A DNA stretch of 64,000 nucleotides from assembly GCF_013004695.1 (NCBI RefSeq), contig NZ_JABEMG010000004.1, positions 1 to 64,000 of the forward strand. Reading direction: 5' to 3'. Below, piece after piece: positions 1 through 64,000 of this stretch. Source of the stretch: Promicromonospora citrea. Its GTDB lineage: Bacteria > Actinomycetota > Actinomycetes > Actinomycetales > Cellulomonadaceae. How positions within the stretch are numbered: position 1 is the first letter of the stretch; each line of letters opens with the position of its first letter. A program made the translations under genes and the position numbers. The notes beneath the pieces are model-generated. The model was not told the DNA's origin and did no database searches. It worked only from the letters and a program-made list of their open reading frames with translations.

Positions 1-149
1 CCAGAAGGATGTCGGATGAGACGGGCTTGGACACCATGGCGGTGGCGCGAGACGATGACATGAGCGCGGGTGTGTTCCTGCAGGTAGGCAGCGGCTGGCG
101 TAGGAACCTCCGATCCAACCTGTCTCGCGACGCACCCGCGCATCCCGTC

Positions 150-621
150 TCACCAGCAAAGACGCAGGTCAGGCCACCCCAACCGCGCTCCTGTAGACCA
201 GACTTTGCCGCGGCCCTGGGGGCCTGACCAGGTGATCACGTCGCGGGCTGGCGGGATGCCTGGACCCGGTTCTCCAGGTCGGCGGCGCTTGAGGATCAGG
301 ACGTCGGTGGGGTCTTCGGCGTGGCTGTCGGGCCGCATGGTTGCGCTCGGGAGGCGCACTGCACCGACGAGGTCGGCCCTGTCGGCCACGGCTTGTCGCA
401 GGGTCTGATCGGGATGGTCCAGGAGCACGGGCGAAGCGAGCGCGACAATGATCCCCCCCGGGTGCGGTCTGATCCAGTGCGCTGGTGATCAGGTCGCGGT
501 GGTAGGTGCCCAGGCGGGTGCGCCGGCCGGGGTTGAGCAGGGCTGCGTCGTGGTAGGGCAGGTTGAGCAGTACAAGGTCGTACTGGTCCGGGTCGGTCTG
601 GGTTCCGAGCTCGTGCCGGGG
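150..621 (-). pseudogene. Remnant of a DNA methylase-like gene, frameshifted and cut by an IS
   Basis: On the minus strand, reading from about 621 to 460, the frame encodes a stretch with DLVLLNLPYHDAALL, which resembles motif IV (NPPY-like) of N6-adenine DNA methyltransferases. The reading then shifts by one base in a run of seven G (about 457-463) into a frame with IIVALASP, ADLVGAVRLP and DVLILKRR, a continuation typical of N6 DNA methylase/helicase proteins carried by plasmids and conjugative elements. Both halves make sense only when joined across the G run, so this is a broken gene. Its 5' part is missing because the end of an IS3-like element begins at 622. The family assignment rests on these short motifs only. 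Confidence 0.45.
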
Positions 622-999
622 TGAACCGCCCCGGGTTTGGTGGAGGGTTCCTTCCTTGGGAGGATCCTGATCGTGTCAACGAGGCGTTACCCGGATGAGC
701 TCAAGGCCCGTGCTGTGCGCATGGTCCTGGACCACCGGTCGGAGTACCCGACGCAGTACGCGGCTGTGAAGGCTGTGGCTGCGCGGCTGGATGTCGGGGT
801 GGAGTCGCTGCGGACGTGGGTCAAGCAGGCCCAGGTCGATGCCGGGCAGGCGCCCGGGGTGACCAGCGAGGAGTCCGCGCGGATCAAGGAGCTGGAGCGG
901 GAGAACCGTGAGCTACGCAGGGCGAACCAGATCTTGAAGTCCGCAGCGAGTTTCTTCGCGTCGGTTCCGGGTCGTCTCATGTCGTCGGGAGGCTGGTGA
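622..999 (+). mobile_element. Partial IS3-family element (left end and orfA only)
   Basis: The sequence from 622 (TGAACCGCCCCGGGTTTGG) looks like a terminal end of actinobacterial IS3 elements and is followed by an orfA-type transposase gene. No orfB with a DDE integrase core follows: downstream of about 955 the sequence is unrelated, and a different gene starts at 1151. No matching right terminal repeat is visible. It is therefore an incomplete, probably immobile copy that inserted into the methylase-like remnant to its left. Confidence 0.55.
673..999 (+). pseudogene. Truncated IS3-family transposase OrfA
   Basis: The frame encodes an OrfA-like protein of about 108 aa from the GTG at 673 (an in-frame ATG lies at 637). 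It starts VSTRRYPDELKARAVRMV, has a helix-turn-helix region (AAVKAVAARLDVGVESLRTWV) and a leucine-zipper-like heptad segment (RIKELERENRELRRANQILK), which in this family mediates DNA binding and multimerisation with OrfB. After the expected AASFFA the C-terminus becomes a short unrelated tail (SVPGRLMSSGGW), and the partner orfB, normally made by -1 frameshifting, is absent. It is probably non-functional. Confidence 0.7.
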
Positions 1000-1150
1000 G
1001 ATCCCGAGCTGGTTTTGGGCTTGGCGCCAGCGGTCCTGTCCGATAGGTGTGAGCCGTTCGACGGGAAGGAACTCGGGGTGCCGGTGGAGTTGGCCTGCGG
1101 GCTGCCATCTCGTCGACCCGGCCGACGCCTACCCGGAGTAGGGTGAAGGT

Positions 1151-1732
1151 ATGGGTGACAGCGGCGTTGGCCCGCACGAGGTCGAGCGAGACGTCTCGTC
1201 GGCGCGGGGTGCTGCAGATTCAGCCGTCGACGAGGAGACCTCCCGGGCGCAGTGGGACGACGACGGCGGGTTCGAGCCGGAGCCCCTCGGCAGCGCCGAG
1301 AGCCCTGGCGCCGAGCCTGCCGCACGAGGTGGGCTGTTCCTGCGTGGGGTGCTGGACTCCGCTCTTCCGCACGAGCTCGGCACGGATGACGAGCCGGAGC
1401 GGTACCTGGTCACAGCCGTCTTCTCCCGGCGGGTGTCCGCCGAGGAACGCGCGCTGATCGAGGCTCCGGCCGCCCAGGCGATGCTCGCCGAGCGTGGCTA
1501 CCCAGGGGTGTCTCTGAAGGTCGCGGACCGCCGCCTGGAGATCGCGGGGACGAACCTGGCGACACTGGCCGGTGGACTGGCCGCTGAGATCGCCAGGGTG
1601 CTGCGGGAGGCCGAGCAGCAGGTGCTCGCGGATCGTGAGCGGCGCGACGACGAGCGTCTTCGATGGAGCCAGGCGGAAGCTGCGCGCGCGGCCAGGGTGA
1701 AGGCCGAGGCGGATCGTGTCCGCTTCGAGTGA
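1151..1732 (+). CDS. Hypothetical protein, charged C-terminal helix
   Basis: A 193-aa soluble protein that I do not recognise. The first 70 residues are acidic and low in complexity. The middle (ERYLVTAVFSRRVSAEERALI onwards) looks like a small alpha/beta domain, and the last 60 residues form a long charged, probably coiled helix rich in Arg, Glu and Ala. There is no signal peptide or membrane segment. Its 3' end overlaps the GTG start of the desaturase gene by 17 bp, so the two are probably co-transcribed. Start chosen at the ATG shortly after a purine-rich stretch (GGGTGAAGG). Confidence 0.6.
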   Translation: MGDSGVGPHEVERDVSSARGAADSAVDEETSRAQWDDDGGFEPEPLGSAESPGAEPAARGGLFLRGVLDSALPHELGTDDEPERYLVTAVFSRRVSAEERALIEAPAAQAMLAERGYPGVSLKVADRRLEIAGTNLATLAGGLAAEIARVLREAEQQVLADRERRDDERLRWSQAEAARAARVKAEADRVRFE

Positions 1733-2810
1733 GCGGCCAGGCCCAGCGAGCACGACGGAGGTCCACCGGCCCGCCCGGGCGGTGACCAGGGACTACTCGG
1801 TCCTGGCGAAGGCGGTGCGCGAGTCGGGGCTCCTCCGACGCCGGTACGGGTACTACTGGACGCGTCTGATCGGTACTGTCGTCGCCTTCGGGCTGGTCTG
1901 GACCGCGGTCGTGCTCGTCGGCGACTCGTGGTGGCAGCTCCTGCTCGCCGCGGCACTGGCCGTCGTGCTGGCCCAGCTCGCGTTCCTCGGCCACGACAGC
2001 TCCCACCGCCAGATCTTCCGGTCCCGGGCGTGGAACGACTGGACCGGCCGCATCCTGGCGAACGTGTTCGTCGGGCTGAGCCACGTATGGTGGACCACGA
2101 AGCACGACGCCCACCACTCCGGCCCGAACCACGAGGACCACGATCCGGACATCTCGCCCGGAGTCATCGCGTTCACGCCGTCGATCCTGGCCGGCCGCCG
2201 CGGCTGGCGGCGCTGGTTCGCCCGCCGGCAGGGCTGGTTCTTCTTCCCGCTGCTGACGCTCGAAGGGCTGAACCTGCACGTGGCGAGCGTGCGTACCGTG
2301 CTCGGCCCAGGACACGTGGTGCACCGCCGGGTGGAGGTCCCCGTGCTGCTGACCCGCCTGACCCTGAACGTCGCCGTGCTCCTGATCCTGCTGCCGCCGG
2401 CGATCGCTGCCGCCTTCCTGGCCGTGCAGCTCGGCTTGTTCGGCGTGCTGCTAGGCGGCGCGTTCGCTCCCAACCACAAGGGGATGCCGATCGTCCCGGC
2501 GGACGCCGAGATCGACTTCTTGCGCCGTCAGGTGCTCATGTCGCGCAACATCAGGGGCAGCGCGCTGGTCGACTTCTTCATGGGCGGGCTCAACCGGCAG
2601 ATCGAGCACCACCTCTTCCCGAGCATGCCCCGGCCCAACCTGCGGCGCGTCCAGCCGCTCGTCCGGGAGTTCTGCTCGACCCTCGGGGTGACGTACACCG
2701 AGGTCGGCTTCTTCCGCTCCTACCGGATCGTCGTGGGATATCTGAACGACGTTGAGCACCGCGCGCGCGACCCTTTCTCCTGCCCTCTGGCAGCCCAGCT
2801 CGGCCGCTGA
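1716..2810 (+). CDS. Membrane fatty acid desaturase
   Basis: A 364-aa integral membrane di-iron desaturase that introduces double bonds into acyl chains using oxygen and reductant. The three histidine boxes are clear: HDSSH at 93-97, HDAHH at 130-134 and QIEHH at about 295-299. The last has the Gln variant known from front-end/acyl-lipid desaturases of the DesA3/Des type. Hydrophobic segments lie at about 50-70, 75-92 and 215-250, leaving the boxes on the cytoplasmic face. The GTG start at 1716 overlaps the preceding gene. Which substrate position is desaturated cannot be read from the sequence. Its place inside a mobile-looking region suggests cargo that adjusts membrane lipids. Confidence 0.9.
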   Translation: MSASSERPGPASTTEVHRPARAVTRDYSVLAKAVRESGLLRRRYGYYWTRLIGTVVAFGLVWTAVVLVGDSWWQLLLAAALAVVLAQLAFLGHDSSHRQIFRSRAWNDWTGRILANVFVGLSHVWWTTKHDAHHSGPNHEDHDPDISPGVIAFTPSILAGRRGWRRWFARRQGWFFFPLLTLEGLNLHVASVRTVLGPGHVVHRRVEVPVLLTRLTLNVAVLLILLPPAIAAAFLAVQLGLFGVLLGGAFAPNHKGMPIVPADAEIDFLRRQVLMSRNIRGSALVDFFMGGLNRQIEHHLFPSMPRPNLRRVQPLVREFCSTLGVTYTEVGFFRSYRIVVGYLNDVEHRARDPFSCPLAAQLGR

Positions 2811-2913
2811 GGCACTGCGCCCACGCCCGGCGACGAGGGGCGTAGAGTGGGAGGGATCCGGGCGAACATGCCCCACCCGAGGTGCGCGGGCCCGGAATCG
2901 CAGGGAGGCCGTC

Positions 2914-3294
2914 ATGGCCACCGTTCCCGCCCCCAATCCCCCGCTGCCGTCCGCGGTCAACGGCAAGCCCAGCAGGCCGGGCCCCGACACGCACGGGTCG
3001 AGCCACGTCCGACGTACCAGCACGCGTCCCGTCAAGGCCCGCCGGAGTCGCGCTGGTGCCGCCTGGGTCGGCATCTGCGTCGCGGCGCTCCTTCTGGTCG
3101 CACTGATCATCTTCATGCTGCAGAACACCCAGCCGGTGCTGGTCTCGTTCCTGGGCATGGAAGGGTCGGTCCCGCTCGCCGTCGCCCTGCTGATCGCGGG
3201 AGTCGGGGTCGGCATCATCGCCCTCGTGATCGGCACCATCCGCATCACCCAGTTACGACGTCGCCAGCACGGCGGTAGCAGCCGAACGCCCTGA
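2914..3294 (+). CDS. LapA-family small membrane protein
   Basis: A 126-aa protein. About 45 polar, Pro/Arg-rich cytoplasmic residues are followed by two transmembrane helices (about 48-68 and 83-106) separated by a short loop with NTQPVLVSFLG, which matches the LapA/DUF1049 pattern (xFxxxNxxxVxxxFxG). In enterobacteria LapA works with LapB in controlling lipopolysaccharide synthesis. In Actinobacteria, which lack LPS, its role is unknown. Start chosen at the ATG 6 bp after AGGGAGG; a longer in-frame extension to 2752 would overlap the desaturase gene. Confidence 0.75.
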   Translation: MATVPAPNPPLPSAVNGKPSRPGPDTHGSSHVRRTSTRPVKARRSRAGAAWVGICVAALLLVALIIFMLQNTQPVLVSFLGMEGSVPLAVALLIAGVGVGIIALVIGTIRITQLRRRQHGGSSRTP

Positions 3295-3324
3295 CCGGGC
3301 CCACGCGCCCTGGGACTCGACGCC

Positions 3325-4398
3325 CTAGGGCGCCGGGCCGTCGCCCGGCGTCTCTCCACCCCTCCCGACGGACGGTTGCCCCGGTACGCGGACCGTCAGC
3401 GCCCTGGGACGGACCTGGATCCTGGCGGCGGTCACCTCACCGAAGCTGTCCCCGTCGAGCTCGACGTGCTGTCGCGACTCGAACCGCGCGGACAGGCTCC
3501 GGCCCTGCACGTACTCCATGGCACGCAGCCGTGGTGCGGACCTCAGCACCACACGGCCCGCCCGCGAGCGGTTGAGGACACCGCCGACCATGAGGCGCCA
3601 CCCGACACGCACCCATTGCCAGAACCCCTTGGGACGCAGGAGGACGACGTCGAGCAGACCGTCGTCCACCTCCGCGTCAGGCAGCAGCAGGATGCCGGCG
3701 GTCAGGGTGCCGCAGTTGCCGACGATCACGGTGTGCGCACCCACGGACCGCTCCCGCGCACGGTCGACGCGGTAGTGCATCGGGAACCGCTCGTTGCCCA
3801 CCACCGACCGGCTGATGGGGTCCGCGTAGGCGAGCCAGCCGATGCGCTGCTTCAGAGCGGCGTTGGTGCCTGTCGCCATGCGCGCGTCCAGACCGATGCC
3901 CGCCATCACGAGGAACACGTGCGTGGATGCGGGGCCGTTCTCGCGCTCGAGCTCGGCCAAGCCCACATCGATCGTGCGGTCCGAGCCGCTGAACGCCACG
4001 CGGACCGCCTCCTCCAAGCCGACCCGCAGCCCGAGCTCACGCGCCAGGAGGTTCCCGGTCCCTGCCGCCACGACCGCCACCGGTATCCCGCTCGAAACCA
4101 GCTCTTCGGCAACGGCGCGCACTGTGCCGTCGCCGCCGACCACGATGACGAGCGCCGGATCATGACCCAGCGCACTTCTCGCCGCCTGCCCGCCCGGGTC
4201 CTCGGGCGTCGTCTCGAACCACAGGTGCGGTCGCCACCCCTGGCGCCGTTCCTCGGCGACAAGTGCCGCGCGAAGGCGGGCCGCATCCACCCGGACCGGG
4301 TTCACGATCACCGCGGCCCGATTCCTCGACGAGGAACGTGCGCCGTGCGCCGTCAACCGGCCGGCGGTGTCGGCCGCGCTCCTTCGGCCCTCCACCAT
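3325..4398 (-). CDS. Diacylglycerol kinase-family lipid/sphingosine kinase
   Basis: A 357-aa cytosolic kinase of the DAGK catalytic family, which phosphorylates diacylglycerol or related lipids with ATP. Visible motifs are VIVNP near residue 31, the nucleotide-binding GGDGT at 88-92, AAGTGN at 112-116 and the C-terminal VELDGDSFG, which belongs to the conserved beta-sandwich of YegS/DgkB-like proteins. Start chosen at the ATG preceded by AGGGAGAATGCC. The frame stays open further upstream but without a better ribosome site. It converges with the LapA-like gene 30 bp away. Substrate is uncertain: many actinobacterial homologues are annotated only as diacylglycerol kinase family. Confidence 0.85.
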   Translation of the reverse strand: MVEGRRSAADTAGRLTAHGARSSSRNRAAVIVNPVRVDAARLRAALVAEERRQGWRPHLWFETTPEDPGGQAARSALGHDPALVIVVGGDGTVRAVAEELVSSGIPVAVVAAGTGNLLARELGLRVGLEEAVRVAFSGSDRTIDVGLAELERENGPASTHVFLVMAGIGLDARMATGTNAALKQRIGWLAYADPISRSVVGNERFPMHYRVDRARERSVGAHTVIVGNCGTLTAGILLLPDAEVDDGLLDVVLLRPKGFWQWVRVGWRLMVGGVLNRSRAGRVVLRSAPRLRAMEYVQGRSLSARFESRQHVELDGDSFGEVTAARIQVRPRALTVRVPGQPSVGRGGETPGDGPAP

Positions 4399-4923
4399 GG
4401 CATTCTCCCTTGGTCGCCCTTCTTCTACCGCCCTCGTGTCGAGGTTCTCACGTCGCACGACACAAGCTTGCGCAGGGAGCAGCACGTGCAACCCGTCGGG
4501 GCCAGCAGGCTGACTACTGACCGACCTGCTCCCCGATGCCGCCCGCGCGATTGGAAGCTCCGGCCTCCGACGACGCTTCGAAGGCACAAGCGGACCTCTG
4601 CGGACTGGGGCGCGGACCGCAGAGAGGTCAGTGCTGGGCATGCTGGCTCGGTGTCTCGCCGACCATATCTGCTCGTTTCCCTCAGCGTTTGACCGAGTGC
4701 ACGCGATGTCGGGTAGCGGCTTTTCTGTCCGTCGGGCCGTCGCCGGAGTTGGCCTTGAAACCGACCGATCTGCCGGCACACACAGTCAGCCCTTCCGCCG
4801 AGAAGCCGCCAGTACGGTAGGAAAGCCGCGCGGAGAACCGACAATCCGGCCAACCGGCATCTGGCTGGCAACTACAACGGTCGGACCGGCATCTTCGATG
4901 GATCGCTACAGAGCAGATGTCCA
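4399..4923. other. Gene-poor junction between the kinase gene and conjugation genes
   Basis: About 525 bp with no supportable gene and visibly lower GC than the surroundings. It holds an imperfect inverted repeat, CTCTGCGG (4596-4603) with CCGCAGAG (4617-4624), extended outwards by GACC/GGTC with a 2-nt bulge. This could be a transcription terminator stem or an operator. Nothing else is recognised. It probably marks a recombination joint inside the island. Confidence 0.4.
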
Positions 4924-5298
4924 TCAGATCTGCTGCCCGAGGTCCCAGCCGAAGTTCACCAGGGCCACGGCCGCGCCGCAGAGCACGCCGGCGGCGGCGG
5001 CGACCAGGATCCCGGTCTTGCCCCGGCCGGCGAGGTGGGGGTTGGAGGAGTTGGCGCCAAACGCCCAGACGATCGCGGCGATGATCAGGGCGACCACGGC
5101 CAGGATCAGGCCGATGCTCATGATCGCCCCGACGATCTCCTTCAGCTGCGGGATCCCGGGCACGCCGTTGGTGTTCGGGCGGATGTCCGGGACCCCTGGA
5201 TCGCTGTGGGCTATCCCGGTCGCGATCAGGGTGGCCTGCTCGGTGGCGTGGGTGACGGCCGTCGAGACGGCGTGGGCGGCGGTCTGGAGGTGCAGCAT
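4924..5298 (-). CDS. DUF6112-like conjugative-element membrane protein (first copy)
   Basis: A 124-aa protein with a polar N-terminus and two transmembrane helices (about 58-80 and 96-118) joined by a basic loop containing NPHLAGRGKTGI. Small two-helix proteins of this layout, annotated DUF6112 or TrbC/VirB2-like, occur in actinobacterial integrative conjugative elements next to a cell-wall hydrolase and are presumed parts of the transfer channel. Start supported by GAGGGAG 8 bp upstream. A paralogue lies just upstream (5431-5739) in the same orientation, and the C-terminal helix pattern (ALVNFGWDLG versus AWTNWLIDLG) is shared. Confidence 0.65.
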   Translation of the reverse strand: MLHLQTAAHAVSTAVTHATEQATLIATGIAHSDPGVPDIRPNTNGVPGIPQLKEIVGAIMSIGLILAVVALIIAAIVWAFGANSSNPHLAGRGKTGILVAAAAGVLCGAAVALVNFGWDLGQQI

Positions 5299-5430
5299 GG
5301 TGGTTCTCCCTCAGCGCGGTGACATCTGCGCTGGGCAGGTGCACCGCCCGCCCCGGGGCCACCATGGGTCGCTGCTGGCGGGCGTGACCGGCGGCCGGGT
5401 CCGGCTGGAGGTCTGGCTGGAAGGGTCTGG

Positions 5431-5739
5431 CTAGAAGGTGTGGCCGAGGTCGATCAGCCAGTTCGTCCAGGCCAAGGCACCGCCGCTGATGACCCCGCCG
5501 ATGAGGGAGCCGAGGAGGCCGGTGCGGGCCTTGCTGGTGGCCTGCCAGTTCCCCGTCGCGGACGCGATGGGCCAGACGAACGCGCAGATCACGAACATCG
5601 CCACCGCGATCAGCACGGTGATCGTCAGCAGGGCGCCGATGATCGGGAGCAGGCGCGTCCCCGCGACCGCGCTGAAGTCGGGGCCGATCCCCACGGCCAG
5701 CACTGCAGGGACCCTCAGGGAGAGTGGAGAGATCGTCAT
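5431..5739 (-). CDS. DUF6112-like conjugative-element membrane protein (second copy)
   Basis: A 102-aa protein with two predicted transmembrane helices (about 30-55 and 75-97) and a short basic connecting loop (NWQATSKARTGLLG). It is homologous in layout to the 124-aa protein encoded just downstream, with a similar ending (AWTNWLIDLGHTF). The start ATG overlaps the stop of the upstream cell-wall hydrolase gene (ATGA), so the three genes form one transfer operon read right to left. The likely role is a structural or accessory membrane component of a conjugation apparatus, inferred from context and family resemblance. Confidence 0.65.
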   Translation of the reverse strand: MTISPLSLRVPAVLAVGIGPDFSAVAGTRLLPIIGALLTITVLIAVAMFVICAFVWPIASATGNWQATSKARTGLLGSLIGGVISGGALAWTNWLIDLGHTF

Positions 5740-6806
5740 GACGTCGCTCCCGTCGGGCAGGTCCCGGTGGCCGGCAGGACGGCTGAGCCGTCGAGGGCGG
5801 TGGGGGAGTGGGTCGCGAGCCAGGGTTCGGGGTCGACCGGGGCGGCGTCGAACCCGCCGGGGTGGATCTGCAGGTGCAGGTGCGGGCCGGTGGACTGCCC
5901 GGTGGACCCGACCTGCGCGACCTGGGACCCGGCTGTCACGACGTCTCCCTCGGCCACGGTCGTGGACCCGTCGCTCAGGTGCGCGTACGCGGAGGCCATC
6001 CGCTGCGGGCCGTCGGAGCCCGTGAGGGTGTGGTCGATGACGAGCAGGTTGCCCGCGCGGGGGTCCGGGCCCGCGTAGGAGACGACTCCGTCGGCCAGCG
6101 CGAGCATCGGGGTGCCGGCGGGGGCGGCGTAATCGACACCCGCGTGCAGGGTCCGCACCCCGGTCACGGGGTGGGTCCGCGTCCCGAACCTGGAGGCGCG
6201 TGTCCAGGTGCCGGCCGGCAGCGGGAACACCACACGCGACGACACCGGTGTGCCACTCCCACCGTCGGGTGTGCCCGGGCCGGGTGACGTGGTGAGCCGT
6301 TCGAGGATGGCGCGGGCGACGGGTTCGTGCTGGGCGTACCGGTCCGGGAACGCCGAGACCTCGACTGCTTGTGCGGCGGCGCCCTTGGGCAGTTGCTGCC
6401 AGTCGGGGATGTCGAGCAGGCCGCGGGGTGAGCCGTGGTTGGGGCCGGTGGGTCCGCCCAAGAACGCTGCTACCTGGTAGGTGGGGTCCATGAGCTGGGC
6501 GACGGTTCCCCACCCGGCCGCCGGGCGCATCTGGAACAGGCCGAGGCTGTCGTGGTCCTGACCGGTCCCGTCGTGCGGGTAGGTCGTGGAGTCGGGGTAA
6601 GCGCCCGGGTTGGCCAGCATCCGCAGGTGCGACTCGGTCAGCGCCGCCATCAGTGCGACCAGGACCCCGTCCCGCCCCACACCGGTGGTGCGTGACCCGG
6701 TTGTGATGATCGTGGCGGCGTGCCCGAGCTGGACCCGGTCCAGCCGGACGACGTCGCCACCGGTCGTGGTCGCCGTGAGCTCGGCGGGCAGCGACCCGAC
6801 CGCACT
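5736..6806 (-). pseudogene. Conjugation cell-wall hydrolase (lysozyme-like plus M23), 5' end removed by IS
   Basis: About 356 codons remain of a bifunctional peptidoglycan hydrolase of actinobacterial conjugative elements. The N-terminal half carries a lysozyme-like/transglycosylase domain (MAALTESHLR with the candidate catalytic Glu, then DSLGLFQMRP). The C-terminal half is an M23 metallopeptidase with the zinc ligands visible in LHAGVDYAAP (HxxxD) and GPHLHLQI (HxH). Such enzymes open the wall locally for the transfer machine. The reading frame runs straight into the inverted repeat of the IS5-like element at 6805, so the original start, signal or membrane anchor is gone. A fortuitous start inside the IS could still give a fused product. 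Confidence 0.75.
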
Positions 6807-6824
6807 AGGGCGTGTTTGAGATTG
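6805..6824 (+). repeat. Left inverted repeat of the IS5-like element
   Basis: CTAGGGCGTGTTTGAGATTG matches the reverse complement of 8076-8095 at 19 of 20 positions. The passenger gene stops 3 bp inside it. Confidence 0.85.
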
Positions 6825-6826
6825 GG

Positions 6827-7114
6827 TCAGCGTTGGTGGGTCCAGGCTAGGACGTCGTCGGCGATGGTGGTCGGGGTCGCCGCGGTGGTCGTTGTGCGTT
6901 CTGCGGTCCGGGGGTCGTGCCAATCCAGTTCGTAGCCGCCGAATGTGCCGATGTTCTTGGAGACTGAGATGAACCACTCGGCGTCGTCAACGGGTGGATG
7001 GACGACGATGAAGGTGTTGTCGGCGTCGTTGAGCCCGTCGATCAGGTCGAGCAGGTCGTTGCGTGTCGGGTCCTGGAGCCGGATGCCGCTCTCGGTGTCG
7101 GCGTAGAACGTCAC
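6827..7114 (-). CDS. IS passenger gene; small acidic protein, possibly Imm1-like
   Basis: A 95-aa acidic soluble protein (starts MTFYADTESG, contains FIVVHPPVDDAEWFISV and FGGYELDWHD). It lies wholly between the IS inverted repeats, 19 bp downstream of the transposase stop, with TCCTGGGG before its GTG start. The pattern (N-terminal helix DLLDLIDGL, beta strands, conserved Trp and GGYELDW) recalls the Imm1 type of immunity proteins of polymorphic toxin systems, but this is a tentative fold-level impression. It has no transposase features. If translated with the transposase it would be spread by the element. Alternative: a small regulator of transposition. Confidence 0.6.
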   Translation of the reverse strand: MTFYADTESGIRLQDPTRNDLLDLIDGLNDADNTFIVVHPPVDDAEWFISVSKNIGTFGGYELDWHDPRTAERTTTTAATPTTIADDVLAWTHQR

Positions 7115-7133
7115 GACCCCAGGATGCCAGCAC

Positions 7134-8039
7134 TCAGGCGGCCCTCACGAGCGCTTTGACCCAGTCGTCGATCACTGCGACCGTCACGCTCGCTTCGTAG
7201 CGGACCTGCAACTTGTCGAACCGGGTGGCGATTGCTCGCCAGCGCTTGAGGCGGTTGAACATGCACTCCACCGCGTGCCGCTTCTTGTAGTCCTCGTAGT
7301 CGACCTTCGGTGGGCGCCCACCAGCCGAGCCCTTCGCCTGCCGGTGGGCGGCGTGGTCCTTCTTGTCAGGGATCGTCGCGCGGATACCGCGCCGGCGCAG
7401 CAAGGCCCGGTTGCCTGCCGAGGCGTAGGCCTTGTCTGCCCGGACCCGTTCCGGTCTCGTGCGCGGCCGCCCGACCTTCGAAGGACGTTTGACGCTGACC
7501 TGCTCGAGCACCGGGCCGAACTGCGGGCTGTCTCCACGCTGCCCGGCCGTGACGACCATGCCCATCAGCTTCTGGCCCTGTTCGACCGCGGCGTGGATCT
7601 TGGTGCTCAGCCCACCACGTGACCTGCCCAGCCCGTGATCGGCCGGCTCTGATCGGACGGGCCCGTGCGGGGGCTCAGCCTGCGCGTCCGGGTCCCGGCG
7701 AGCCCCGGCGGCATGCTGGTGCGCACGGGTGATCGTGGAGTCCAGGTTCAGTTCCCATTCGATCAGGCCCGCACCGTCGGCGGCGGTGCGCAGCCGGTCA
7801 GCGATCAGGTCCCAGGACCCGTCCAGCTGCCAGTCCCGGAACCGGGAGTAGACGCTCTGCCACGGTCCGTACTCGCTCGGCACGTCCCGCCACGGGCAAC
7901 CGGTCCGGGTCCGGAACCGGATCCCGTCGATCTGTCGACGTAACGCCCGCGGCCTGCGGCCGCGGGCCTTGACCGGCAGCAACGGCTCGAGCACTGCCCA
8001 GGCCACATCGCTCAGATCATGCCGCTCCGCGTCACCCAC
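7134..8039 (-). CDS. IS5-family DDE transposase
   Basis: A 301-aa DDE transposase that cuts and joins the element ends. It starts with the DUF4096-like N-terminal region (LSDVAWAVLEPLLP, then TGCPWRDVPSEYGPW near residues 47-60) typical of the IS427-like branch of IS5. The catalytic triad is visible as D100 (LNLDSTITRAHQH), D202 (RVRADKAYAS) and E258 (RHAVECMFNRLKRWR). Length and motifs are complete and the element ends are intact, so the enzyme may be active. The stop lies 19 bp before the passenger gene. Confidence 0.92.
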   Translation of the reverse strand: MGDAERHDLSDVAWAVLEPLLPVKARGRRPRALRRQIDGIRFRTRTGCPWRDVPSEYGPWQSVYSRFRDWQLDGSWDLIADRLRTAADGAGLIEWELNLDSTITRAHQHAAGARRDPDAQAEPPHGPVRSEPADHGLGRSRGGLSTKIHAAVEQGQKLMGMVVTAGQRGDSPQFGPVLEQVSVKRPSKVGRPRTRPERVRADKAYASAGNRALLRRRGIRATIPDKKDHAAHRQAKGSAGGRPPKVDYEDYKKRHAVECMFNRLKRWRAIATRFDKLQVRYEASVTVAVIDDWVKALVRAA

Positions 8040-8075
8040 GACCCCGGATCATGCCGAAACACCAGGTCACGACCA

Positions 8076-8095
8076 CAATCTCAAACAGGCCCTAG
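8076..8095 (-). repeat. Right inverted repeat of the IS5-like element
   Basis: Reverse complement reads CTAGGGCCTGTTTGAGATTG, one mismatch from the left end. It lies about 37 bp upstream of the transposase start, so the transposase promoter must overlap it. Confidence 0.85.
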
Positions 8096-8283
8096 GTGTG
8101 TTGTCCAGCGAGGTTGTCTTGGATCTGGGCGACACGCGAGCACAGCCGTTGCGGAACCGGCAGAACGCTGCGTCCGCATGGGAGCCTGACACCATGCATC
8201 AGCACATGAACCCCGGATGCCCGTGGGATGCCCACGAGCAGGTTTCCGAGGGGTGTCTGTGCAGGTCAGGGCAACTTCCACGG
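8096..8283. other. Island DNA between the IS and the tRNA scar
   Basis: About 190 bp with no convincing gene. The frames here do not continue the interrupted hydrolase recognisably. The last bases (to CCACGG at 8278-8283) abut the tRNA-like fragment. Confidence 0.35.
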
Positions 8284-8325
8284 TTTACACCGTGGATGTC
8301 GGGGGTTCGAATCCCTCCGGGCCCA
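8284..8325 (+). tRNA. 3' fragment of tRNA-Val(TAC), probable attachment-site scar
   Basis: The sequence has the features of the 3' half of a tRNA-Val. An anticodon loop TTTACAC with anticodon TAC is followed by CGTGG as the 3' anticodon strand, variable loop ATGTC, a T arm GGGGG-TTCGAAT-CCCTC, acceptor 3' strand CGGGCCC, discriminator A and CC. The matching 5' half (an acceptor beginning GGGCCCG and a D arm) is absent upstream, and the anticodon stem is out of register by one G. A lone tRNA 3' end at the border of a region with IS and conjugation genes is the classical product of integrase-mediated insertion into a tRNA gene. It is not expected to give a functional tRNA. Confidence 0.65.
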
Positions 8326-8442
8326 CCGATTGCCCGTGTGATCCTGCGGCCGTGGCGCATCAGCCGCGGCGGAGGAGCTCCAGCGCGGACCGCGCGCCGC
8401 CGCGGAGCTCCCCGCCCGCTCGACGAGCTCGAACGACCCGGC
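8326..8442. other. Short spacer between tRNA scar and aldo/keto reductase gene
   Basis: No gene seen. This is the first stretch to the right of the proposed island boundary. Confidence 0.3.
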
Positions 8443-9462
8443 TCAGACCGCGGCGCGGTCCCCGGCCGGTCGACGGCGCAGGCGTGCGTCGAGCAGGGCC
8501 GGCGGCTTGTACTCCTGGTCGAGGCGGGTGACGTCGGTGCCCGGCGGGACGATCTCGTCGATGCGGTCGAGGATGTCGTCCGACAGCTCCACGTCGGCCC
8601 CGGCCAGCAGGTCGTCGAGGTGCTCCATGGTGCGCGGGCCGAGCAGGGCGGAGGTGACGCCCGGGTGGGCGACGGCGAACGCCATGGCGAGGTGCGTCAT
8701 CGGCAGGCCGGCCTCCGCGGCGAGCGGGACGAGCTGCTCGACGACGTCGATGCGGCGCTCGTCGGTGAGGTGGCGCGAGAACCGGGCACGCCGCAGGTCG
8801 TTGTCGCCGCCCTTGCGCACGCGGCCGGTGAGCATCCCCTGGCCGAACGGACCCCACACGAGCACCCCCATGCCGTACTGCTGCGCGGTCGGCAGCACGT
8901 CGCGCTCGATGCCGCGGTTGAGGATGGAGTAGGGCGGCTGCTCGGTGCGGAAGCGCTGCAGACCCGCACGCTCAGCGACCCACTGGGCCTCGACCATCAT
9001 CTCGGCGGGCGTGGTCGAGGAGCCGATCGCGCGGACCTTGCCCGCCCGGACGAGGTCGGACAGGACGGAGAGCGTCTCCTCGAGGTCGGTACGCGGGTCG
9101 GGGCGCTGGAGCTGGTAGATGTCGATGTGGTCGGTGCCGAGGCGGCGCAACGAGCTCTCGACGGCGCGGGTGATCCAGCGGCGGGAGCCGCCCTGCTGGT
9201 TCGGCCCCTCGCCCATCGGCAGGCCGACCTTGGTGGCGAGGACCACCTCGTCGCGTCGGCCCTTGAGCGCTCGCCCGACGATCTCCTCGGAGTCTCCGTA
9301 GCGGTCCGCGGTGTCGACGAGGTTGATCCCTGCGTCGAGCGCCTTGTGGATGATCCGGACCGACTCGTCCGGGTCGTTGCCCATCTGGCCGGCGAACATG
9401 AGCGTGCCGAGTGCGTAGGGGCTGACCTCGATGCCGGTCCGCCCGAGCGTGCGGTACTTCAC
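8443..9462 (-). CDS. Aldo/keto reductase
   Basis: A 339-aa NADPH-dependent aldo/keto reductase with the TIM-barrel fold, acting on unknown carbonyl substrates. Catalytic positions seen are D50 and Y55 (VDTADRYG) and K78 (ATKVG). The usual His is replaced by Gln119 in IDIYQLQRPDP, where most relatives read YQLHRPDP or YQHR. The C-terminal cofactor region contains SALLGPRTMEHL. The GTG start at 9462 follows AAGGAG by 8 bp. It diverges from an MmyB-type regulator gene 150 bp away, an arrangement common for short-chain or aldo/keto reductases controlled by that regulator. The Gln change may alter the proton relay. Confidence 0.88.
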   Translation of the reverse strand: MKYRTLGRTGIEVSPYALGTLMFAGQMGNDPDESVRIIHKALDAGINLVDTADRYGDSEEIVGRALKGRRDEVVLATKVGLPMGEGPNQQGGSRRWITRAVESSLRRLGTDHIDIYQLQRPDPRTDLEETLSVLSDLVRAGKVRAIGSSTTPAEMMVEAQWVAERAGLQRFRTEQPPYSILNRGIERDVLPTAQQYGMGVLVWGPFGQGMLTGRVRKGGDNDLRRARFSRHLTDERRIDVVEQLVPLAAEAGLPMTHLAMAFAVAHPGVTSALLGPRTMEHLDDLLAGADVELSDDILDRIDEIVPPGTDVTRLDQEYKPPALLDARLRRRPAGDRAAV

Positions 9463-9613
9463 AAGCGTGCTCCTTCGGTGCGCGGCGGCGGGCTGGTCCC
9501 GGCGCCGGTCCGTCCAGCCTGCGCGGCGCGCCGACGGGCGAGCCAGAGCACGCCGCAGCAGGTGGACCGGCAGTACCAGGCTGCGGAGCGCGCCGACGTC
9601 GATACTGGGGGGG

Positions 9614-10453
9614 ATGACCGGGACCACGGACCTCGGCAGGGCCCTGCACGCGTGGCGTGACCGCACGACGCCCGCGGACGTCGGGCTGTCCGTCGACGGC
9701 GTCCGCAGGGCGCCGGGCCTGCGACGCGAGGAGCTCTCCCGGCTCGCCGGGCTGTCCGTCGACTACATCGTGCGGCTCGAGCAGGGCCGGGCGACCAACC
9801 CGTCCCCGCAGGTGCTGTCGGCGTTGGCTCGCGCGCTGCGGCTGACGACGGCGGAGCGGGAGCACCTCTTCGTGCTCGCCGGTCAGGCGGTGCCCGGCCC
9901 CGGTCAGGTCTCCGACCACGTGCCCGCGGGCGTCCAGCGGCTGCTCGACCGTCTTACCGGCACGCCGCTGAGCGTGTACGACGCCGCCTGGAACCTCATC
10001 ACGTGGAACCCGCTGTGGGCCGCGCTGTTCGGCGACCCGCCGTCGCCCCGCGGCTTCGGGCGGAACGCGGTGTGGTGGTCGTTCGTCGAGCCGCCGGCCG
10101 GGTACCCCCAGGCGGTGAGCCGCGAGACGGGGCACCGTGCGGCCTTCGTGTCCGACCTGCGGGCGGCGTCGGCCCGCTACCCGAAGGACGCCGGGCTGGC
10201 GGCGCTGGTCGCCGCACTCCGCGACCGGAGCGCCGACTTCGCGCGGCTCTGGGACTCCGGGGTGGTCGGCACCCACGAGCCCCTGACCAAGACGGTCCGG
10301 CACGCGAGCGTCGGCGAGCTCACCCTCGACTGCGACGTCCTCGCCGCGCTCGGGGCGGACCTGCGGATCATGGCGTTCAGCGTCGCGGAGGGCAGCGAGA
10401 CGGCCGACCGGCTGCGGCTGCTGGAGGTGGTGGGCAACCAGGCGCTGGCGTGA
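9614..10453 (+). CDS. MmyB-like helix-turn-helix transcriptional regulator
   Basis: A 279-aa regulator. An N-terminal Cro/C1-type HTH (about residues 30-85, with RREELSRLAGLSVDYIVRLEQGR) is followed by the MmyB-like ligand-binding domain (from about 105: PLSVYDAAWNLITWNPLWAALFGDP), a PAS-like fold that in streptomycete relatives can bind fatty acids. It probably represses or activates the divergent aldo/keto reductase gene. The ATG at 9614 sits 7 nt after a GATACT sequence resembling a -10 hexamer, suggesting a leaderless mRNA. Confidence 0.88.
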   Translation: MTGTTDLGRALHAWRDRTTPADVGLSVDGVRRAPGLRREELSRLAGLSVDYIVRLEQGRATNPSPQVLSALARALRLTTAEREHLFVLAGQAVPGPGQVSDHVPAGVQRLLDRLTGTPLSVYDAAWNLITWNPLWAALFGDPPSPRGFGRNAVWWSFVEPPAGYPQAVSRETGHRAAFVSDLRAASARYPKDAGLAALVAALRDRSADFARLWDSGVVGTHEPLTKTVRHASVGELTLDCDVLAALGADLRIMAFSVAEGSETADRLRLLEVVGNQALA

Positions 10454-10530
10454 TCCGGGGACGCCGCCGGGATGTCACCGGCGGCCCGTACAGTGGCGCA
10501 CGACGACGCAGACGACGCGGGGGTGGCGTG

Positions 10531-10965
10531 ATGACGCAGGACGGGACGGACCTCGAGGCGCGGTACCGCGCCTACCTGACGGTGCTCGACGAGCGCCGGT
10601 TCGACGACCTCGTGCACCACGTGCACGACGAGCTCACGTACAACGATGAGACCCTGACGCGGCAGCAGTACGCCGACCTCGTCGCCGCCGACGTCGCCGC
10701 GGCGCCCGACCTGCGGTACGTGCCCGAGCTCCTGGTCGCGGCGGGTGACCAGGTGGCGTGCCGGCTCGTGTTCGACACGGCGCCGCCGGGGGAGTTCCTC
10801 GGGATCGCCGTCGGCGGGGTACGGGTCCGCTTCGCCGAGCACGTGTTCTACCGCTACCGGGAGGGGCGCATCGCCGCGGTACGGTCGATGATCGACCGGG
10901 CGGCCGTCGCCGAGCAGGTCAGTCGATCCTCGACCGACGGCGCAGCTCCCTCGGCTGGTTCCTGA
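10531..10965 (+). CDS. SnoaL-like/NTF2-fold protein
   Basis: A 144-aa soluble protein with the cone-shaped NTF2/SnoaL fold signature: N-terminal helix (LEARYRAYLTVLDERRFDDL), HDELTYNDETLTRQQYADLV, and a closing beta sheet ending VRVRFAEHVFYRYREGRIAAVRSMIDR. Members of the family range from polyketide cyclases to binding proteins, and no catalytic residues can be assigned here. Start chosen at the ATG 9 bp after GGGGGTGG. The 3' end overlaps the convergent membrane-protein gene by 47 bp. Confidence 0.75.
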   Translation: MTQDGTDLEARYRAYLTVLDERRFDDLVHHVHDELTYNDETLTRQQYADLVAADVAAAPDLRYVPELLVAAGDQVACRLVFDTAPPGEFLGIAVGGVRVRFAEHVFYRYREGRIAAVRSMIDRAAVAEQVSRSSTDGAAPSAGS

Positions 10966-11719
10966 GGAAGACGACGTTCTCCGGCCCCAGCACGTCGGTC
11001 TCCCGTGGGTCGTCCACCGCCAGCCCGAGCGTCTGGATCGGCAGCACCGACCCCTTCGACCAGATCCACACGCCGCGCATCGGTTCGCCGAAGACGTCGG
11101 CGCCGTGCACGGGCGCGTCCCACGCGAACTCCGTCGGCAGGCTCTCGCCGGAGCGGGCGACGGCGTCGAGCCATGCGGCCGCCACGCGGTGCTGGAGCGC
11201 GAGCGTCCCGCGGGGGACCCGCAGGTCGAACACGAGCTGCAGGTCGTAGACGGTGTCCCCGCTCCCGGACACACGGACGCGGTTCTCGAGCACCGCCCAG
11301 ACGGGGATCGCGCGCTCGCGCAGCAGCGCGGTCACGCGGCGCAGCTCGGCGCCGCGCGTGCGGCGGTGGCGGACCTCGAGCACGACGCCGACGGCGACCG
11401 CGACGACGATCCCGGCGCCGAGGAGGCCGGCGAGCACGGCGGCGACCGGCCGGACGGGGGTCCCGTCGTCCGGCAGCACGTCCGGCAGGGCTGACGCGAC
11501 GGCGATGCCGGCGACGACGGTGTAGAGGATCACCAGGAGCCAGCGCTGCCACCAGGCCGGCAGCGGAGCGTAGTGGGCGTCGACCGCCTCCGGGGTGTCC
11601 CAGGGCGCCAGGTCCTCGGGCGCGGGCAGCCACACGTCGTCAGCCGGGGCGTCCCGCGCGGCCTCCCGCTGCCACACGCCCCGGGGGTCGCCGGGCAGCT
11701 CGGTCTGTTCGTCGGTCAT
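10919..11719 (-). CDS. Hypothetical two-helix membrane protein
   Basis: A 266-aa protein of unknown function. An acidic N-terminal 55 residues are followed by two transmembrane helices (about 60-80 and 90-112) and then a soluble domain of about 150 residues with beta-rich segments (VYDLQLVFDLRVPRGTLALQHRVAAAWLDAV). The C-terminus is basic (RELRRRSRID). It looks like a conserved actinobacterial membrane protein. Start at the ATG of MTDEQTELPGD. Convergent overlap of 47 bp with the preceding SnoaL-like gene. Confidence 0.65.
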   Translation of the reverse strand: MTDEQTELPGDPRGVWQREAARDAPADDVWLPAPEDLAPWDTPEAVDAHYAPLPAWWQRWLLVILYTVVAGIAVASALPDVLPDDGTPVRPVAAVLAGLLGAGIVVAVAVGVVLEVRHRRTRGAELRRVTALLRERAIPVWAVLENRVRVSGSGDTVYDLQLVFDLRVPRGTLALQHRVAAAWLDAVARSGESLPTEFAWDAPVHGADVFGEPMRGVWIWSKGSVLPIQTLGLAVDDPRETDVLGPENVVFLRNQPRELRRRSRID

Positions 11720-11753
11720 GGCGGCACGGTAGGCCGCCTCCCGGCGCTCCCGG

Positions 11754-12143
11754 TCACAGGTTCGCGATGTCCTCCCGCACCGACCGGCCCCAGGCCACGC
11801 CGTCCTCGTCCGTGGCCGCGAAGTCCGGGTCCACGTAGATGTGCAGGCGCGTGATGAGCTCGCCCTCGAACTCGAACACGTTGCAGAACAGGCCGTACGT
11901 GGACTCGCCGTCGGGGAAGGTGACGCCGGACGTCGTCGTCCCGCGCTCCACGCCCTCGACGATCACGTGGTCGCCGGACGAGAGCACGGTGAACCCGTCG
12001 ATCTCGTGCCCGAGCTCGGCGATGCCCCGGGCCAGGCCTCGGGCGAAGACCGCGATCTGCGCGGGCCCCCGGGCGTAGCCGAACTTCGGGTAGAACATCA
12101 CCGCGTCCGGCGTGAAGAGGTCGGTCACCGACGGGTCGCCCAC
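11754..12143 (-). CDS. NTF2-like (SnoaL-type) protein, start uncertain
   Basis: A 129-aa protein with an NTF2-like core: LFTPDAVMFYPKFGYARGPAQIAVFARGLARG, then ELGHEIDGFTVLSSGDHVIVEGVERGTT and a closing FEFEGELITRLHIYVDPDF. The usual first helix (about 20 residues) is missing before LFTPDAV. The GTG at 12143 therefore gives a short form; the frame remains open upstream without a clear ribosome site, so either the start is further up or the gene is 5'-truncated. It is divergent from treY. Function unknown. Confidence 0.6.
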   Translation of the reverse strand: MGDPSVTDLFTPDAVMFYPKFGYARGPAQIAVFARGLARGIAELGHEIDGFTVLSSGDHVIVEGVERGTTTSGVTFPDGESTYGLFCNVFEFEGELITRLHIYVDPDFAATDEDGVAWGRSVREDIANL

Positions 12144-12247
12144 GTCGACCTTGCGCGGGGGCCGGTCAACCGGGTGCCTCTTCCCGGGCGAGCGACCCGG
12201 CGCCCGCCTACCGTGAAGGCCGACACCCGCCGAGCGACGGAGGCACC

Positions 12248-14740
12248 GTGCACACCCACCTTCCCGGACCCGGCCGCAGGACCCCGGTCAGCACCTACCG
12301 GCTGCAGCTCGGGCCCGACCTGACGTTCGCCGACGCCGAGAAGGCGCTGCCCTACCTCGACGCGCTCGGCGTCACCGACCTGTACCTCTCGCCCGTGCTG
12401 CAGGCCGCGCCGGGCTCGACCCACGGCTACGACGTCGTCGACCACACCCGGATCAGCGACGTGCTCGGCGGGCGGTCCGGGCTCGAGCGGCTCGCGGCGG
12501 CGGCGCACGCGCGGGGGATGGGCGTCGTCGTCGACGTCGTGCCGAACCACATGGCCGTGCCCACGCCCGCGTGGCACAACCGCGCGCTGTGGTCGGTGCT
12601 CGAGCACGGACCGGCCTCGCCCTACGCGCGCTGGTTCGACGTCGACCTGGCCGAGGGCGAGGGCCTGCTCATGCCCGTGCTCGGCGCACGGATCGGGACG
12701 GTGCTCGCGGCGGGCGAGCTCGTCCTGGACCGCGCCGTCGTGCCGGGCGACGACACCGAGCGGCCCGTGCTGCGCTACCACGAGCACGTGTTCCCGGTGC
12801 GACCCGAGACCGAGGACCTGCCGCTCGCCGAGCTCGTCGGCCGCCAGCACTACCGGCTCGCGTACTGGCGCGTCGCGGACGAGGAGCTCAACTACCGCCG
12901 GTTCTTCGACGTCGGCACGCTCGCGGGCATCCGGGTCGAGGACCGCGAGGTCTTCGACGCCACGCACGCCCTGCTGCTCGAGCTGTTCCACGCGGGCGTG
13001 GTCGACGCGTTCCGCATCGACCACCCCGACGGGCTGGCCGACCCCCGCGGCTACCTGCGCCGGCTGCACGAGGCGACCGGCGGCGCGTGGGTCGTCGCCG
13101 AGAAGATCCTCGAGGGCGACGAGGAGCTGCCCGACGACTGGCCCGTCGCGGGCACCACCGGCTACGACACCGCCTGGCGCCTGCACGCCCTGCAGGTCGA
13201 CCCGCACGGCGCCGCGCCGCTGGCCGCCCTCCAGCACGAGGTGACCGGTGAGCGCGCGAGCCTCGACGACGTCGTCGAGGAGGCCAAGCGGCAGATCGTC
13301 GCGACCTCCCTGTACGCGGAGGCGCACCTGCTCACCACGATGCTCGCCGACATCTGCCGCCAGGACGTTCGGCTGCGCGACCACACGTTCCGGTCGCTGC
13401 ACGACTGCGTCGTCGAGCTCGTCGTCGCCTTCGCCCGGTACCGCGCCTACGTCGTGCCGGGGGAGCAGCCCCCGCCCGAGGCCGAGCGGGTCGTGCGCGA
13501 GGCGGCCGACGTCGCCCGCACGCGCCTCGACCCCGACCGGCACGACACGCTCGACCTCGTGGTCGACCTCGTGCTCGGGCGTGAGGCCGGGTCCGCCGGC
13601 CGGCAGGGCGACCAGCGGCGGGCCGAGCTCGTCGTCCGTTTCCCGCAGGTGTGCGGCGCCGTCATGGCCAAGGGTGTCGAGGACACCGCCTACTACCGCT
13701 GGACCCACCTCGTGAGCCTGTGCGAGGTGGGCGCGCCCGCCGACCGCTTCGGTGTCGGGGCCGACGAGCTGCACGAGCACGCGCGCCGCACCGTCGCGTC
13801 GTGGCCCGCGACGATGACCGCCGGCGCGACCCACGACAGCAAGCGCGGCGAGGACGTGCGCGCCCGCATCGGGGCGATCAGCGCGCACGCGGACGAGTGG
13901 GTCGCGCTCGTCCGGCACCTGCGCGCCGCGACGGCGGACCTGCGCCCCGTCGACCTCGACGGACGCACCGAGAACCTGCTCTGGCAGACGCTCGCGGGCA
14001 CCTGGACGCCCGACGGCCCCATCGACGTCGAGCGGCTCACCGCCTACCTGCTCAAGGCGGCGCGCGAGCAGAAGGCCTGGACCACCTGGACCGGCCCCGA
14101 CGAGGCGCGCGAGGACGAGCTCCTCGCGTACGCGACCGCGCTGCTCACCCACCCCGAGGTCGTCACGGCGCTCACCGGTTGGGTCGAGCGCGTCACGCCG
14201 ACCGTGCGGCGCTCGGTGCTCGCGACCAAGCTGCTCCAGCTCACCGTCCCCGGCGTCGCCGACGTCTACCAGGGCACGGAGGTCACCGGCACGTCGCTCG
14301 TCGACCCCGACAACCGGCGGCCCGTCGACCTCGAGGCGCTCGCGGGCACGCTCGGCGCCCTCGACGACGGGCGGGACCCGGCCGGTCTCGCGGAGGAGAA
14401 ACTCGCCCTCACCGCCGCCGTGCTGCGGCTGCGGCGCACCCACCCGGACGCGTTCGTCGGCGAGCACGCCGGGTACGAGCCGCTGCCCGTGACGACCGGA
14501 CGGGCCGTCGGGTTCGTCCGGACCGACGCGGGCGGCCCGCGCGTGGCCGTCGTCGCGACGCGGCTCGCGGACCCGCCCGGCGCCGAGGCGGCCGTCGTGC
14601 TCCCGGACCCGCCGCCCGGCACGGCCTGGAGATCGGTGCTCACGGGATCGCCGGCAGCGCCGGGCACGACGGCGGTGGCGGACCTGCTCGGGGACTCACC
14701 CGTCGCGCTGCTGGTGGCCGAGCCCGGGGCCGGGGCATGA
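12248..14740 (+). CDS. treY: Maltooligosyltrehalose synthase TreY
   Basis: An 830-aa GH13 enzyme that converts the reducing-end alpha-1,4 bond of maltooligosaccharides to the alpha,alpha-1,1 bond of trehalose. GH13 motifs are present: DVVPNHM (96-102), the nucleophile D258 in DAFRIDHPDG and the acid/base E285 in VVAEKIL. Long TreY-specific insertions follow (for example MAKGVEDTAYYRW and ATHDSKRGEDVRAR). The GTG start follows ACGGAGG. The stop overlaps the start of treZ (ATGA), so the two pathway enzymes are translationally coupled. No treX or glycogen gene lies in the window. Confidence 0.95.
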   Translation: MHTHLPGPGRRTPVSTYRLQLGPDLTFADAEKALPYLDALGVTDLYLSPVLQAAPGSTHGYDVVDHTRISDVLGGRSGLERLAAAAHARGMGVVVDVVPNHMAVPTPAWHNRALWSVLEHGPASPYARWFDVDLAEGEGLLMPVLGARIGTVLAAGELVLDRAVVPGDDTERPVLRYHEHVFPVRPETEDLPLAELVGRQHYRLAYWRVADEELNYRRFFDVGTLAGIRVEDREVFDATHALLLELFHAGVVDAFRIDHPDGLADPRGYLRRLHEATGGAWVVAEKILEGDEELPDDWPVAGTTGYDTAWRLHALQVDPHGAAPLAALQHEVTGERASLDDVVEEAKRQIVATSLYAEAHLLTTMLADICRQDVRLRDHTFRSLHDCVVELVVAFARYRAYVVPGEQPPPEAERVVREAADVARTRLDPDRHDTLDLVVDLVLGREAGSAGRQGDQRRAELVVRFPQVCGAVMAKGVEDTAYYRWTHLVSLCEVGAPADRFGVGADELHEHARRTVASWPATMTAGATHDSKRGEDVRARIGAISAHADEWVALVRHLRAATADLRPVDLDGRTENLLWQTLAGTWTPDGPIDVERLTAYLLKAAREQKAWTTWTGPDEAREDELLAYATALLTHPEVVTALTGWVERVTPTVRRSVLATKLLQLTVPGVADVYQGTEVTGTSLVDPDNRRPVDLEALAGTLGALDDGRDPAGLAEEKLALTAAVLRLRRTHPDAFVGEHAGYEPLPVTTGRAVGFVRTDAGGPRVAVVATRLADPPGAEAAVVLPDPPPGTAWRSVLTGSPAAPGTTAVADLLGDSPVALLVAEPGAGA

Positions 14741-16533
14741 CCCGGGTCTGGGCGCCGCGCGCCGCGCGGGTCGACCTGGTGCTCCCCGGGTCCGGCACGG
14801 CCGAGCCGCTGGCCGCCGTCGGCGACGGGTGGTGGGAGGCCGGGCGCGCCCTGCCGCCCGGTACGGACTACGCCTTCTCCCTCGACGGCGGCCCGGCGCG
14901 ACCCGACCCGCGCAGCCCGTGGCAGCCCGCAGGCGTGCACGGACTGTCCCGCACCTTCGACGCCACGGCCCACGCCTGGTCCGACGCCGACTGGCGCGGC
15001 CGCGACGTGCGCGGCGCCGTCGTCTACGAGCTGCACGTCGGCACGTTCACGCCCGAGGGCACCCTCGACGCCGCGGCCGGCCGCCTCGACCACCTCGCCG
15101 ACCTCGGCGTCGACATGGTCGAGCTCATGCCGCTCGCCGCGTTCGGCGGGCGGCACGGCTGGGGCTACGACGGCGTCGCGCTGTGGGCCGTGCACGGGCC
15201 GTACGGCGGCCCGGCCGCGCTGCAGCGGTTCGTCGACGCCGCGCACGTCCGCGGGATCGCCGTCTGCCTCGACGTCGTCGACAACCACCTCGGGCCGTCC
15301 GGCAACTACCTCGCCGAGTTCGGCCCCTACTTCACCGACCGGCACCAGACGCCCTGGGGCGCGGCAGTCAACCTCGACGGCGAGGGGTCCGAGCAGGTGC
15401 GGGCCTTCGTCGTCGAGAAGGCGCTGCGCTGGTTCCGCGACTTCCACGTCGACGCGCTGCGGCTCGACGCCGTGCACGCCCTCGTCGACGACTCGCCCCG
15501 GCACCTGCTCGCCGAGCTGTCCGACGCCGTCGCCGCGCTCGCCGCCGACGTCGGCCGCCCCCTGTCGCTCGTCGCCGAGTCGGACGCCAACGACCCGCGG
15601 ACCGTCACGCCCACCGCGTCCTCGGTCGACGGCCGCCCCGGCTACGGCATGACCGCGCAGTGGGCAGACGACGTGCACCATGCCCTCCACGCGCTGGTCA
15701 CGGGCGAGCGACAGGGGTACTACGTCGACTTCGGCGCGCCGGAGACGCTCGCCACGGCCCTCACCGACGTCTTCGTGCACGACGGCTCGTGGTCCACCTT
15801 CCGCGACCGGCCCTGGGGCCATCCGGTGCCCGACGACCTCGACGGGCGGCGCTTCGTCGTCTTCTCCCAGAACCACGACCAGGTCGGCAACCGCGCGCTG
15901 GGCGACCGGCCCTCGCGCGTGCTGGCGCCGGGGGCGCTCGCCGTCAGCGCCGCCGTCGTGCTGCTCGGCCCGGGCACGCCGATGCTGTTCATGGGCGAGG
16001 AGTGGGGCGCGACCACGCCGTTCCTGTACTTCTCCGACCACGAGGAGCCCGAGCTCGCCGAGGCGGTCTCGCGGGGCCGGGCCGCGGAGTTCGGCGGCCA
16101 CGGCTGGGCCGACCTGTACGGGGCCGACGTCGAGGTGCCCGACCCGCAGGCGCCGTCGACCGTCGAGGCGTCCCGCCTGGACTGGTCCGAGGCTGACACC
16201 GGCCCCGGCCGCCAGATGCTCGAGCTGTACCGCGCGCTGATCAGCCTGCGGCGCGGCGAGGCGGCCGTCGCGTCGGGCGACCGGCGCGCCACGACCGCCG
16301 CCGTGCACGACGGCGCGCTCGTCATGACCCGTGGCGCCGTCGCGGGCGGCGGGCGGGTCGCCGTCGTGCTGGTGCCGGGGGAGGGCACCGTGTCCGTGCC
16401 GGTGGAGCGCGCGGGGGCGCGCGTCGTGCTCGACTCGAACGCGGTGCTCGGCGGCCGGCGGGCCCGCGTGGGCCGGGCGGGCGACGGGACGACGGTCACG
16501 GTGCACGGGCCGGGTGTGGTGGTGCTGGCGTAG
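14737..16533 (+). CDS. treZ: Maltooligosyltrehalose trehalohydrolase TreZ
   Basis: A 598-aa GH13 enzyme that releases trehalose from the maltooligosyltrehalose made by TreY. It has a short N-terminal beta domain (MTRVWAPRAARVDLVLPG), then the barrel with ELHVGTFTPEGT, DVVDNHLGPSGNYL, the nucleophile D244 in DALRLDAVHAL, the acid/base E281 in LVAESDANDPR and the late motif SQNHDQVGNRALGDR. It begins inside the treY stop codon. Together they give trehalose, an osmoprotectant and storage sugar, from glycogen-derived chains. Confidence 0.95.
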   Translation: MTRVWAPRAARVDLVLPGSGTAEPLAAVGDGWWEAGRALPPGTDYAFSLDGGPARPDPRSPWQPAGVHGLSRTFDATAHAWSDADWRGRDVRGAVVYELHVGTFTPEGTLDAAAGRLDHLADLGVDMVELMPLAAFGGRHGWGYDGVALWAVHGPYGGPAALQRFVDAAHVRGIAVCLDVVDNHLGPSGNYLAEFGPYFTDRHQTPWGAAVNLDGEGSEQVRAFVVEKALRWFRDFHVDALRLDAVHALVDDSPRHLLAELSDAVAALAADVGRPLSLVAESDANDPRTVTPTASSVDGRPGYGMTAQWADDVHHALHALVTGERQGYYVDFGAPETLATALTDVFVHDGSWSTFRDRPWGHPVPDDLDGRRFVVFSQNHDQVGNRALGDRPSRVLAPGALAVSAAVVLLGPGTPMLFMGEEWGATTPFLYFSDHEEPELAEAVSRGRAAEFGGHGWADLYGADVEVPDPQAPSTVEASRLDWSEADTGPGRQMLELYRALISLRRGEAAVASGDRRATTAAVHDGALVMTRGAVAGGGRVAVVLVPGEGTVSVPVERAGARVVLDSNAVLGGRRARVGRAGDGTTVTVHGPGVVVLA

Positions 16534-16582
16534 GTGCCGAAAAGACCTTGCCGCCGCGTCGTCGTCCCCGGAGGGTGACGGG

Positions 16583-17551
16583 ATGGAGACCGAGACCCCG
16601 GCCGGTGCCGGACCCCTCCCGCCGCGGACGCGGGCCTGGGTCCACGGCCACCTCGCCGCCGGCGAGCACGTCACCGCCGTCGAGCCCCTGCACGGCGGGT
16701 TCACGGCCCGGGTGCTCCGGCTGACGGTGTCCGCGGCCGACGGCGCGACGCGCGCGCTGGTGCTGCGCAGCTTCGTCGCGCCGGACCGGCTGGTCACCGC
16801 GCGCGACGCGCTCGAGCGGGAGGCGCACGCGCTGACCGAGCTCGCGGACGGCGCCGTCACCGCGCCGGGCCTCCTCGGCGTCGACGCGGCCGCCGCGCAC
16901 TGCGAGCACCCGTCGCTCCTCATGGCGCACCTGCCCGGCCGGCCGGTCTTCACCGACGACGGCGTCGCCGCCCGCGTCCCGCCGCTGGCCCGGCAGCTCG
17001 TGCGGATCCACGCCGTGCGGCCCGCGCGGCGTCCGCGGGAGGCCGTGACACTGACGACGGCGGACACGGTCGTCACCCCGCCCGGCGCCGACGAGGCCGC
17101 GTGGGCGGCGGCGCGGGAGGTGATCCGTCGTCCGTGGCCCGCGTTCGAGAGCCGGTTCCTGCACCGCGACTTCCAGCCGGGGAACGTGCTCTTCGCGGGC
17201 TCGGGCGCGGCTGACATCGCCGGCGTCGTCGACTGGGCGACCGCGTCGTGGGGGCCGGCCGACCTCGACGTCGCGCACTGCGCCGTGAACCTCGCGCTGC
17301 TGCACGGGCCGTCGTGGGGCCTGCGGTTCGTCGAGGAGTACGAGCGCGCGGGCGGCGTGCTCGCGGCGAACCCGGCCGACCGGCGGTACTGGCTGGTGCG
17401 GGACGCGATGGCGTCGTCGGAGGAGGTGGCCGAGGTGTCGGCCCAGTGGCGCGGCGTGGGCCGTCCGGACCTGACGGCGCGGGTGGTGGGCGCGCGGCTG
17501 GACGCGTACGTCCGGATCCTGCTGGGCTCTGCCCCGGAGGTGGCGGCATGA
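16583..17551 (+). CDS. Aminoglycoside phosphotransferase-family protein
   Basis: A 322-aa APH/choline-kinase-like protein. The Brenner-type motif FLHRDFQPGNVLF (catalytic Asp and Asn) lies near residues 192-204 and the metal-binding VVDWATASWGPADLDVAHC about 22 residues later. The N-lobe has PLHGGFTARVLRL. Substrate unknown: APH-family genes outside resistance regions often phosphorylate metabolites. The ATG at 16583 follows GGAGGGTGACGGG. The stop overlaps the start of the downstream GNAT gene (ATGA), so the two are coupled. Confidence 0.85.
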   Translation: METETPAGAGPLPPRTRAWVHGHLAAGEHVTAVEPLHGGFTARVLRLTVSAADGATRALVLRSFVAPDRLVTARDALEREAHALTELADGAVTAPGLLGVDAAAAHCEHPSLLMAHLPGRPVFTDDGVAARVPPLARQLVRIHAVRPARRPREAVTLTTADTVVTPPGADEAAWAAAREVIRRPWPAFESRFLHRDFQPGNVLFAGSGAADIAGVVDWATASWGPADLDVAHCAVNLALLHGPSWGLRFVEEYERAGGVLAANPADRRYWLVRDAMASSEEVAEVSAQWRGVGRPDLTARVVGARLDAYVRILLGSAPEVAA

Positions 17552-17955
17552 CGGACGACCTGGTGATCCGGTGGCGCGACGAGGTGACCGACGACGAGGC
17601 CGCCGAGCTCGTCGCCTCCTCCGGCGGGACCCCGGAGCCCGGCTGGTGGGACAGGGTGCGGCCGCACTCGCTCGGCTGGGTCACCGCCCGGGCGGCCGAC
17701 GGTGGGCTCGTCGGCTTCGTGAACGTGGCCTGGGACGGCGCCCGCCACGCCTTCCTCGTCGACACCGCGACGCACCCGAACCGGCAGCGGCAGGGGATCG
17801 GCACCGCCGTCGTGCGCTGCGCGGCCGAGGGTGCGAGGGCCGCCGGGTGCGAGTGGCTGCACGTCGACTTCGAGCCGCACCTCGAGCGGTTCTACCTCGA
17901 GTCCTGCGGCTTCCGCACCACGGCGGCGGGTCTGATCCGGCTGACGGGCGGCTGA
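17548..17955 (+). CDS. GNAT-family N-acetyltransferase
   Basis: A 135-aa acetyltransferase using acetyl-CoA. The motif A region HAFLVDTATHPNRQRQGIGTAVVRCAAEGARAAG includes the pyrophosphate loop RQRQGIG, and motif B follows in HLERFYLESCGFRTT. Acceptor unknown. It starts within the stop codon of the APH-family gene, which suggests a two-enzyme modification unit. The region after the stop holds a large inverted repeat likely to end transcription. Confidence 0.85.
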   Translation: MTDDLVIRWRDEVTDDEAAELVASSGGTPEPGWWDRVRPHSLGWVTARAADGGLVGFVNVAWDGARHAFLVDTATHPNRQRQGIGTAVVRCAAEGARAAGCEWLHVDFEPHLERFYLESCGFRTTAAGLIRLTGG

Positions 17956-18042
17956 GCGCCGCGGCGGGTCGGTGCTCGTCCGGCCAGATCACGGCGGGAG
18001 AGGTGGTCGCGAACGATGTCCTTCGTGCGGCTCGTCCTCGAA

Positions 18043-18090
18043 GCCGACGTTTCTCGGCTTTGACGGGCCGCAAAGCCGAGAAACGTCGGC
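18043..18090. terminator. 19-bp perfect inverted repeat between convergent genes
   Basis: Arms GCCGACGTTTCTCGGCTTT (18043-18061) and its exact complement (18072-18090) flank a 10-nt loop. It sits between the convergent GNAT and LLM genes and could act as a bidirectional terminator. Each arm is itself a smaller dyad (GCCGA...TCGGC), which is unusual for a simple terminator and could also mark a repeated palindromic element. Confidence 0.6.
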
Positions 18091-18119
18091 CTCGAGAGCG
18101 AGTGGGCACAGTGCAACGG

Positions 18120-19142
18120 TCACACCTCCGGGGCGATCTGCTGCACGACGGTCTCCAGCAGCCGCAGGTTGGTGTCGACGCCCAGCAGGTTCGGGATCGC
18201 GAGCAGCAGCGTGTCGGCGTCCTGCACCGCCTCGTCGGCGCGCAGGTCCGCCACGATCCGGTCCGGCTCGCCGACGTAGCTGCGGCCGAACCGCGAGACG
18301 GCTCCGCCCAGCACGCCGACCTGCTCGACCGCGCCGTAGCGGGACCGGCCGAAGAGCGCCTCGTCCTGCGCGGTGACGATCGGCAGCACCGTGCGCACGA
18401 CGGCGACGCGCGGCGCGCCCGGGTGCCCGGCCTCGTCCCAGGCCGCGCGGAACAGCCGGATCTGCTGCGCCTGGAGCTGCGTGAACGGCACGCCCGTGTC
18501 CTCGCTGAGCAGCGTGCTGCTGAGCAGGTGGTAGCCGTGCTCGCCCGCCCACCGCGCGCTGTCCCGCGTGGCCGAGCCCCACCACAGGCGCTGCGCGAGC
18601 CCCGCCGCGTGCGGGGTGAGGGGCAGCGGTGCCCGGACACCGGTCTCCGCCGGGTCCGTGACGGCGAGCGGCTCGCCCGCGACGGCGGCCCGGAACAGGC
18701 GCGTGTGCTCCCGGGCCATGTCGCCGGGATGCTCCCCGCCGGCCGGGTGGTACCCGAAGGCCTCGTACCCGCGCAGCGCCGGCTCCTGCGAGCCACGGCT
18801 CAGACCGAGCTGGAGCCTGCCGTCGCTCAGGAGGTCGGCGGCGGCAGCGAGCTCGGCCGCCTGGAGCGGGTTCTCGTAGCGCATGTCGATCACGGCCGTG
18901 CCGAGCTCGATCCCGCTGGTCCGCGCGGCGAGGGCGCCGAGCAGCGCCCACGGGCTCGCGAACTGGTGCTGGAAGTGGTGCACGCGGCTCCAGGCCCCGT
19001 CGAGACCGAGCTCCTCCGCGCCGACGGCGATCTCGACGGCCTGGACGAGCGCCTCCCGGGCGGTGCGGGCCTGCGAGCCGGGTACGTCCTGGTGGTGGCC
19101 GAACGACAGGAAGCCCCAGCGGCGGGGGTGGCTGGTGGGCAC
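18120..19142 (-). CDS. LLM-class flavin-dependent oxidoreductase
   Basis: A 340-aa luciferase-like monooxygenase with the TIM-barrel signature: RRWGFLSFGHHQD at the N-terminus, GAEELGLDGAWSRVHHFQ, TSGIELGTAVIDMRYENPLQAAELAAAADLLSDGRLQLGLSRGSQE, and the C-terminal YVGEPDRIVADL. Such enzymes oxidise small organic substrates with reduced FMN from a separate reductase. A flavin-reductase gene lies across the divergent promoter (19594-20094), next to an ArsR-type regulator, which supports a two-component monooxygenase. GTG start at 19142. Confidence 0.85.
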   Translation of the reverse strand: MPTSHPRRWGFLSFGHHQDVPGSQARTAREALVQAVEIAVGAEELGLDGAWSRVHHFQHQFASPWALLGALAARTSGIELGTAVIDMRYENPLQAAELAAAADLLSDGRLQLGLSRGSQEPALRGYEAFGYHPAGGEHPGDMAREHTRLFRAAVAGEPLAVTDPAETGVRAPLPLTPHAAGLAQRLWWGSATRDSARWAGEHGYHLLSSTLLSEDTGVPFTQLQAQQIRLFRAAWDEAGHPGAPRVAVVRTVLPIVTAQDEALFGRSRYGAVEQVGVLGGAVSRFGRSYVGEPDRIVADLRADEAVQDADTLLLAIPNLLGVDTNLRLLETVVQQIAPEV

Positions 19143-19204
19143 GGATCTCTCTTTGCGTGGCAGGTACGAAAATGATGGGACCTAACGGGTAGCATGAGCG
19201 CGAG

Positions 19205-19222
19205 GTACGATGCAAGTCGTAC
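19205..19222. promoter_or_regulatory. Candidate operator in the LLM/ArsR divergent promoter
   Basis: GTACGA (19205-19210) and TCGTAC (19217-19222) form a perfect 6-bp dyad with a 6-nt spacer, between the divergent LLM gene and the ArsR-type regulator gene. A second looser dyad (AGGT...ACCT) lies a few tens of bases to the left. It is the natural site for autoregulation by the ArsR-type protein. Confidence 0.5.
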
Positions 19223-19253
19223 TTGACAGTCGTCCCTGACACAGGAGGTGGAC

Positions 19254-19610
19254 GTGACAGCGCAGGAGACCCTGGTCGCCACGGACGTGCGGCTCGACCT
19301 CGGCGCCGTGCTCCGGGCGCTCGCGGACGAGCACCGGCGCGCGGTGATGATGGAGCTGGCGGCCGACCGGTCCGACCCCGAACGGACCTGCACCTCGTTC
19401 GACCTGCCGATCAGCAAGCAGACGCGGACCCACCACTTCCGCACGCTGCGCGACGTCGGCCTGGTCGAGGAGGTCAACTACGGCAACCGCAAGGGGATCA
19501 GCCTCCGGCGTGCCGCCGTGGACGCCCGGTTCCCCGGCCTGCTCGACCTGCTGGCCGCTGAGCACGAACGGGCCGAGCACGAGCGGGACGGCGGTGTCCG
19601 TGCCGACTGA
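19254..19610 (+). CDS. ArsR-type winged-helix regulator
   Basis: A 118-aa DNA-binding protein with LGAVLRALADEHRRAVMMEL, then the recognition helix region SFDLPISKQTRTHHFRTLRDVGLVEEV and the wing NYGNRKGISLRR. Only one Cys is present (in ERTCTSF), so a classical metal-sensing Cys pair is missing; it may respond to an organic ligand or redox signal. The GTG at 19254 is 5 bp after AGGAGG; the in-frame GTG at 19248 overlaps that ribosome site and is less likely. It overlaps the flavin reductase gene. Confidence 0.85.
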   Translation: MTAQETLVATDVRLDLGAVLRALADEHRRAVMMELAADRSDPERTCTSFDLPISKQTRTHHFRTLRDVGLVEEVNYGNRKGISLRRAAVDARFPGLLDLLAAEHERAEHERDGGVRAD

Positions 19611-20094
19611 CGACCCGCGCTCCATCCGCGACACGTTCGCGCGCTACCCCAGCGGGATCGCGGCGCTGGCCGCCGTGGTCGACGGCGCTCCGACGGTGCT
19701 GGTCGCCTCGTCGTTCACCGTCGGTGTCTCCGAGGACCCGCCGCTCGTGCTCTTCGCCGTGCAGCGCAGCTCGACCACGTGGCCGACGCTCGCGACCGCG
19801 CCGTCCATCGGCGTCTCGGTGCTCGGCGAGCGGCATGCCGCGGTCGTGCGCCGGCTCGCGTGCCGGGACAGGGCGCGCCGGTTCGAGGGCGTCGGCACGC
19901 GCGTGCTGCCCAGCGGCGCCCTGTTCCTCGACGGCGCGCCGGTCGCCCTGGAGTGCACCACCGAGGACGTCTACCCCGCGGGCGACCACGACATCGTCGT
20001 GCTGCGCGTCGGGTCGGTCGAGTCCGACGCCGGCCAGGACCCCCTGCTCTGGTACCGGTCGCGCGTCATGACGCTGGCGGGGGGCGCCGCCTAG
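19594..20094 (+). CDS. Flavin reductase-like protein (FMN-binding split barrel)
   Basis: A 166-aa NAD(P)H:flavin oxidoreductase of the flavin reductase domain family, with RDTFARYPSGIAALAAVV, VASSFTVGVSEDPPLVLFAVQRSSTTWPTL and a C-terminal DHDIVVLRVGSVES. It probably supplies reduced FMN to the divergent LLM monooxygenase. The start is one of two GTG codons (19594 or 19600) inside the end of the ArsR gene; the first was chosen. Its 3' end overlaps the convergent kinase gene by 29 bp. Confidence 0.85.
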   Translation: MSVPTDDPRSIRDTFARYPSGIAALAAVVDGAPTVLVASSFTVGVSEDPPLVLFAVQRSSTTWPTLATAPSIGVSVLGERHAAVVRRLACRDRARRFEGVGTRVLPSGALFLDGAPVALECTTEDVYPAGDHDIVVLRVGSVESDAGQDPLLWYRSRVMTLAGGAA

Positions 20095-21001
20095 CCTGAC
20101 GGCGCCCCCCGAGCGCCTCCGACACCCGCGCGCACCGGGCCGGGTCCAGGGTCAGGCCGTGCTCGAGGCCCCACAGCCGGTACTCCGTCACCCGCCACAG
20201 CGCCCACGCACGCGCCAGGTCCGGGTCGAGCTCCGCCGCCTCGACGAGCACGTCGAACCAGGACGGGATCTCGCGGTCGGTCATCTCGTCCACCCGGTGC
20301 CAAAGGACCTCGACCGCCGTCCGTTCGGCATCGCCCCGCCGCAGGACGGGGTCGACGACGCACCAGCGCCCGTCTGCGTCCCGCAGCACCTGGCCGAAGT
20401 GCAGGTCCGTGTCGACGGCCACCGGGTCGCGTCGTCCGGCCAGGACGACCGTCGCCGCGTCCGCGGCCGTGTCGATCACCGTGCGGTCGAACGGGCGGCC
20501 CAGCCGCTCCCAGGCGCCGATCAGGTCGTCGGCCCGTGCGGCCACCTCGTCGGTGGCACTGTCGAGGCCCGGTGCGACGTCGTCGCCCGCCGGGACGGCC
20601 AGCCGGCGCGCGATCCGGCCGATCGCGGGAAACGCCACCCCCAGCGGCTCCGCGGTGAGCGGCCGGTCGGCATCGAGGCGTTCGAGCAACAGGGCGCCCT
20701 GCCCGGCGTCGGCGGCGAGCTCGGTCACGACGCCGTGACCGCGCCAGAAGCGGAGCGCGGCGGAGAGGGCCGCCGTGTCGTCGCCCGGGGGAGCGAGGCG
20801 CAGGGCGGCACGTCCGTCCGCGTGCAGCACCGGGACGACCAGGGCGTTCGAGCCGTGCCGGGCCGGCCCGTCGACCGTCAGTTCCCAGCGCGCGCACCAG
20901 GTGGCGACCCGGTGCGGGAGCCCGGCGAGCCACTCCCGCTCTTCGGGGGATGCCGCCCACCAGCGCGGCATCGCGCGGAACGTCTCCGGAACCTCGATCA
21001 C
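20066..21001 (-). CDS. Streptomycin/hydroxyurea kinase-like protein (APH(6)-type)
   Basis: A 311-aa protein of the aminoglycoside/hydroxyurea antibiotic resistance kinase family, which includes streptomycin 6-phosphotransferases. The active-site stretch is VAVDTDLHFGQVLRD (catalytic Asp199), where the usual Asn of DLHxxN is Gln204, followed by WCVVDPVLRRGDAE (metal-binding Asp217). Upstream features such as RHGSNALVVPVLHADGRAALRL (ATP-binding lobe) and GALLLERLD are typical. The GTG start lies 4 bp after the stop of an MFS transporter gene, so both are one operon. Resistance is plausible but not demonstrated by sequence. Confidence 0.8.
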   Translation of the reverse strand: MIEVPETFRAMPRWWAASPEEREWLAGLPHRVATWCARWELTVDGPARHGSNALVVPVLHADGRAALRLAPPGDDTAALSAALRFWRGHGVVTELAADAGQGALLLERLDADRPLTAEPLGVAFPAIGRIARRLAVPAGDDVAPGLDSATDEVAARADDLIGAWERLGRPFDRTVIDTAADAATVVLAGRRDPVAVDTDLHFGQVLRDADGRWCVVDPVLRRGDAERTAVEVLWHRVDEMTDREIPSWFDVLVEAAELDPDLARAWALWRVTEYRLWGLEHGLTLDPARCARVSEALGGRRQARRRPPPAS

Positions 21002-21005
21002 GGGG

Positions 21006-22199
21006 TCACGCTACGCGCGTCTCCCGCGCCGCCCGTACCACCATCACGGCGAGCGACACCACGAGCAGGGCCAGCGTGCCGACCAGCGCGGCGCGCAGGC
21101 CGAGGGCGGCCAGGAGGGCGCTCGCCACGACGATGCCGAGCGACGTCGCGGTGCGCAGCAGCGCGAACAGCTCCGCGCGGCGCCCGGGCGGGGCGATCCG
21201 GTCGAGCTCGAGCGAGTAGAACGTGCCGAGCTGGGGCAGGAAGAACCCGATGACCGCCGCCCCCGTCAGCGCGACGGCGAGGTGGCCGCCGAGCAGCACG
21301 AGCGACGAGCCGGCCGCCGTCGCGGCCAGGAAGGCGACGACCTGCCACGGCCCGGGCACCCGGTTGCGGACGCTCACGACGACGCCGCCCGTCACCGACC
21401 CGAGGCACAGCACGAGCGCGAAGAGGAAGGCCCACTGCGCGCCGAGGCCGAACCGGAGCGCGAACGAGACGGCGCCGATCTCGACCGACGCGACCGCCCC
21501 CGCACCGGCCAGCGCCCCCAGCAGCCAGACGTAGGCGGCCCCGGGGATGCGCCCGCCCGCGCGACGGGAGGCGTCGTCGTCCGGGCTCGCGCCCCGGGCC
21601 TCCGGAACGGACGGCATGAGCAGCAGCGGGGCGACGCCGAGCGCGGTGACCAGCGCCATCGCCCCGACCGGCGAGACCGCGCCGAGCACGGACGCCAGCA
21701 CGGGGGACAGGGCGAACGTCGCCTCGTTGAGCGTCGCGGCGACGCCCAGCGCGCGGGGGAGCCCGCGCGGCTCCACGAGGTGGTTGAGCAGCGTGCGCTG
21801 GTACCCGTACGCCGCGCCGTTGACCACGCCCGCCGCGACGACGGCGGCGACCAGCAGCGGGTACGGGGCGCCCGCACCGGCCAGCGCGGTGAACACGGCC
21901 AGCGCGACCGCGCGGACGGCGACCAGCAGGCGCAGGTAGTGCACGGCGTTCAGCCGGCGGCCCAGGCGGGACACGGGCACGGCGGCGACGATCTGGGCCG
22001 CCGTCATCGCCGTGACGAGCCCGGCGCCGGCCTCCGCCGAGCCGGTGACCGGCAGGGCGAGCAGCGCGAAGGCGATGGGCGCGGCGGCCTGCGGCACGCC
22101 GAGCGTGGCGTACCCCGCCTGCCAGCGGAGCACGGCCCAGCGGCCGTGCGCCTGCGCCTGAGGAGTTCGGGCCGGCGAGGACGCCGGGGTCACCGCCAT
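21006..22199 (-). CDS. MFS transporter
   Basis: A 397-aa, 12-helix-type major facilitator. A short cytoplasmic N-terminus is followed by QAGYATLGVPQAAAPIAFALLAL (helix 1), the loop motif PVSRLGRRLNAVHYLRLLVAVRAV, a central basic loop (about 190-210) and six more helices. It probably exports a drug or metabolite. It is followed 4 bp later by the streptomycin-kinase-like gene and is divergent from an XRE-cupin regulator. Start taken at the ATG at 22199, about 23 residues before helix 1; a GTG at 22235 is an in-frame alternative. Neither has a strong ribosome site. Confidence 0.82.
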   Translation of the reverse strand: MAVTPASSPARTPQAQAHGRWAVLRWQAGYATLGVPQAAAPIAFALLALPVTGSAEAGAGLVTAMTAAQIVAAVPVSRLGRRLNAVHYLRLLVAVRAVALAVFTALAGAGAPYPLLVAAVVAAGVVNGAAYGYQRTLLNHLVEPRGLPRALGVAATLNEATFALSPVLASVLGAVSPVGAMALVTALGVAPLLLMPSVPEARGASPDDDASRRAGGRIPGAAYVWLLGALAGAGAVASVEIGAVSFALRFGLGAQWAFLFALVLCLGSVTGGVVVSVRNRVPGPWQVVAFLAATAAGSSLVLLGGHLAVALTGAAVIGFFLPQLGTFYSLELDRIAPPGRRAELFALLRTATSLGIVVASALLAALGLRAALVGTLALLVVSLAVMVVRAARETRVA

Positions 22200-22274
22200 G
22201 AGAGATGCCGCCCTGTCTCCGTAGGATGCCCGCACGGTCGGCTGCCGGCCGGCCGTCGAGGCGAAGGACTGATG

Positions 22275-22292
22275 TGAGCACTATAGTGCTCA
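22275..22292. promoter_or_regulatory. 18-bp perfect palindromic operator
   Basis: TGAGCACTATAGTGCTCA is a perfect palindrome centred between the MFS and XRE-cupin genes and overlaps the likely -10 region (ACTATAGT). It is the probable binding site of the XRE-cupin regulator encoded 36 bp to the right. Confidence 0.7.
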
Positions 22293-22327
22293 TCCCTCGG
22301 TGAGGTCGACGCGATATCGGAGGACGC

Positions 22328-22966
22328 ATGGCGGAACGGATCCGGCCCGAGGTGGCGGTCGCCGTCGGCAGGCGCATCCGCGCGCTGCGGTCGGAGGGCG
22401 GGCTGAGCGTGGCGCAGCTCGGCGAGCTGAGCGACGTGAGCCGGCGCATGCTCACCCAGATCGAGCTCGGCCAGGCCAACCCCAGCCTCGCCACGGTCGA
22501 CCGGATCGCCTCCGCGCTCGGCACCACGTTCGCCGCCCTCGTCGGCGTGACCGGTGAGGACGCGCCGGAGGGTGCCTCGCCCGACGGCGTGCTCGTCTGG
22601 TCGACCCCGGCCGGGAGCTGGGCGTACCTGCTCACGGCGGTGGAGATCGAGCCGTACGCCGTCGAGATGTGGAAGTGGCACCTCGTCGCCGGGGACACCT
22701 ACCGGACGTCGCCGGACCCCGGCACGCCCGACACGATGGTGCACGTGCTGCGCGGCACCCTGCGCATCCGGCCCGACGCCGAGGGCGCCGCACCGGTCGA
22801 GGTCGCCGCGTCGGCGTCGACGCGCGTCACGGACCGGTCGGCCTACCTGCTCGAGGCCGTGCCCGGCGAGGGAGCGGACGGGACGTCGGGCGAGACCGAC
22901 TTCATGTTCGTCGTGATGGTGCCGCGCGGGAGTGTGCGCCGACCCGTCGGGCCCGGGGCGGGGTAG
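22328..22966 (+). CDS. XRE-family regulator with C-terminal cupin
   Basis: A 212-aa repressor/activator. The N-terminal Cro/C1 HTH spans about residues 12-66 (VGRRIRALRSEGGLSVAQLGELSDVSRRMLTQIELGQ). The C-terminal half is a cupin-like sensor domain (VEMWKWHLVAGDTYRTSPDPGTPDTMVHVLRGTLRIRP). Proteins of this build bind short palindromes such as the one at 22275 and often control efflux or degradation genes, here the divergent MFS-kinase operon. ATG start at 22328 soon after GGAGGACGC. Confidence 0.88.
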   Translation: MAERIRPEVAVAVGRRIRALRSEGGLSVAQLGELSDVSRRMLTQIELGQANPSLATVDRIASALGTTFAALVGVTGEDAPEGASPDGVLVWSTPAGSWAYLLTAVEIEPYAVEMWKWHLVAGDTYRTSPDPGTPDTMVHVLRGTLRIRPDAEGAAPVEVAASASTRVTDRSAYLLEAVPGEGADGTSGETDFMFVVMVPRGSVRRPVGPGAG

Positions 22967-22976
22967 CGTCGCCCGC

Positions 22977-23531
22977 ATGTCGAGGTGGGTGGTTCTGCCG
23001 GGCGCCGTCGGTGCCGGGGCGCAGCAGGAGACGCTGGTGGCGGCGCTGAGCGGGGCGCTCGGCGAGGAGCCGGCGCTCGCGGGCGGCACGTGGACCGTGC
23101 TCGGGTCCGGTGACGTCGTCGTCGACGGCGAGGTCGACCCCGGCACCGTCGCGCGCTCGGTCGACGCCGTCGTGCTGCGCGCGCTCGGCGCGGAGGCGGC
23201 CGCGTCGCCCGCGCTGGTGCGGACCTCCGCCCAGTGGCGCGAGGTGATGCGCAACAGCCCGTTCGCGCCGGGCGCCACCGGCACGCAGCAGGTGCTCTTC
23301 GTGCGCGACCTGCCCGAGCCGCGTCTGCGCCGCGCGCTCGTCGGCCGTGACTGGGGCGGTGACCAGGTGGTGGTCCGCGGCCGCGAGGTCTACCTCCGCT
23401 ACGCCGGCTCGGTCGAGGGCAGCCTCGCCCGGCACGCGACCGTGCTGCGCTACCTCGACGCCGTCGGCACGGCGCGCGGCTGGGCGGACGTCCGCGCGAC
23501 GGCCGAGGTGCTCGCGGGCGCGCTGGTCTGA
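22977..23531 (+). CDS. DUF1697-like protein
   Basis: A 184-aa protein resembling DUF1697: an N-terminal alpha/beta half ending in VLGSGDVVVDGEVDPGTVARSVDAVVL and a second half with NSPFAPGATGTQQVLFVRDLP and REVYLRYAGSVEGSL. The family has no established function. The usual N-terminal LLRGINVGG motif is degraded here to LPGAVGAGA. The ATG lies exactly 7 nt after TAGCGT, consistent with a leaderless transcript. Confidence 0.6.
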   Translation: MSRWVVLPGAVGAGAQQETLVAALSGALGEEPALAGGTWTVLGSGDVVVDGEVDPGTVARSVDAVVLRALGAEAAASPALVRTSAQWREVMRNSPFAPGATGTQQVLFVRDLPEPRLRRALVGRDWGGDQVVVRGREVYLRYAGSVEGSLARHATVLRYLDAVGTARGWADVRATAEVLAGALV

Positions 23532-23652
23532 GTCCACCGGGCCGCGGCTCGCCCGTCCGGGCTTCCCTCCCCGGCCCGTGCACGGCAGACTCAGCACCAG
23601 ACTCAGCACCAGGCCCAGCACCAGCACGACACCGACGACGGGAGGCCCGGCG

Positions 23653-24483
23653 ATGGCGCGGGACGCGTCCCTGTCGACCCTGCCCGAGCCCGGCGCCGCC
23701 GACGAGAGCGGACTGCCGGTGGGCAGCGGGCGGCAGCGCGCCATGGAGCTGCTCGCGGCCGTACGGCGGCAGGGGCGCATCGAGGTCAGCCAGGCGGCGC
23801 GCATGCTCGGCGTCTCGCAGGAGACCGTGCGGCGCGAGCTGCGCCGGCTCGAGGCACAAGGGCTGGTGCGGCGCAGCTACGGGCTCGCGTTCCCCGTCGA
23901 GACGAGCTCGTTCGAGACCGCGCTCTCGCAGCGCCAGGAGAGCTTCCCCGAGGAGAAGGCCCGCATCGCGGCCGAGGCCGCGCGGCGCATCGGCGAGGCG
24001 CAGACCATCTTCGTCGACGAGGGGTTCCAGCCGCTCCTGGCGGCCCGCGCGCTGCCGCAGGACCGGCCGCTCACGGTCGTCACGTCGTCGCTGCCCGTGG
24101 CCACGGAGCTCTCCGCACGACCGAACGTGCAGGTGATCATCATCGGCGGCCGGGTGCGCGGCAAGACGCTCGGCGTCGTCGACGGGTCGGCGGTCGACAT
24201 GCTGCGCACCTACCGCCTCGACCTGGGGCTGATCGGGGCCAACGGCGTCACGGTCGAGGACGGCCTCACCACGCCGGACCCGGTCGTCGCGAGCGTCAAG
24301 GCCGCGGCGGTCGAGGTGTGCCGGCGACGCATCTTCCTCGGCGCGCACCACAAGTTCGGTGTCACGAGCTTCGTGCGGTTCGCCGGCCTCGACGACTTCG
24401 AGGCGATGATCACCGGCACCCAGCTCGGCGCGGCGCGGGCGCGGGCGTTCCACGCGGCCGGGGCCGAGATCGTCCAGGTCTGA
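23653..24483 (+). CDS. DeoR-family sugar/polyol regulator
   Basis: A 276-aa DeoR/GlpR-type regulator. The N-terminal HTH (about 30-75, with RQRAMELLAAVRRQGRIEVSQAARMLGVSQETVRRELRRLEAQGLVRR) is followed by the phosphosugar-binding isomerase-like domain (FVDEGFQPLLAARAL, VVTSSLPVATEL, IIIGGRVRGKTLGVVDGSAVDML, GLIGANGV, DPVVASVKAAAVE, LGAHHKFGVTSFVRF). It lies directly upstream of a polyol importer operon and probably represses it until a phosphorylated or free polyol binds. Start ATG follows CGGGAGG. A short direct repeat (CAGCACCAG) lies in its 5' region. Confidence 0.88.
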   Translation: MARDASLSTLPEPGAADESGLPVGSGRQRAMELLAAVRRQGRIEVSQAARMLGVSQETVRRELRRLEAQGLVRRSYGLAFPVETSSFETALSQRQESFPEEKARIAAEAARRIGEAQTIFVDEGFQPLLAARALPQDRPLTVVTSSLPVATELSARPNVQVIIIGGRVRGKTLGVVDGSAVDMLRTYRLDLGLIGANGVTVEDGLTTPDPVVASVKAAAVEVCRRRIFLGAHHKFGVTSFVRFAGLDDFEAMITGTQLGAARARAFHAAGAEIVQV

Positions 24484-24851
24484 GGGCGGTCGGGCCCCGC
24501 GGACGGCTGACCGTTCGGCCCTGCGGCACGAGCAGTTCGTGCCCGGTCCGGCACGCGGTTTCCCGCCGTCGGCGCGGTCGAAAGGCCTCGAACCGCGCCG
24601 GTGAGCCCTGGTCCGCCGCCGCCCGGTGTGCACGGGCGCGGGCCCGGTGTGCCCGCACCTGTGCGATACCACAGCGGTCCTGACCGTTTCGATTTCACCC
24701 TCGTTGACCCCGTTCCGGGGCAGGAACACGATGTGGCGATCCCGTGGCCCACCCGGACCGTTCCCCAGGTCAGGGCGGGCGCCACACGACACGACACGCC
24801 TCACGACGACGTGACACGAACGATCGCAACGTGACCGAAAGGGTCGAAGCA
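24484..24851 (+). promoter_or_regulatory. Intergenic promoter region of the polyol operon
   Basis: A 368-bp region without a gene between the DeoR gene and the binding-protein gene. A -35-like TTGACC (about 24705-24710) is followed by a small dyad CCCCG-TTC-CGGGG. TTTCGATTTCACC just upstream could be one DeoR half-site. These sites are candidates only. Confidence 0.4.
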
Positions 24852-26225
24852 ATGATGCTCACGAAGACTGCGCGCCGGAAGGCGGCGCCCGCCGGAGCCG
24901 CGGCCGCGGTGCTGGCGCTCACGCTCACCGCCTGTGCCGGTGCCGGCGGCGGCAACAGCGGCACCTCGGGCGAGGACGGCGGCCCGGTCGAGCTGACGCT
25001 CGCCACCGTCAACAACCCCCAGATGAAGGACATGGAGGAGCTCAAGTCCGCGTTCGAGGAGGAGCACCCCGACATCACGGTCAACTTCATCCAGATGGAG
25101 GAGAACGACCTGCGTGACGCCGTCACCAAGGACGTCGCGACCGACGGCGGCCAGTACGACATCGTCACCGTCGGCTCCTACGAGGTGCCGATCTGGGCGC
25201 AGAACGGCTGGCTCGCCGACCTCACGCAGGACCTCGAGTCGGACGCCGACTACGACGTCGACGACCTGTTCCAGCCGGTCAAGGACGCGCTCACGGTGGA
25301 CGGCTCGCTGTACGCCGTCCCGTTCTACGGCGAGTCCTCGATGCTCATGTACAACAAGGAGATCCTCGACGAGGCCGGCCTCACCGTGCCGGAGCACCCG
25401 ACCTGGCAGGAGGTCGCGGACATCGCCCGCGAGGTCGACTCCGACGAGGTCGACGGCATCTGCCTGCGCGGCAAGCCGGGCTGGGGCGAGGTCTTCGCGC
25501 CCCTGACCACGGTGGTGCAGACCTTCGGCGGCACCTGGTTCGACGAGAACTGGGACGCGCAGGTCAGCTCGCCCGAGTTCACCGAGGCCGTGCAGTTCTA
25601 CGTCGACCTGGTCGAGGACGCCGGCGAGTCCGACCCGGTGTCCACCGGGTTCACCGAGTGCCTCAACAACGTGAGCCAGGGCCGCTCGGCGATGTGGGTC
25701 GACGCGACCGTCGCGGCCGGCCTGCTCGAGGACCCCGAGTCGTCCCAGGTCGCGGGCAAGATGGGCTACGCCCACGCGCCCGTCGTCGAGACCGAGGAGT
25801 CCGGCTGGCTCTGGTCGTGGAACCTCGCGATCCCCGAGACCACGCAGCACCGCGCCGAGGCTCTGGAGTTCATGAAGTGGGCCACGAGCAAGGAGTACCA
25901 CCAGCTCGTCGGTGAGGAGCTCGGCTGGAGCCGCGTGCCGCCGGGGGCCCGCACCTCGACCTACGAGATCCCCGAGTACCAGGAGGCGGCCGCCGCCTTC
26001 GCGCCCATCACGCGCGACATCATGCTCGCGGTGAACCCGGAGCAGCCCGGCGTCGCGCCCCAGCCGTGGACCGGCATCCAGTACGTCACGATCCCGGAGT
26101 TCCAGGACCTCGGGAACCAGGTCTCGCAGGACCTGGCCGACGTCTTCGCCGGGCGCAGCGAGCTCGGCCCCGTGCTCGACAACGCCCAGGAGCTCGCCCA
26201 GCAGGCGGGCGACGCCCAGAAGTAG
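24852..26225 (+). CDS. Polyol (mannitol-type) ABC transporter substrate-binding lipoprotein
   Basis: A 457-aa extracytoplasmic solute-binding protein of family 1. A type II signal peptide ends in the lipobox LTAC, so it is lipid-anchored outside the membrane. The mature protein shows MYNKEILDEAGL, the cluster PFYGESSMLMYN and GWLWSWNLAIPE typical of polyol and sugar-alcohol binding proteins such as SmoE/MtlE. The assignment to mannitol/sorbitol rests mainly on the adjacent mannitol 2-dehydrogenase gene. Start at the ATG (a second ATG follows at 24855) after AAAGGG. A strong hairpin separates it from the permeases. Confidence 0.88.
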   Translation: MMLTKTARRKAAPAGAAAAVLALTLTACAGAGGGNSGTSGEDGGPVELTLATVNNPQMKDMEELKSAFEEEHPDITVNFIQMEENDLRDAVTKDVATDGGQYDIVTVGSYEVPIWAQNGWLADLTQDLESDADYDVDDLFQPVKDALTVDGSLYAVPFYGESSMLMYNKEILDEAGLTVPEHPTWQEVADIAREVDSDEVDGICLRGKPGWGEVFAPLTTVVQTFGGTWFDENWDAQVSSPEFTEAVQFYVDLVEDAGESDPVSTGFTECLNNVSQGRSAMWVDATVAAGLLEDPESSQVAGKMGYAHAPVVETEESGWLWSWNLAIPETTQHRAEALEFMKWATSKEYHQLVGEELGWSRVPPGARTSTYEIPEYQEAAAAFAPITRDIMLAVNPEQPGVAPQPWTGIQYVTIPEFQDLGNQVSQDLADVFAGRSELGPVLDNAQELAQQAGDAQK

Positions 26226-26232
26226 CCGCACC

Positions 26233-26265
26233 GCGGGCGCGGGGAGCACGGCTCCCCGCGCCCGC
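26233..26265 (+). terminator. Intercistronic 15-bp hairpin after the binding-protein gene
   Basis: GCGGGCGCGGGGAGC (26233-26247) and its exact complement (26251-26265) enclose a 3-nt loop, 7 bp after the stop codon. There is no T run, so it probably acts as a partial terminator or 3' stabiliser that makes binding protein more abundant than the permeases. Confidence 0.65.
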
Positions 26266-26287
26266 AGGCCGAGCCCCAGGAGCTCTC

Positions 26288-27229
26288 ATGACCACCCTCG
26301 TGTCCCCGCCGGCGGCGAGACCGGCCCCGCAGCCCGTGCGCAGCACCGGCGGCAGGCGGCGGCAGCTCGCCGTCTCCCGCGCCCTGCTGTGGCCCGCACT
26401 GGCCACCTCGATCGTCCTGACCCAGATCCCGTTCGTCGTGACGATCTACTACTCCCTGCAGCGCTGGAACATGCTGCGCCCCGGCGACCGCGGCTTCACC
26501 GGGTTCGACAACTACGCCCGCGTGCTGAGCAACGGCTCGTTCCTCTCCTCGCTCGGCTCCACCGTCGCCGTCACCGGCACGTCGGTGGTGCTGTCCACGC
26601 TGCTCGGCCTGCTGTTCGCCGTGCTGCTCGACCGGAAGTTCGTCGGCCGCGGCGTCGCCCGCACGCTCATGATCACGCCCTTCCTCGTCATGCCCGCCGC
26701 GGCGGCGCTCGTGTGGAAGTGGTCGATCCTCGACGCCGCCACCGGCATGGCCAACTGGGGCCTGTCCCTCGTCGGGCTGCCGCCCGTCGCGTGGAACACC
26801 GAGGTGCCGATCGTCACGATCATCTTCGTGCTGACCTGGCAGTACACGCCGTTCGCCATGCTCATCCTGCTCGCGGGCCTGCAGGCCCAGAACAAGGACG
26901 TGCTTGAGGCGGCCGCCGTGGACGGCGCGGGCGTGTTCCGCACCTTCACCGCCATCACGCTGCCCCACCTGCGGCAGTACGTCGAGATCGCCGTGCTGCT
27001 CGCCTCGATCATGCTGCTGCAGGTCTTCGACCCCATCGCGATCATGACGCGCGGCACCGGCGGCACCAAGACGCTCTCCTACCTGCTCTACGAGCGGGCG
27101 TTCGTCGGCCTCGAGGTCGGCGAGGCCGCGGCGTACGGCGTCATGACCGTGCTGGTCACGATCCTCGTCGCGTCCGTGGCGCTGCGCACGCTCTTCAAGG
27201 TCTTCTCGAAGGAAGGGATCGACCGATGA
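26288..27229 (+). CDS. Polyol ABC transporter permease (MalF-like)
   Basis: A 313-aa inner-membrane permease with six predicted helices. The cytoplasmic EAA loop is LEAAAVDGAGVFRTFTAITLPHL (EAA---G form), which docks the ATPase. N-terminal basic leader of about 30 residues, then helix 1 (LLWPALATSIVLTQIPFVVTIYYSL). It forms a heterodimer with the next gene product, whose start overlaps its stop (ATGA). The ATPase must come from elsewhere, as in many actinobacteria that share an MsiK-type subunit. Confidence 0.9.
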   Translation: MTTLVSPPAARPAPQPVRSTGGRRRQLAVSRALLWPALATSIVLTQIPFVVTIYYSLQRWNMLRPGDRGFTGFDNYARVLSNGSFLSSLGSTVAVTGTSVVLSTLLGLLFAVLLDRKFVGRGVARTLMITPFLVMPAAAALVWKWSILDAATGMANWGLSLVGLPPVAWNTEVPIVTIIFVLTWQYTPFAMLILLAGLQAQNKDVLEAAAVDGAGVFRTFTAITLPHLRQYVEIAVLLASIMLLQVFDPIAIMTRGTGGTKTLSYLLYERAFVGLEVGEAAAYGVMTVLVTILVASVALRTLFKVFSKEGIDR

Positions 27230-28044
27230 TCACCTCACGTCTGCGCGGCACGCTCGTCACCGTGCTCACCTGGGTGCTCGTGCTCGGGTTCTTCTTCCCG
27301 GTCGCCTGGATGGTGTTCACCGCCTTCAAGCCCGAGCACCAGGCCGCCACCGTGCCGCCGACGTTCGCGCCCGAGCTCACGCTCGACGGGTTCCAGGCCG
27401 TGTTCGACCGCGGCATGCTGCCGTACCTGATCAACTCGTTCAGCGCGAGCGTCGGGTCCACGCTGCTGGTGCTCGCGCTCGCCGTCCCCGCGGCGTACGC
27501 GCTGAGCATCCGGCCCATCGAGAACGTGCGCGATGCGCTGTTCTTCTTCATCTCGACCCGCTTCATGCCCGTCGCGGCGTCGATCATCCCCGTCTACCTG
27601 CTCCTGCAGTCGGTCGGCGGGCTCGACAACATCACGTGGCTGACCGTCCTGTACGTCGGCGTCAACCTGCCGATCGCCGTCTGGATGATGCGGTCCTTCC
27701 TCGCCGAGGTGCCGCGCGAGATCATCGAGGCCGCCCAGCTCGACGGCGCCCGCCTCGGCACCGAGATCTTCCGCGTCGTGCTGCCGATCGTGCTGCCCGG
27801 CGTCGCCGCGGCCGGCCTCATCTGCTTCATCTTCGCGTGGAACGAGTACTTCCTCGCCAACCTGCTCACGGCCCAGGTCGCGCGCACCACCCCGCCGTTC
27901 CTCACCAGCTTCGTCGACGGGCGCGGGCAGTTCCTCGCCGTGCTGTCCGCCGCCGCGACGGTCGCCATCGTGCCCGTCGTGCTGGCCGGCTGGGTCGCGC
28001 AGAAGCAGCTCGTCCGTGGCCTGGCGATGGGGGCGATCAAGTGA
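27226..28044 (+). CDS. Polyol ABC transporter permease (MalG-like)
   Basis: A 272-aa permease with six helices. N-terminal helix GTLVTVLTWVLVLGFFFPVAWMVFTAFKPE; the EAA loop is IIEAAQLDGARLGTEIFRVVLPIVLPG. It pairs with the MalF-like subunit. Its stop overlaps the GTG start of mannitol dehydrogenase, so import and the first catabolic step are translationally linked. Confidence 0.9.
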   Translation: MITSRLRGTLVTVLTWVLVLGFFFPVAWMVFTAFKPEHQAATVPPTFAPELTLDGFQAVFDRGMLPYLINSFSASVGSTLLVLALAVPAAYALSIRPIENVRDALFFFISTRFMPVAASIIPVYLLLQSVGGLDNITWLTVLYVGVNLPIAVWMMRSFLAEVPREIIEAAQLDGARLGTEIFRVVLPIVLPGVAAAGLICFIFAWNEYFLANLLTAQVARTTPPFLTSFVDGRGQFLAVLSAAATVAIVPVVLAGWVAQKQLVRGLAMGAIK

Positions 28045-29528
28045 CGCTCGATCTCGCCGGTACGACGGCGGCGCAGGCCCCCGCCCGGGACGGCGCCGTC
28101 GGGCTGCCGCCGTACGACCGCACGGGGCTGCGCCCCGGCATCGTGCACCTCGGCGTCGGCGGGTTCCACCGCGCGCACCAGGCGCTCGCCGTCGACGAGC
28201 TGCTGCGCCGCGGCGAGGCCCGCGACTGGGCGATCTGCGGCGTCGGCCTGCTGCCGGGCGACGCCGCGATGCGCGACGCGCTCGTGCCGCAGGACGGGCG
28301 CTACACGCTCGTCACCAAGCACCCGGACGGCGCGCTCGAGGCCCGGGTCGTCGGCAGTCTCGTGGAGTACCTCTACGCGCCAGACGACCCGGAGGCGGTG
28401 CTCGAGCGGCTCGCCGACCCGGCCACCCGGATCGTGTCGCTGACGATCACCGAGGGCGGGTACAACTTCGACCAGGTGACGGGCGAGTTCGACGCGACGG
28501 CGCCCGCCGTCGTCGCCGACGCCCGCCCCGGCGCCGTGCCCACCACCGTGTTCGGCTACGTGGTCGAGGCCCTGGCCCGACGCCGGGCGCGCGGCGTGCC
28601 GCCGTTCACCGTCATGTCCTGCGACAACGTGCAGGGCAACGGCGACAAGGCCCGCGCCGTCTTCTCGGCGTTCGCGGCGCTGCGCGACCCGGGGCTCGGC
28701 GCCTGGGTGCGCGACACCGTCGCGTTCCCCAGCTCGATGGTGGACCGGATCACGCCCGTCACCACCGACGAGGACCGGGCGCTCGTGCGCGAGTGGTTCG
28801 GCGTCGTCGACCGGTGGCCCGTGGTCGCGGAGCCGTTCTTCCAGTGGGTGCTGGAGGACGACTTCCCGCTCGGCCGACCGCCCCTGCAGGACGCGGGCGT
28901 GCAGCTCGTGGACGACGTGGAGCCGTACGAGCTCATGAAGCTGCGGCTGCTCAACGTGGGCCACCAGGCGCTGGCCTATCTGGGGTGGCTGAGCGGCTAC
29001 CGGTACGCGCACGAGGCCGTGGCGGACCCGCTGCTGGCCCGGTTCGTGCGCGACTACATGGACGAGGCGACGCCGACGCTGCGTCCCGTGCCCGGCGTCG
29101 ACCTCGAGGAGTACAAGACGACGCTGCTGGAGCGGTTCGGCAACCCGGCCGTGCGCGACACGCTCGCGCGGCTGTGCGCCGAGACCTCCGACCGCATCCC
29201 GAAGTGGCTCGTGCCGGTCGTGCGCGAGCGGCTGCGCACCGGGGGCGACGTGACGCGGGCCGCCGCGATCGTCGCGAGCTGGGCGCGCTACGCCGAGGGC
29301 ACCGACGAGCAGGGCGCGCCGATCGAGGTGGTCGACCGGCTCGCCGACACGCTCGGGGAACGTGCCCGCGCGCAGCGCGACGGCGACCCGCTCGCGTTCC
29401 TGCGCGACCCGGCGCTGTTCGGCGACCTGGTCGACGAGCCCCGCTTCACCGGCCCGTACCTCGAGGCGCTCGGGACGCTGCACCGGGCGGGTGCCCAGGC
29501 GACGCTCAAGCAGCTCGTGGAGGGCTGA
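28041..29528 (+). CDS. Mannitol 2-dehydrogenase (polyol dehydrogenase family)
   Basis: A 495-aa NAD-dependent long-chain polyol dehydrogenase of the mannitol dehydrogenase/fructuronate reductase family, which oxidises D-mannitol to D-fructose or related hexitols and hexuronates. It has the nucleotide-binding motif IVHLGVGGFHRAHQA (about 33-47), SLTITEGGYNF, VMSCDNVQGNGDKA, FPSSMVDRITP and the catalytic signature YELMKLRLLNVGHQALAYLG with Lys and His. The GTG start overlaps the permease stop. Substrate could also be arabinitol or sorbitol. Confidence 0.9.
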   Translation: MTLDLAGTTAAQAPARDGAVGLPPYDRTGLRPGIVHLGVGGFHRAHQALAVDELLRRGEARDWAICGVGLLPGDAAMRDALVPQDGRYTLVTKHPDGALEARVVGSLVEYLYAPDDPEAVLERLADPATRIVSLTITEGGYNFDQVTGEFDATAPAVVADARPGAVPTTVFGYVVEALARRRARGVPPFTVMSCDNVQGNGDKARAVFSAFAALRDPGLGAWVRDTVAFPSSMVDRITPVTTDEDRALVREWFGVVDRWPVVAEPFFQWVLEDDFPLGRPPLQDAGVQLVDDVEPYELMKLRLLNVGHQALAYLGWLSGYRYAHEAVADPLLARFVRDYMDEATPTLRPVPGVDLEEYKTTLLERFGNPAVRDTLARLCAETSDRIPKWLVPVVRERLRTGGDVTRAAAIVASWARYAEGTDEQGAPIEVVDRLADTLGERARAQRDGDPLAFLRDPALFGDLVDEPRFTGPYLEALGTLHRAGAQATLKQLVEG

Positions 29529-29531
29529 GGC

Positions 29532-30179
29532 TCAGCTCGCCAGGCCCGTGCGGAAGGCGTGCACCACGGCCTGCACGCGGTCGCGCAGCCCGAGCTTGGT
29601 CAGGATGCGCGACACGTACGTCTTGACCGTCTCCTGGCTGATGACGAGCCGCTCGGCGATCTCGGCGTTCGACAGGCCGTCGGCGATGAGCCGGAGCACC
29701 TCGAGCTCACGCGGGGTCAGGCCGGAGTCGTCAGGGGCGCCAGGGGGCCGGATCCGCTCGGCGTACCGGCCCACCAGCCGGCGGGTCACCTCGGGGGCCA
29801 GCAGCGCGGCCCCCGAGGCGACCGTGCGGACGCCCTGCAGGATCTGCGCCGCCGGGGCGTCCTTGAGCAGGAAGCCGCTCGCCCCGGCGCGCAGCGCCTC
29901 GTAGACGTACTCGTCGAGGTTGAACGTCGTCACCACGAGCACCTTGACCGGCTGCTCGACGCCCGCCCCGGCGAGCAGCCGGGTCGCCTCGATGCCGTCG
30001 AGCACGGGCATGCGCACGTCCATCACGACGAGGTCCGGCCGCAGCCTGCGCGCGAGGTCGACGGCGGCGCGCCCGTCGCCGCACTCGCCGACCACCTCGA
30101 TGTCGGGCTGCGCGTCGAGGATCGTCGCGAACCCGGTACGGATCAGCACCTGGTCGTCGCACACCAGCACCCGGATCAT
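29532..30179 (-). CDS. NarL/LuxR-type response regulator
   Basis: A 215-aa two-component regulator. The receiver domain is residues 1-120 with acidic pocket CDD (8-10), phosphoacceptor D54 (VVMDVRMPVLDG), the Thr/Ser switch region VVTTF and Lys in FLLKDAP. The C-terminal LuxR HTH is about residues 146-210 (LTPRELEVLRLIADGLSNAEIAERLVISQETVKTYVSRILTKLGLRDR). It is coupled by an ATGA overlap to the histidine kinase gene upstream. Targets unknown; the CPBP protease gene in the same operon is an obvious candidate partner. Confidence 0.92.
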   Translation of the reverse strand: MIRVLVCDDQVLIRTGFATILDAQPDIEVVGECGDGRAAVDLARRLRPDLVVMDVRMPVLDGIEATRLLAGAGVEQPVKVLVVTTFNLDEYVYEALRAGASGFLLKDAPAAQILQGVRTVASGAALLAPEVTRRLVGRYAERIRPPGAPDDSGLTPRELEVLRLIADGLSNAEIAERLVISQETVKTYVSRILTKLGLRDRVQAVVHAFRTGLAS

Positions 30180-31393
30180 GCGCGACCCGCCGCGGCCGGG
30201 GGCACCGGGGCGCCCGTCGGGATCGTGGCGCTCACGGCGAAGCCGCCGCCGGCCGTGGGGCCCGCGGCGAGCGCTCCGCCCACGGCGTCCACGCGCTCCC
30301 GCAGGCCAGCCAGACCGCGCCCGCTCCCGCGCGGCGCGCGGCGGCGCAGGTCGGCGGCTGCCGCCGTCGTCACCTCCACGGAGATCTCCCGCTCGTCGTG
30401 CCGGACGCGTACGGCGGTCGCGGCGCCGGGCGCGTGCTTGAGGGCGTTGGTCAGGGCCTCCTGGACCACGCGGTAGGCCACGAGCTCGGCGCTGCCGGAG
30501 TCGTGGGCCGGCGTGCCCTCCCGCACGAGCTCGACGGGCTGGCCCGCCTGCCGGGTGTGCTCGACGAGCGTGTCCAGCTCGCCCGTCGACGGCGTCCGGG
30601 CGGGGCCCGGCGCTGTGTCCTCGTGCCCCGGGTCGAGCACGTCGAGCAGGTGGCGCAGGTCGGTGATCGCGCGGCGGCCGGTCCCGGTCACGGCGTCGAG
30701 CGTCTGCTCGAGACGGTCCGGGGCCGCCGTCAGGTACCGCGCCGCCTCCGCCTGCACCACCATCGCCGTGACGTGGTGGGTCACCACGTCGTGCAGCTCG
30801 CGCGCGATGCGGGAGCGCTCGGCCGTGCGCGTCTCCTCGGCCACGCGGAGCCGGCGCTCGGCGTCGGCCGCCCGGGTCGACCGCAGCCAGGCGCCCGCGG
30901 CCCAGATGACGGCCAGCGCGACGAAGAACGTCACGTACTCGTCCGGCCGCTCGTCGGCGCCGAGCCGGTCGAGGGTCACCGCGAGCGCGACGTACGCCGC
31001 GGCGAGCAGCCCCGCCACGAGCGCCCGGCGCCGGGCGAGGTGGACACCCGTGCTCAGCAGCGCGACCGGGAAGGCGTTGCACGCGAACGACGGGTACGCC
31101 AGCAGCTGCGCGAGGGCGAACCCGCCGGAGACCAGCAGGACGCAGACGACGGGCCGGCGGCGCCGCACCGCCAGCGGCAGCGTCAGCAGCGCCATCGCCA
31201 GGAGCGCCCACCCGTCCAGCGGACGCGCGGGCAGGTCGCCGAGCCGCGTGCCGTACTCCCGCAGCACCGGCACGAAGCCGGCGCCGAGGTGCAGCAGGGC
31301 GAGGGGGAGGTCCCGGACGGTGACGTCGAGCCGGTGCCAGCGGTCGAGCGCACCGGACAGCCACCGTCCGGGGGAGGACGTCAGGTCGGTCAC
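30176..31393 (-). CDS. Membrane sensor histidine kinase (HisKA_3 type)
   Basis: A 405-aa sensor kinase of the NarX/DesK group. The N-terminal sensor consists of about five or six transmembrane helices (residues 25-165) with almost no periplasmic domain. This is followed by the dimerisation helix with the phosphoacceptor His in RIARELHDVVTHHVTAMVVQ (about residue 200) and the HATPase region VVQEALTNALKHAPGA and GRGLAGLRERVDAVGG. Signal unknown, possibly membrane state. The GTG start overlaps the stop of the CPBP protease gene (GTGA). Confidence 0.9.
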   Translation of the reverse strand: MTDLTSSPGRWLSGALDRWHRLDVTVRDLPLALLHLGAGFVPVLREYGTRLGDLPARPLDGWALLAMALLTLPLAVRRRRPVVCVLLVSGGFALAQLLAYPSFACNAFPVALLSTGVHLARRRALVAGLLAAAYVALAVTLDRLGADERPDEYVTFFVALAVIWAAGAWLRSTRAADAERRLRVAEETRTAERSRIARELHDVVTHHVTAMVVQAEAARYLTAAPDRLEQTLDAVTGTGRRAITDLRHLLDVLDPGHEDTAPGPARTPSTGELDTLVEHTRQAGQPVELVREGTPAHDSGSAELVAYRVVQEALTNALKHAPGAATAVRVRHDEREISVEVTTAAAADLRRRAPRGSGRGLAGLRERVDAVGGALAAGPTAGGGFAVSATIPTGAPVPPAAAGRA

Positions 31394-32226
31394 GCGGGGA
31401 GCCTAGCGGCGTCCCGCGCCGCGCGGGCCGAGCGCCGCAGCGGCACGATCTCGCCGCGCCGGTGCGCGACCACGAGGAAGACGACGGCGGTCGCCGCGCA
31501 GAGCAGCACCGAGAACACGCTGCCCTCCGGCCCGAACGCTCCGCCCGTGACGAGCACGTTCCCCGACGTCGCGGCGTCGAGCAGGCCCTGCGGCGTGTCG
31601 TTGCCCGACACCTCCGTCGAGAACAGCGCGCTGCCCGCGACGTTCCAGCCGAGGTGCAGGCCGATGGGCACCCACAGGCGGCGGGTCGCGACGTACGCAG
31701 CGGTCAGCATGCCGCCGGCCTCGATGGCGATGGCGATCGCGCCCCACAGGGTCGCGTGGGGGTTGAGCAGGTGCGCCAGCCCGAACAGCAGGCCGGTCAG
31801 GGCCAGGGCGGCCCAGGTGCCGAGCCATCCCTCGGCGAACCGGAAGAGGACGCCGCGCCACAGCAGCTCCTCCGTCACGGCGACGCCGGCCATGAAGCCG
31901 AGCAGCCCCAGCGCGCCCGGCACCGTGCCGAGCCCGTGCACCGTGTAGCCCCCGAAGGCCGCGATGATGCCGATGACGGCGGAGAACACGCCGAGGCCGA
32001 GCAGGGTACCGAGGCCCAGCGACCGGGCGGCGCCGTCGGCGGCGAGCTCGGTCACCGCACGGCGCTCGGTGCGCCGCACCACCCAGGCGTAGAGGGCGAG
32101 GCCCGCGACCGCGGTCGCCAGGCCGACGACGACCGTCAGCCACGGGTCGTCCTGCACGAGGACGAGGGCCTGCCCGCCCAGGAACGAGACGGCCACGACC
32201 GCCACCAGCTGCCACACCAGACGCAC
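31390..32226 (-). CDS. CPBP-family intramembrane metalloprotease
   Basis: A 278-aa multipass membrane protein of the CPBP/Abi (CAAX protease) family. Motif 1 EELLWRG (Glu-Glu-x-x-x-Arg; about residue 118), motif 2 FGLAHLLNPHATLW with His and motif 3 IGLHLGWNVAGS with His and Asn are all present, so the glutamate-protease-type active site is intact. First gene of the protease-kinase-regulator operon. Possible roles are immunity to peptides or processing of a membrane regulator; neither is shown by the sequence. Confidence 0.87.
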   Translation of the reverse strand: MRLVWQLVAVVAVSFLGGQALVLVQDDPWLTVVVGLATAVAGLALYAWVVRRTERRAVTELAADGAARSLGLGTLLGLGVFSAVIGIIAAFGGYTVHGLGTVPGALGLLGFMAGVAVTEELLWRGVLFRFAEGWLGTWAALALTGLLFGLAHLLNPHATLWGAIAIAIEAGGMLTAAYVATRRLWVPIGLHLGWNVAGSALFSTEVSGNDTPQGLLDAATSGNVLVTGGAFGPEGSVFSVLLCAATAVVFLVVAHRRGEIVPLRRSARAARDAARLPA

Positions 32227-32357
32227 GACGACTCCTTCTTTCGGTTCCGACTTCCGTACCCCGAACGCTAGGGAGACCGGCCCCGCCGGGTCGTCACCGC
32301 GGGGTGGGCAATCGGGGTCGCTCGCACGGGGGACACGGACCGCGCGAGACTGGGGGC

Positions 32358-32948
32358 GTGCAGACCGTGCTGGACACCCTTCGCGCCGAGCTCGTCGCCC
32401 ACCCGTCGAACGCGTGGGCCCGCGAGCTCGGCTGGCAGCCCCTGTACGCCGCGGCTCCCGGCGCGCGCGTCGTCGTCGTCGGGCAGGCGCCCGGCCGCAA
32501 GGCGCAGGCCAGCGGCGTGCCGTGGGACGACGCGAGCGGCGTGCGCCTGCGCGCGTGGCTCGGCGTCCCGGACGAGGTGTTCTACGACCCCGCGCGGTTC
32601 GCGATCCTGCCCATGGACTTCTGGTACCCGGGCAAGGGCACCTCGGGCGACCTGCCGCCGCGCCCGGACTTCGCGCCGCTGTGGCACCACAGGATCCTCG
32701 CCGAGCTGCCGGACGTGCGGCTCATGGTGCTCGTCGGCGCCTACGCCCAGAGGTACTACCTCGGGGCGCGGGCGCGGGGCACCCTCACGGAGACGGTCAG
32801 GGCCTGGGCCGAGTACCTGCCCGACGCGCTCCCGCTGGTGCACCCGTCGCCGCTGAACTTCCGCTGGCTCACCCGCAACCCGTGGTTCGAGCAGGAGGTC
32901 GTGCCGGCCCTCCGGACGCGGGTCGCTGAGGCGCTGGGGGAGGGATGA
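32358..32948 (+). CDS. Uracil-DNA glycosylase-family protein
   Basis: A 196-aa protein with the UDG-superfamily signatures VVVGQAPGRKAQASG (motif 1, about residues 37-51) and LVHPSPLNFRW (motif 2, the HPSP loop). A Phe-rich middle section (FAILPMDFWYPGKG) belongs to the UDG-like group that acts on or binds damaged bases. The strong-acid Asp of family 1 enzymes is absent, so activity is uncertain. The GTG start lies 6 nt after GAGACT, consistent with a leaderless transcript. It converges with the glyoxalase-like gene, leaving 3 bp. Confidence 0.8.
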   Translation: MQTVLDTLRAELVAHPSNAWARELGWQPLYAAAPGARVVVVGQAPGRKAQASGVPWDDASGVRLRAWLGVPDEVFYDPARFAILPMDFWYPGKGTSGDLPPRPDFAPLWHHRILAELPDVRLMVLVGAYAQRYYLGARARGTLTETVRAWAEYLPDALPLVHPSPLNFRWLTRNPWFEQEVVPALRTRVAEALGEG

Positions 32949-32951
32949 CGG

Positions 32952-33587
32952 TCAGCCCCGGTCAGCGCGGCTCGGCTCCCAGGCGAAGCCGTCGGGGTCG
33001 GTGACCTCGCCGAGGTCGCCCCGCAGCACGATCCGGTGCGAGCCCGACCCCTCGGGCGGCACGCCGGCGTCCTTGGCCAGGGCGCGGCGCTTGTAGAGGC
33101 CGAAGCCGATGGGGCTGTCGCCCATCGCGAAGTCGACGTACGAGCCGAAGCTCTTGCCGACCCGCAGGCCGTGCCCGGCGTAGAACGTCTTGCTCGCGCC
33201 GACGTCGGCCGCGCCGAGGAGCAGGACGACCTCGTCGATGCGGCGCTCGGCCGGGCGGGTGTCCTTCTTCGCGGACGTCGCGACCTTCCAGATCGCGCCG
33301 TCGGGCGCCTGGACGACGCCGCCGGTGCCCCACAGCGACTTCGCGACGGGGCGCAGCACGGTGGCGCCGGCGTCGACGGCGCCGTCGAACAGCGCCCTGA
33401 CGTCGGCCGGCTGGCTCGCGATGACGGACAGGTGGTAGCCGCGGAACCCGCTGGTGGGGGCGTCGGACTCGCGCAGGTCCAGCCGGTCGCCGAGGTCGAA
33501 GGCCGTGTCGTAGAAGGTGCGGGCGGTGGTCAGGTCGGTCACCTCGAGCGTGACGGCGTGGATGTGCGGTGTGTCGGTGTGTGCCAT
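32952..33587 (-). CDS. Glyoxalase/VOC-superfamily protein
   Basis: A 211-aa two-module VOC protein. Module 1 starts IHAVTLEVTDLTTARTFYDTAFDL, module 2 starts IDEVVLLLGAADVGASKTFYAGHGL. Each carries the beta-alpha-beta-beta-beta fold used by glyoxalases, dioxygenases and bleomycin-binding proteins. It ends in DPDGFAWEPSRADRG. No complete metal-ligand set can be assigned with confidence, so the substrate is unknown. Confidence 0.78.
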   Translation of the reverse strand: MAHTDTPHIHAVTLEVTDLTTARTFYDTAFDLGDRLDLRESDAPTSGFRGYHLSVIASQPADVRALFDGAVDAGATVLRPVAKSLWGTGGVVQAPDGAIWKVATSAKKDTRPAERRIDEVVLLLGAADVGASKTFYAGHGLRVGKSFGSYVDFAMGDSPIGFGLYKRRALAKDAGVPPEGSGSHRIVLRGDLGEVTDPDGFAWEPSRADRG

Positions 33588-33654
33588 GCCTCCGACGCTA
33601 GGTCCGAGCCCCGGGTCGGCGCTTCTCGATTCCTGACCGGCTGGTTGACTCCCG

Positions 33655-33672
33655 ATTTACAGCGCTGTAAAT
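33655..33672. promoter_or_regulatory. 18-bp perfect palindrome, LacI-type operator
   Basis: ATTTACAGCGCTGTAAAT is perfectly symmetrical with a central CG, the hallmark of LacI-family operators, and lies 49 bp before the start of the second importer operon. Its AT-rich arms stand out in this GC-rich DNA. Confidence 0.75.
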
Positions 33673-33720
33673 TCCGGGCGGTCGCCGCGAGCAACGGAGT
33701 TCGAGCAGGGAGAAGCATCG

Positions 33721-35004
33721 GTGAGCAGTCACGTGAGACCCGGTCTGAGCCGCCGGTCCTTCCTGGCCGGGTCGGCCGCGCTCCTCGCGCTCGGGGCGGC
33801 GGGCTGCGCGCCGTCGTCCCGTGCCGCCGGGGGCGTGACCCTGCGGTTCTACGAGCAGAAGCAGGAGGTCGTCGCCTACTTCGACGAGCTGCTGCGGCGC
33901 TTCGAGCGCGAGCGGCCGGGCATCGCCGTCGTGCACGACAGCACCGTCGCCATCGCGCCACAGTTCGTCCGGAACGAGCCCGCCGACGTCGGCTGCTTCA
34001 ACGACAACCTCGAGCTCGCCCGGTACGTCGAGCGCGGCGTGCTCGGCGACCTGTCCGACCTGCCGTCCGCGCGCACCGTGCGCACCGACATCGGCGAGCT
34101 CACCGACCAGTACGCGACCTACCCCGGCCGCACCAGCGTGTTGCCGTACTCGCTGGCCGCGGCCGGCGTCATCTACAACAAGCGGATCTTCGCCGACCAC
34201 GACCTGCCCGTGCCCGCGACCTGGTCCCAGTTCGTCGACGTGTGCGAGGAGCTGCGGCGCGCCGGGATCACCCCGGTCTACGCGACCGACCGCGACACGT
34301 GGACGCTCTGGCAGGGTCTGTTCGACTACTCCGTCGGCAGCCTCGTGGCACCCGGCGAGTTCTTCCGCCGGCTCACGGAGCAGGGCACCGACGTCGGCCC
34401 CGACTCGCCGGTCTCGTTCGAGAAGGACTTCGCCGTGCCGATGGAGCGCGCGCGGACGATCTCGACCTACTTCAACGAGGACCACGCCGTGCGCGCGTAC
34501 GCCGACGGCAACCTCGCGTTCGGCCGCGGCGAGGCGGCCATGTACCTCCAGGGCCCGTGGGCGCTGAGCCAGATCGCCCTCGTCGACCCCGACCTCGAGA
34601 TCGGGACGTTCCCGCTGCCGGTCTCCGAGGACCCCGACGACCGGCAGGTGCGGGTCAACATCGACCTCGGCCTGTGGATCCCGACCGCGTCCACGCACCA
34701 GGAGGAGGCACGCGAGCTCGTGGAGTTCCTCATGCGGCCCGACGTCATCAACGCCTACAACGCCGACAACCTCGCGTACTCGACGCTCCAGGACGCCCCG
34801 CCCCAGCAGGACGAGCGGCTCGCGGGCCTGCAGGAGTACGTCGACCGCGCGGCCTTCTACCAGGGTGCCGGCACGTTCGTGCCGACGTCGATCCCGCTCG
34901 GCAACTACCTCCAGGAGGCGATCCGCAGCGGCGACTTCGAGAGCATGCTGCGCACGCTCGACGCCGACTGGCGCCGCCTCGCGGGACGGGAGGCCACGGT
35001 ATGA
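33721..35004 (+). CDS. Carbohydrate ABC transporter substrate-binding lipoprotein (Tat type)
   Basis: A 427-aa family 1 binding protein. The N-terminus has a twin-arginine motif (SRRSFLAG) and a lipobox-like GAAGC, so it is probably exported folded by Tat and lipidated. The body contains AAAGVIYNKRIFADHDLPVPATW, GRGEAAMYLQGPWALSQI and NIDLGLWIPTAS, typical of oligosaccharide binders. GTG start after GGGAGAAGC. The stop overlaps the permease start (ATGA). Together with the downstream GH31 gene it suggests uptake of an alpha-linked oligosaccharide. The operon is preceded by a LacI-type operator. Confidence 0.88.
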   Translation: MSSHVRPGLSRRSFLAGSAALLALGAAGCAPSSRAAGGVTLRFYEQKQEVVAYFDELLRRFERERPGIAVVHDSTVAIAPQFVRNEPADVGCFNDNLELARYVERGVLGDLSDLPSARTVRTDIGELTDQYATYPGRTSVLPYSLAAAGVIYNKRIFADHDLPVPATWSQFVDVCEELRRAGITPVYATDRDTWTLWQGLFDYSVGSLVAPGEFFRRLTEQGTDVGPDSPVSFEKDFAVPMERARTISTYFNEDHAVRAYADGNLAFGRGEAAMYLQGPWALSQIALVDPDLEIGTFPLPVSEDPDDRQVRVNIDLGLWIPTASTHQEEARELVEFLMRPDVINAYNADNLAYSTLQDAPPQQDERLAGLQEYVDRAAFYQGAGTFVPTSIPLGNYLQEAIRSGDFESMLRTLDADWRRLAGREATV

Positions 35005-35936
35005 CCGCGCTGCCCACCCTCCCCGCGGCGCCGGACGCGCCCGCCGCCCAGGACGCGCCCGCGCGGCGGTCCCACGGTGGACGGGTCGAGCCCGTCCACT
35101 ACCTGTTCCTCGTGCCCACCCTCGTGGTGTTCACCGCGTTCGTCGTCGTGCCGGCTCTCATCGGCATCTTCTACAGCCTCACCGACTACGTCGGGTTCGG
35201 CGAGTGGTCGTTCCTGGGCGTGCGCAACTACGCCGCGCTGTTCAGCGACCCGCGCATCCTCGAGTCCTACGGGTTCACGCTCGGGTTCGCGCTGGTCACC
35301 GTCGTCGTCGCGCAGGTGGTCGCGCTGGCGCTCGCCGTCGCCCTGACCCGGCGCATCCGGTTCGCCACGACGCTGCGCACGGTGTTCGTCATCCCCATGG
35401 TCGTCGCGGGCATCGTCGTGGCCTACGTGTTCAACTTCCTGTTCTCCAACTCGCTGCCCGCGCTCGCGACCGCGGTCGGGTTCGGGCCGCTCGAGGAGAG
35501 CATCCTCGGCAACCCCGACCTGGCCTGGTTGTCCATCGTGATCGTCTCCGCGTGGCAGACGATCCCCGGCGCCCTGCTCGTCTACACCGCGGGACTCACG
35601 TCCGTCCCCAACGAGCTCTACGAGGCGAGCGCGCTCGACGGCGCCTCGCCGTGGCGGCAGTTCCGGTCGATCACCCTCCCGCTCGTCGCGGGCTTCGTCC
35701 TCATCAACACGATCCTCGGCGTGAAGGGGTACCTCGGCGTGTACGACGTCATCGTCGGCCTCACCGGAGGCGGACCCGGCACGGCGACCAGCAGCGTCGC
35801 GATGACCATCTTCGGCGGCTTCACGGGCGGCGACTACGCCTACCAGATGGCCAACGCCACGGTGTTCCTCCTCGTGACGGCGCTCATCTCGGTCGCCCAG
35901 ATCGTCGCCACCCGCGGACGGGCGGTCCGGCTGTGA
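35001..35936 (+). CDS. Carbohydrate ABC transporter permease (MalF-like)
   Basis: A 311-aa permease with six helices: an Ala/Pro-rich 30-residue leader, helix 1 YLFLVPTLVVFTAFVVVPALIGIFYSL, and the EAA loop YEASALDGASPWRQFRSITLPLV. Starts in the stop of the binding-protein gene and overlaps the next permease by GTGA, giving tight coupling of all three subunits. Confidence 0.9.
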   Translation: MTALPTLPAAPDAPAAQDAPARRSHGGRVEPVHYLFLVPTLVVFTAFVVVPALIGIFYSLTDYVGFGEWSFLGVRNYAALFSDPRILESYGFTLGFALVTVVVAQVVALALAVALTRRIRFATTLRTVFVIPMVVAGIVVAYVFNFLFSNSLPALATAVGFGPLEESILGNPDLAWLSIVIVSAWQTIPGALLVYTAGLTSVPNELYEASALDGASPWRQFRSITLPLVAGFVLINTILGVKGYLGVYDVIVGLTGGGPGTATSSVAMTIFGGFTGGDYAYQMANATVFLLVTALISVAQIVATRGRAVRL

Positions 35937-36793
35937 CCACTGTCGAGACGCCCCTGCGCCGGCGCAGGGGCCTGCACCGGACCAACCGGCTCCTGACCGT
36001 CCTGCTGGCCCTCGCCACCCTGACCGTCCTCGCCCCGCTGTACGTCACGGTGTCGATGGCGTTCAAGACGAGCGAGCAGTCCGCGGACGGCAACGCGTTC
36101 TCCCTGCCCGCGCCGCTCAACCCCGCGAGCTTCGCCGAGGCGTGGCAGCTCACCCGGTTCCCCGTGGCGTTCGGCGTCTCCGTGGGGGTCGCGGCGCTCG
36201 CCGTCCTGCTCACCCTGCTGCTCAGCTCGCTGGCCGCCTACGCGATCGCGCGGAACTGGGCGCACCGGTTCTTCCGGTGGTCGATGATCTACCTGCTCGT
36301 GGCCCTGTTCCTGCCGTTCCCGGTCGTCGCCCTGCCGCAGATCCAGCTCACGGCGCTCACCGGCCTCGACAACCCCGTCGGCGTCGGCATCCTGCACGCG
36401 ATGTTCCAGCTCTCCTTCAGCGTGCTGCTGTACACCGCGTACCTGCGCTCGATCCCGATCGAGCTCGAGGAGAGCGCGCGGATCGACGGCGCGAGCACGC
36501 CGCAGATCTTCTGGCGCATCGTCCTGCCGCTGCTGGGCCCGATGAACGCGACGGTCGGCATCTTCGCGTTCCTCGCGTCGTGGAACGACTTCATGATGCC
36601 GTCGCTCATCACGTCCGACCCGGCCCTGCAGACGCTGCCCGTGGTGCAGAACATCTTCCAGAGCCAGTTCGGCACCGACTACAACGTCGCGTTCGCCTCG
36701 TACCTCATGGCGATGGCGCCGACGATCGTCGTGTACCTGCTCGCACAGCGCTGGGTCATCAGCGGCGTGACGCAGGGCGCGGTCAAGCACTGA
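35933..36793 (+). CDS. Carbohydrate ABC transporter permease (MalG-like)
   Basis: A 286-aa six-helix permease. N-terminal basic segment RRRRGLHRTNR, then helix 1. EAA loop LEESARIDGASTPQIFWRIVLPLLGP. The C-terminus ITSGV-like SGVTQGAVKH is the usual end of MalG subunits. The GTG start overlaps the upstream stop. The GH31 gene follows 43 bp later with its own ribosome site. Confidence 0.9.
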   Translation: MTTVETPLRRRRGLHRTNRLLTVLLALATLTVLAPLYVTVSMAFKTSEQSADGNAFSLPAPLNPASFAEAWQLTRFPVAFGVSVGVAALAVLLTLLLSSLAAYAIARNWAHRFFRWSMIYLLVALFLPFPVVALPQIQLTALTGLDNPVGVGILHAMFQLSFSVLLYTAYLRSIPIELEESARIDGASTPQIFWRIVLPLLGPMNATVGIFAFLASWNDFMMPSLITSDPALQTLPVVQNIFQSQFGTDYNVAFASYLMAMAPTIVVYLLAQRWVISGVTQGAVKH

Positions 36794-36836
36794 GTGTGTG
36801 TTCTCCGTCCTCTGTTCTCTGTTCTCGAGGAGCCCT

Positions 36837-39224
36837 ATGTCCCTGCCTGTCGTCCGGCCACTCCCCGGAGCCGCGCCGCACGCGCGGCCCGAGCAGCAGG
36901 TGCTCGGCGCCGGCTGGCGCGTCACCGTGCTGACCGACGGCGTGTTCCGCGTCGAGCGGTCGGCGGACGGCGGGTTCGAGGACCGCGCCTCCACGTTCGC
37001 GGTCCGGCGGGACCTGCCGCCCGTCGAGGCCACCGTCGAGCGCGTGGGGGACGGCGTCGTGGTCACCACGCGCCGCGCCCGCCTGCGGTACGACGGCGGC
37101 GAGCTCAGCGCGAGCGGTCTCGTCGTCGAGGTGCTGGGCCGCGACGCCGGCCGCTGGCGGTACGGCGAGCCGACCCACGACCTGGGCGGCACCGCCCGCA
37201 CGCTCGACGACGTCGACGGGCGCACCGGCCTCGAGCCCGGCGTCGTCTCGCCCGCGGGGATCGCCGTCGTCGACGACTCGACGTCGTTCCTGTTCGAGGA
37301 CGACGGCTGGGTGGGCTCGCGCGTCCCCGGCCGCCAGGACCTGTACGTGTTCGCGCACGGGCGGGACTTCGCCGACGCGGTCGCCGACCTGTACCGGGTC
37401 TCCGGGCCCGCGATGCGGCTGCCGCGCTGGGCCCTGGGCAACTGGTGGAGCCGGTACTTCCCGTACACCGAGGAGTCCTACCTCGCGCTGCTCGACCGGT
37501 TCGAGGACGAGGGTGTGCCGTTCTCGGTCGCGGTGATCGACATGGACTGGCACCGCGTCGGCTCCGTGCCGCCGGAGCACGGCTCCGGGTGGACCGGGTA
37601 CTCGTGGGAGCGGACGCTGTTCCCCGACCCGGAGCGGTTCCTGCGCACGCTGCACGAGCGCGGGCTGCGCACCACGCTCAACCTGCACCCCGCCGACGGC
37701 GTGCGCGCCTTCGAGGACGCGTACCCCGCGATGGCGCGCGCGGTCGGCGCCGACCCGGACGGCGGGCGGCCGATCGCGTTCGACCCGACCGACCCGGTGT
37801 TCCTGCGTGCGTACTTCCGCGAGCTGCACCATCCGCTGGAGGAGCAGGGCGTCGACTTCTGGTGGATCGACTGGCAGCAGGGCCGCACGTCGGACCTGCC
37901 GGGCGTCGACCCGCTGTGGGTGCTCAACCACTACCACCACCTCGACGCCGCGCGTGACGGGAGGCCGGGTATGACCTTCTCGCGGTACGCGGGCCCGGGC
38001 AGCCACCGGTACGCGGTCGGGTTCTCGGGCGACACCGTGGTCTCGTGGGCGTCGCTGGACTTCCAGCCGGAGTTCACCGCGACCGCGGCGAACATCGGCT
38101 ACGCCTGGTGGAGCCACGACATCGGCGGCCACACGCGCGGCGTCCGCGACGACGAGCTGGCCACCCGGTGGGTGCAGTACGGCGTGTTCTCGCCGATCAT
38201 GCGGCTGCACTCCGCGAACAACCCGTTCATCCGCAAGGAGCCGTGGCAGTTCCCGCCCGAGCACCGCGCCGCGATGGGCGACGCGCTCCGGCTGCGGCAC
38301 CGGCTCGTGCCCTACCTGCACACGATGAACCACCGGGCCGCCGCCGGGGTGCCGCTCGTGCGGCCGATGTACCACCTGGAGCCGCGCCGGGCCGAGGCGT
38401 ACGAGGTGCCGAACGAGTACGCGTTCGGCAGCGAGCTGCTCGTCGCGCCCGTCACGTCGCCCCGTGACCCGGCGTCGTTGCGCGGGCGGGTGCGGGTGTG
38501 GCTGCCCGCCGGGCTCTGGACCGACGTCTTCACCGGGGCGGTCTACCGGGGCGACCGCACGCTGGAGATGCACAGGGACCTCGCGTCCGTGCCCGTGCTG
38601 CTGCGGGCCGGCGGCATCCTCCCGCTGGACGCGTCGGCCCGGCTCGACGCGGCCCGGAACCCGGCCGAGCTCGAGGTGCTCGTGGCGCCGGGGGCGTCGG
38701 GCCGGTTCGTGCTGGGGGAGGACCGGGAGGACGACGTGGTGGACGGCGCGGGCGGTGCCGACGGCGCCGGGCCCGCGGCGCGCACGGTGATCGGCTGGGA
38801 CCGCGAGCAGGGCGAGCTGCGCATCGCCCCCGTCGAGGGCGACGCCGGCGTGCTGCCCGCGCAGCGCGCGTGGACGCTGACGTTCCTGGCCGCGCTGCCC
38901 GCCGGTCCTGTCACGGTCGACGGTGCCGAGGTCCAGGTCAGCGGGGCGGACGGGCGCTGGAGCGTGTCGGTGTCCGCGGCGCCGGGGGACGGCGTCGTCC
39001 TCCGGGTCGGTGGCGGGCCGCTGCGGGTCGGGAGCGACCGGACCGCCGCCGCGCGCGCGATCCTCGAGTCCGCGCAGACCCGGAACGCGGAGAAGCTGCG
39101 GGCGTGGGAGGTGGTCAACAGCGACCGGGCGCCGACGGAGAAGATCGCGGAACTGGCTGCCGTGGACCTCCCCGAGCCGGTCCGCGCCGCGCTGGTGGAG
39201 GAGCTGGCGACGGTGGTGGGCTGA
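36837..39224 (+). CDS. Glycoside hydrolase family 31 (alpha-glucosidase/alpha-xylosidase type)
   Basis: A 795-aa cytoplasmic GH31 enzyme. An N-terminal beta-sandwich (to about residue 190) is followed by the barrel with RWALGNWWSRYFPYTEESYLALLDRFEDEGVP, the nucleophile D345 in DFWWIDWQQG and the acid/base D399 in GFSGDTVVSW, then IGYAWWSHDIGGH and C-terminal beta domains. There is no signal peptide, matching an enzyme that hydrolyses sugars after import. GH31 includes alpha-glucosidases, alpha-xylosidases and sulfoquinovosidases; the subgroup cannot be fixed from sequence alone. The last 60 residues (helical, RAILESAQTRNAEKLRAWEVVN) are an extra tail. Start after CGAGGAG. Confidence 0.9.
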   Translation: MSLPVVRPLPGAAPHARPEQQVLGAGWRVTVLTDGVFRVERSADGGFEDRASTFAVRRDLPPVEATVERVGDGVVVTTRRARLRYDGGELSASGLVVEVLGRDAGRWRYGEPTHDLGGTARTLDDVDGRTGLEPGVVSPAGIAVVDDSTSFLFEDDGWVGSRVPGRQDLYVFAHGRDFADAVADLYRVSGPAMRLPRWALGNWWSRYFPYTEESYLALLDRFEDEGVPFSVAVIDMDWHRVGSVPPEHGSGWTGYSWERTLFPDPERFLRTLHERGLRTTLNLHPADGVRAFEDAYPAMARAVGADPDGGRPIAFDPTDPVFLRAYFRELHHPLEEQGVDFWWIDWQQGRTSDLPGVDPLWVLNHYHHLDAARDGRPGMTFSRYAGPGSHRYAVGFSGDTVVSWASLDFQPEFTATAANIGYAWWSHDIGGHTRGVRDDELATRWVQYGVFSPIMRLHSANNPFIRKEPWQFPPEHRAAMGDALRLRHRLVPYLHTMNHRAAAGVPLVRPMYHLEPRRAEAYEVPNEYAFGSELLVAPVTSPRDPASLRGRVRVWLPAGLWTDVFTGAVYRGDRTLEMHRDLASVPVLLRAGGILPLDASARLDAARNPAELEVLVAPGASGRFVLGEDREDDVVDGAGGADGAGPAARTVIGWDREQGELRIAPVEGDAGVLPAQRAWTLTFLAALPAGPVTVDGAEVQVSGADGRWSVSVSAAPGDGVVLRVGGGPLRVGSDRTAAARAILESAQTRNAEKLRAWEVVNSDRAPTEKIAELAAVDLPEPVRAALVEELATVVG

Positions 39225-39256
39225 GGGGGCTCGCTCCGGCGGCTCGGTCCGGCAGC

Positions 39257-40276
39257 TCAGTCCGGCAGGGCCGGGGCGCTCTCGCGGAGCGCCAGGGTAT
39301 GGCCCACCGTGACGTGCCTGCCCGGTCCGGCGTAGCCGTCGAGCCGGTCCAGCAGCAGGTCGAGGGCGCGCTCGGCGAGCGCGCGCGTGTCGGGTGCCAC
39401 GGAGGTGAGGCTCGGCGCCGTGCTGGCGCCGAGCTCGATCGCGTCCCAGCCGACGACCGCGACGTCGCCGGGTACGTCGAGCCCGTGCCGCCGCAGGGCC
39501 CGGAGGGCGCCGATCGCGGCGAGGTCGTCGCGGCACAGCAGCCCGTCGAGCTCCAGGCCGGCGGACAGCGCGGCGTCGAGGGCCTCCTCGGCGTCGCGGG
39601 CGTCGCCGTCCTGCCGCCGCTCGACGAGCCGCCGCGGGTCCGCCTCCAGGCCGGCCTGTTCCAGCGCGGTCCGGTAGCCCTCGATCCGCAGGCGTGACGT
39701 CCACGACACCCGCTCGGTCTCGTGGCCGAGGAACCCGATGCGGCGTCGGCCCAGGCGGACCAGGTGCTCGACCGCCTCGCGGGCCGCCGCGACGTTGTCG
39801 ATCGCGACCTGGTCGGCGTCGTCGGGCGGGGGGTCCTCGCCGAGGAAGACGATCGGCATGCCGTGCCGCTCGACGTCCAGCTCGCGCGCGGCCAGCATCT
39901 GCGGCTGCAGCACCATGCCGTCGAGGATCCCGGCCTCCTGGTCGCGCAGGACCGACCGCTCGCCCTCGACCGTCGCGCCGGTCTCGGCGAGCAGGAGGTG
40001 GTAGCCGCGTGCCTGCGCGACGCGGGCGAAGACGTGCGCGAGCTCCGCGAAGTAGGGGCGCCGGAGGTCCGGGAACGCGAGCCCGATCATGCTCGACCGC
40101 CCCGTGGCGAGGCTGCGGCCGGTGCGGTTGGGGCGGTAGCCGAGCTCGTCGATCGCGGCCTGGACCCGTGCCCGCATCCCGGGGCTGACGTGCTGGTACC
40201 CGCGCACCACGTTCGACACCGTCTTCATCGAGACCCCCGCGCGGTCGGCCACGTCCTGGAGGGTCACGCGTCTCAT
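39257..40276 (-). CDS. LacI-family regulator (end of the third importer operon)
   Basis: A 339-aa regulator. The HTH is at residues 4-28 (VTLQDVADRAGVSMKTVSNVVRG), the hinge helix region has GYRPNRTGRSLATG, and the periplasmic-binding-protein-like effector domain follows (MIGLAFPDLRRPYFAELAHVFARVA, GILDGMVLQPQ, HLVRLGRRRIGFLGH, LLCRDDLAAIGALRALRRHGLDVPGDVAVVGWD). The gene starts only 9 bp after the stop of the debranching-type hydrolase on the same strand, so it is probably the last gene of that operon. It ends convergent to the GH31 gene. It may control the neighbouring GH31 importer operon. Confidence 0.92.
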   Translation of the reverse strand: MRRVTLQDVADRAGVSMKTVSNVVRGYQHVSPGMRARVQAAIDELGYRPNRTGRSLATGRSSMIGLAFPDLRRPYFAELAHVFARVAQARGYHLLLAETGATVEGERSVLRDQEAGILDGMVLQPQMLAARELDVERHGMPIVFLGEDPPPDDADQVAIDNVAAAREAVEHLVRLGRRRIGFLGHETERVSWTSRLRIEGYRTALEQAGLEADPRRLVERRQDGDARDAEEALDAALSAGLELDGLLCRDDLAAIGALRALRRHGLDVPGDVAVVGWDAIELGASTAPSLTSVAPDTRALAERALDLLLDRLDGYAGPGRHVTVGHTLALRESAPALPD

Positions 40277-40285
40277 GGCTGCAGG

Positions 40286-42316
40286 TTACCCGCGGGTCGA
40301 CACCTCCAGGCAGGTGATCGCCGCAGCTGCCGACCACGCCTGCGGACGGCAGGCCGCCGGATAGGGCGTCGGCACTCCCGCGCGGGTGGCGGCATCCCCG
40401 CCGTGCAGCTCCGGCACGCGGTACGCGAAGCCCTCGGCCGCCGCGAGCAGCCCGTCCACGGCGCGACGCGCCTGGTCGTCGAGCCCGGCGCGGTGCATGC
40501 CGTGCACGACGATGGCGGTGTCGTGCGTCCACACGCTGCCCCCGTGGTACGAGAGCGGCCAGTAGCCCGCCGCGCCCGTCGACATGGTCCGGATGCCGTA
40601 CCCGCTGGACATGGACGGGCCGAGCAGGAGGTCGGCGACGTGCTGCTCCTCGGTCGCGTCGAGGATCCCTGTGCCCAGCAGGTGGCCGATGTTGCTGGTC
40701 AGCGTGTCGACCGGACGCTTGTGCCGGTCCAGCGCGACGGCCGGGTAGCGGCCCTCGGGCGTCTGCACCCAGTACGCCTCGGCGAACCGGGCACGCAGGT
40801 CGGCGGCCCAGCGGCGGAGGGCGGCGGGGTCCAGCCGGTCCGACGCCGGGGCGCCGTCGCGGCCGGTGTGCGCGAACGCCTCCAGGAGATCGGCGCCGGC
40901 GAGGGCCGCCTCGTACGCGTACCCCTGGACCTCGCAGAGCGCGATCGGTCCCTCGGCGAGGCTGCCGTCCCGCCACTGGATCGAGTCGCCGGAGTCCTTC
41001 CAGCCCTGGTTGGCCAGGCCACGACCGGTGCGGTCGATGTAGTCGAGGAACCCGTCGCCGTCGCTGTCGCCGTACTCGGTCAGCCAGGTCAGGGCGTCGC
41101 GGAGCGCGGGCAGCAGCGCGGCGACCTCGTCGTCGGGCAGGCCGGCGCGCCAGGCGTCGGCGAGGAGGCAGACCCACAGCGGCGTCGAATCGACGCTGCC
41201 GTAGTACAGCGGCGGCAGGACGACGCCCTCGCCCGGGATCTCGAGCGGCGCAGAGCGCAGCTCGTGCAGGATCTTGCCGGGCTCCTGGGCGGTGTCGGCG
41301 TCGTCCGCTGTTCCCTGCAGCCTGGCGAGAACCCGCAGGGTCGACGCCGCGACGCCCACGTCGAGCGGGAGCGCGAGCCGGGCAGCCCAGATCGCGTCCC
41401 GGCCGAACAGGGTGAAGAACCAGGGTGCGCCGGCGGCGAAGAAGTCGTCGCCGGGATGGTCGGGCAGGGTCAGCCGCAGGGCGTCGAGGTCGTCGAGCGC
41501 GGTGTCGAGCCACCGGGACAGCCGAGGGTCGGCGTCGTCGGGGACGCGCACGACCCCCCGCTCACCCGGGGTCGCTGCCGGCCAGGTGCCCTGGGCGCCG
41601 CGGACCACGAGGGCCTCGTCGTGCAGAGCGAGCGTCCACGCCGCCTCGGCCCGACCGCGGGCCGGCACGTCGAGCGACCAGGTGGCCTCGATCGCACCGT
41701 CCGGGGTCGTGCTCACGGCACCGTCGGCGGCGGTCAGCGTGAGGTGCGCGGAGCCCGAGGCTGCCGTGGCGGACCCTGGCCGCGTCGTGATCGCCACGCG
41801 GGCCGCGTCCTGGCGGGCTCCCGCGGCGGTGGTCGTTTCGGCGGCGGTCGGGTGGCCCCGTCCGTCGGCGAGACCGGCCTTGACGTCGTGCATGCTCGCG
41901 AAGTCCGGGCGGAGCCGGAGCCGGAGGGTCACGCGCGTGGGCTCGGCGAGGTGCGAGGTCACGGTCCAGGTCTCGGCGAGCGCGCCGTCGCCGACACGAC
42001 GGTCCCGCACCAGGCGCACCGTCGGGTCCGGCCGGGCATCGTCCACCCCGCGCAGGAGCGCGCCGAACACGACGTGCGACGCGCTCTCCGGCGCGAGCGA
42101 CACGTACTCGACCGCCGACTCGGCGCACTCGAGCACCAGGTCGCGCACGTGCCGCACGTCGCCGTGGTAGATCCCGTCGATCGGCGCGGCGCCGAGGTCG
42201 CCGTCGCGCCCGGACCAGACCTGCGTCGGGGCGCGCAGCGCGATGACGGCGTCGCTGAGCAGCGGCTGCACGGGGTGCTGCGGGACCTGCTGCGGGGCGG
42301 TGGGGGACGGCGTCAT
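40286..42316 (-). CDS. Debranching-type glycosidase (amylo-alpha-1,6-glucosidase-like)
   Basis: A 676-aa cytoplasmic protein with an N-terminal GDE_N_bis-type domain (about 1-210: PLLSDAVIALRAPTQVWSGRDGDLGAAPIDGIYHGDVRHV) and a C-terminal (alpha/alpha)6 barrel (from about 250: FFAAGAPWFFTLFGRDAIWAAR, GKILHELRSAPLE, YYGSVDSTPLWVCLL, DRTGRGLANQGWKDSGDSIQ). This is the layout of archaeal-type glycogen debranching enzymes. The gene is the fourth of an importer operon and no glycogen gene is near, so the real substrate is probably an imported oligosaccharide. It overlaps the upstream permease gene by ATGA. Confidence 0.85.
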   Translation of the reverse strand: MTPSPTAPQQVPQHPVQPLLSDAVIALRAPTQVWSGRDGDLGAAPIDGIYHGDVRHVRDLVLECAESAVEYVSLAPESASHVVFGALLRGVDDARPDPTVRLVRDRRVGDGALAETWTVTSHLAEPTRVTLRLRLRPDFASMHDVKAGLADGRGHPTAAETTTAAGARQDAARVAITTRPGSATAASGSAHLTLTAADGAVSTTPDGAIEATWSLDVPARGRAEAAWTLALHDEALVVRGAQGTWPAATPGERGVVRVPDDADPRLSRWLDTALDDLDALRLTLPDHPGDDFFAAGAPWFFTLFGRDAIWAARLALPLDVGVAASTLRVLARLQGTADDADTAQEPGKILHELRSAPLEIPGEGVVLPPLYYGSVDSTPLWVCLLADAWRAGLPDDEVAALLPALRDALTWLTEYGDSDGDGFLDYIDRTGRGLANQGWKDSGDSIQWRDGSLAEGPIALCEVQGYAYEAALAGADLLEAFAHTGRDGAPASDRLDPAALRRWAADLRARFAEAYWVQTPEGRYPAVALDRHKRPVDTLTSNIGHLLGTGILDATEEQHVADLLLGPSMSSGYGIRTMSTGAAGYWPLSYHGGSVWTHDTAIVVHGMHRAGLDDQARRAVDGLLAAAEGFAYRVPELHGGDAATRAGVPTPYPAACRPQAWSAAAAITCLEVSTRG

Positions 42317-43152
42317 TCCTTGACGGCTCCTTCGCTGGTGTTCATGATCCGCCGCTGGAACACGAAGAACACGACCGCGACGGGAATGGTCATGATCGCC
42401 GCGGCGGCGAGCTTGAGCGGGTACTGGCTGCCCTGGCTGAGCTGTCCGCTCGCCAGGGACGCGACGCCCTTGGTCAGGGTCGTCAGCTCGGGCGACTGCG
42501 CCGAGACGATGAAGTGGCTCAGCTCGTTCCACGAACCCTGGAAGGACAGGATCACGATGGTGACGAGGGCCGGCCGGGCCATCGGGAGCACGACGGACCA
42601 GAAGATCCGGAACGTGCCCGCCCCGTCGATCCGTGCCTGCTCCTCGACGGAGGCCGGGATCGACTCGAAGAAGTTCTTCATGATGAACACGCCGGCTGCG
42701 TCGACCAGGAGCGGCAGCACCATGCCCGCGTACGAGTCGTAGATGCCGAGCTGGTTGATCACGAGGAACTTCGGGATCAGCAGCACGACCGTCGGCACGG
42801 CCATGACGGCCACCAGCGCCGCGTACACCACGCCGCGCCCGCGGAACCGCAGCCGCGCCAGCGCGTAGCCCGCCAGCGAGTCGAAGAACACGCGGCCCGC
42901 CGTCACGAGCACCGTCACGACGGCCGAGTTCGCGAACCAGACGGGGAAGTCCGAGCGCAGGAAGAGCCGGGCGTAGGCGGACCAGGTCAGCGGGTCGGGG
43001 ACCAGCGAGACCGGGTCGGCCGCCGCGGCGGCCTCCGTCTTGACGGACGTCGCGAGCTGGACGAGGAACGGGTAGACGTAGACGAGCGCCAGCAGGGCGA
43101 GCAGGGCGTACAGCCCGGCCTGCCAGACGACGGACCTGCGCGCGGCCCTCAT
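42313..43152 (-). CDS. Carbohydrate ABC transporter permease (MalG-like), third system
   Basis: A 279-aa six-helix permease. Helix 1 is LYALLALLALVYVYPFLVQLATSVK, the EAA loop is VEEQARIDGAGTFRIFWSVVLPMARPA, and it ends MNTSEGAVKE. Coupled by ATGA overlaps both to the MalF-like gene upstream and to the debranching-type hydrolase downstream. Confidence 0.9.
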   Translation of the reverse strand: MRAARRSVVWQAGLYALLALLALVYVYPFLVQLATSVKTEAAAAADPVSLVPDPLTWSAYARLFLRSDFPVWFANSAVVTVLVTAGRVFFDSLAGYALARLRFRGRGVVYAALVAVMAVPTVVLLIPKFLVINQLGIYDSYAGMVLPLLVDAAGVFIMKNFFESIPASVEEQARIDGAGTFRIFWSVVLPMARPALVTIVILSFQGSWNELSHFIVSAQSPELTTLTKGVASLASGQLSQGSQYPLKLAAAAIMTIPVAVVFFVFQRRIMNTSEGAVKE

Positions 43153-44216
43153 CGGACACCGTCCGCGGGCCGGAGGATCCATCGCTGCAGGACGGTCAGC
43201 AGCACGATGATGACGAACAGGACGAACGCGATCGCGGCGCCCTGCCCCCACTCCTGCGACAGGAACGCCGACTGGTAGCTGAGGTATGCGGGCGTGAGCG
43301 TCGTCTTGCCCGGGCCGCCCTGCGTGCCGGTGTAGATCTGGTCGAACACCTGCCAGCAGCCGATGAGGCCGAGCGTCAGCACCGTGAAGAGGGTCGGCCG
43401 GAGCTGGGGGAGCGTGATGCGCCAGAAACGCTGCCACGCGTTCGCGCCGTCGACCATCGCGGCCTCCTCGACCTCCGGCGTGATGTTCTGCAGCCCGGCG
43501 AGGAACAGGAGCATGAACGTGCCGCTGGTGGTGAAGACCGCCATGAGCACGAACGCCGACATGGCGACCGACGGCCCGGCGAGCCAGTCCCACCACGTGA
43601 GGCCGAGGAACCCGTGGCCGGTCAGGAGTTGGGGCCCGGTGTCCACGCCGAGCGTGCGCAGGAGGTTGTGCAGCACGCCGCTCGGCTCGTTGAACCAGTT
43701 GGGCCCCGCGATGCCGAGGCGCGCCAGGACCGTGTTGACCACGCCCGAGGTCGAGAAGAGGAACAGCCACAGCACCGTGATGGCCACGGAGCTCGTGACC
43801 GAGGGGAAGTAGAACGCCGTGCGGAAGATGCCGCGCCCCCGCAGCACCGCGCGGTTCACCAGCACCGCCAGGAACAGGGCGAGGGCCGTCTGCAGCGGGA
43901 CCACGAGCAGCACGTACCAGGCGTTGTTCCGCAGTGCGACGCCGAAGTCACGCTCGGCCAGCCCGCCGCCCGTGGTGACGGCGACGTAGTTGTCGAACCC
44001 CACGAACCCGACCTCCGACGAGAGCGGGCTGCCGCGCCCCGACCAGTCCGAGAAGCTGACCCACAGCGCCATGAGCACCGGGACGAGCAGGAACACGCCG
44101 AGGATCACCAGCACGGGCAGGGTGAAGATCCAGCCCGCCACGGCCTCGCCGCGACGCAGACCTGGCCTGCGGCCCCGGCCGGCGCCACGAGCCGAGGCGA
44201 GAGCGGACATGCTCAT
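43149..44216 (-). CDS. Carbohydrate ABC transporter permease (MalF-like), third system
   Basis: A 355-aa permease, longer than its two counterparts because of an extra periplasmic stretch of about 50 residues between helices 3 and 4 (around FNEPSGVLHNLLRTLGVDTGPQLL). EAA loop EEAAMVDGANAWQRFWRITLPQLRP. Start taken at the ATG overlapping the binding-protein stop (ATGA at 44213-44216); a second ATG lies 6 bp inside. Confidence 0.9.
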   Translation of the reverse strand: MSMSALASARGAGRGRRPGLRRGEAVAGWIFTLPVLVILGVFLLVPVLMALWVSFSDWSGRGSPLSSEVGFVGFDNYVAVTTGGGLAERDFGVALRNNAWYVLLVVPLQTALALFLAVLVNRAVLRGRGIFRTAFYFPSVTSSVAITVLWLFLFSTSGVVNTVLARLGIAGPNWFNEPSGVLHNLLRTLGVDTGPQLLTGHGFLGLTWWDWLAGPSVAMSAFVLMAVFTTSGTFMLLFLAGLQNITPEVEEAAMVDGANAWQRFWRITLPQLRPTLFTVLTLGLIGCWQVFDQIYTGTQGGPGKTTLTPAYLSYQSAFLSQEWGQGAAIAFVLFVIIVLLTVLQRWILRPADGVR

Positions 44217-45472
44217 TCCGCGATGGCCTCGAGGTTCGACTGGGCGGTGCCCAGGATCGCCGCGACATCGCCCGACTCGAGCGACTCGAGCTGCGCGTTG
44301 AGATCGGTGACGACGTCCGTGGCACCGGCCCAGGTGGGCGGGAACTGCGCGTACTGTGCGCCGTCGAGGAAGGCCGTGAGGTCCGGGTTGGCCTCGGTCC
44401 AGTCGGCCGCGGCCGACTCGATGGACGGCATGGGGCCGAACGCCTCGGAGAACGCGAGCTGCTGCTCCGTGCTGGTGAGGTGCTCCACGAGGCTCAGCGC
44501 TGCCTGCTGGTTCGGGCTGTCGGCCGCCATGCCCCAGCAGTTCGTGAACTGGAGCGTGCCGGGCCCGGCCGGGCCGGCGGGCAGCTCGGCGACGGTGAAC
44601 TCCACGTCGGGGAAGTCGTTGTCCAGCGCGCCGGTGACCCAGTTGCCCTCGATCACCATGGCCGCCAGTCCCTTGCCGAGCGCCTCGCCGCCCCAGCCGG
44701 CGCCGAGGTCCGCGGCGTAGGCGAAGGTGCCGTCCTGCAGGTGGCCCTGGACGTACTCGAGACCCTCGACGCTGCCGTCGCTGTCGGCAACGGGCTCGCC
44801 GTCGACGACCAGCCCGCCGCCCGCCTGTGCCATGAAGGTGCCGACCCGCTGGTACTCGGCACCGAAGGCCAGACCGGCCCGGTCGTCGGTGGTGAGCTCC
44901 TGCGCGACCTGGGACAGCTCGTCCCAGGTCGTAGGCACGTCGTCGTCCGTCAGACCGGCGGCCGCCCAGAGCTCGTCGTTGATGACGAGGGCGAGGGTCG
45001 AGAAGTCCTTGGGTGCGCAGTAGAACGTGTCGTCGACCGTGAAGTTCTCCACGAGGGACGCGTAGAAGTCGTCCTTGTTCTCCAGCAGGTCGCCGTACGC
45101 CTGGAGGGAGCCGTTGTCGGCGTACCCGGCGAGCGCCTCGGGTGCGAGGTAGAACAGGTCGGGCGGCGACCCGGCGGCGAAGCCCTGCGAGAGCTGTTGC
45201 GGCAGGTCGTTCGCGACCTGGACCTCTGCCTCGACGCCGGACTCCTGCGACCACGCGTCCACCGCCGCGGTGACCGCGTCCGTCTCCGCGTCGCCGGACG
45301 AACCGATGAGCACCGTGAGCGCGTCGTCGGAGCTCGTGAGCTCCGTGCCGCCCGAGGAGGCGCCGCCGGCCGGCTCGTCGAAGCCGGTGCCGCCGCACGC
45401 GGTGAGGGCCAGCGCGCCGGCAGCCAGGAGCGCGCCGGCGCCGGCGAGCCTGTGGTGGGAGGGCCGTGTCAT
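44213..45472 (-). CDS. Carbohydrate ABC transporter substrate-binding lipoprotein, third system
   Basis: A 419-aa family 1 binding protein with a Sec signal peptide and lipobox LTAC near residue 26. The mature part has LSQGFAAGSPPDLFYLAPEALAGYADNGSLQAYGDLLE, APKDFSTLALVINDELWAAAGL and MVIEGNWVTGAL. Ligand unknown. The start follows AAGGAGAAGAG. First gene of the operon that runs through two permeases and the debranching-type hydrolase to a LacI gene. A LacI-like operator lies about 40 bp upstream, between it and the divergent LacI gene at 45632. Confidence 0.9.
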   Translation of the reverse strand: MTRPSHHRLAGAGALLAAGALALTACGGTGFDEPAGGASSGGTELTSSDDALTVLIGSSGDAETDAVTAAVDAWSQESGVEAEVQVANDLPQQLSQGFAAGSPPDLFYLAPEALAGYADNGSLQAYGDLLENKDDFYASLVENFTVDDTFYCAPKDFSTLALVINDELWAAAGLTDDDVPTTWDELSQVAQELTTDDRAGLAFGAEYQRVGTFMAQAGGGLVVDGEPVADSDGSVEGLEYVQGHLQDGTFAYAADLGAGWGGEALGKGLAAMVIEGNWVTGALDNDFPDVEFTVAELPAGPAGPGTLQFTNCWGMAADSPNQQAALSLVEHLTSTEQQLAFSEAFGPMPSIESAAADWTEANPDLTAFLDGAQYAQFPPTWAGATDVVTDLNAQLESLESGDVAAILGTAQSNLEAIAE

Positions 45473-45512
45473 GTCTCTTCTCCTTTGACGAGCCACGGGG
45501 TGGGCGAACCGA

Positions 45513-45528
45513 TTTTGAACGATCAAAT
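45513..45528. promoter_or_regulatory. LacI-type operator candidate
   Basis: TTTGA (45514-45518) and TCAAA (45523-45527) form an inverted repeat around ACGA, a degenerate form of the central-CG operators of LacI proteins, in the space between the third importer operon and the divergent LacI gene. Confidence 0.55.
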
Positions 45529-45631
45529 TCTGTGCCACGAGCGTAAGGAGCGTGCGACGGTGGTGTCAAGACGAACGGCGCGCGGCGGCGCGGACCTAGG
45601 ATGACGTGCCGGGACGGACGGGAGGAGCACG

Positions 45632-46663
45632 ATGGCGAAGGCCCCGACGGTACAGGACGTCGCTCGAGCGGCCGGTGTGTCCCGGCAGACGGTGTCGAAC
45701 GTGCTGAACGCCCCCGACATCGTGCGTGAGCCCACCCGCGAGCGCGTGCAGGCCGCCATCGTCGAGCTGGGCTACCGCCCGCACGCCGCCGCACGCAGGC
45801 TGCGCACACGGCGCAGCTCCACGATCGGCGTCCGCCTGGACCCGTACGCGGGCGGGATCTCCGGGGTGGTGCTGGACCGCTTCGTCCACGCGCTCACCGA
45901 GCGCGCGGGCGACCGCGGCATGCGCGTGCTCCTGTACGCCGCGCGCACGCCCGGCGAGGAGATCGACCGCATCGGCGACCTCGTCGACGGCGGCGAGATC
46001 GACGCCGTCGTCCTGACAGGCACCTCCCACGAGGACACGCGCACCGCCTGGCTTCAGGACCGCGCCGTGCCCTTCGTCGCCTTCGGCCGCCCCTGGCGCT
46101 CCGGTGACGGTGCGCGACCGGCCCACGCGTGGGCCGACGTCGACGGTGCGGCCGGCACGCGCGCGGCCACACGGCACCTGCTCGGCACGGCAGGGTCGAG
46201 GATCGCGTTCCTCGGCTGGCCGACGGGCTCCGGGACGGGCGACGACCGCGCCCGCGGCTGGCTCGAGGCGATGGCCGACGCCGGAGCGGAGGGACCGCGC
46301 TGGCACACCGAGGAGAGCCTCGGCCTGGCGAGGGAGCTGACCGCTGCCGCGCTGGCCGAGGACCCGGGCGTCGACGGGATCGTCTGCGTGAGCGACTCCC
46401 TCGCGATCGGCGCGCACCTCGCGGCGACCGGGCTGGGCCGCCCGGAGCTGCCCGTCGTCGGGTTCGACAACACCCCCGCTGCCGAGGCGCTCGGGCTGAG
46501 CAGCGTCGAGCAGCTCCCGGAGCAGGTGGCGGCGGGGGTGCTGGACCTCCTCATGGGTCCGACGGGCAGCGCCGTCGTGCACCGGAGCCCGCAGGACGAT
46601 CCCGCGTACGTGCTCGTCGAGCCGCGCCTGGTCGTGCGTGCGCCCGCGGATCCCGTGGGCTGA
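45632..46663 (+). CDS. LacI-family regulator (divergent from the third importer)
   Basis: A 343-aa regulator. HTH at residues 5-30 (PTVQDVARAAGVSRQTVSNVLNAPDIV), hinge GYRPHAAARRLRTRRSSTIGVRLDP, then the effector domain (VVLDRFVHALTERAGDRGMRVLLY, GEIDAVVLTGTSHEDTRTAWL, HLLGTAGSRIAFLGWPTG, DGIVCVSDSLAIGAHLAATGL, VVGFDNTPAAEALGLSSVEQ). Its position across the operator at 45513 makes it the likely local repressor of the third importer operon and of itself. Start after GGGAGGAGC. Confidence 0.92.
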   Translation: MAKAPTVQDVARAAGVSRQTVSNVLNAPDIVREPTRERVQAAIVELGYRPHAAARRLRTRRSSTIGVRLDPYAGGISGVVLDRFVHALTERAGDRGMRVLLYAARTPGEEIDRIGDLVDGGEIDAVVLTGTSHEDTRTAWLQDRAVPFVAFGRPWRSGDGARPAHAWADVDGAAGTRAATRHLLGTAGSRIAFLGWPTGSGTGDDRARGWLEAMADAGAEGPRWHTEESLGLARELTAAALAEDPGVDGIVCVSDSLAIGAHLAATGLGRPELPVVGFDNTPAAEALGLSSVEQLPEQVAAGVLDLLMGPTGSAVVHRSPQDDPAYVLVEPRLVVRAPADPVG

Positions 46664-46677
46664 CCGTCAGCCGGTCG

Positions 46678-49892
<3,215 letters not shown>

Positions 49893-49962
49893 GCTCCATC
49901 TGACACCGCAGCACGCCTCGTTGTGACTGGTCAGAGCTGTGACAAGTCAGACGTGTGAGATG

Positions 49963-50637
49963 TCAGACGGCCTGTGCGTTCCCGCAGTGGATCGCGGCGA
50001 GCTCGCCGAACACCGCGCGGTTCAGCCGGAACGCGAGGTGCACCTCGTCCAGCGTCGTCGCCACCTCGGTCTCGTCGAGCCCCAGGCCGTCCAGCGCCGC
50101 CCGGTAGGCGTCCTTGAACACCTTCACCTTGGGGATGTCGGGGAACGTGTAGAACGCCACGCCCTCCTCGCCCAGGCCGTAGTGCTGCTTCATCATGCGC
50201 TTGACGATCTGCCCGCCCGACAGGTCACCCAGGTACCGCGTGTACGAGTGCGCGGCGTAGTGGGGCAGGCTGCTGCCGACCTCCCGCACGTGGTCGGCGT
50301 ACGCGCGCGTCGCGGGCAGGATCCGGATCTCCGCACGCCAGCCCGGGCCGTACAGGTAGGCCAGGTCGCGCTCGATCGCCGGCACGCGGGTCAGCTCCTC
50401 GAAGACGAGAGACGTGGCGCGGTCGTCGCCCGCCAGGGCGGCGCTCGCGGCCTCCAGCGCCTCGTAGACGACGAGGAGCTGGGCGGACAGGTCGGCGTAG
50501 GCGGCGCGGTCGAGCGCCCCGGACAGGAGCTCCTCGACGAACTGCTCGGAGTTGGCCTCGCCGTGCGCGGCGCGGGTGCCCTCGCGCAGCACGACGGACA
50601 AGGGGGCGGGGGCGAGGTCCTCGGCAGGCAGGCTCAC
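49963..50637 (-). CDS. Biliverdin-producing heme oxygenase
   Basis: A 224-aa heme oxygenase that opens heme to biliverdin, CO and Fe2+. The proximal heme ligand is His25 in LREGTRAAHGEANSEQF, and the distal helix glycines are in YTRYLGDLSGGQIVKRMMKQHYG. Typical of HmuO-like actinobacterial enzymes used for iron acquisition from heme. GTG start after GGAGGAG. Upstream at 50752 is an iron-box-like dyad, suggesting repression by a DtxR/IdeR-type regulator when iron is plentiful. Confidence 0.93.
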   Translation of the reverse strand: MSLPAEDLAPAPLSVVLREGTRAAHGEANSEQFVEELLSGALDRAAYADLSAQLLVVYEALEAASAALAGDDRATSLVFEELTRVPAIERDLAYLYGPGWRAEIRILPATRAYADHVREVGSSLPHYAAHSYTRYLGDLSGGQIVKRMMKQHYGLGEEGVAFYTFPDIPKVKVFKDAYRAALDGLGLDETEVATTLDEVHLAFRLNRAVFGELAAIHCGNAQAV

Positions 50638-50750
50638 GTGTTCTCCTCCGGCGTTGCTGTTCCGGTGCTGTGTGTTCGGGCGGTGTGCGTCCGTGTCTTC
50701 CTGCATCGTGCTGACGCGGTGTCATCACGTCAGGAGCGTACCAAGGTCAG

Positions 50751-50766
50751 GTTAGGTCCACCTAAG
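50751..50766. promoter_or_regulatory. DtxR/IdeR-like iron box
   Basis: TTAGGT (50752-50757) and ACCTAA (50760-50765) form a perfect dyad with a 2-nt centre. The surrounding AGGTTAGGTCCACCTAAGT is close to the 19-bp iron boxes of actinobacterial DtxR/IdeR. It lies 115 bp upstream of heme oxygenase and 84 bp upstream of the divergent hydrolase start. Confidence 0.65.
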
Positions 50767-50848
50767 TTCTTCACCTGATCTTCTCGCGCGAGGTGCACGC
50801 AGGCCCGGCGGCGCCGGGATGTCAGAGGCGGTCGTTAGCGTCGGTGCC

Positions 50849-51712
50849 ATGGTTGATGTGCGTCCCGAGCCTGTGATCGATCTGCCCGAGCCCGTCCTCG
50901 TCGACCTCCCGGGTCCGGCGCGGGCGGCGACGTACGTGCTGGGTCCCGACGACGGCGACGCCGTCGTGCTCTGCCACGGCACGCCGTGGTCGGCGCGGGT
51001 GTGGGCGCCGGTGGCGTACGCCCTGAGCCGGACGTACCGCGTGTTCCTGTGGGACATGCCGGGCTACGGCGCCTCGCCGCAGGACGCCGCCGTCCCCGTC
51101 GACCTCGTCGCGCAGCGTGAGCGGTTCGCCGCGCTCCTGCGGCACTGGTCGCTCGAGCGGCCGCACGTCGTCGCCCACGACGTCGGTGGCGCCGTGGCGC
51201 TCGGCGCGCACCTCTTCGAGGGCGTCGACGTCGCAAGCCTGTTCCTCCTCGACGTCGTGACCCTGGACCCGTGGGGGTCGCCGTTCTTCCGGCTCGTCGC
51301 CGAGCACGAGCAGGTGTTCGCCGCCCTGCCCGACGCGCTGCACACGGCGCTCGTGCGCGAGTACATCGCCGGTGCGGCGAACGGGCGGCTCGACGCTGCG
51401 ACGGTCGACCGGCTCGTCGGGCCGTGGACGGGCGACGCGGGGCGGGCGGCCTTCTACCGGCAGATCGCCCAGCTCTCGCCCGAGCACACCCGGCCGATCG
51501 TGCGCCGCCTCGAGCAGGTGCGGTGCCCCGTGCGGGTCGGGTGGGGCACCGACGACCCGTGGATCCCGGCCGAGCAGGCCGAGCGCCTGCGCGATGCCCT
51601 CCCCGGCGAGGCCGAGGTCGTGCGCTTCGGGGGGTCGGGTCACCTCGTCCCGGTGGAGGACGCCGACGCGGTGGCCGGCGCCCTGCACGCGTGGCTCGCC
51701 GGGTCGCGCTGA
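50849..51712 (+). CDS. Alpha/beta hydrolase with aspartate nucleophile
   Basis: A 287-aa alpha/beta-hydrolase. Oxyanion motif LCHGTPWSA (HGTP at 43-46), the nucleophile elbow VVAHDVGGAVAL with Asp111 in place of the usual Ser, the acid in VGWGTDDPWIP and the catalytic His in GSGHLVPVED. An Asp nucleophile is the mark of haloalkane dehalogenases and epoxide hydrolases, so this is not an esterase or lipase. Substrate unknown. The ATG at 50849 lies 7 nt after TAGCGT (leaderless pattern); an ATG at 50819 is in frame but less likely. Confidence 0.82.
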   Translation: MVDVRPEPVIDLPEPVLVDLPGPARAATYVLGPDDGDAVVLCHGTPWSARVWAPVAYALSRTYRVFLWDMPGYGASPQDAAVPVDLVAQRERFAALLRHWSLERPHVVAHDVGGAVALGAHLFEGVDVASLFLLDVVTLDPWGSPFFRLVAEHEQVFAALPDALHTALVREYIAGAANGRLDAATVDRLVGPWTGDAGRAAFYRQIAQLSPEHTRPIVRRLEQVRCPVRVGWGTDDPWIPAEQAERLRDALPGEAEVVRFGGSGHLVPVEDADAVAGALHAWLAGSR

Positions 51713-51851
51713 GGTGACACCAGTGTAGTTCGTTGGTGCTGTGGCGGGTCGTTTGATGCATGGGTACGTTGCTTGAGGCCGGGAAATTTCACCCGGTCCG
51801 CGCAGGGGGCGGCATCACGGCACGCCTCCGCGTGCAGACGGGGAGCGAGCC

Positions 51852-52397
51852 ATGACTGAGAACTACGGGCAGTCTGAGCAGTTCGAGGGGTCTGAGCAGG
51901 CTGAGCAGGAGGAGGACCGGTACGGGCAGGAGCCGACGACGCAGTCCGGCTCCGGCACGAACGCCGTCGAGGGGGACGGTGGGGGCGGGTTCGGGCAGTC
52001 CGAGTCGTCGGGCGGTTTCTCGTCCAGCCAGGGGAGTGCGTCGAGTGAGGGTGGCTCGTCCGGCGGGGGTGGCGACTTGGGGCAGGGCGGTGCGTTCGAG
52101 GGTGCTTCGTCGAGGCAGGGTGCTTCGTCGGGTCAGGGTGATGCGTGGGGTCAGAGTGATGCGTCGGGGCAGGACGACCCGTACGGCACCCAGGGGTCCG
52201 CCGGCGGGGAGCAGTCCTACGGCCGGGGTGAGCCGGCCAGCGAGGGCGAGACGTACACGCAGGGGGCCGAGTCCGAGGGGCGGTCCTCCGGTGGCGAGTC
52301 CGCGGGCCGGTTCGGCGAGACGCCCGGCGGTGACGGTTCGCAGGACGAGGGCGCCGAGCAGGGGTCCGGGAATCAGTCCGAGCAGGGGTGGGGCTGA
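51852..52397 (+). CDS. Low-complexity Gly/Ser/Gln-rich acidic protein
   Basis: A 181-aa protein composed almost wholly of Gly, Ser, Gln, Glu and Asp with scattered aromatic residues (YGQ, FGQ, WGQ repeats), no hydrophobic core, signal peptide or Cys. It should be intrinsically disordered. ATG start after GGGAGCGAGCC. A strong hairpin follows the stop, supporting a real transcription unit. I do not recognise a family. Composition resembles stress-related hydrophilic or phase-separating proteins, which is only an analogy. Confidence 0.55.
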   Translation: MTENYGQSEQFEGSEQAEQEEDRYGQEPTTQSGSGTNAVEGDGGGGFGQSESSGGFSSSQGSASSEGGSSGGGGDLGQGGAFEGASSRQGASSGQGDAWGQSDASGQDDPYGTQGSAGGEQSYGRGEPASEGETYTQGAESEGRSSGGESAGRFGETPGGDGSQDEGAEQGSGNQSEQGWG

Positions 52398-52423
52398 GCC
52401 GCACCGGCGGTTCGACGTCCGAC

Positions 52424-52461
52424 CCGGCGGGGTCTCGGCCAGAGGGCCGGGACCCCGCCGG
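52424..52461 (+). terminator. Strong hairpin terminator after the low-complexity gene
   Basis: CCGGCGGGGTC (52424-52434) and GACCCCGCCGG (52451-52461) pair perfectly, and the inner bases CGGCC/GGCCG extend the stem around a short loop, giving a nearly 17-bp GC-rich hairpin 27 bp past the stop codon. Confidence 0.7.
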
Positions 52462-52484
52462 TGCGTGGTGGGTCGAGGCTCTTG

Positions 52485-52780
52485 CTGGGTGCTGGGTGCT
52501 GGGTGCTGGGTGCTGGGTGCTGGGTGCTGGGGGGCTGTGATGGCGTGCTGCGTGCTGCGTGCTGCGTGCTGCGTGCTGCGTGCTGTGGTGGCGTGGTGGC
52601 GCGCTGCGGGCTGCGGGCTGCGAGCTGCGTGCTGGCGTGTCGAGGTGTCGAGGTGTCGAGGGTGCGGCACGCGCTTGGCGGACGTGCCAGGCGCGCGTCG
52701 AGCGGCAGCGGCGTCGTCCGGCCGTGACGCGGAAGCCGTGGCTCGGAAGCCGTGGCGCGGAAGCCGTGGCGCGGAAAGTG
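52485..52780. repeat. Patchwork of unrelated short tandem repeats
   Basis: In about 300 bp there are at least four tandem arrays: CTGGGTG about six times (52485-52526), GTGCTGC five times plus a variant (52545-52586), GTGTCGAG three times (52637-52660) and a 14-mer with CGCGGAAGCCGTGG about three times (52728-52770), with degenerate CTGCGGG units between. There is no credible gene. A frame across the repeats would encode a monotonous Cys/Trp/Leu/Gly string and is not called. Confidence 0.8.
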
Positions 52781-52804
52781 GTGGCGGTCGGCTCAGGCCG
52801 GGCA

Positions 52805-52981
52805 TAGCGTGGTGCGCGGCGAGCGCGAGGCGTGACGACCCTCGGCCCGAAGAAGCGGGCGAGCGCTGCGCCCGCGCGTGCGGCGTACCGACGAGAGGCC
52901 GGGTCTCCCGGCGAAGGAGTGGTGGCACAGCGACCTGGCCCCCGCCCGCTCCTCCAGGGCTTCCGCTCTGCAGGAGGAATG
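52805..52981 (+). ncRNA. Probable translational T-box leader of the aspartyl-tRNA synthetase gene
   Basis: A -10-like TAGCGT at 52805-52810 starts a leader with the order of T-box elements. A first stem (GCGC/GCGC base, upper hairpin 52841-52863 with loop AAGAAG) has a 5' internal loop reading GTGACGACC, which holds GAC (Asp) triplets. A stem III-like hairpin GCCGGG-TCT-CCCGGC follows at 52898-52912, then GTGGTGGCACAGCG (52919-52932), matching 11 of 14 positions of the T-box consensus AGGGTGGNACCGCG. The TGGC within it pairs with GCCA of tRNA-Asp. Finally TCCTCC (52950-52955) pairs with GGAGGA of the ribosome site, extended by AGGGC/GCTCT. Uncharged tRNA-Asp would free the ribosome site. Confidence 0.7.
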
Positions 52982-54331
52982 ATGAGACCACCCTTGGAGA
53001 CCCCGCCCCCGTCGTCGGGCCCGCTCGCGGGCAGCACGCTCGTACGTACGCTCGCCGCCGACCTGCCCGCCGTCCCGCCCGGCAGCGCCGTGCGGTTGCA
53101 GGGCTGGGTGCACCGCCGCCGTGAGCTGGCGACCGTGACCTTCCTCGTGCTGCGGGACCGGACCGGGATGGCGCAGGTCGTGGTGCGCGCCGCCGACGGA
53201 TCGCAGCAGGTGCCACCGGAGGAGACCACGGTCGAGGTGATCGGCACGGTCGTGCCGAACCCGCACGCACCGAGCGGCGTCGAGGTCGTGGGCCGGCAGG
53301 ACGCCGGGCTGCGGATCGAGCCGCTCACGGACGCGGCCGAGACACCACCCGTCGAGCTGTGGCGCCCGACGTTGGCCGCGTCCCTGCCCACGCAGCTCGA
53401 CCACGCCGCGGTCGCCTGGCGTCACCCGGTCCGCAAGGCCCACGGGGAGATCGCAGCGGCCAGCTTGCGGGGGTTCCGCGACACGCTCGACGCCGCAGGG
53501 TTCACCGAGGTCTGCACGCCCAAGCTGGTCGGGACGGCCACCGAGTCCGGGGCGAACGTGTTCGCCGTCGACTACTTCGGCCGGTCCGCGTACCTGGCGC
53601 AGTCGCCGCAGTTCTACAAGCAGCAGCTGGTGGGCGTCTTCGAGCGCGTCTACGAGGTCGGCCCGGTGTTCCGCGCCGAGCCGCACGACACCGTGCGGCA
53701 TCTCGCCGAGTACCGGTCGCTCGACGTCGAGCTCGGCTTCGTGCGCGACCACCGCGACGTGCTGGCGGTGCTGCGCGACGTGCTGGCCGGGATGGCGGAG
53801 GCCGTGCGCGGGTCGGCCGGTGCCGTTCGACTCGGCGCGCGCGTGCCCGACGTGCCCGCGCAGATTCCGGTGATCCACTTCGCCGAGGCGCTCGAGCTGG
53901 TCGGCGCACCGGCGGACGAACCGGATCTCGCTCCGGAGCACGAGCGGGCTCTCGGGGAGTGGGCTCTGGCGGAGCACGGCTCCGACTTCCTGGCGGTCGA
54001 GGGCTACCCGCTGGCGAAGCGTCCGTTCTACACCCACCCGGAGCCCGGCAGCGCGCGCTGGAGCAACAGCTTCGACCTGCTCTTCCGCGGCCTCGAGCTC
54101 GTCACCGGTGGACAGCGTTTGCACCGGTACGGCGACTACGTCGCGGCGATCCGGGCACGCGGCGAGGACCCGGCGTCGTACGACGCGTACCTCGCGGCCT
54201 TCCGGCACGGCATGCCTCCGCACGGTGGTTTCGCGATCGGTCTGGAGCGCTGGGTCGCACGCCTCGTGGAGGCGGCCAACATCCGCGAGGTGACTCCGTT
54301 CCCGCGAGACCTGCACCGACTCACTCCGTGA
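52982..54331 (+). CDS. aspS: Aspartyl-tRNA synthetase, archaeal/non-discriminating-like type
   Basis: A 449-aa class II synthetase that charges tRNA-Asp and perhaps tRNA-Asn. The N-terminal OB-fold anticodon domain (about 35-125: VRLQGWVHRRRELATVTFLVLRDRTGMAQVVV) is followed by the catalytic core: motif 2 VYEVGPVFRAEPHDTVRHLAEYRSLDVELGF and motif 3 GGFAIGLERWVARLVEAANIREVTPFPRD. It lacks the bacterial GAD insertion, as in the short archaeal form, so it may be an extra copy beside a standard AspRS. The ATG at 52982 lies 4 bp after AGGAGG; an ATG at 52979 is adjacent. Expression is probably controlled by the T-box leader. Confidence 0.88.
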   Translation: MRPPLETPPPSSGPLAGSTLVRTLAADLPAVPPGSAVRLQGWVHRRRELATVTFLVLRDRTGMAQVVVRAADGSQQVPPEETTVEVIGTVVPNPHAPSGVEVVGRQDAGLRIEPLTDAAETPPVELWRPTLAASLPTQLDHAAVAWRHPVRKAHGEIAAASLRGFRDTLDAAGFTEVCTPKLVGTATESGANVFAVDYFGRSAYLAQSPQFYKQQLVGVFERVYEVGPVFRAEPHDTVRHLAEYRSLDVELGFVRDHRDVLAVLRDVLAGMAEAVRGSAGAVRLGARVPDVPAQIPVIHFAEALELVGAPADEPDLAPEHERALGEWALAEHGSDFLAVEGYPLAKRPFYTHPEPGSARWSNSFDLLFRGLELVTGGQRLHRYGDYVAAIRARGEDPASYDAYLAAFRHGMPPHGGFAIGLERWVARLVEAANIREVTPFPRDLHRLTP

Positions 54332-54412
54332 GCTGGGCGCGCGCCCTGGACCGGGGCGGGGCTGGTCCAGGGCGCCGCGCCGCCCGGTAGTCGTTGCCTG
54401 GTAGCCACGCAG

Positions 54413-55939
54413 TCACGCGGCGTGTCGACCGAGGCTCGGCGGCGCCCCGGCGAACGGTGCGATCTCGTGCCCGTGGCGGTCGGCGAACGTCCAGCCGGAA
54501 TGTCGTGCCCCGTCCGGGTTCCCTGTCCAGCGCATGGTGACGCCGGTGGTGTCGACCAGCTTGTGGTGGTGCCAGCAGAGCAGTGCGGAGTTGCGCACAC
54601 TGGTGCTCCCGCCGTCTGCCCAGTGGCGTTCGGCGTGGTGCACCTCGCAGCGCGCCGGCGGCTGGGTGCAGTCGGGGTAGGTGCAGTGCTTGTCCCGGGC
54701 GACGACCGCCCGCCGCATCTGGCCGGTGACGGTCCGTTGCGCCCGCCCGACGTCGAGCACCTGACCATCGGGTCCGAAGACCACGCGCGTCACGGCGCAG
54801 TCGCAGAGGAGACGACGGAGCGTGGCCGTGGGCACCAGCGACGCCGAGATGCCGAAGCGGGCCGGTGCCGCCGTGACATCGGTCAGCCCGGCCGGGCCGC
54901 CGGCGGGGATGCCCTCGGTGGCGGAGGGGCGAACCCGCGCGAGGCGGGTGAGTTCCGTCCACGACACCGTCACGGTGACGTGCGGCCGCACCGCTGCGCC
55001 TGAGCCCGTGCTGCCGGTGTCGAGCACGGTCCGCGCCAGGTCGGCGAGCGCCTGGGCGCGTCGCTGTGCCGGGGTGCGGTCGTCGCCAGGCGTCGGCGCG
55101 CCCATCACCGAGTCCATGGCGGTGCGTAGCGCCTCGCCGTGCTCGTCGGTGAGGAACCCGGCCACGTGGTACCCGCCGAACGTCTTGGCCAGGTCGAGGT
55201 GTTCGCGCTCGGATGCCTTCTTGTAGCCGCGCTCGTCGGACTCGGGGTCCGCGACCCGGGCGAACCGGTCGACGAGCCGCCGGAACGCGAGCGGACCGTG
55301 GCGGCCGGCGAGGTCGAGGAGCACCTCCTCGCCGGTGGGCTCTCCGTCGGGGTGGGTGCCGGGTGTCCCGCTGTCCCGTGCGCCCTCCCCGCCGGGGCTG
55401 GTCCCGTCCGTGGCGGCACCGCCGGAGGGCTCGTCCGTGTCGGCGCCGGGCTGCTCGGTGGCGACCGGGGCGAGGAGCGCCTTGCGCCGGTCCTCCGACG
55501 TGGGTCCGGCGTCGACCATGGCGCGTACCTGGTCCATCCCGAGCCGCCCCTCGAGCGCTGCGGCGAGGGTGGCGGGCAGGTGGTCCAGGAGGCGCTCGCC
55601 GGTCAGCACGTCGCGGCTCGCCGTCCGCAGGGTCACCTGTTCCCGACGTGCGAGCCATGTGCGGAACGTCCGCGAGCCGTCGAGCGCCCAGCGGCCGTCC
55701 ACCTCGATGCGGGGCAGCCAGGTCATCCGGAGCACGTCGAGCTGGGTGCTGACGGCCCGCAGGAGCGGCGAGGCGGACGCGAGGCGGGCCCCGAGGCCCT
55801 GGTCGCCCGCCGCAGCCGTGTCCAGCGCCTCGGGACCGGCGACGGCAGCGAGCTCGTGCGTGAGAGCCCGCAGGTCGGCGACGACCGCCTCCAGCGGGCG
55901 AGCGGCGGCTGCCCTCGTCGCCGGCTGTGCCATCACCAT
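54413..55939 (-). CDS. DUF222/HNH endonuclease (13E12-repeat-like family)
   Basis: A 508-aa actinobacterial DUF222 protein with a C-terminal HNH nuclease domain. The helical DUF222 region covers about residues 20-400, with a variable acidic Gly/Thr/Glu-rich insert around 165-210. The HNH motif is CTYPDCTQPPARCEVHHAERHWADGGSTSVRNSALLCWHHHKLVD, with Cys pairs for structural zinc. Such genes are multi-copy and often act like mobile, poorly understood nucleases. The ATG start follows GAGGAGGGGGCG. Confidence 0.88.
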   Translation of the reverse strand: MVMAQPATRAAAARPLEAVVADLRALTHELAAVAGPEALDTAAAGDQGLGARLASASPLLRAVSTQLDVLRMTWLPRIEVDGRWALDGSRTFRTWLARREQVTLRTASRDVLTGERLLDHLPATLAAALEGRLGMDQVRAMVDAGPTSEDRRKALLAPVATEQPGADTDEPSGGAATDGTSPGGEGARDSGTPGTHPDGEPTGEEVLLDLAGRHGPLAFRRLVDRFARVADPESDERGYKKASEREHLDLAKTFGGYHVAGFLTDEHGEALRTAMDSVMGAPTPGDDRTPAQRRAQALADLARTVLDTGSTGSGAAVRPHVTVTVSWTELTRLARVRPSATEGIPAGGPAGLTDVTAAPARFGISASLVPTATLRRLLCDCAVTRVVFGPDGQVLDVGRAQRTVTGQMRRAVVARDKHCTYPDCTQPPARCEVHHAERHWADGGSTSVRNSALLCWHHHKLVDTTGVTMRWTGNPDGARHSGWTFADRHGHEIAPFAGAPPSLGRHAA

Positions 55940-56087
55940 CTGTCGCCCCCTCCTCGTCCGTCCGGTCGTGAGGCAAGAATATCGAACAAGCGTGCGTGCT
56001 GCAGGTGCTGGATGACATCTGTGGGCAACCTCGTGAGCGTGATCGTCCCGCGCGTCGGGTGTCAGTGGCTCAGGGCACACTGATCGC

Positions 56088-58055
56088 ATGCACACGGTGG
56101 TCACGGGGGAGAGCTCGGGCGTCGGCCTACGGCCGGTGTCCGACGCCGGCGCGCCCGACGGCCCCGCACACGTCGTCGAAGAAGCGGCTCTGCCGCTGGA
56201 GGTGGCGTCCACCGCCGACGGCTCCGTCCGCTGGACCTGGGACGACACCAACAACTGGTATCCCTCCCTCCTCGCGGCGGGGGTGCGCGTCGACCGCTCG
56301 CACGACCTCCGGCTGGCCCACGCGATCCTGCGGACGTCGGCGCTCACCCGGCGCACGGCGCTCGCCGAGGCAGGTCCCACGGCATGGGACCGGCTCGTCC
56401 CGACCCCGCCACCCGGCGGCCCGACGGCGGTCGCGCTGAGCCGTCCGGAGCGCTACCCGGGGGCCGAGCCGCTGTTCGAGCTCGACGTCGTGCCGCGTCG
56501 AGGTTCTGCAGGCCCGTCCGCCCGAGCAGGCCTCGACGCCTCGACGGACCGTCCGGTACGGCCCGGGTCCAGCGGGTCGCCCGGTGGTGGCGCGGGCACC
56601 GGAGATCGGGCCGGAGCGGACGCGCCCGGCCTCGTACCGCAGACCCCCGCCGACCCGCTCACCGGCCCGACCGGCTTCGACGGACCGGCCTCCCCCGATG
56701 CGTCCAGCGACCCCCTCGACCCGGTCACCGAGCTCGTCTCCCAGCTCACCGCGGTCAAGGACAGCACCGATCCCGGTCGCCTCCGGCTGCTCCTGGCCGC
56801 CGAGTCCGCCGGGGCGCTCGCCGCCGCGGAGATGCATCACGCCGGGCTGCCGTGGCGCGGCGACATCCACGACCAGGTGCTCACCGAGGCGCTGGGGCCG
56901 CGCCCGCGGCCGGGCGCCCGGCCCGCGAAGCTGGAGGCGCTGGCCGAACGGATCCGGTCCGCGCTCGACGCGCCGCCCAGCCTCAACCCTGACTCCCACG
57001 TCGACCTCCTGCGGGCCATGGAGTACGCGGGCGTGGGCGCGCGGAGCCTGCGCAAGTGGGAGCTCGAGAAGCTCGACCACCCGGTGATCGCCCCGCTGCT
57101 CGAGTACAAGAGCCTGTACCGCCTCTACACCGCCAACGGCTGGAACTGGCTCGACACCTGGGCACCCGACGGCCGGTTCCGGATGGAGTACGTGGTGGGC
57201 GGCGTCGTCACGGGGCGATGGGCGAGCACCGGCGGGGGCGCGCTGCAGCTGCCCCACAGCGTGCGGCGTGCGGTGGTGGCGGACCCGGGCTGGACGTTCG
57301 TGGTCGCCGACGCCGCCCAGCTCGAGCCGCGCGTGCTGGCGGCTCTGGCCCGGGACGAGCGGATGGCCGCGGCGGGGCGCAGCAAGGACGGCGAGAACAC
57401 CGACATGTACGCGGGGATCGTGGCGGCGGGCGCCGTCGACACCCGCGAGCACGCCAAGGTGGGCATGCTCGGCGCGATGTACGGCGGTACGACCGGCGTG
57501 AGCGCGCAGGTGCTGCCCCGGCTGGCGCGGGCGTTCCCGCAGGCGATCGACCTGGTCGAACGCGCGGCACGGGCGGGGGAGCGTGGCGAGGTCGTGACCA
57601 CGCGCCTCGGCCGGAGCTCGCCGCCCCCCGACGCGTCGTGGGCGACCGTGCAGGCGTCGGCCTTCGACGAGGACGCCGGAGCCGACGCCCAGTCCCGCGC
57701 CCGGAGCCAGACCCGGTCGTGGGGACGGTTCACGCGCAACTTCGTGGTGCAGGGCACGGCCGCCGAGTGGGCGTTGTGCTGGATCGCGTCGATCCGCCGC
57801 CGGCTGTGGGCGCTCGGCGTGGTCGGTGAGGGGCCGGCGGGTCTAGCGCCCGCGCCGTTCGACCGCAGGCCGCACCTCGTGTTCTTCCTGCACGACGAGA
57901 TCGTGGTCCACGCGCCCGCCTCGGTCGCCGACCAGGTCGCCCACGAGGTCAGGGACGCTGCCGACGAGGCGGGCAGGCTCCTGTTCGGCGACTTCCCGGT
58001 CGACTTCCCCCTCAGCGTCGCGGTGACCGAGAGCTACGCGGAGGCGAAGGGGTGA
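56088..58055 (+). CDS. PolA-like bifunctional 3'-5' exonuclease/DNA polymerase
   Basis: A 655-aa family A polymerase of the actinobacterial stand-alone type. The palm motif A is VVADAAQLEPRVLAAL (Asp, with the usual DYSQIELR altered to DAAQLEPR), the finger helix has DTREHAKVGMLGAMYGG and motif C is FFLHDEIVVHAP. The N-terminal third contains an exonuclease-like remnant and a disordered Pro/Gly-rich insert at about 140-215. Probably a repair polymerase. The ATG start lies 6 nt after CACACT (possible leaderless mRNA). The 3' end overlaps the convergent mtnN gene by 22 bp. Confidence 0.85.
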   Translation: MHTVVTGESSGVGLRPVSDAGAPDGPAHVVEEAALPLEVASTADGSVRWTWDDTNNWYPSLLAAGVRVDRSHDLRLAHAILRTSALTRRTALAEAGPTAWDRLVPTPPPGGPTAVALSRPERYPGAEPLFELDVVPRRGSAGPSARAGLDASTDRPVRPGSSGSPGGGAGTGDRAGADAPGLVPQTPADPLTGPTGFDGPASPDASSDPLDPVTELVSQLTAVKDSTDPGRLRLLLAAESAGALAAAEMHHAGLPWRGDIHDQVLTEALGPRPRPGARPAKLEALAERIRSALDAPPSLNPDSHVDLLRAMEYAGVGARSLRKWELEKLDHPVIAPLLEYKSLYRLYTANGWNWLDTWAPDGRFRMEYVVGGVVTGRWASTGGGALQLPHSVRRAVVADPGWTFVVADAAQLEPRVLAALARDERMAAAGRSKDGENTDMYAGIVAAGAVDTREHAKVGMLGAMYGGTTGVSAQVLPRLARAFPQAIDLVERAARAGERGEVVTTRLGRSSPPPDASWATVQASAFDEDAGADAQSRARSQTRSWGRFTRNFVVQGTAAEWALCWIASIRRRLWALGVVGEGPAGLAPAPFDRRPHLVFFLHDEIVVHAPASVADQVAHEVRDAADEAGRLLFGDFPVDFPLSVAVTESYAEAKG

Positions 58056-58807
58056 GGGCGTGCGTCCGCCAGGTCGGCGATGACGGCCGTGACCAGCCGC
58101 GCCGAGCGTTCCGCCGCGTCGTCGATGTGCGTGAGGAACTCCGTGCCGTCGGGAGCGCACAGGTCGGAGACGGCGCGGACCGACACGAACGGCGTCCCGA
58201 AGCTGTGGCAGAGCTGCCCGAGCGCCGCCGACTCCATGTCGACGGCCAGCATGTCCGGGAAGTCGACCCGCAGCTGGGCGGCCAGGTCGGTCGTCACGAA
58301 CCGCTCGCCCGAGCCGATCGTGCCCTCCCGCAGCACCGAGCCCGGAGCGGCAGGGCCGTCCGCGGCACCGACCAGCCCGCCGGCCGACGCCGCCCGCCGG
58401 ACGGCCTCGGCGAGCGCCGGGTCCGCCTCGTACATCGGCGGCATCCCTGGCACCTGGCCGAGCACGTAGCCGAAGGCACGCGCGTCGGCGTTCGCGTTGA
58501 CCAGGTGGGTGGCGAGCACGACGTCGCCGACCGCGACGCCCTTCGCCAGGCCGCCGACGCTGCCCGCGCTGATCAGCGGGACGCCCGTGCCGTGGTGCAG
58601 GATCACGCCGGTCGCCGCGGCGGTCGCGGCCACGAAGCCGACCCCGCTCCGGACGAGCACGACAGGTCTGCCGGCCAGCGTGATCCGGCGGTACACGGCC
58701 CGGCCGACCGTCTCCGGCTCGGCGACCTCGGTGGCGCGGTCGAGGAACGGGGCGGCCTCGTCGTCCATCGCCACCTGCACGACGGCGACGGGCGGCGCGG
58801 CGGTCAC
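58034..58807 (-). CDS. mtnN: 5'-methylthioadenosine/S-adenosylhomocysteine nucleosidase
   Basis: A 257-aa nucleosidase of the PNP/UDP family that removes adenine from S-adenosylhomocysteine or methylthioadenosine. Motifs are [48 protein letters not shown], the ribose-binding [12 protein letters not shown] and the catalytic Asp in [12 protein letters not shown]. It is coupled to luxS by a GTGA overlap; MtnN makes S-ribosylhomocysteine, the LuxS substrate, so the two form the SAH-recycling route in order. Confidence 0.9.
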
Positions 58808-59484
58808 CGGTTCGTCGACCCGTCGGCGTCGGGTGTCGTGCCGGGGAGCGCGGGCTCGTTCGGGGCGGCCCAGCGCACCGGCTCGCCGGTCAGGGCGGCG
58901 TCGCGGGCGGCGGCCTCGCGGGCGGCGGCGTCACGGGCGGCCAGGTCGGCGGCGGACGCCTCGCCCGGAGCGACCTCACCGAACACCTGCGACCAGACAC
59001 CGCGTGCGGACAGGAACACCGACGCGGCCTCCTGCGCACCGTTCAGCGAGTGGTTGGCGCCCCAGCCGCACTGCACCTCGTTGGCGGCCGGAACCTCGGT
59101 CGCCCGGACGACGTCACGCAGCGTGGCCTCGACCAGCGCGAGCACGTCCTCGTAGGCGGGGTCGCCCTGCAGCATGAGGTAGAAGCCCGTCTGGCAGCCC
59201 ATGGGGGAGAAGTCGAGGACGGCGTCGGAGTGGTTGCGCGAGTGCTCGGCGAACAGGTGCTCGAGGGAGTGCACCGTCGGCATCTCGAGGTGCGCGACGT
59301 TGGGCTGCGTGAAGCGCACGTCGTACTTCACGATCACGTCGCCGGCCGGGAGCTGCTTGCGGTCGGCGAGCCGCACGTACGGCGCGGCCACGGCGCGGTG
59401 GTCGAGGTTGAAGGACTCGACGTTCATGCGGGGCGCAGCGGGCTCCGCGGCGGACGCTGGCGTGGGGGATGCAGGCTCGGTCAC
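58804..59484 (-). CDS. luxS: S-ribosylhomocysteine lyase LuxS, extended at both ends
   Basis: A 226-aa enzyme that splits S-ribosylhomocysteine into homocysteine and the AI-2 precursor DPD. The iron ligands are His72 and His76 ([14 protein letters not shown]) and Cys139 ([10 protein letters not shown]); the catalytic Cys97 lies in [14 protein letters not shown]. The usual protein is about 155-170 aa. Here there are about 19 extra Ala/Pro-rich N-terminal residues, if the GTG at 59484 is used (the ATG at 59427 is the alternative), and a C-terminal tail of about 50 residues with the repeat [16 protein letters not shown]. First gene of luxS-mtnN. Confidence 0.92.
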
Positions 59485-59531
59485 AGGACGAGCCTAAGCC
59501 CCGGCAGTCGGCCCGTACTACGCTGCGACGC

Positions 59532-60425
59532 GTGAGCAGCAGCACCGAGCACCCCGCCACAGCACCCGTCACGCTGGCCCGGGTGGTCGCCGCCCTCGAC
59601 GGGCTCTACCCGCCGTCGACGGCGGAGGGGTGGGACGCCGTCGGGCTGGTCGCCGGCGATCCCGCGGTGACGGTCCGCAAGGTGCTGTTCGCGGTCGACC
59701 CGGTGGCCGGCGTCGTCGACGAGGCGCTGGACTGGGGCGCCGACCTGCTGGTCACGCACCACCCGCTGTTCCTGCGCGGCGTGAGCTCCGTCGCCGCGAC
59801 GACCTTCAAGGGCTCCGTCGTGCACCGCCTCCTGACCGGCGGCTGCGCCCTGCACGTGGCGCACACCAACGCCGACGCCGCCCCGCGGGGCGTGGCCGAC
59901 GCGCTCGCCGACCTCGTCGGTGTCACCGACCGCCGCCCGCTCGAGGTGAGCGCGACCGGCCAGGACGACGCCCGCGGGATCGGCCGCGTCGGTCGCCTGG
60001 CCGAGCCCACCACGCTGGCCGACTTCGCCCGCCGGGTCGCCGCGGCCCTGCCCGCGACCGCGCAGGGCATCCGGTTCGCCGGCGATCCTGACGCCCCGGT
60101 GACCACGGCCGCCGTCCTGGGCGGGTCCGGCGACGCCTACTTCGACGCCGTCCGCGCGGCCGCCGCCGACGTCTACGTCACGTCGGACCTGCGCCACCAC
60201 CCGGCGTCGGAGCTGCGGGAGCGGGCCGAGTTCGAAGCGGACGGCTCCGGTCCGGCGGGCACGCCGTTCCTCGTCGACACCGCGCACTACGCGAGCGAGT
60301 GGCCCTGGCTCCGCTACGCCGCCGAGGACCTCACGGCGGCGCTCGCGCAGGAGGGGGCCGCCGTCGAGACGCGTGTCAGCGACCTCGTCACCGACCCCTG
60401 GACGGGTCACGTCCCGAGCCGCTGA
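59532..60425 (+). CDS. Nif3-like dinuclear metal-centre protein
   Basis: A 297-aa protein of the NIF3/YqfO (DUF34) family. Metal-binding motifs are THHPLFLRG and AHTNADAAPRGVADAL in the N-terminal half, VTSDLRHH and VDTAHYASEW in the C-terminal half. Family members may bind GTP cyclohydrolase I or act as hydrolases. The GTG start lies 7 nt after TACGCT, suggesting a leaderless transcript. In actinobacteria this gene commonly precedes the zinc-ribbon gene found next. Confidence 0.9.
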   Translation: MSSSTEHPATAPVTLARVVAALDGLYPPSTAEGWDAVGLVAGDPAVTVRKVLFAVDPVAGVVDEALDWGADLLVTHHPLFLRGVSSVAATTFKGSVVHRLLTGGCALHVAHTNADAAPRGVADALADLVGVTDRRPLEVSATGQDDARGIGRVGRLAEPTTLADFARRVAAALPATAQGIRFAGDPDAPVTTAAVLGGSGDAYFDAVRAAAADVYVTSDLRHHPASELRERAEFEADGSGPAGTPFLVDTAHYASEWPWLRYAAEDLTAALAQEGAAVETRVSDLVTDPWTGHVPSR

Positions 60426-60512
60426 ACCCGGGGTAGCGTTGGACCACCCCTCCCCGCCTGACCGACCCGGACCCACCGCCGGACCCACCGAACGACCCGA
60501 GAGGACGCCTTC

Positions 60513-61265
60513 GTGGCTACCGCACCCGCCGAGGACCAGCGCAGGCTGCTCGACGTCCAGGCGCTCGACACCCGCGCCCAGCAGCTCGCCCACCAGCGCA
60601 CGAACCACCCGACGCTCGCCCGGCTGGCCGATCTCGACAGCCAGATCGCCGACCTGCGCGCGTCGCTCGTCGACTCGCGCACCCGGGTCGCCGACCTCAA
60701 GCGTGAGCTCACCAAGGCGGAGGGCGACGTCGAGCAGGTGCGCAGCCGTGCGGCGCGCAACCAGCAGCGGCTCGACTCGGGCAGCGTGAGCGCCAAGGAC
60801 GCCGTCGCGCTCACGGACGAGCTCGCGTCGCTGGCGACCCGGCAGTCCACGCTCGAGGAGATCGAGCTCGACGTCATGGAGCGGCTCGAGGCGCACGAGG
60901 AGGCGCTCGCGAAGGTCGAGGCCGCCAACGACGCGCTCCTGGCGGACAAAGCCGGTGTCGAGGCCGAGCGCGACGCGGCCTGGGCGCAGATCGACGAGCA
61001 GGTGCAGTCCGTCGCGCGCGACCGCGCCACGGCGATCGACGGCCTGGACGCCGGGCTGGTCGCACTCTACGAGAAGCTGCGGGCGCAGCTCGGCGGCACG
61101 GGCGCGGCGGTGCTCAACGGCAACCGCTGCGAGGGCTGCCGCATCGACCTCCCGCCGGGCGACGTCGCGGCGATCCGGAGCGCGGCGCCCGACGCCGTGG
61201 TCCGCTGCGAGGAGTGCGGGCGGATCCTGGTGCGTACGGCGGGGGCCGCGTCGACGGTCGGCTGA
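60513..61265 (+). CDS. Coiled-coil protein with C4 zinc ribbon
   Basis: A 250-aa protein. Residues 5-180 form a long antiparallel coiled coil (LLDVQALDTRAQQLAHQR to ARDRATAIDGLDA), then a zinc ribbon with two Cys pairs, NRCEGCRIDL and VRCEECGRIL. This is the CT398/CdsZ-like family of nucleic-acid-associated proteins conserved after nif3 in actinobacteria, probably transcription- or RNA-related. GTG start; a TAGCGT at 60432-60437 marks a possible upstream promoter for this gene. Confidence 0.85.
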   Translation: MATAPAEDQRRLLDVQALDTRAQQLAHQRTNHPTLARLADLDSQIADLRASLVDSRTRVADLKRELTKAEGDVEQVRSRAARNQQRLDSGSVSAKDAVALTDELASLATRQSTLEEIELDVMERLEAHEEALAKVEAANDALLADKAGVEAERDAAWAQIDEQVQSVARDRATAIDGLDAGLVALYEKLRAQLGGTGAAVLNGNRCEGCRIDLPPGDVAAIRSAAPDAVVRCEECGRILVRTAGAASTVG

Positions 61266-61293
61266 GGCGCGACGCCGGGGGATGGGCGAAGGC

Positions 61294-62568
61294 TCAGCCC
61301 CGGCGGAGGGCGCCGCGCGCGAAGGCGGGTGCCAGGGGGACGAGCGCGAGCACCAGCACCGCAGGCAGCACGAAGCCGAGGCGGAGGTTGTCGCCGCCCA
61401 CCAGACCCGTGAGCACGGCGCCGAGCAGCGCGCCGACGTAGTTGAACTGGTTGAACCGTGCGATGACGGCGTCGACCCGCGCGCGGTCCGCCGTCGTCGT
61501 GGACGGGCCGGAACCGCTGCCGGAGCCGGCGCCCGCGATACGCCCCGCCGCGGAGAAGCTGAGCGGGGCGACGAGGGCGACCGCCCCGCCGAGCACGGCG
61601 AAGCCGACCACCGCGGTGACGAGCGACGGGGCGAACACGATCAGCACGAGGGCGGCGAACGCCACGACGGCGCCCGCCCGCAGCAGCCGCGTGGCCCCGA
61701 AGCGGGTGACCAGCGCGTCGCCGGCCAGGCGCACGACGATCGCGCTCACGAGGTAGGGGAACGTGGCGAGCGGGACGAGGCTCGCCGAGGCGCCGAGGCT
61801 CGTGGCGAGATAGACCGGGCCCCAGGTCGAGGCGGCGGTGTCGACCATGTAGAAGACGACCAGGCCGAGGCCGACGAGCCAGATGGGGCGCCAGGGGACG
61901 GGTTCCGCCGGGGCGGGGATCGGCGTGGGTGCCGCGGGCGTCGCCTCGTACGACGGCACGACCGTCACGCCAGGCCCCGCCGTGCCGATCAGCCCGGGCA
62001 TCGGCGCGCGCCCGGGCACGGTTGCCGGTGCCGTCCGCGGCAGGTACGGCGCGAGGGCCGCGAGCAGCGGTACCACGGCCACGGCGGCGCCGACGGTCAG
62101 CGGCAGGTGCCCGGTCGCCAGCGACGCACCGGCCGCGAGGATGCCGCCCGTGGTCCACCAGCCGTGCGACGACGGCAGGATCGGCCGCCCGTACCGCTCC
62201 TCGAGGGCGACGCCCTGCATGTTGGAGCCGGCGTCGACCAGGCCGAGCGCGAGGCCGTAGACCGCGACGCCGCCGACGAACACGGCGAACGCCGGGGCGA
62301 GCACCACGCCCGGCACGGCGACGAGCATGAGCACGAACGCGAGCCGCAGCAGGACGGCGCTGCCCGTGCGCCGCGCCGCGTGCTCGGCGACCAGCGACCC
62401 CACGCCGGCGAGCAGCACCATCATGAGCAGCAGCCCCGACAGGGCTACCTCGTCCAGGCCACACCGGTCCAGGAACCGCGGCAGACGCGTGGTGAGGCTG
62501 ATGAAGACGAATCCCTGGGCGAAGAACGCCGCGGCGACGGCGACGCGGGCGCCGGTCAGGCTGCTCAT
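61294..62568 (-). CDS. MFS transporter (FucP-like/sugar or unknown)
   Basis: A 424-aa 12-helix transporter with GARVAVAAAFFAQGFVFISLTTRLPRF (helix 1), GLALGLVDAGSNMQGVALEERYGRPILPSSHGWWTTGGI, a Pro/Ala-rich cytoplasmic linker (about 190-215) and a basic Gly/Ser-rich loop at about 350-370. The VDAGSNMQG and SSHGWWTTGG stretches are typical of the actinobacterial MFS group near YfkF/fucose-permease-like proteins. Substrate unknown. No operon partner. Converges with the zinc-ribbon gene. Confidence 0.82.
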   Translation of the reverse strand: MSSLTGARVAVAAAFFAQGFVFISLTTRLPRFLDRCGLDEVALSGLLLMMVLLAGVGSLVAEHAARRTGSAVLLRLAFVLMLVAVPGVVLAPAFAVFVGGVAVYGLALGLVDAGSNMQGVALEERYGRPILPSSHGWWTTGGILAAGASLATGHLPLTVGAAVAVVPLLAALAPYLPRTAPATVPGRAPMPGLIGTAGPGVTVVPSYEATPAAPTPIPAPAEPVPWRPIWLVGLGLVVFYMVDTAASTWGPVYLATSLGASASLVPLATFPYLVSAIVVRLAGDALVTRFGATRLLRAGAVVAFAALVLIVFAPSLVTAVVGFAVLGGAVALVAPLSFSAAGRIAGAGSGSGSGPSTTTADRARVDAVIARFNQFNYVGALLGAVLTGLVGGDNLRLGFVLPAVLVLALVPLAPAFARGALRRG

Positions 62569-62608
62569 GACCGCACATCCAACCGTCTGGCGGGCCGCGG
62601 TGCCAGCG

Positions 62609-63436
62609 TCAGGCGAGCACGAGCTCCAGGGTGCGGGGGCCGCGGGCGGTGCCGTCGCGCAGCGTGGCCTCGATCAGCGTCTGGTCCTTGCCCGAGCCGA
62701 CCTCGGTGAGCACGACCGACCCCACGAGCTCCTGCGCGGCCTTGAGCACGTCCTCGCTGGTGCGGGCCTCGGCGTCGCGCCGCAGCAGGTGGCCGGCCAG
62801 CACGCCGCGCGTGTGCTTCGCGTTGTGCGACACCACCGTCCGCTTCCCGCCCGCCTCGCGCAGCACGCGCACCTCGACCCACTCGGCCGCGCCCTCACCC
62901 GTCGTCCGGGGCCGCCAGGCCGCGACGTACGTCGCGGACCGGCAGTCGACGACGACGTCGCCCGCCGCGCGCTCGTCGAGCACCGGGCTCAGCACGGGCT
63001 TCCAGGCGGTGGCGAGGCGGCCGACGTCGGGCAGGCTCACGCCCATGCCGAGGCGGTAGGCGGGGACGCGGTCGTCGGGGCCGACGACGCCCCACAGGCC
63101 GGAGAAGACGAGGGTGCTCTCCCGGGCGCGGCGCGCGGCGTCGTCCGGCAGGTCGGCGAGGCCGGCCGCGGCGTAGAGGACGCCGGTGTAGACCTCGGCC
63201 GCCGGGCCTGCCGGCGCCTCGCGCAGAGTGGTGTTCCGCGCGACCTCGTCCGCCAGGCCGGCGCTCACGCCGAGCACCGACGTCGCGTCCTCGCGCGCGC
63301 TGACCTCGGCGAGCCGGTCCAGGAGCAGCTCGCGGTGAGCGGTGAGCTCCGGGTGGGCGAGGGTGGTGAGGTCGACCGGTGCGGCGCCGTCGGGCGCGGG
63401 CGTCTTGCCCTCGGAGGGCGGCAGGAGCAGGAGCAC
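62609..63436 (-). CDS. yaaA: YaaA-family peroxide stress protein
   Basis: A 275-aa DUF328/YaaA protein. N-terminal LLLLPPSEGKTPA, the middle VYTGVLYAAAGLADL and VFSGLWGVVGPDDRVPAYRLGMG, then RTVVSHNAKHTRGVLAGHL. In E. coli YaaA lowers free iron during hydrogen peroxide stress and has a DNA-binding-like cantaloupe fold. GTG start lies 6 nt after TACGCT (leaderless pattern). It is read away from rnpB. Confidence 0.9.
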   Translation of the reverse strand: MLLLLPPSEGKTPAPDGAAPVDLTTLAHPELTAHRELLLDRLAEVSAREDATSVLGVSAGLADEVARNTTLREAPAGPAAEVYTGVLYAAAGLADLPDDAARRARESTLVFSGLWGVVGPDDRVPAYRLGMGVSLPDVGRLATAWKPVLSPVLDERAAGDVVVDCRSATYVAAWRPRTTGEGAAEWVEVRVLREAGGKRTVVSHNAKHTRGVLAGHLLRRDAEARTSEDVLKAAQELVGSVVLTEVGSGKDQTLIEATLRDGTARGPRTLELVLA

Positions 63437-63521
63437 GCCACCAGCGTAGGCGGCCCGACGGCGTCGCCGCGCCCGCGAGCCGCGTGACGTGCGACGCCGC
63501 GCGGTGACGTACTCTTCTCCC

Positions 63522-63925
63522 TGCGGACGAGTCGGTCGGACGGTCGCGTCGGGTGCCTCCGGGTACCCGCCGAGGAACGTCCGGGCTCCACAGGGCAAGG
63601 TGGTGGCCAACAGCCACCCGGGGTGACCCGCGGGACAGTGCCACAGAAAGCAGACCGCCACCGGCTTCGGCCGGGGGTAAGGGTGAAACGGTGGTGTAAG
63701 AGACCACCAGCGCTGCCGGTGACGGCAGCGGCTCGGTAAACCCCACCTGGAGCAAGGTCAGACAGACTGTGTCGGAGGGCTGCCCGCCCGATCCTCCTCG
63801 GAGGAACACAGTCGGGTAGACCGCTCGAGCCCTGCGGCAACGCAGGGCCTAGATGGATGACCGTCGCCCGCGCCGGGGCAACCGGGCGCGGGAACAGAAC
63901 CCGGCGTACAGACCGGCTCGTCCGC
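63522..63925 (+). ncRNA. rnpB: RNase P RNA (bacterial type A)
   Basis: The ribozyme of RNase P, which matures tRNA 5' ends. The ends pair as helix P1: CGGACGAGTCGGTC (63524-63537) with GACCGGCTCGTCCG (63911-63924). The conserved core is visible as GAGGAACGTCCGGGCTCC in the 5' part and ACAGAACCCGGCGTACAG in the 3' part, and GGTAAACCCC and the J11/12 region lie between. A -10-like TACTCT at about 63510-63515 fits initiation near 63522. The length of about 400 nt is usual for actinobacteria. Confidence 0.95.
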
Positions 63926-63930
63926 ATTTA

Positions 63931-63954
63931 ATGCTCTGACCTGCATCGGAGCAT
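63931..63954 (+). terminator. Possible rnpB terminator
   Basis: ATGCTC (63931-63936) and GAGCAT (63949-63954) form a short 6-bp stem just after the RNase P RNA. It is weak and lacks a T run. Confidence 0.35.
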
Positions 63955-64000
63955 CAGTCGGAGGCTTCCAGGCGCGAGAACACGTTCGCAGTTGCGCCAC

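Follow-up and report, generated by a model that had tools for sequence, protein, structure and literature searches.

In the window, the 64,000-nucleotide stretch of DNA analyzed here, an IS5-family element on the minus strand (positions 6808 to 8092) carries a transposase and, behind it on the same strand, a conserved 95-aa gene. We consider it likely, with a probability of roughly 85%, that this element is a transporter IS and belongs to an IS5 clade with a cargo slot that works by the mechanism proposed below. Comparison of related sequences indicates that this slot, bounded by the transposase stop codon on one side and the terminal repeat on the other, is exchangeable.

Insertion sequences are usually described as carrying their own transposase alone, with cargo being a feature of larger transposons or of IS pairs. 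The term transporter IS (tIS) has been applied to IS-like elements with one or more passenger genes uninvolved in transposition (PMC11891212, PMC7986276, PMC9330008), and examples include ISNha5 of the IS1595 family, IS220 (IS1380), ISCgl1 (IS481), and ISDsp3 (IS6) (PMC11891212, PMC7986276). In the accessible text of these papers, the known tIS resemble the window element in that their passengers are not involved in transposition, but they belong to other IS families and are cited as single examples, whereas members of the IS5 clade of the window element hold many genes of unrelated kinds in a single slot, whose edge at the transposase stop is sharp. We found no account of an IS5-family passenger slot in the accessible literature, and one may exist in subscription papers or ISfinder, which lay outside its scope. 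The window element is best filed as a tIS of the IS5 family, and the novelty would lie in the exchangeable slot. Elements of only about 1.2 to 2.0 kb, the size range of the relatives, would then carry changing single genes in one place, among them enzymes, regulators, and perhaps immunity-like proteins. If this is true, single genes can spread horizontally among actinobacteria in a very compact carrier, which annotation mostly lists as an "IS5 family transposase" plus a "hypothetical protein," and close elements that differ only in cargo make it testable how an IS gains a passenger.

The window element and its insertion site

The transposase (7134 to 8039, minus strand) is a 301-aa protein with a GTG start. 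It matches the NCBIfam model IS5_3 (NF033580) at 241.2 bits against a cut-off of 110, with residues 6-293 covering positions 2-257 of the 258 in the model. The frame is intact and the model is matched nearly end to end, as expected from the original prediction of a complete transposase. The DDE residues are presumably D100, D202, and E258.

Short terminal inverted repeats and a TA or CTAG target are features of the IS5 family, and both are present in the window element. A repeat search of the window returned two 20-nt arms, 6805-6824 and 8076-8095, that are 95% complementary and enclose the element as originally predicted. The outer CTAG of each arm (6805 to 6808 at the passenger end, 8092 to 8095 at the transposase end) is a palindrome, and among the 52 securely ended relatives described below, 41 have CTA as their left flank and TAG as their right flank, and the remaining 11 have at least TA on both sides. 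Because it is palindromic and CTA/TAG or TA flanks all 52 related elements, we read the outer CTAG as target and not as repeat. This leaves terminal inverted repeats at 6808 to 6824 (plus strand, behind the passenger gene) and 8076 to 8092 (minus strand, upstream of the transposase), and thus an element proper of 1285 bp between TA dinucleotides. The duplicated target could be TA or CTAG; if it is TA, the G at 6808 is the first base of the element and the C at 8092 the last. Compared inward, the two ends match at 16 of 20 positions from 6809 and at 18 of 20 from A6807. The element may belong to the IS427 group of ISfinder or to another.

The element is present in one copy in its own genome, where three weaker matches are partial (68-72%). 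Its left end interrupts a gene at 5736-6804 that by eye resembles a lysozyme- or peptidase-like secreted protein. This left flank matches four genomes of the same genus at 82-88% to within 3-6 bp of the first base of the element, beyond which those genomes continue with sequence of their own. No clean empty site was found at these four loci, where the right flank of the window has no match, and the insertion site may have been rearranged. In that right flank, positions 8262-8328 by eye resemble the 3' part of a tRNA gene and may be the attachment site of an integrated element; ARAGORN reported no tRNA in the window.

An exchangeable slot behind the transposase

Relatives of the transposase were collected from 199 related genomes, 296 class-wide genomes, 199 genomes of a further genus (inferred to be Streptomyces, as coordinates in two of its genomes equal those on named Streptomyces plasmids), and plasmid loci. 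Element ends were defined as matching ends with TA flanks and an entry score of 10.5, and were called secure at a score of at least 12. Among 219 mononucleotide shuffles, 7.8% reached 10.5, none reached 12, and the maximum was 11.3. Ends were assigned to 107 of the 171 transposase rows examined (the same place may recur in several loci), and 64 lacked an accepted pair. The rows with ends correspond to 73 distinct elements, of which 21 scored below 12 and were left out, leaving 52 secure elements. Ends with scores of 11.2 (L142, L165) and 11.6 (L111) were confirmed through a second copy.

At least 295 nt lie behind the transposase in 39 of the 52 secure elements. The expectation that IS5 elements rarely carry cargo was therefore wrong for this clade. 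The remaining 13 end -3 to 22 nt after the transposase stop, in contrast to the window element with its 326 nt and a gene, and their existence shows that cargo is dispensable in the family. Two elements, L117 and L189, were assigned to the cargo-bearing group by hand; their transposase frame passes the usual stop and continues into the cargo region, as if fused to the passenger or read through.

The small gene is found in 20 of the 39 cargo-bearing elements (frameshifted or decayed in two), and 19 have other content. Proteins over the Pfam cut-off in this slot belong to Glyoxalase_6 (L108 and L133, with L111 assigned by homology), AAA_33 (L129, with L186 alike), DUF1877 (L174, with L135 alike), MerR (L194, with L156 alike), GNAT (L142), Abhydrolase_6 (L201), SnoaL (L220), and DUF4265 (L138). 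A hydrolase-like protein in L219 and several other cargo proteins have no Pfam match over the cut-off. The small, AAA_33, and MerR genes are oriented with the transposase; the VOC, DUF1877, GNAT, SnoaL, and DUF4265 genes are opposite to it, and the two hydrolases lie one each way. Ten further named plasmid records were examined. Three of these have ends scoring at least 12, namely a cargo-less Rhodococcus element and two Streptomyces elements with other content; a fourth, L227 (ends 11.2), carries a pyridoxamine-phosphate-oxidase-family gene, and the remaining six have lower-scoring ends or lack TA.

The position at which elements diverge coincides closely with the end of the transposase. Twelve elements of one subclade are 76.5-92.5% identical in nucleotides from the left end to position 915-934, with the transposase stop at 919-924; past this boundary, the only blast matches are of 22-23 nt, located at the far repeat and confined to three pairs. 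L108 and L219, for example, are 92.5% identical over their first 917 nt, after which one has a glyoxalase-like and the other a hydrolase-like gene. In pairs with common cargo (L135/L174 and L108/L111), homology continues past the stop. On a transposase tree of 68 rows built by a quick method, 28 cargo labels require 31 changes, a count to be read knowing that the labels include single unnamed genes judged by length and third-position GC only and that frameshifted and decayed small genes are labeled apart, which raises it. L010, L089, L193, and L213 were left out of the tree for implausible ends.

Copies at different places have the form expected of an element that moves with its cargo. In same-cargo pairs at different places, homology extends no more than 24 nt past the repeats; such pairs include eight with the small gene (75.5-100% identity) and others with DUF1877 (89%), VOC (88%, with one gap), MerR (96%), GNAT (99.9%), a convergent small gene (88%), and AAA_33 (87%). 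One genome contains six identical copies of a 1279-bp relative at six genomic places, each with the small gene inside. A tIS is marked by a gene that is enclosed by the repeats, is carried along by them, and is not needed for transposition; these multi-site copies display the joint movement, in keeping with the prediction of a non-transposase passenger that travels inside the repeats. Transposition of the element together with its gene is seen only through its products in genomes. Since related elements exist without the small gene, it is probably not needed for transposition.

In the mechanism that we propose, the transposase would pair the terminal repeats and integrate the complete segment at CTAG or TA targets, so that any DNA from the transposase stop codon to the far repeat would move along. 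The stop codon would be the last base that selection must keep, hence the boundary. New DNA would most likely enter through joint use of the left end and a repeat-like end that lies farther downstream, or else by recombination between neighboring elements. In the window element, the co-oriented 95-aa gene would probably be expressed by read-through from the transposase promoter. A broader proposal, to which we give slightly less than even odds, is that the clade is a dedicated single-gene carrier whose far repeat is loosely placed, so that it would repeatedly capture and spread any gene behind the transposase as far as the next repeat that resembles an end; orphan immunity genes of the Imm1 fold would be among these, acquired at least twice independently and in both orientations. 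In L119, an end-like repeat directly follows the transposase stop and a second, nearly identical one lies 1.2 kb downstream; this locus is a possible intermediate of cargo capture.

The small gene and its association with the transposase

The passenger gene of the window (6827 to 7114, minus strand) encodes 95 aa from a GTG start and belongs to a conserved family without a Pfam model, with a predicted YkuJ/DddI-like fold. It begins 19 bp past the transposase stop, and its own stop codon is 2 bp from the 20-nt repeat arm. The 19-bp spacer (7115 to 7133, minus strand) contains GCTGGCATCCT, also present in several relatives: the window, L012, L014, L017, L022, and L031 retain a short motif around the transposase stop, in most cases GCTGGCATCCT, although the frame in which it stands to the small gene varies among elements.

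Homologs occur in 14 of the 199 genomes searched, including its own, at 33 places, and 32 of these have no stop inside the match. An IS5 transposase lies directly upstream at 20 places, although L009 has only the transposase end and the copy in L010 is broken. A contig end truncates another 6, and the remaining 7 lack a usable transposase as neighbor (the neighborhood was read for 6 of these). Among the 24 transposase places listed, 20, including that of the window, have at least 74% identity. The small gene occupies the same slot in 19 of the 20, one of them (L008) with a frameshifted start, and the remaining one is cut by a contig end. It is absent at the 4 more distant places, below 74% identity. 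Homologs were found on 8 plasmid records, 7 from Streptomyces and 1 from Cellulosimicrobium, and in every case an IS5 transposase precedes them; in 6 of the 7 Streptomyces loci, the small-gene stop codon lies within the terminal repeat. In a class-wide sample of 394 genomes, 12, again including its own, have a match, and free-standing, distant relatives account for 4 of the 14 matches.

This distribution confirms the separate gene that had been predicted 19 bp behind the transposase. Other copies of the IS were a point on which that prediction could have failed, and all 19 evaluable copies with at least 74% transposase identity contain the gene. A chance frame without conservation was another. 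The small proteins are 35-68% identical to that of the window across Promicromonosporaceae and Streptomyces, and an 18-row alignment has 10 invariant columns. Across the 45 least diverged pairs, to which the listing was limited, dN/dS of the small gene is 0.13-0.50 in Streptomyces pairs (transposase 0.08-0.21). Diverged pairs from Promicromonosporaceae have 0.69-1.31, against 0.16-0.33 for the transposase; a single mixed pair gives 1.58 (transposase 0.50), and one pair has no synonymous change. This pattern suggests that the gene is kept but fast-changing. Decayed or frameshifted copies (L005/L008, L020, L032, L036, and L169) would be expected if the association were accidental, the gene being either a chance frame or a hitch-hiking host gene undergoing loss. 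Given the identity across two lineages, the invariant residues, the low ratios among the Streptomyces pairs listed, and the travel of the gene between the same repeats, we regard this explanation as highly improbable. Judged by its sequence, the small gene is a conserved gene, and a chance frame is refuted.

Full-length small genes without an IS5 transposase beside them occur at L013 and L018 and were possibly retained by the host after loss of the IS. In two Streptomyces elements, L045 and L048, the small gene is accompanied by about 260 additional nt, and each has a convergent second frame of 98 aa that resembles its counterpart in the other.

A closer tie to the transposase is conceivable, in which the small protein is not cargo but an accessory or regulator of transposition, such as an inhibitor or host-factor mimic, that co-evolved with the transposase. 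The association with one transposase lineage is long: 19 of the 68 tree rows carry the label "small" (21 with the frameshifted and decayed copies), falling in two large groups, with 6 changes of which at least 4 are forced by starred branches. Throughout that lineage the gene has the orientation of the transposase, which it follows at a distance of 19 bp in the window, and the motif around the stop is conserved. All of this would suit an accessory, but close transposases lack the small gene or have unrelated genes in the slot, convergent ones among them; DUF4265 and MerR elements fall among the small-gene elements on the transposase tree, substituting for the gene inside its own clade; and seven free-standing relatives have no IS5 transposase beside them. 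We therefore think an accessory role unlikely, though conceivable for this subclade alone, and continue to treat the small gene as the passenger of a tIS.

Predicted fold and possible role of the small protein

No family in Pfam or NCBIfam matches the small protein of the window over the cut-off, and the Pfam matches of four relatives include no Imm1. In PHROGs and PADLOC, no match improved on E 0.029. Phage records yielded no homolog of either the small protein or the free-standing family, and three single-protein queries found none in viral contigs. A similarity to UvrA (phmmer E 2.7e-4) fell to E 0.58 with a profile and was dismissed as chance.

The small proteins are related to a wider family of about 110 aa (hhalign 98.4%). 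Seven of its members (L053-L056, L062, L064, and L065) are the free-standing relatives mentioned above; the one in L056 is fused to a DUF6891 domain. In L063, L165, and L222, a member lies convergent to an IS5 transposase. In the protein tree, the 18 small proteins of the 18-row alignment form one side of a branch with a support of 99, and the convergent pair L063/L165 groups with the free-standing proteins. This placement suggests that the superfamily was probably acquired at least twice.

The fold is likely YkuJ/Imm1-like, as judged from predicted structures. A first model, made from a two-row alignment (pLDDT 74.6, pTM 0.68), matches YkuJ with Z 9.4 and DddI (6u08_B) with Z 9.3 over 86 of 95 residues at 2.7 A, followed by 6anz at 7.6 and then a drop to 4.7. 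A second model, predicted without an alignment (single sequence; pLDDT 65.0, pTM 0.53), matches YkuJ with Z 9.8, and DddI is absent from its list. Foldseek returned nothing at E 0.001 for the small-protein model; YkuJ and DddI are shown only by a second aligner. YkuJ of Bacillus subtilis (2ffg, 9a74) is thus alike in predicted fold in both models, but its sequence identity to the small protein is only about 10%. DddI confers immunity to the DddA deaminase, and profile comparison places it in Imm1: it is the only PDB match (E 1.2e-6) of a profile of 8 actinobacterial Imm1 proteins, drawn from 8 of 14 Imm1 loci. Its toxin partner is known, whereas none is known for the small protein, and the two have no significant sequence or profile similarity. 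The window protein does not pass the gathering score of Imm1 (PF14430), and hhalign against the Imm1 alignment gives 0.1% for the small proteins; the 27% obtained for the wider family comes from an alignment that contained one IS-type row (L066). The earlier guess of an Imm1-like protein therefore has partial support at the level of fold, through DddI in one of the two models and beside an equally good YkuJ, and none at the level of sequence.

These matches bear on whether the passenger is an orphan Imm1-fold immunity gene, spread by the IS and protecting its carrier from interbacterial deaminase-type toxins. SMI1/KNR4- and DUF2199-type genes are often immunity genes, and one homolog of the small gene adjoins both; this, the likeness of the first model to DddI, and the rapid change of the protein would fit such a role. 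Against it, YkuJ matches as well as DddI and the list of the second model lacks the latter, a link to Imm1 is missing at the sequence level, several other cargo genes encode enzymes, and the dN/dS of diverged Promicromonosporaceae pairs could reflect weak constraint. No toxin gene was recognized beside homologs at the loci whose neighbors were read, and a search of 99 genomes for DddA-like toxins gave no match but, with no control matching either, carries little information. We hold protection against such toxins to be a tentative possibility, with the odds somewhat against it, and from the models we judge an immunity role in general to be conceivable but doubtful to the same degree. Within the tIS reading, the weaker part of our proposal is accordingly worded: the small protein may be a binding protein of immunity type, an orphan with an Imm1/YkuJ fold, and would serve the host cell and not transposition. 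A separate protein on contig 29 of the same genome (L037) matches Imm1 (PF14430) over the cut-off.
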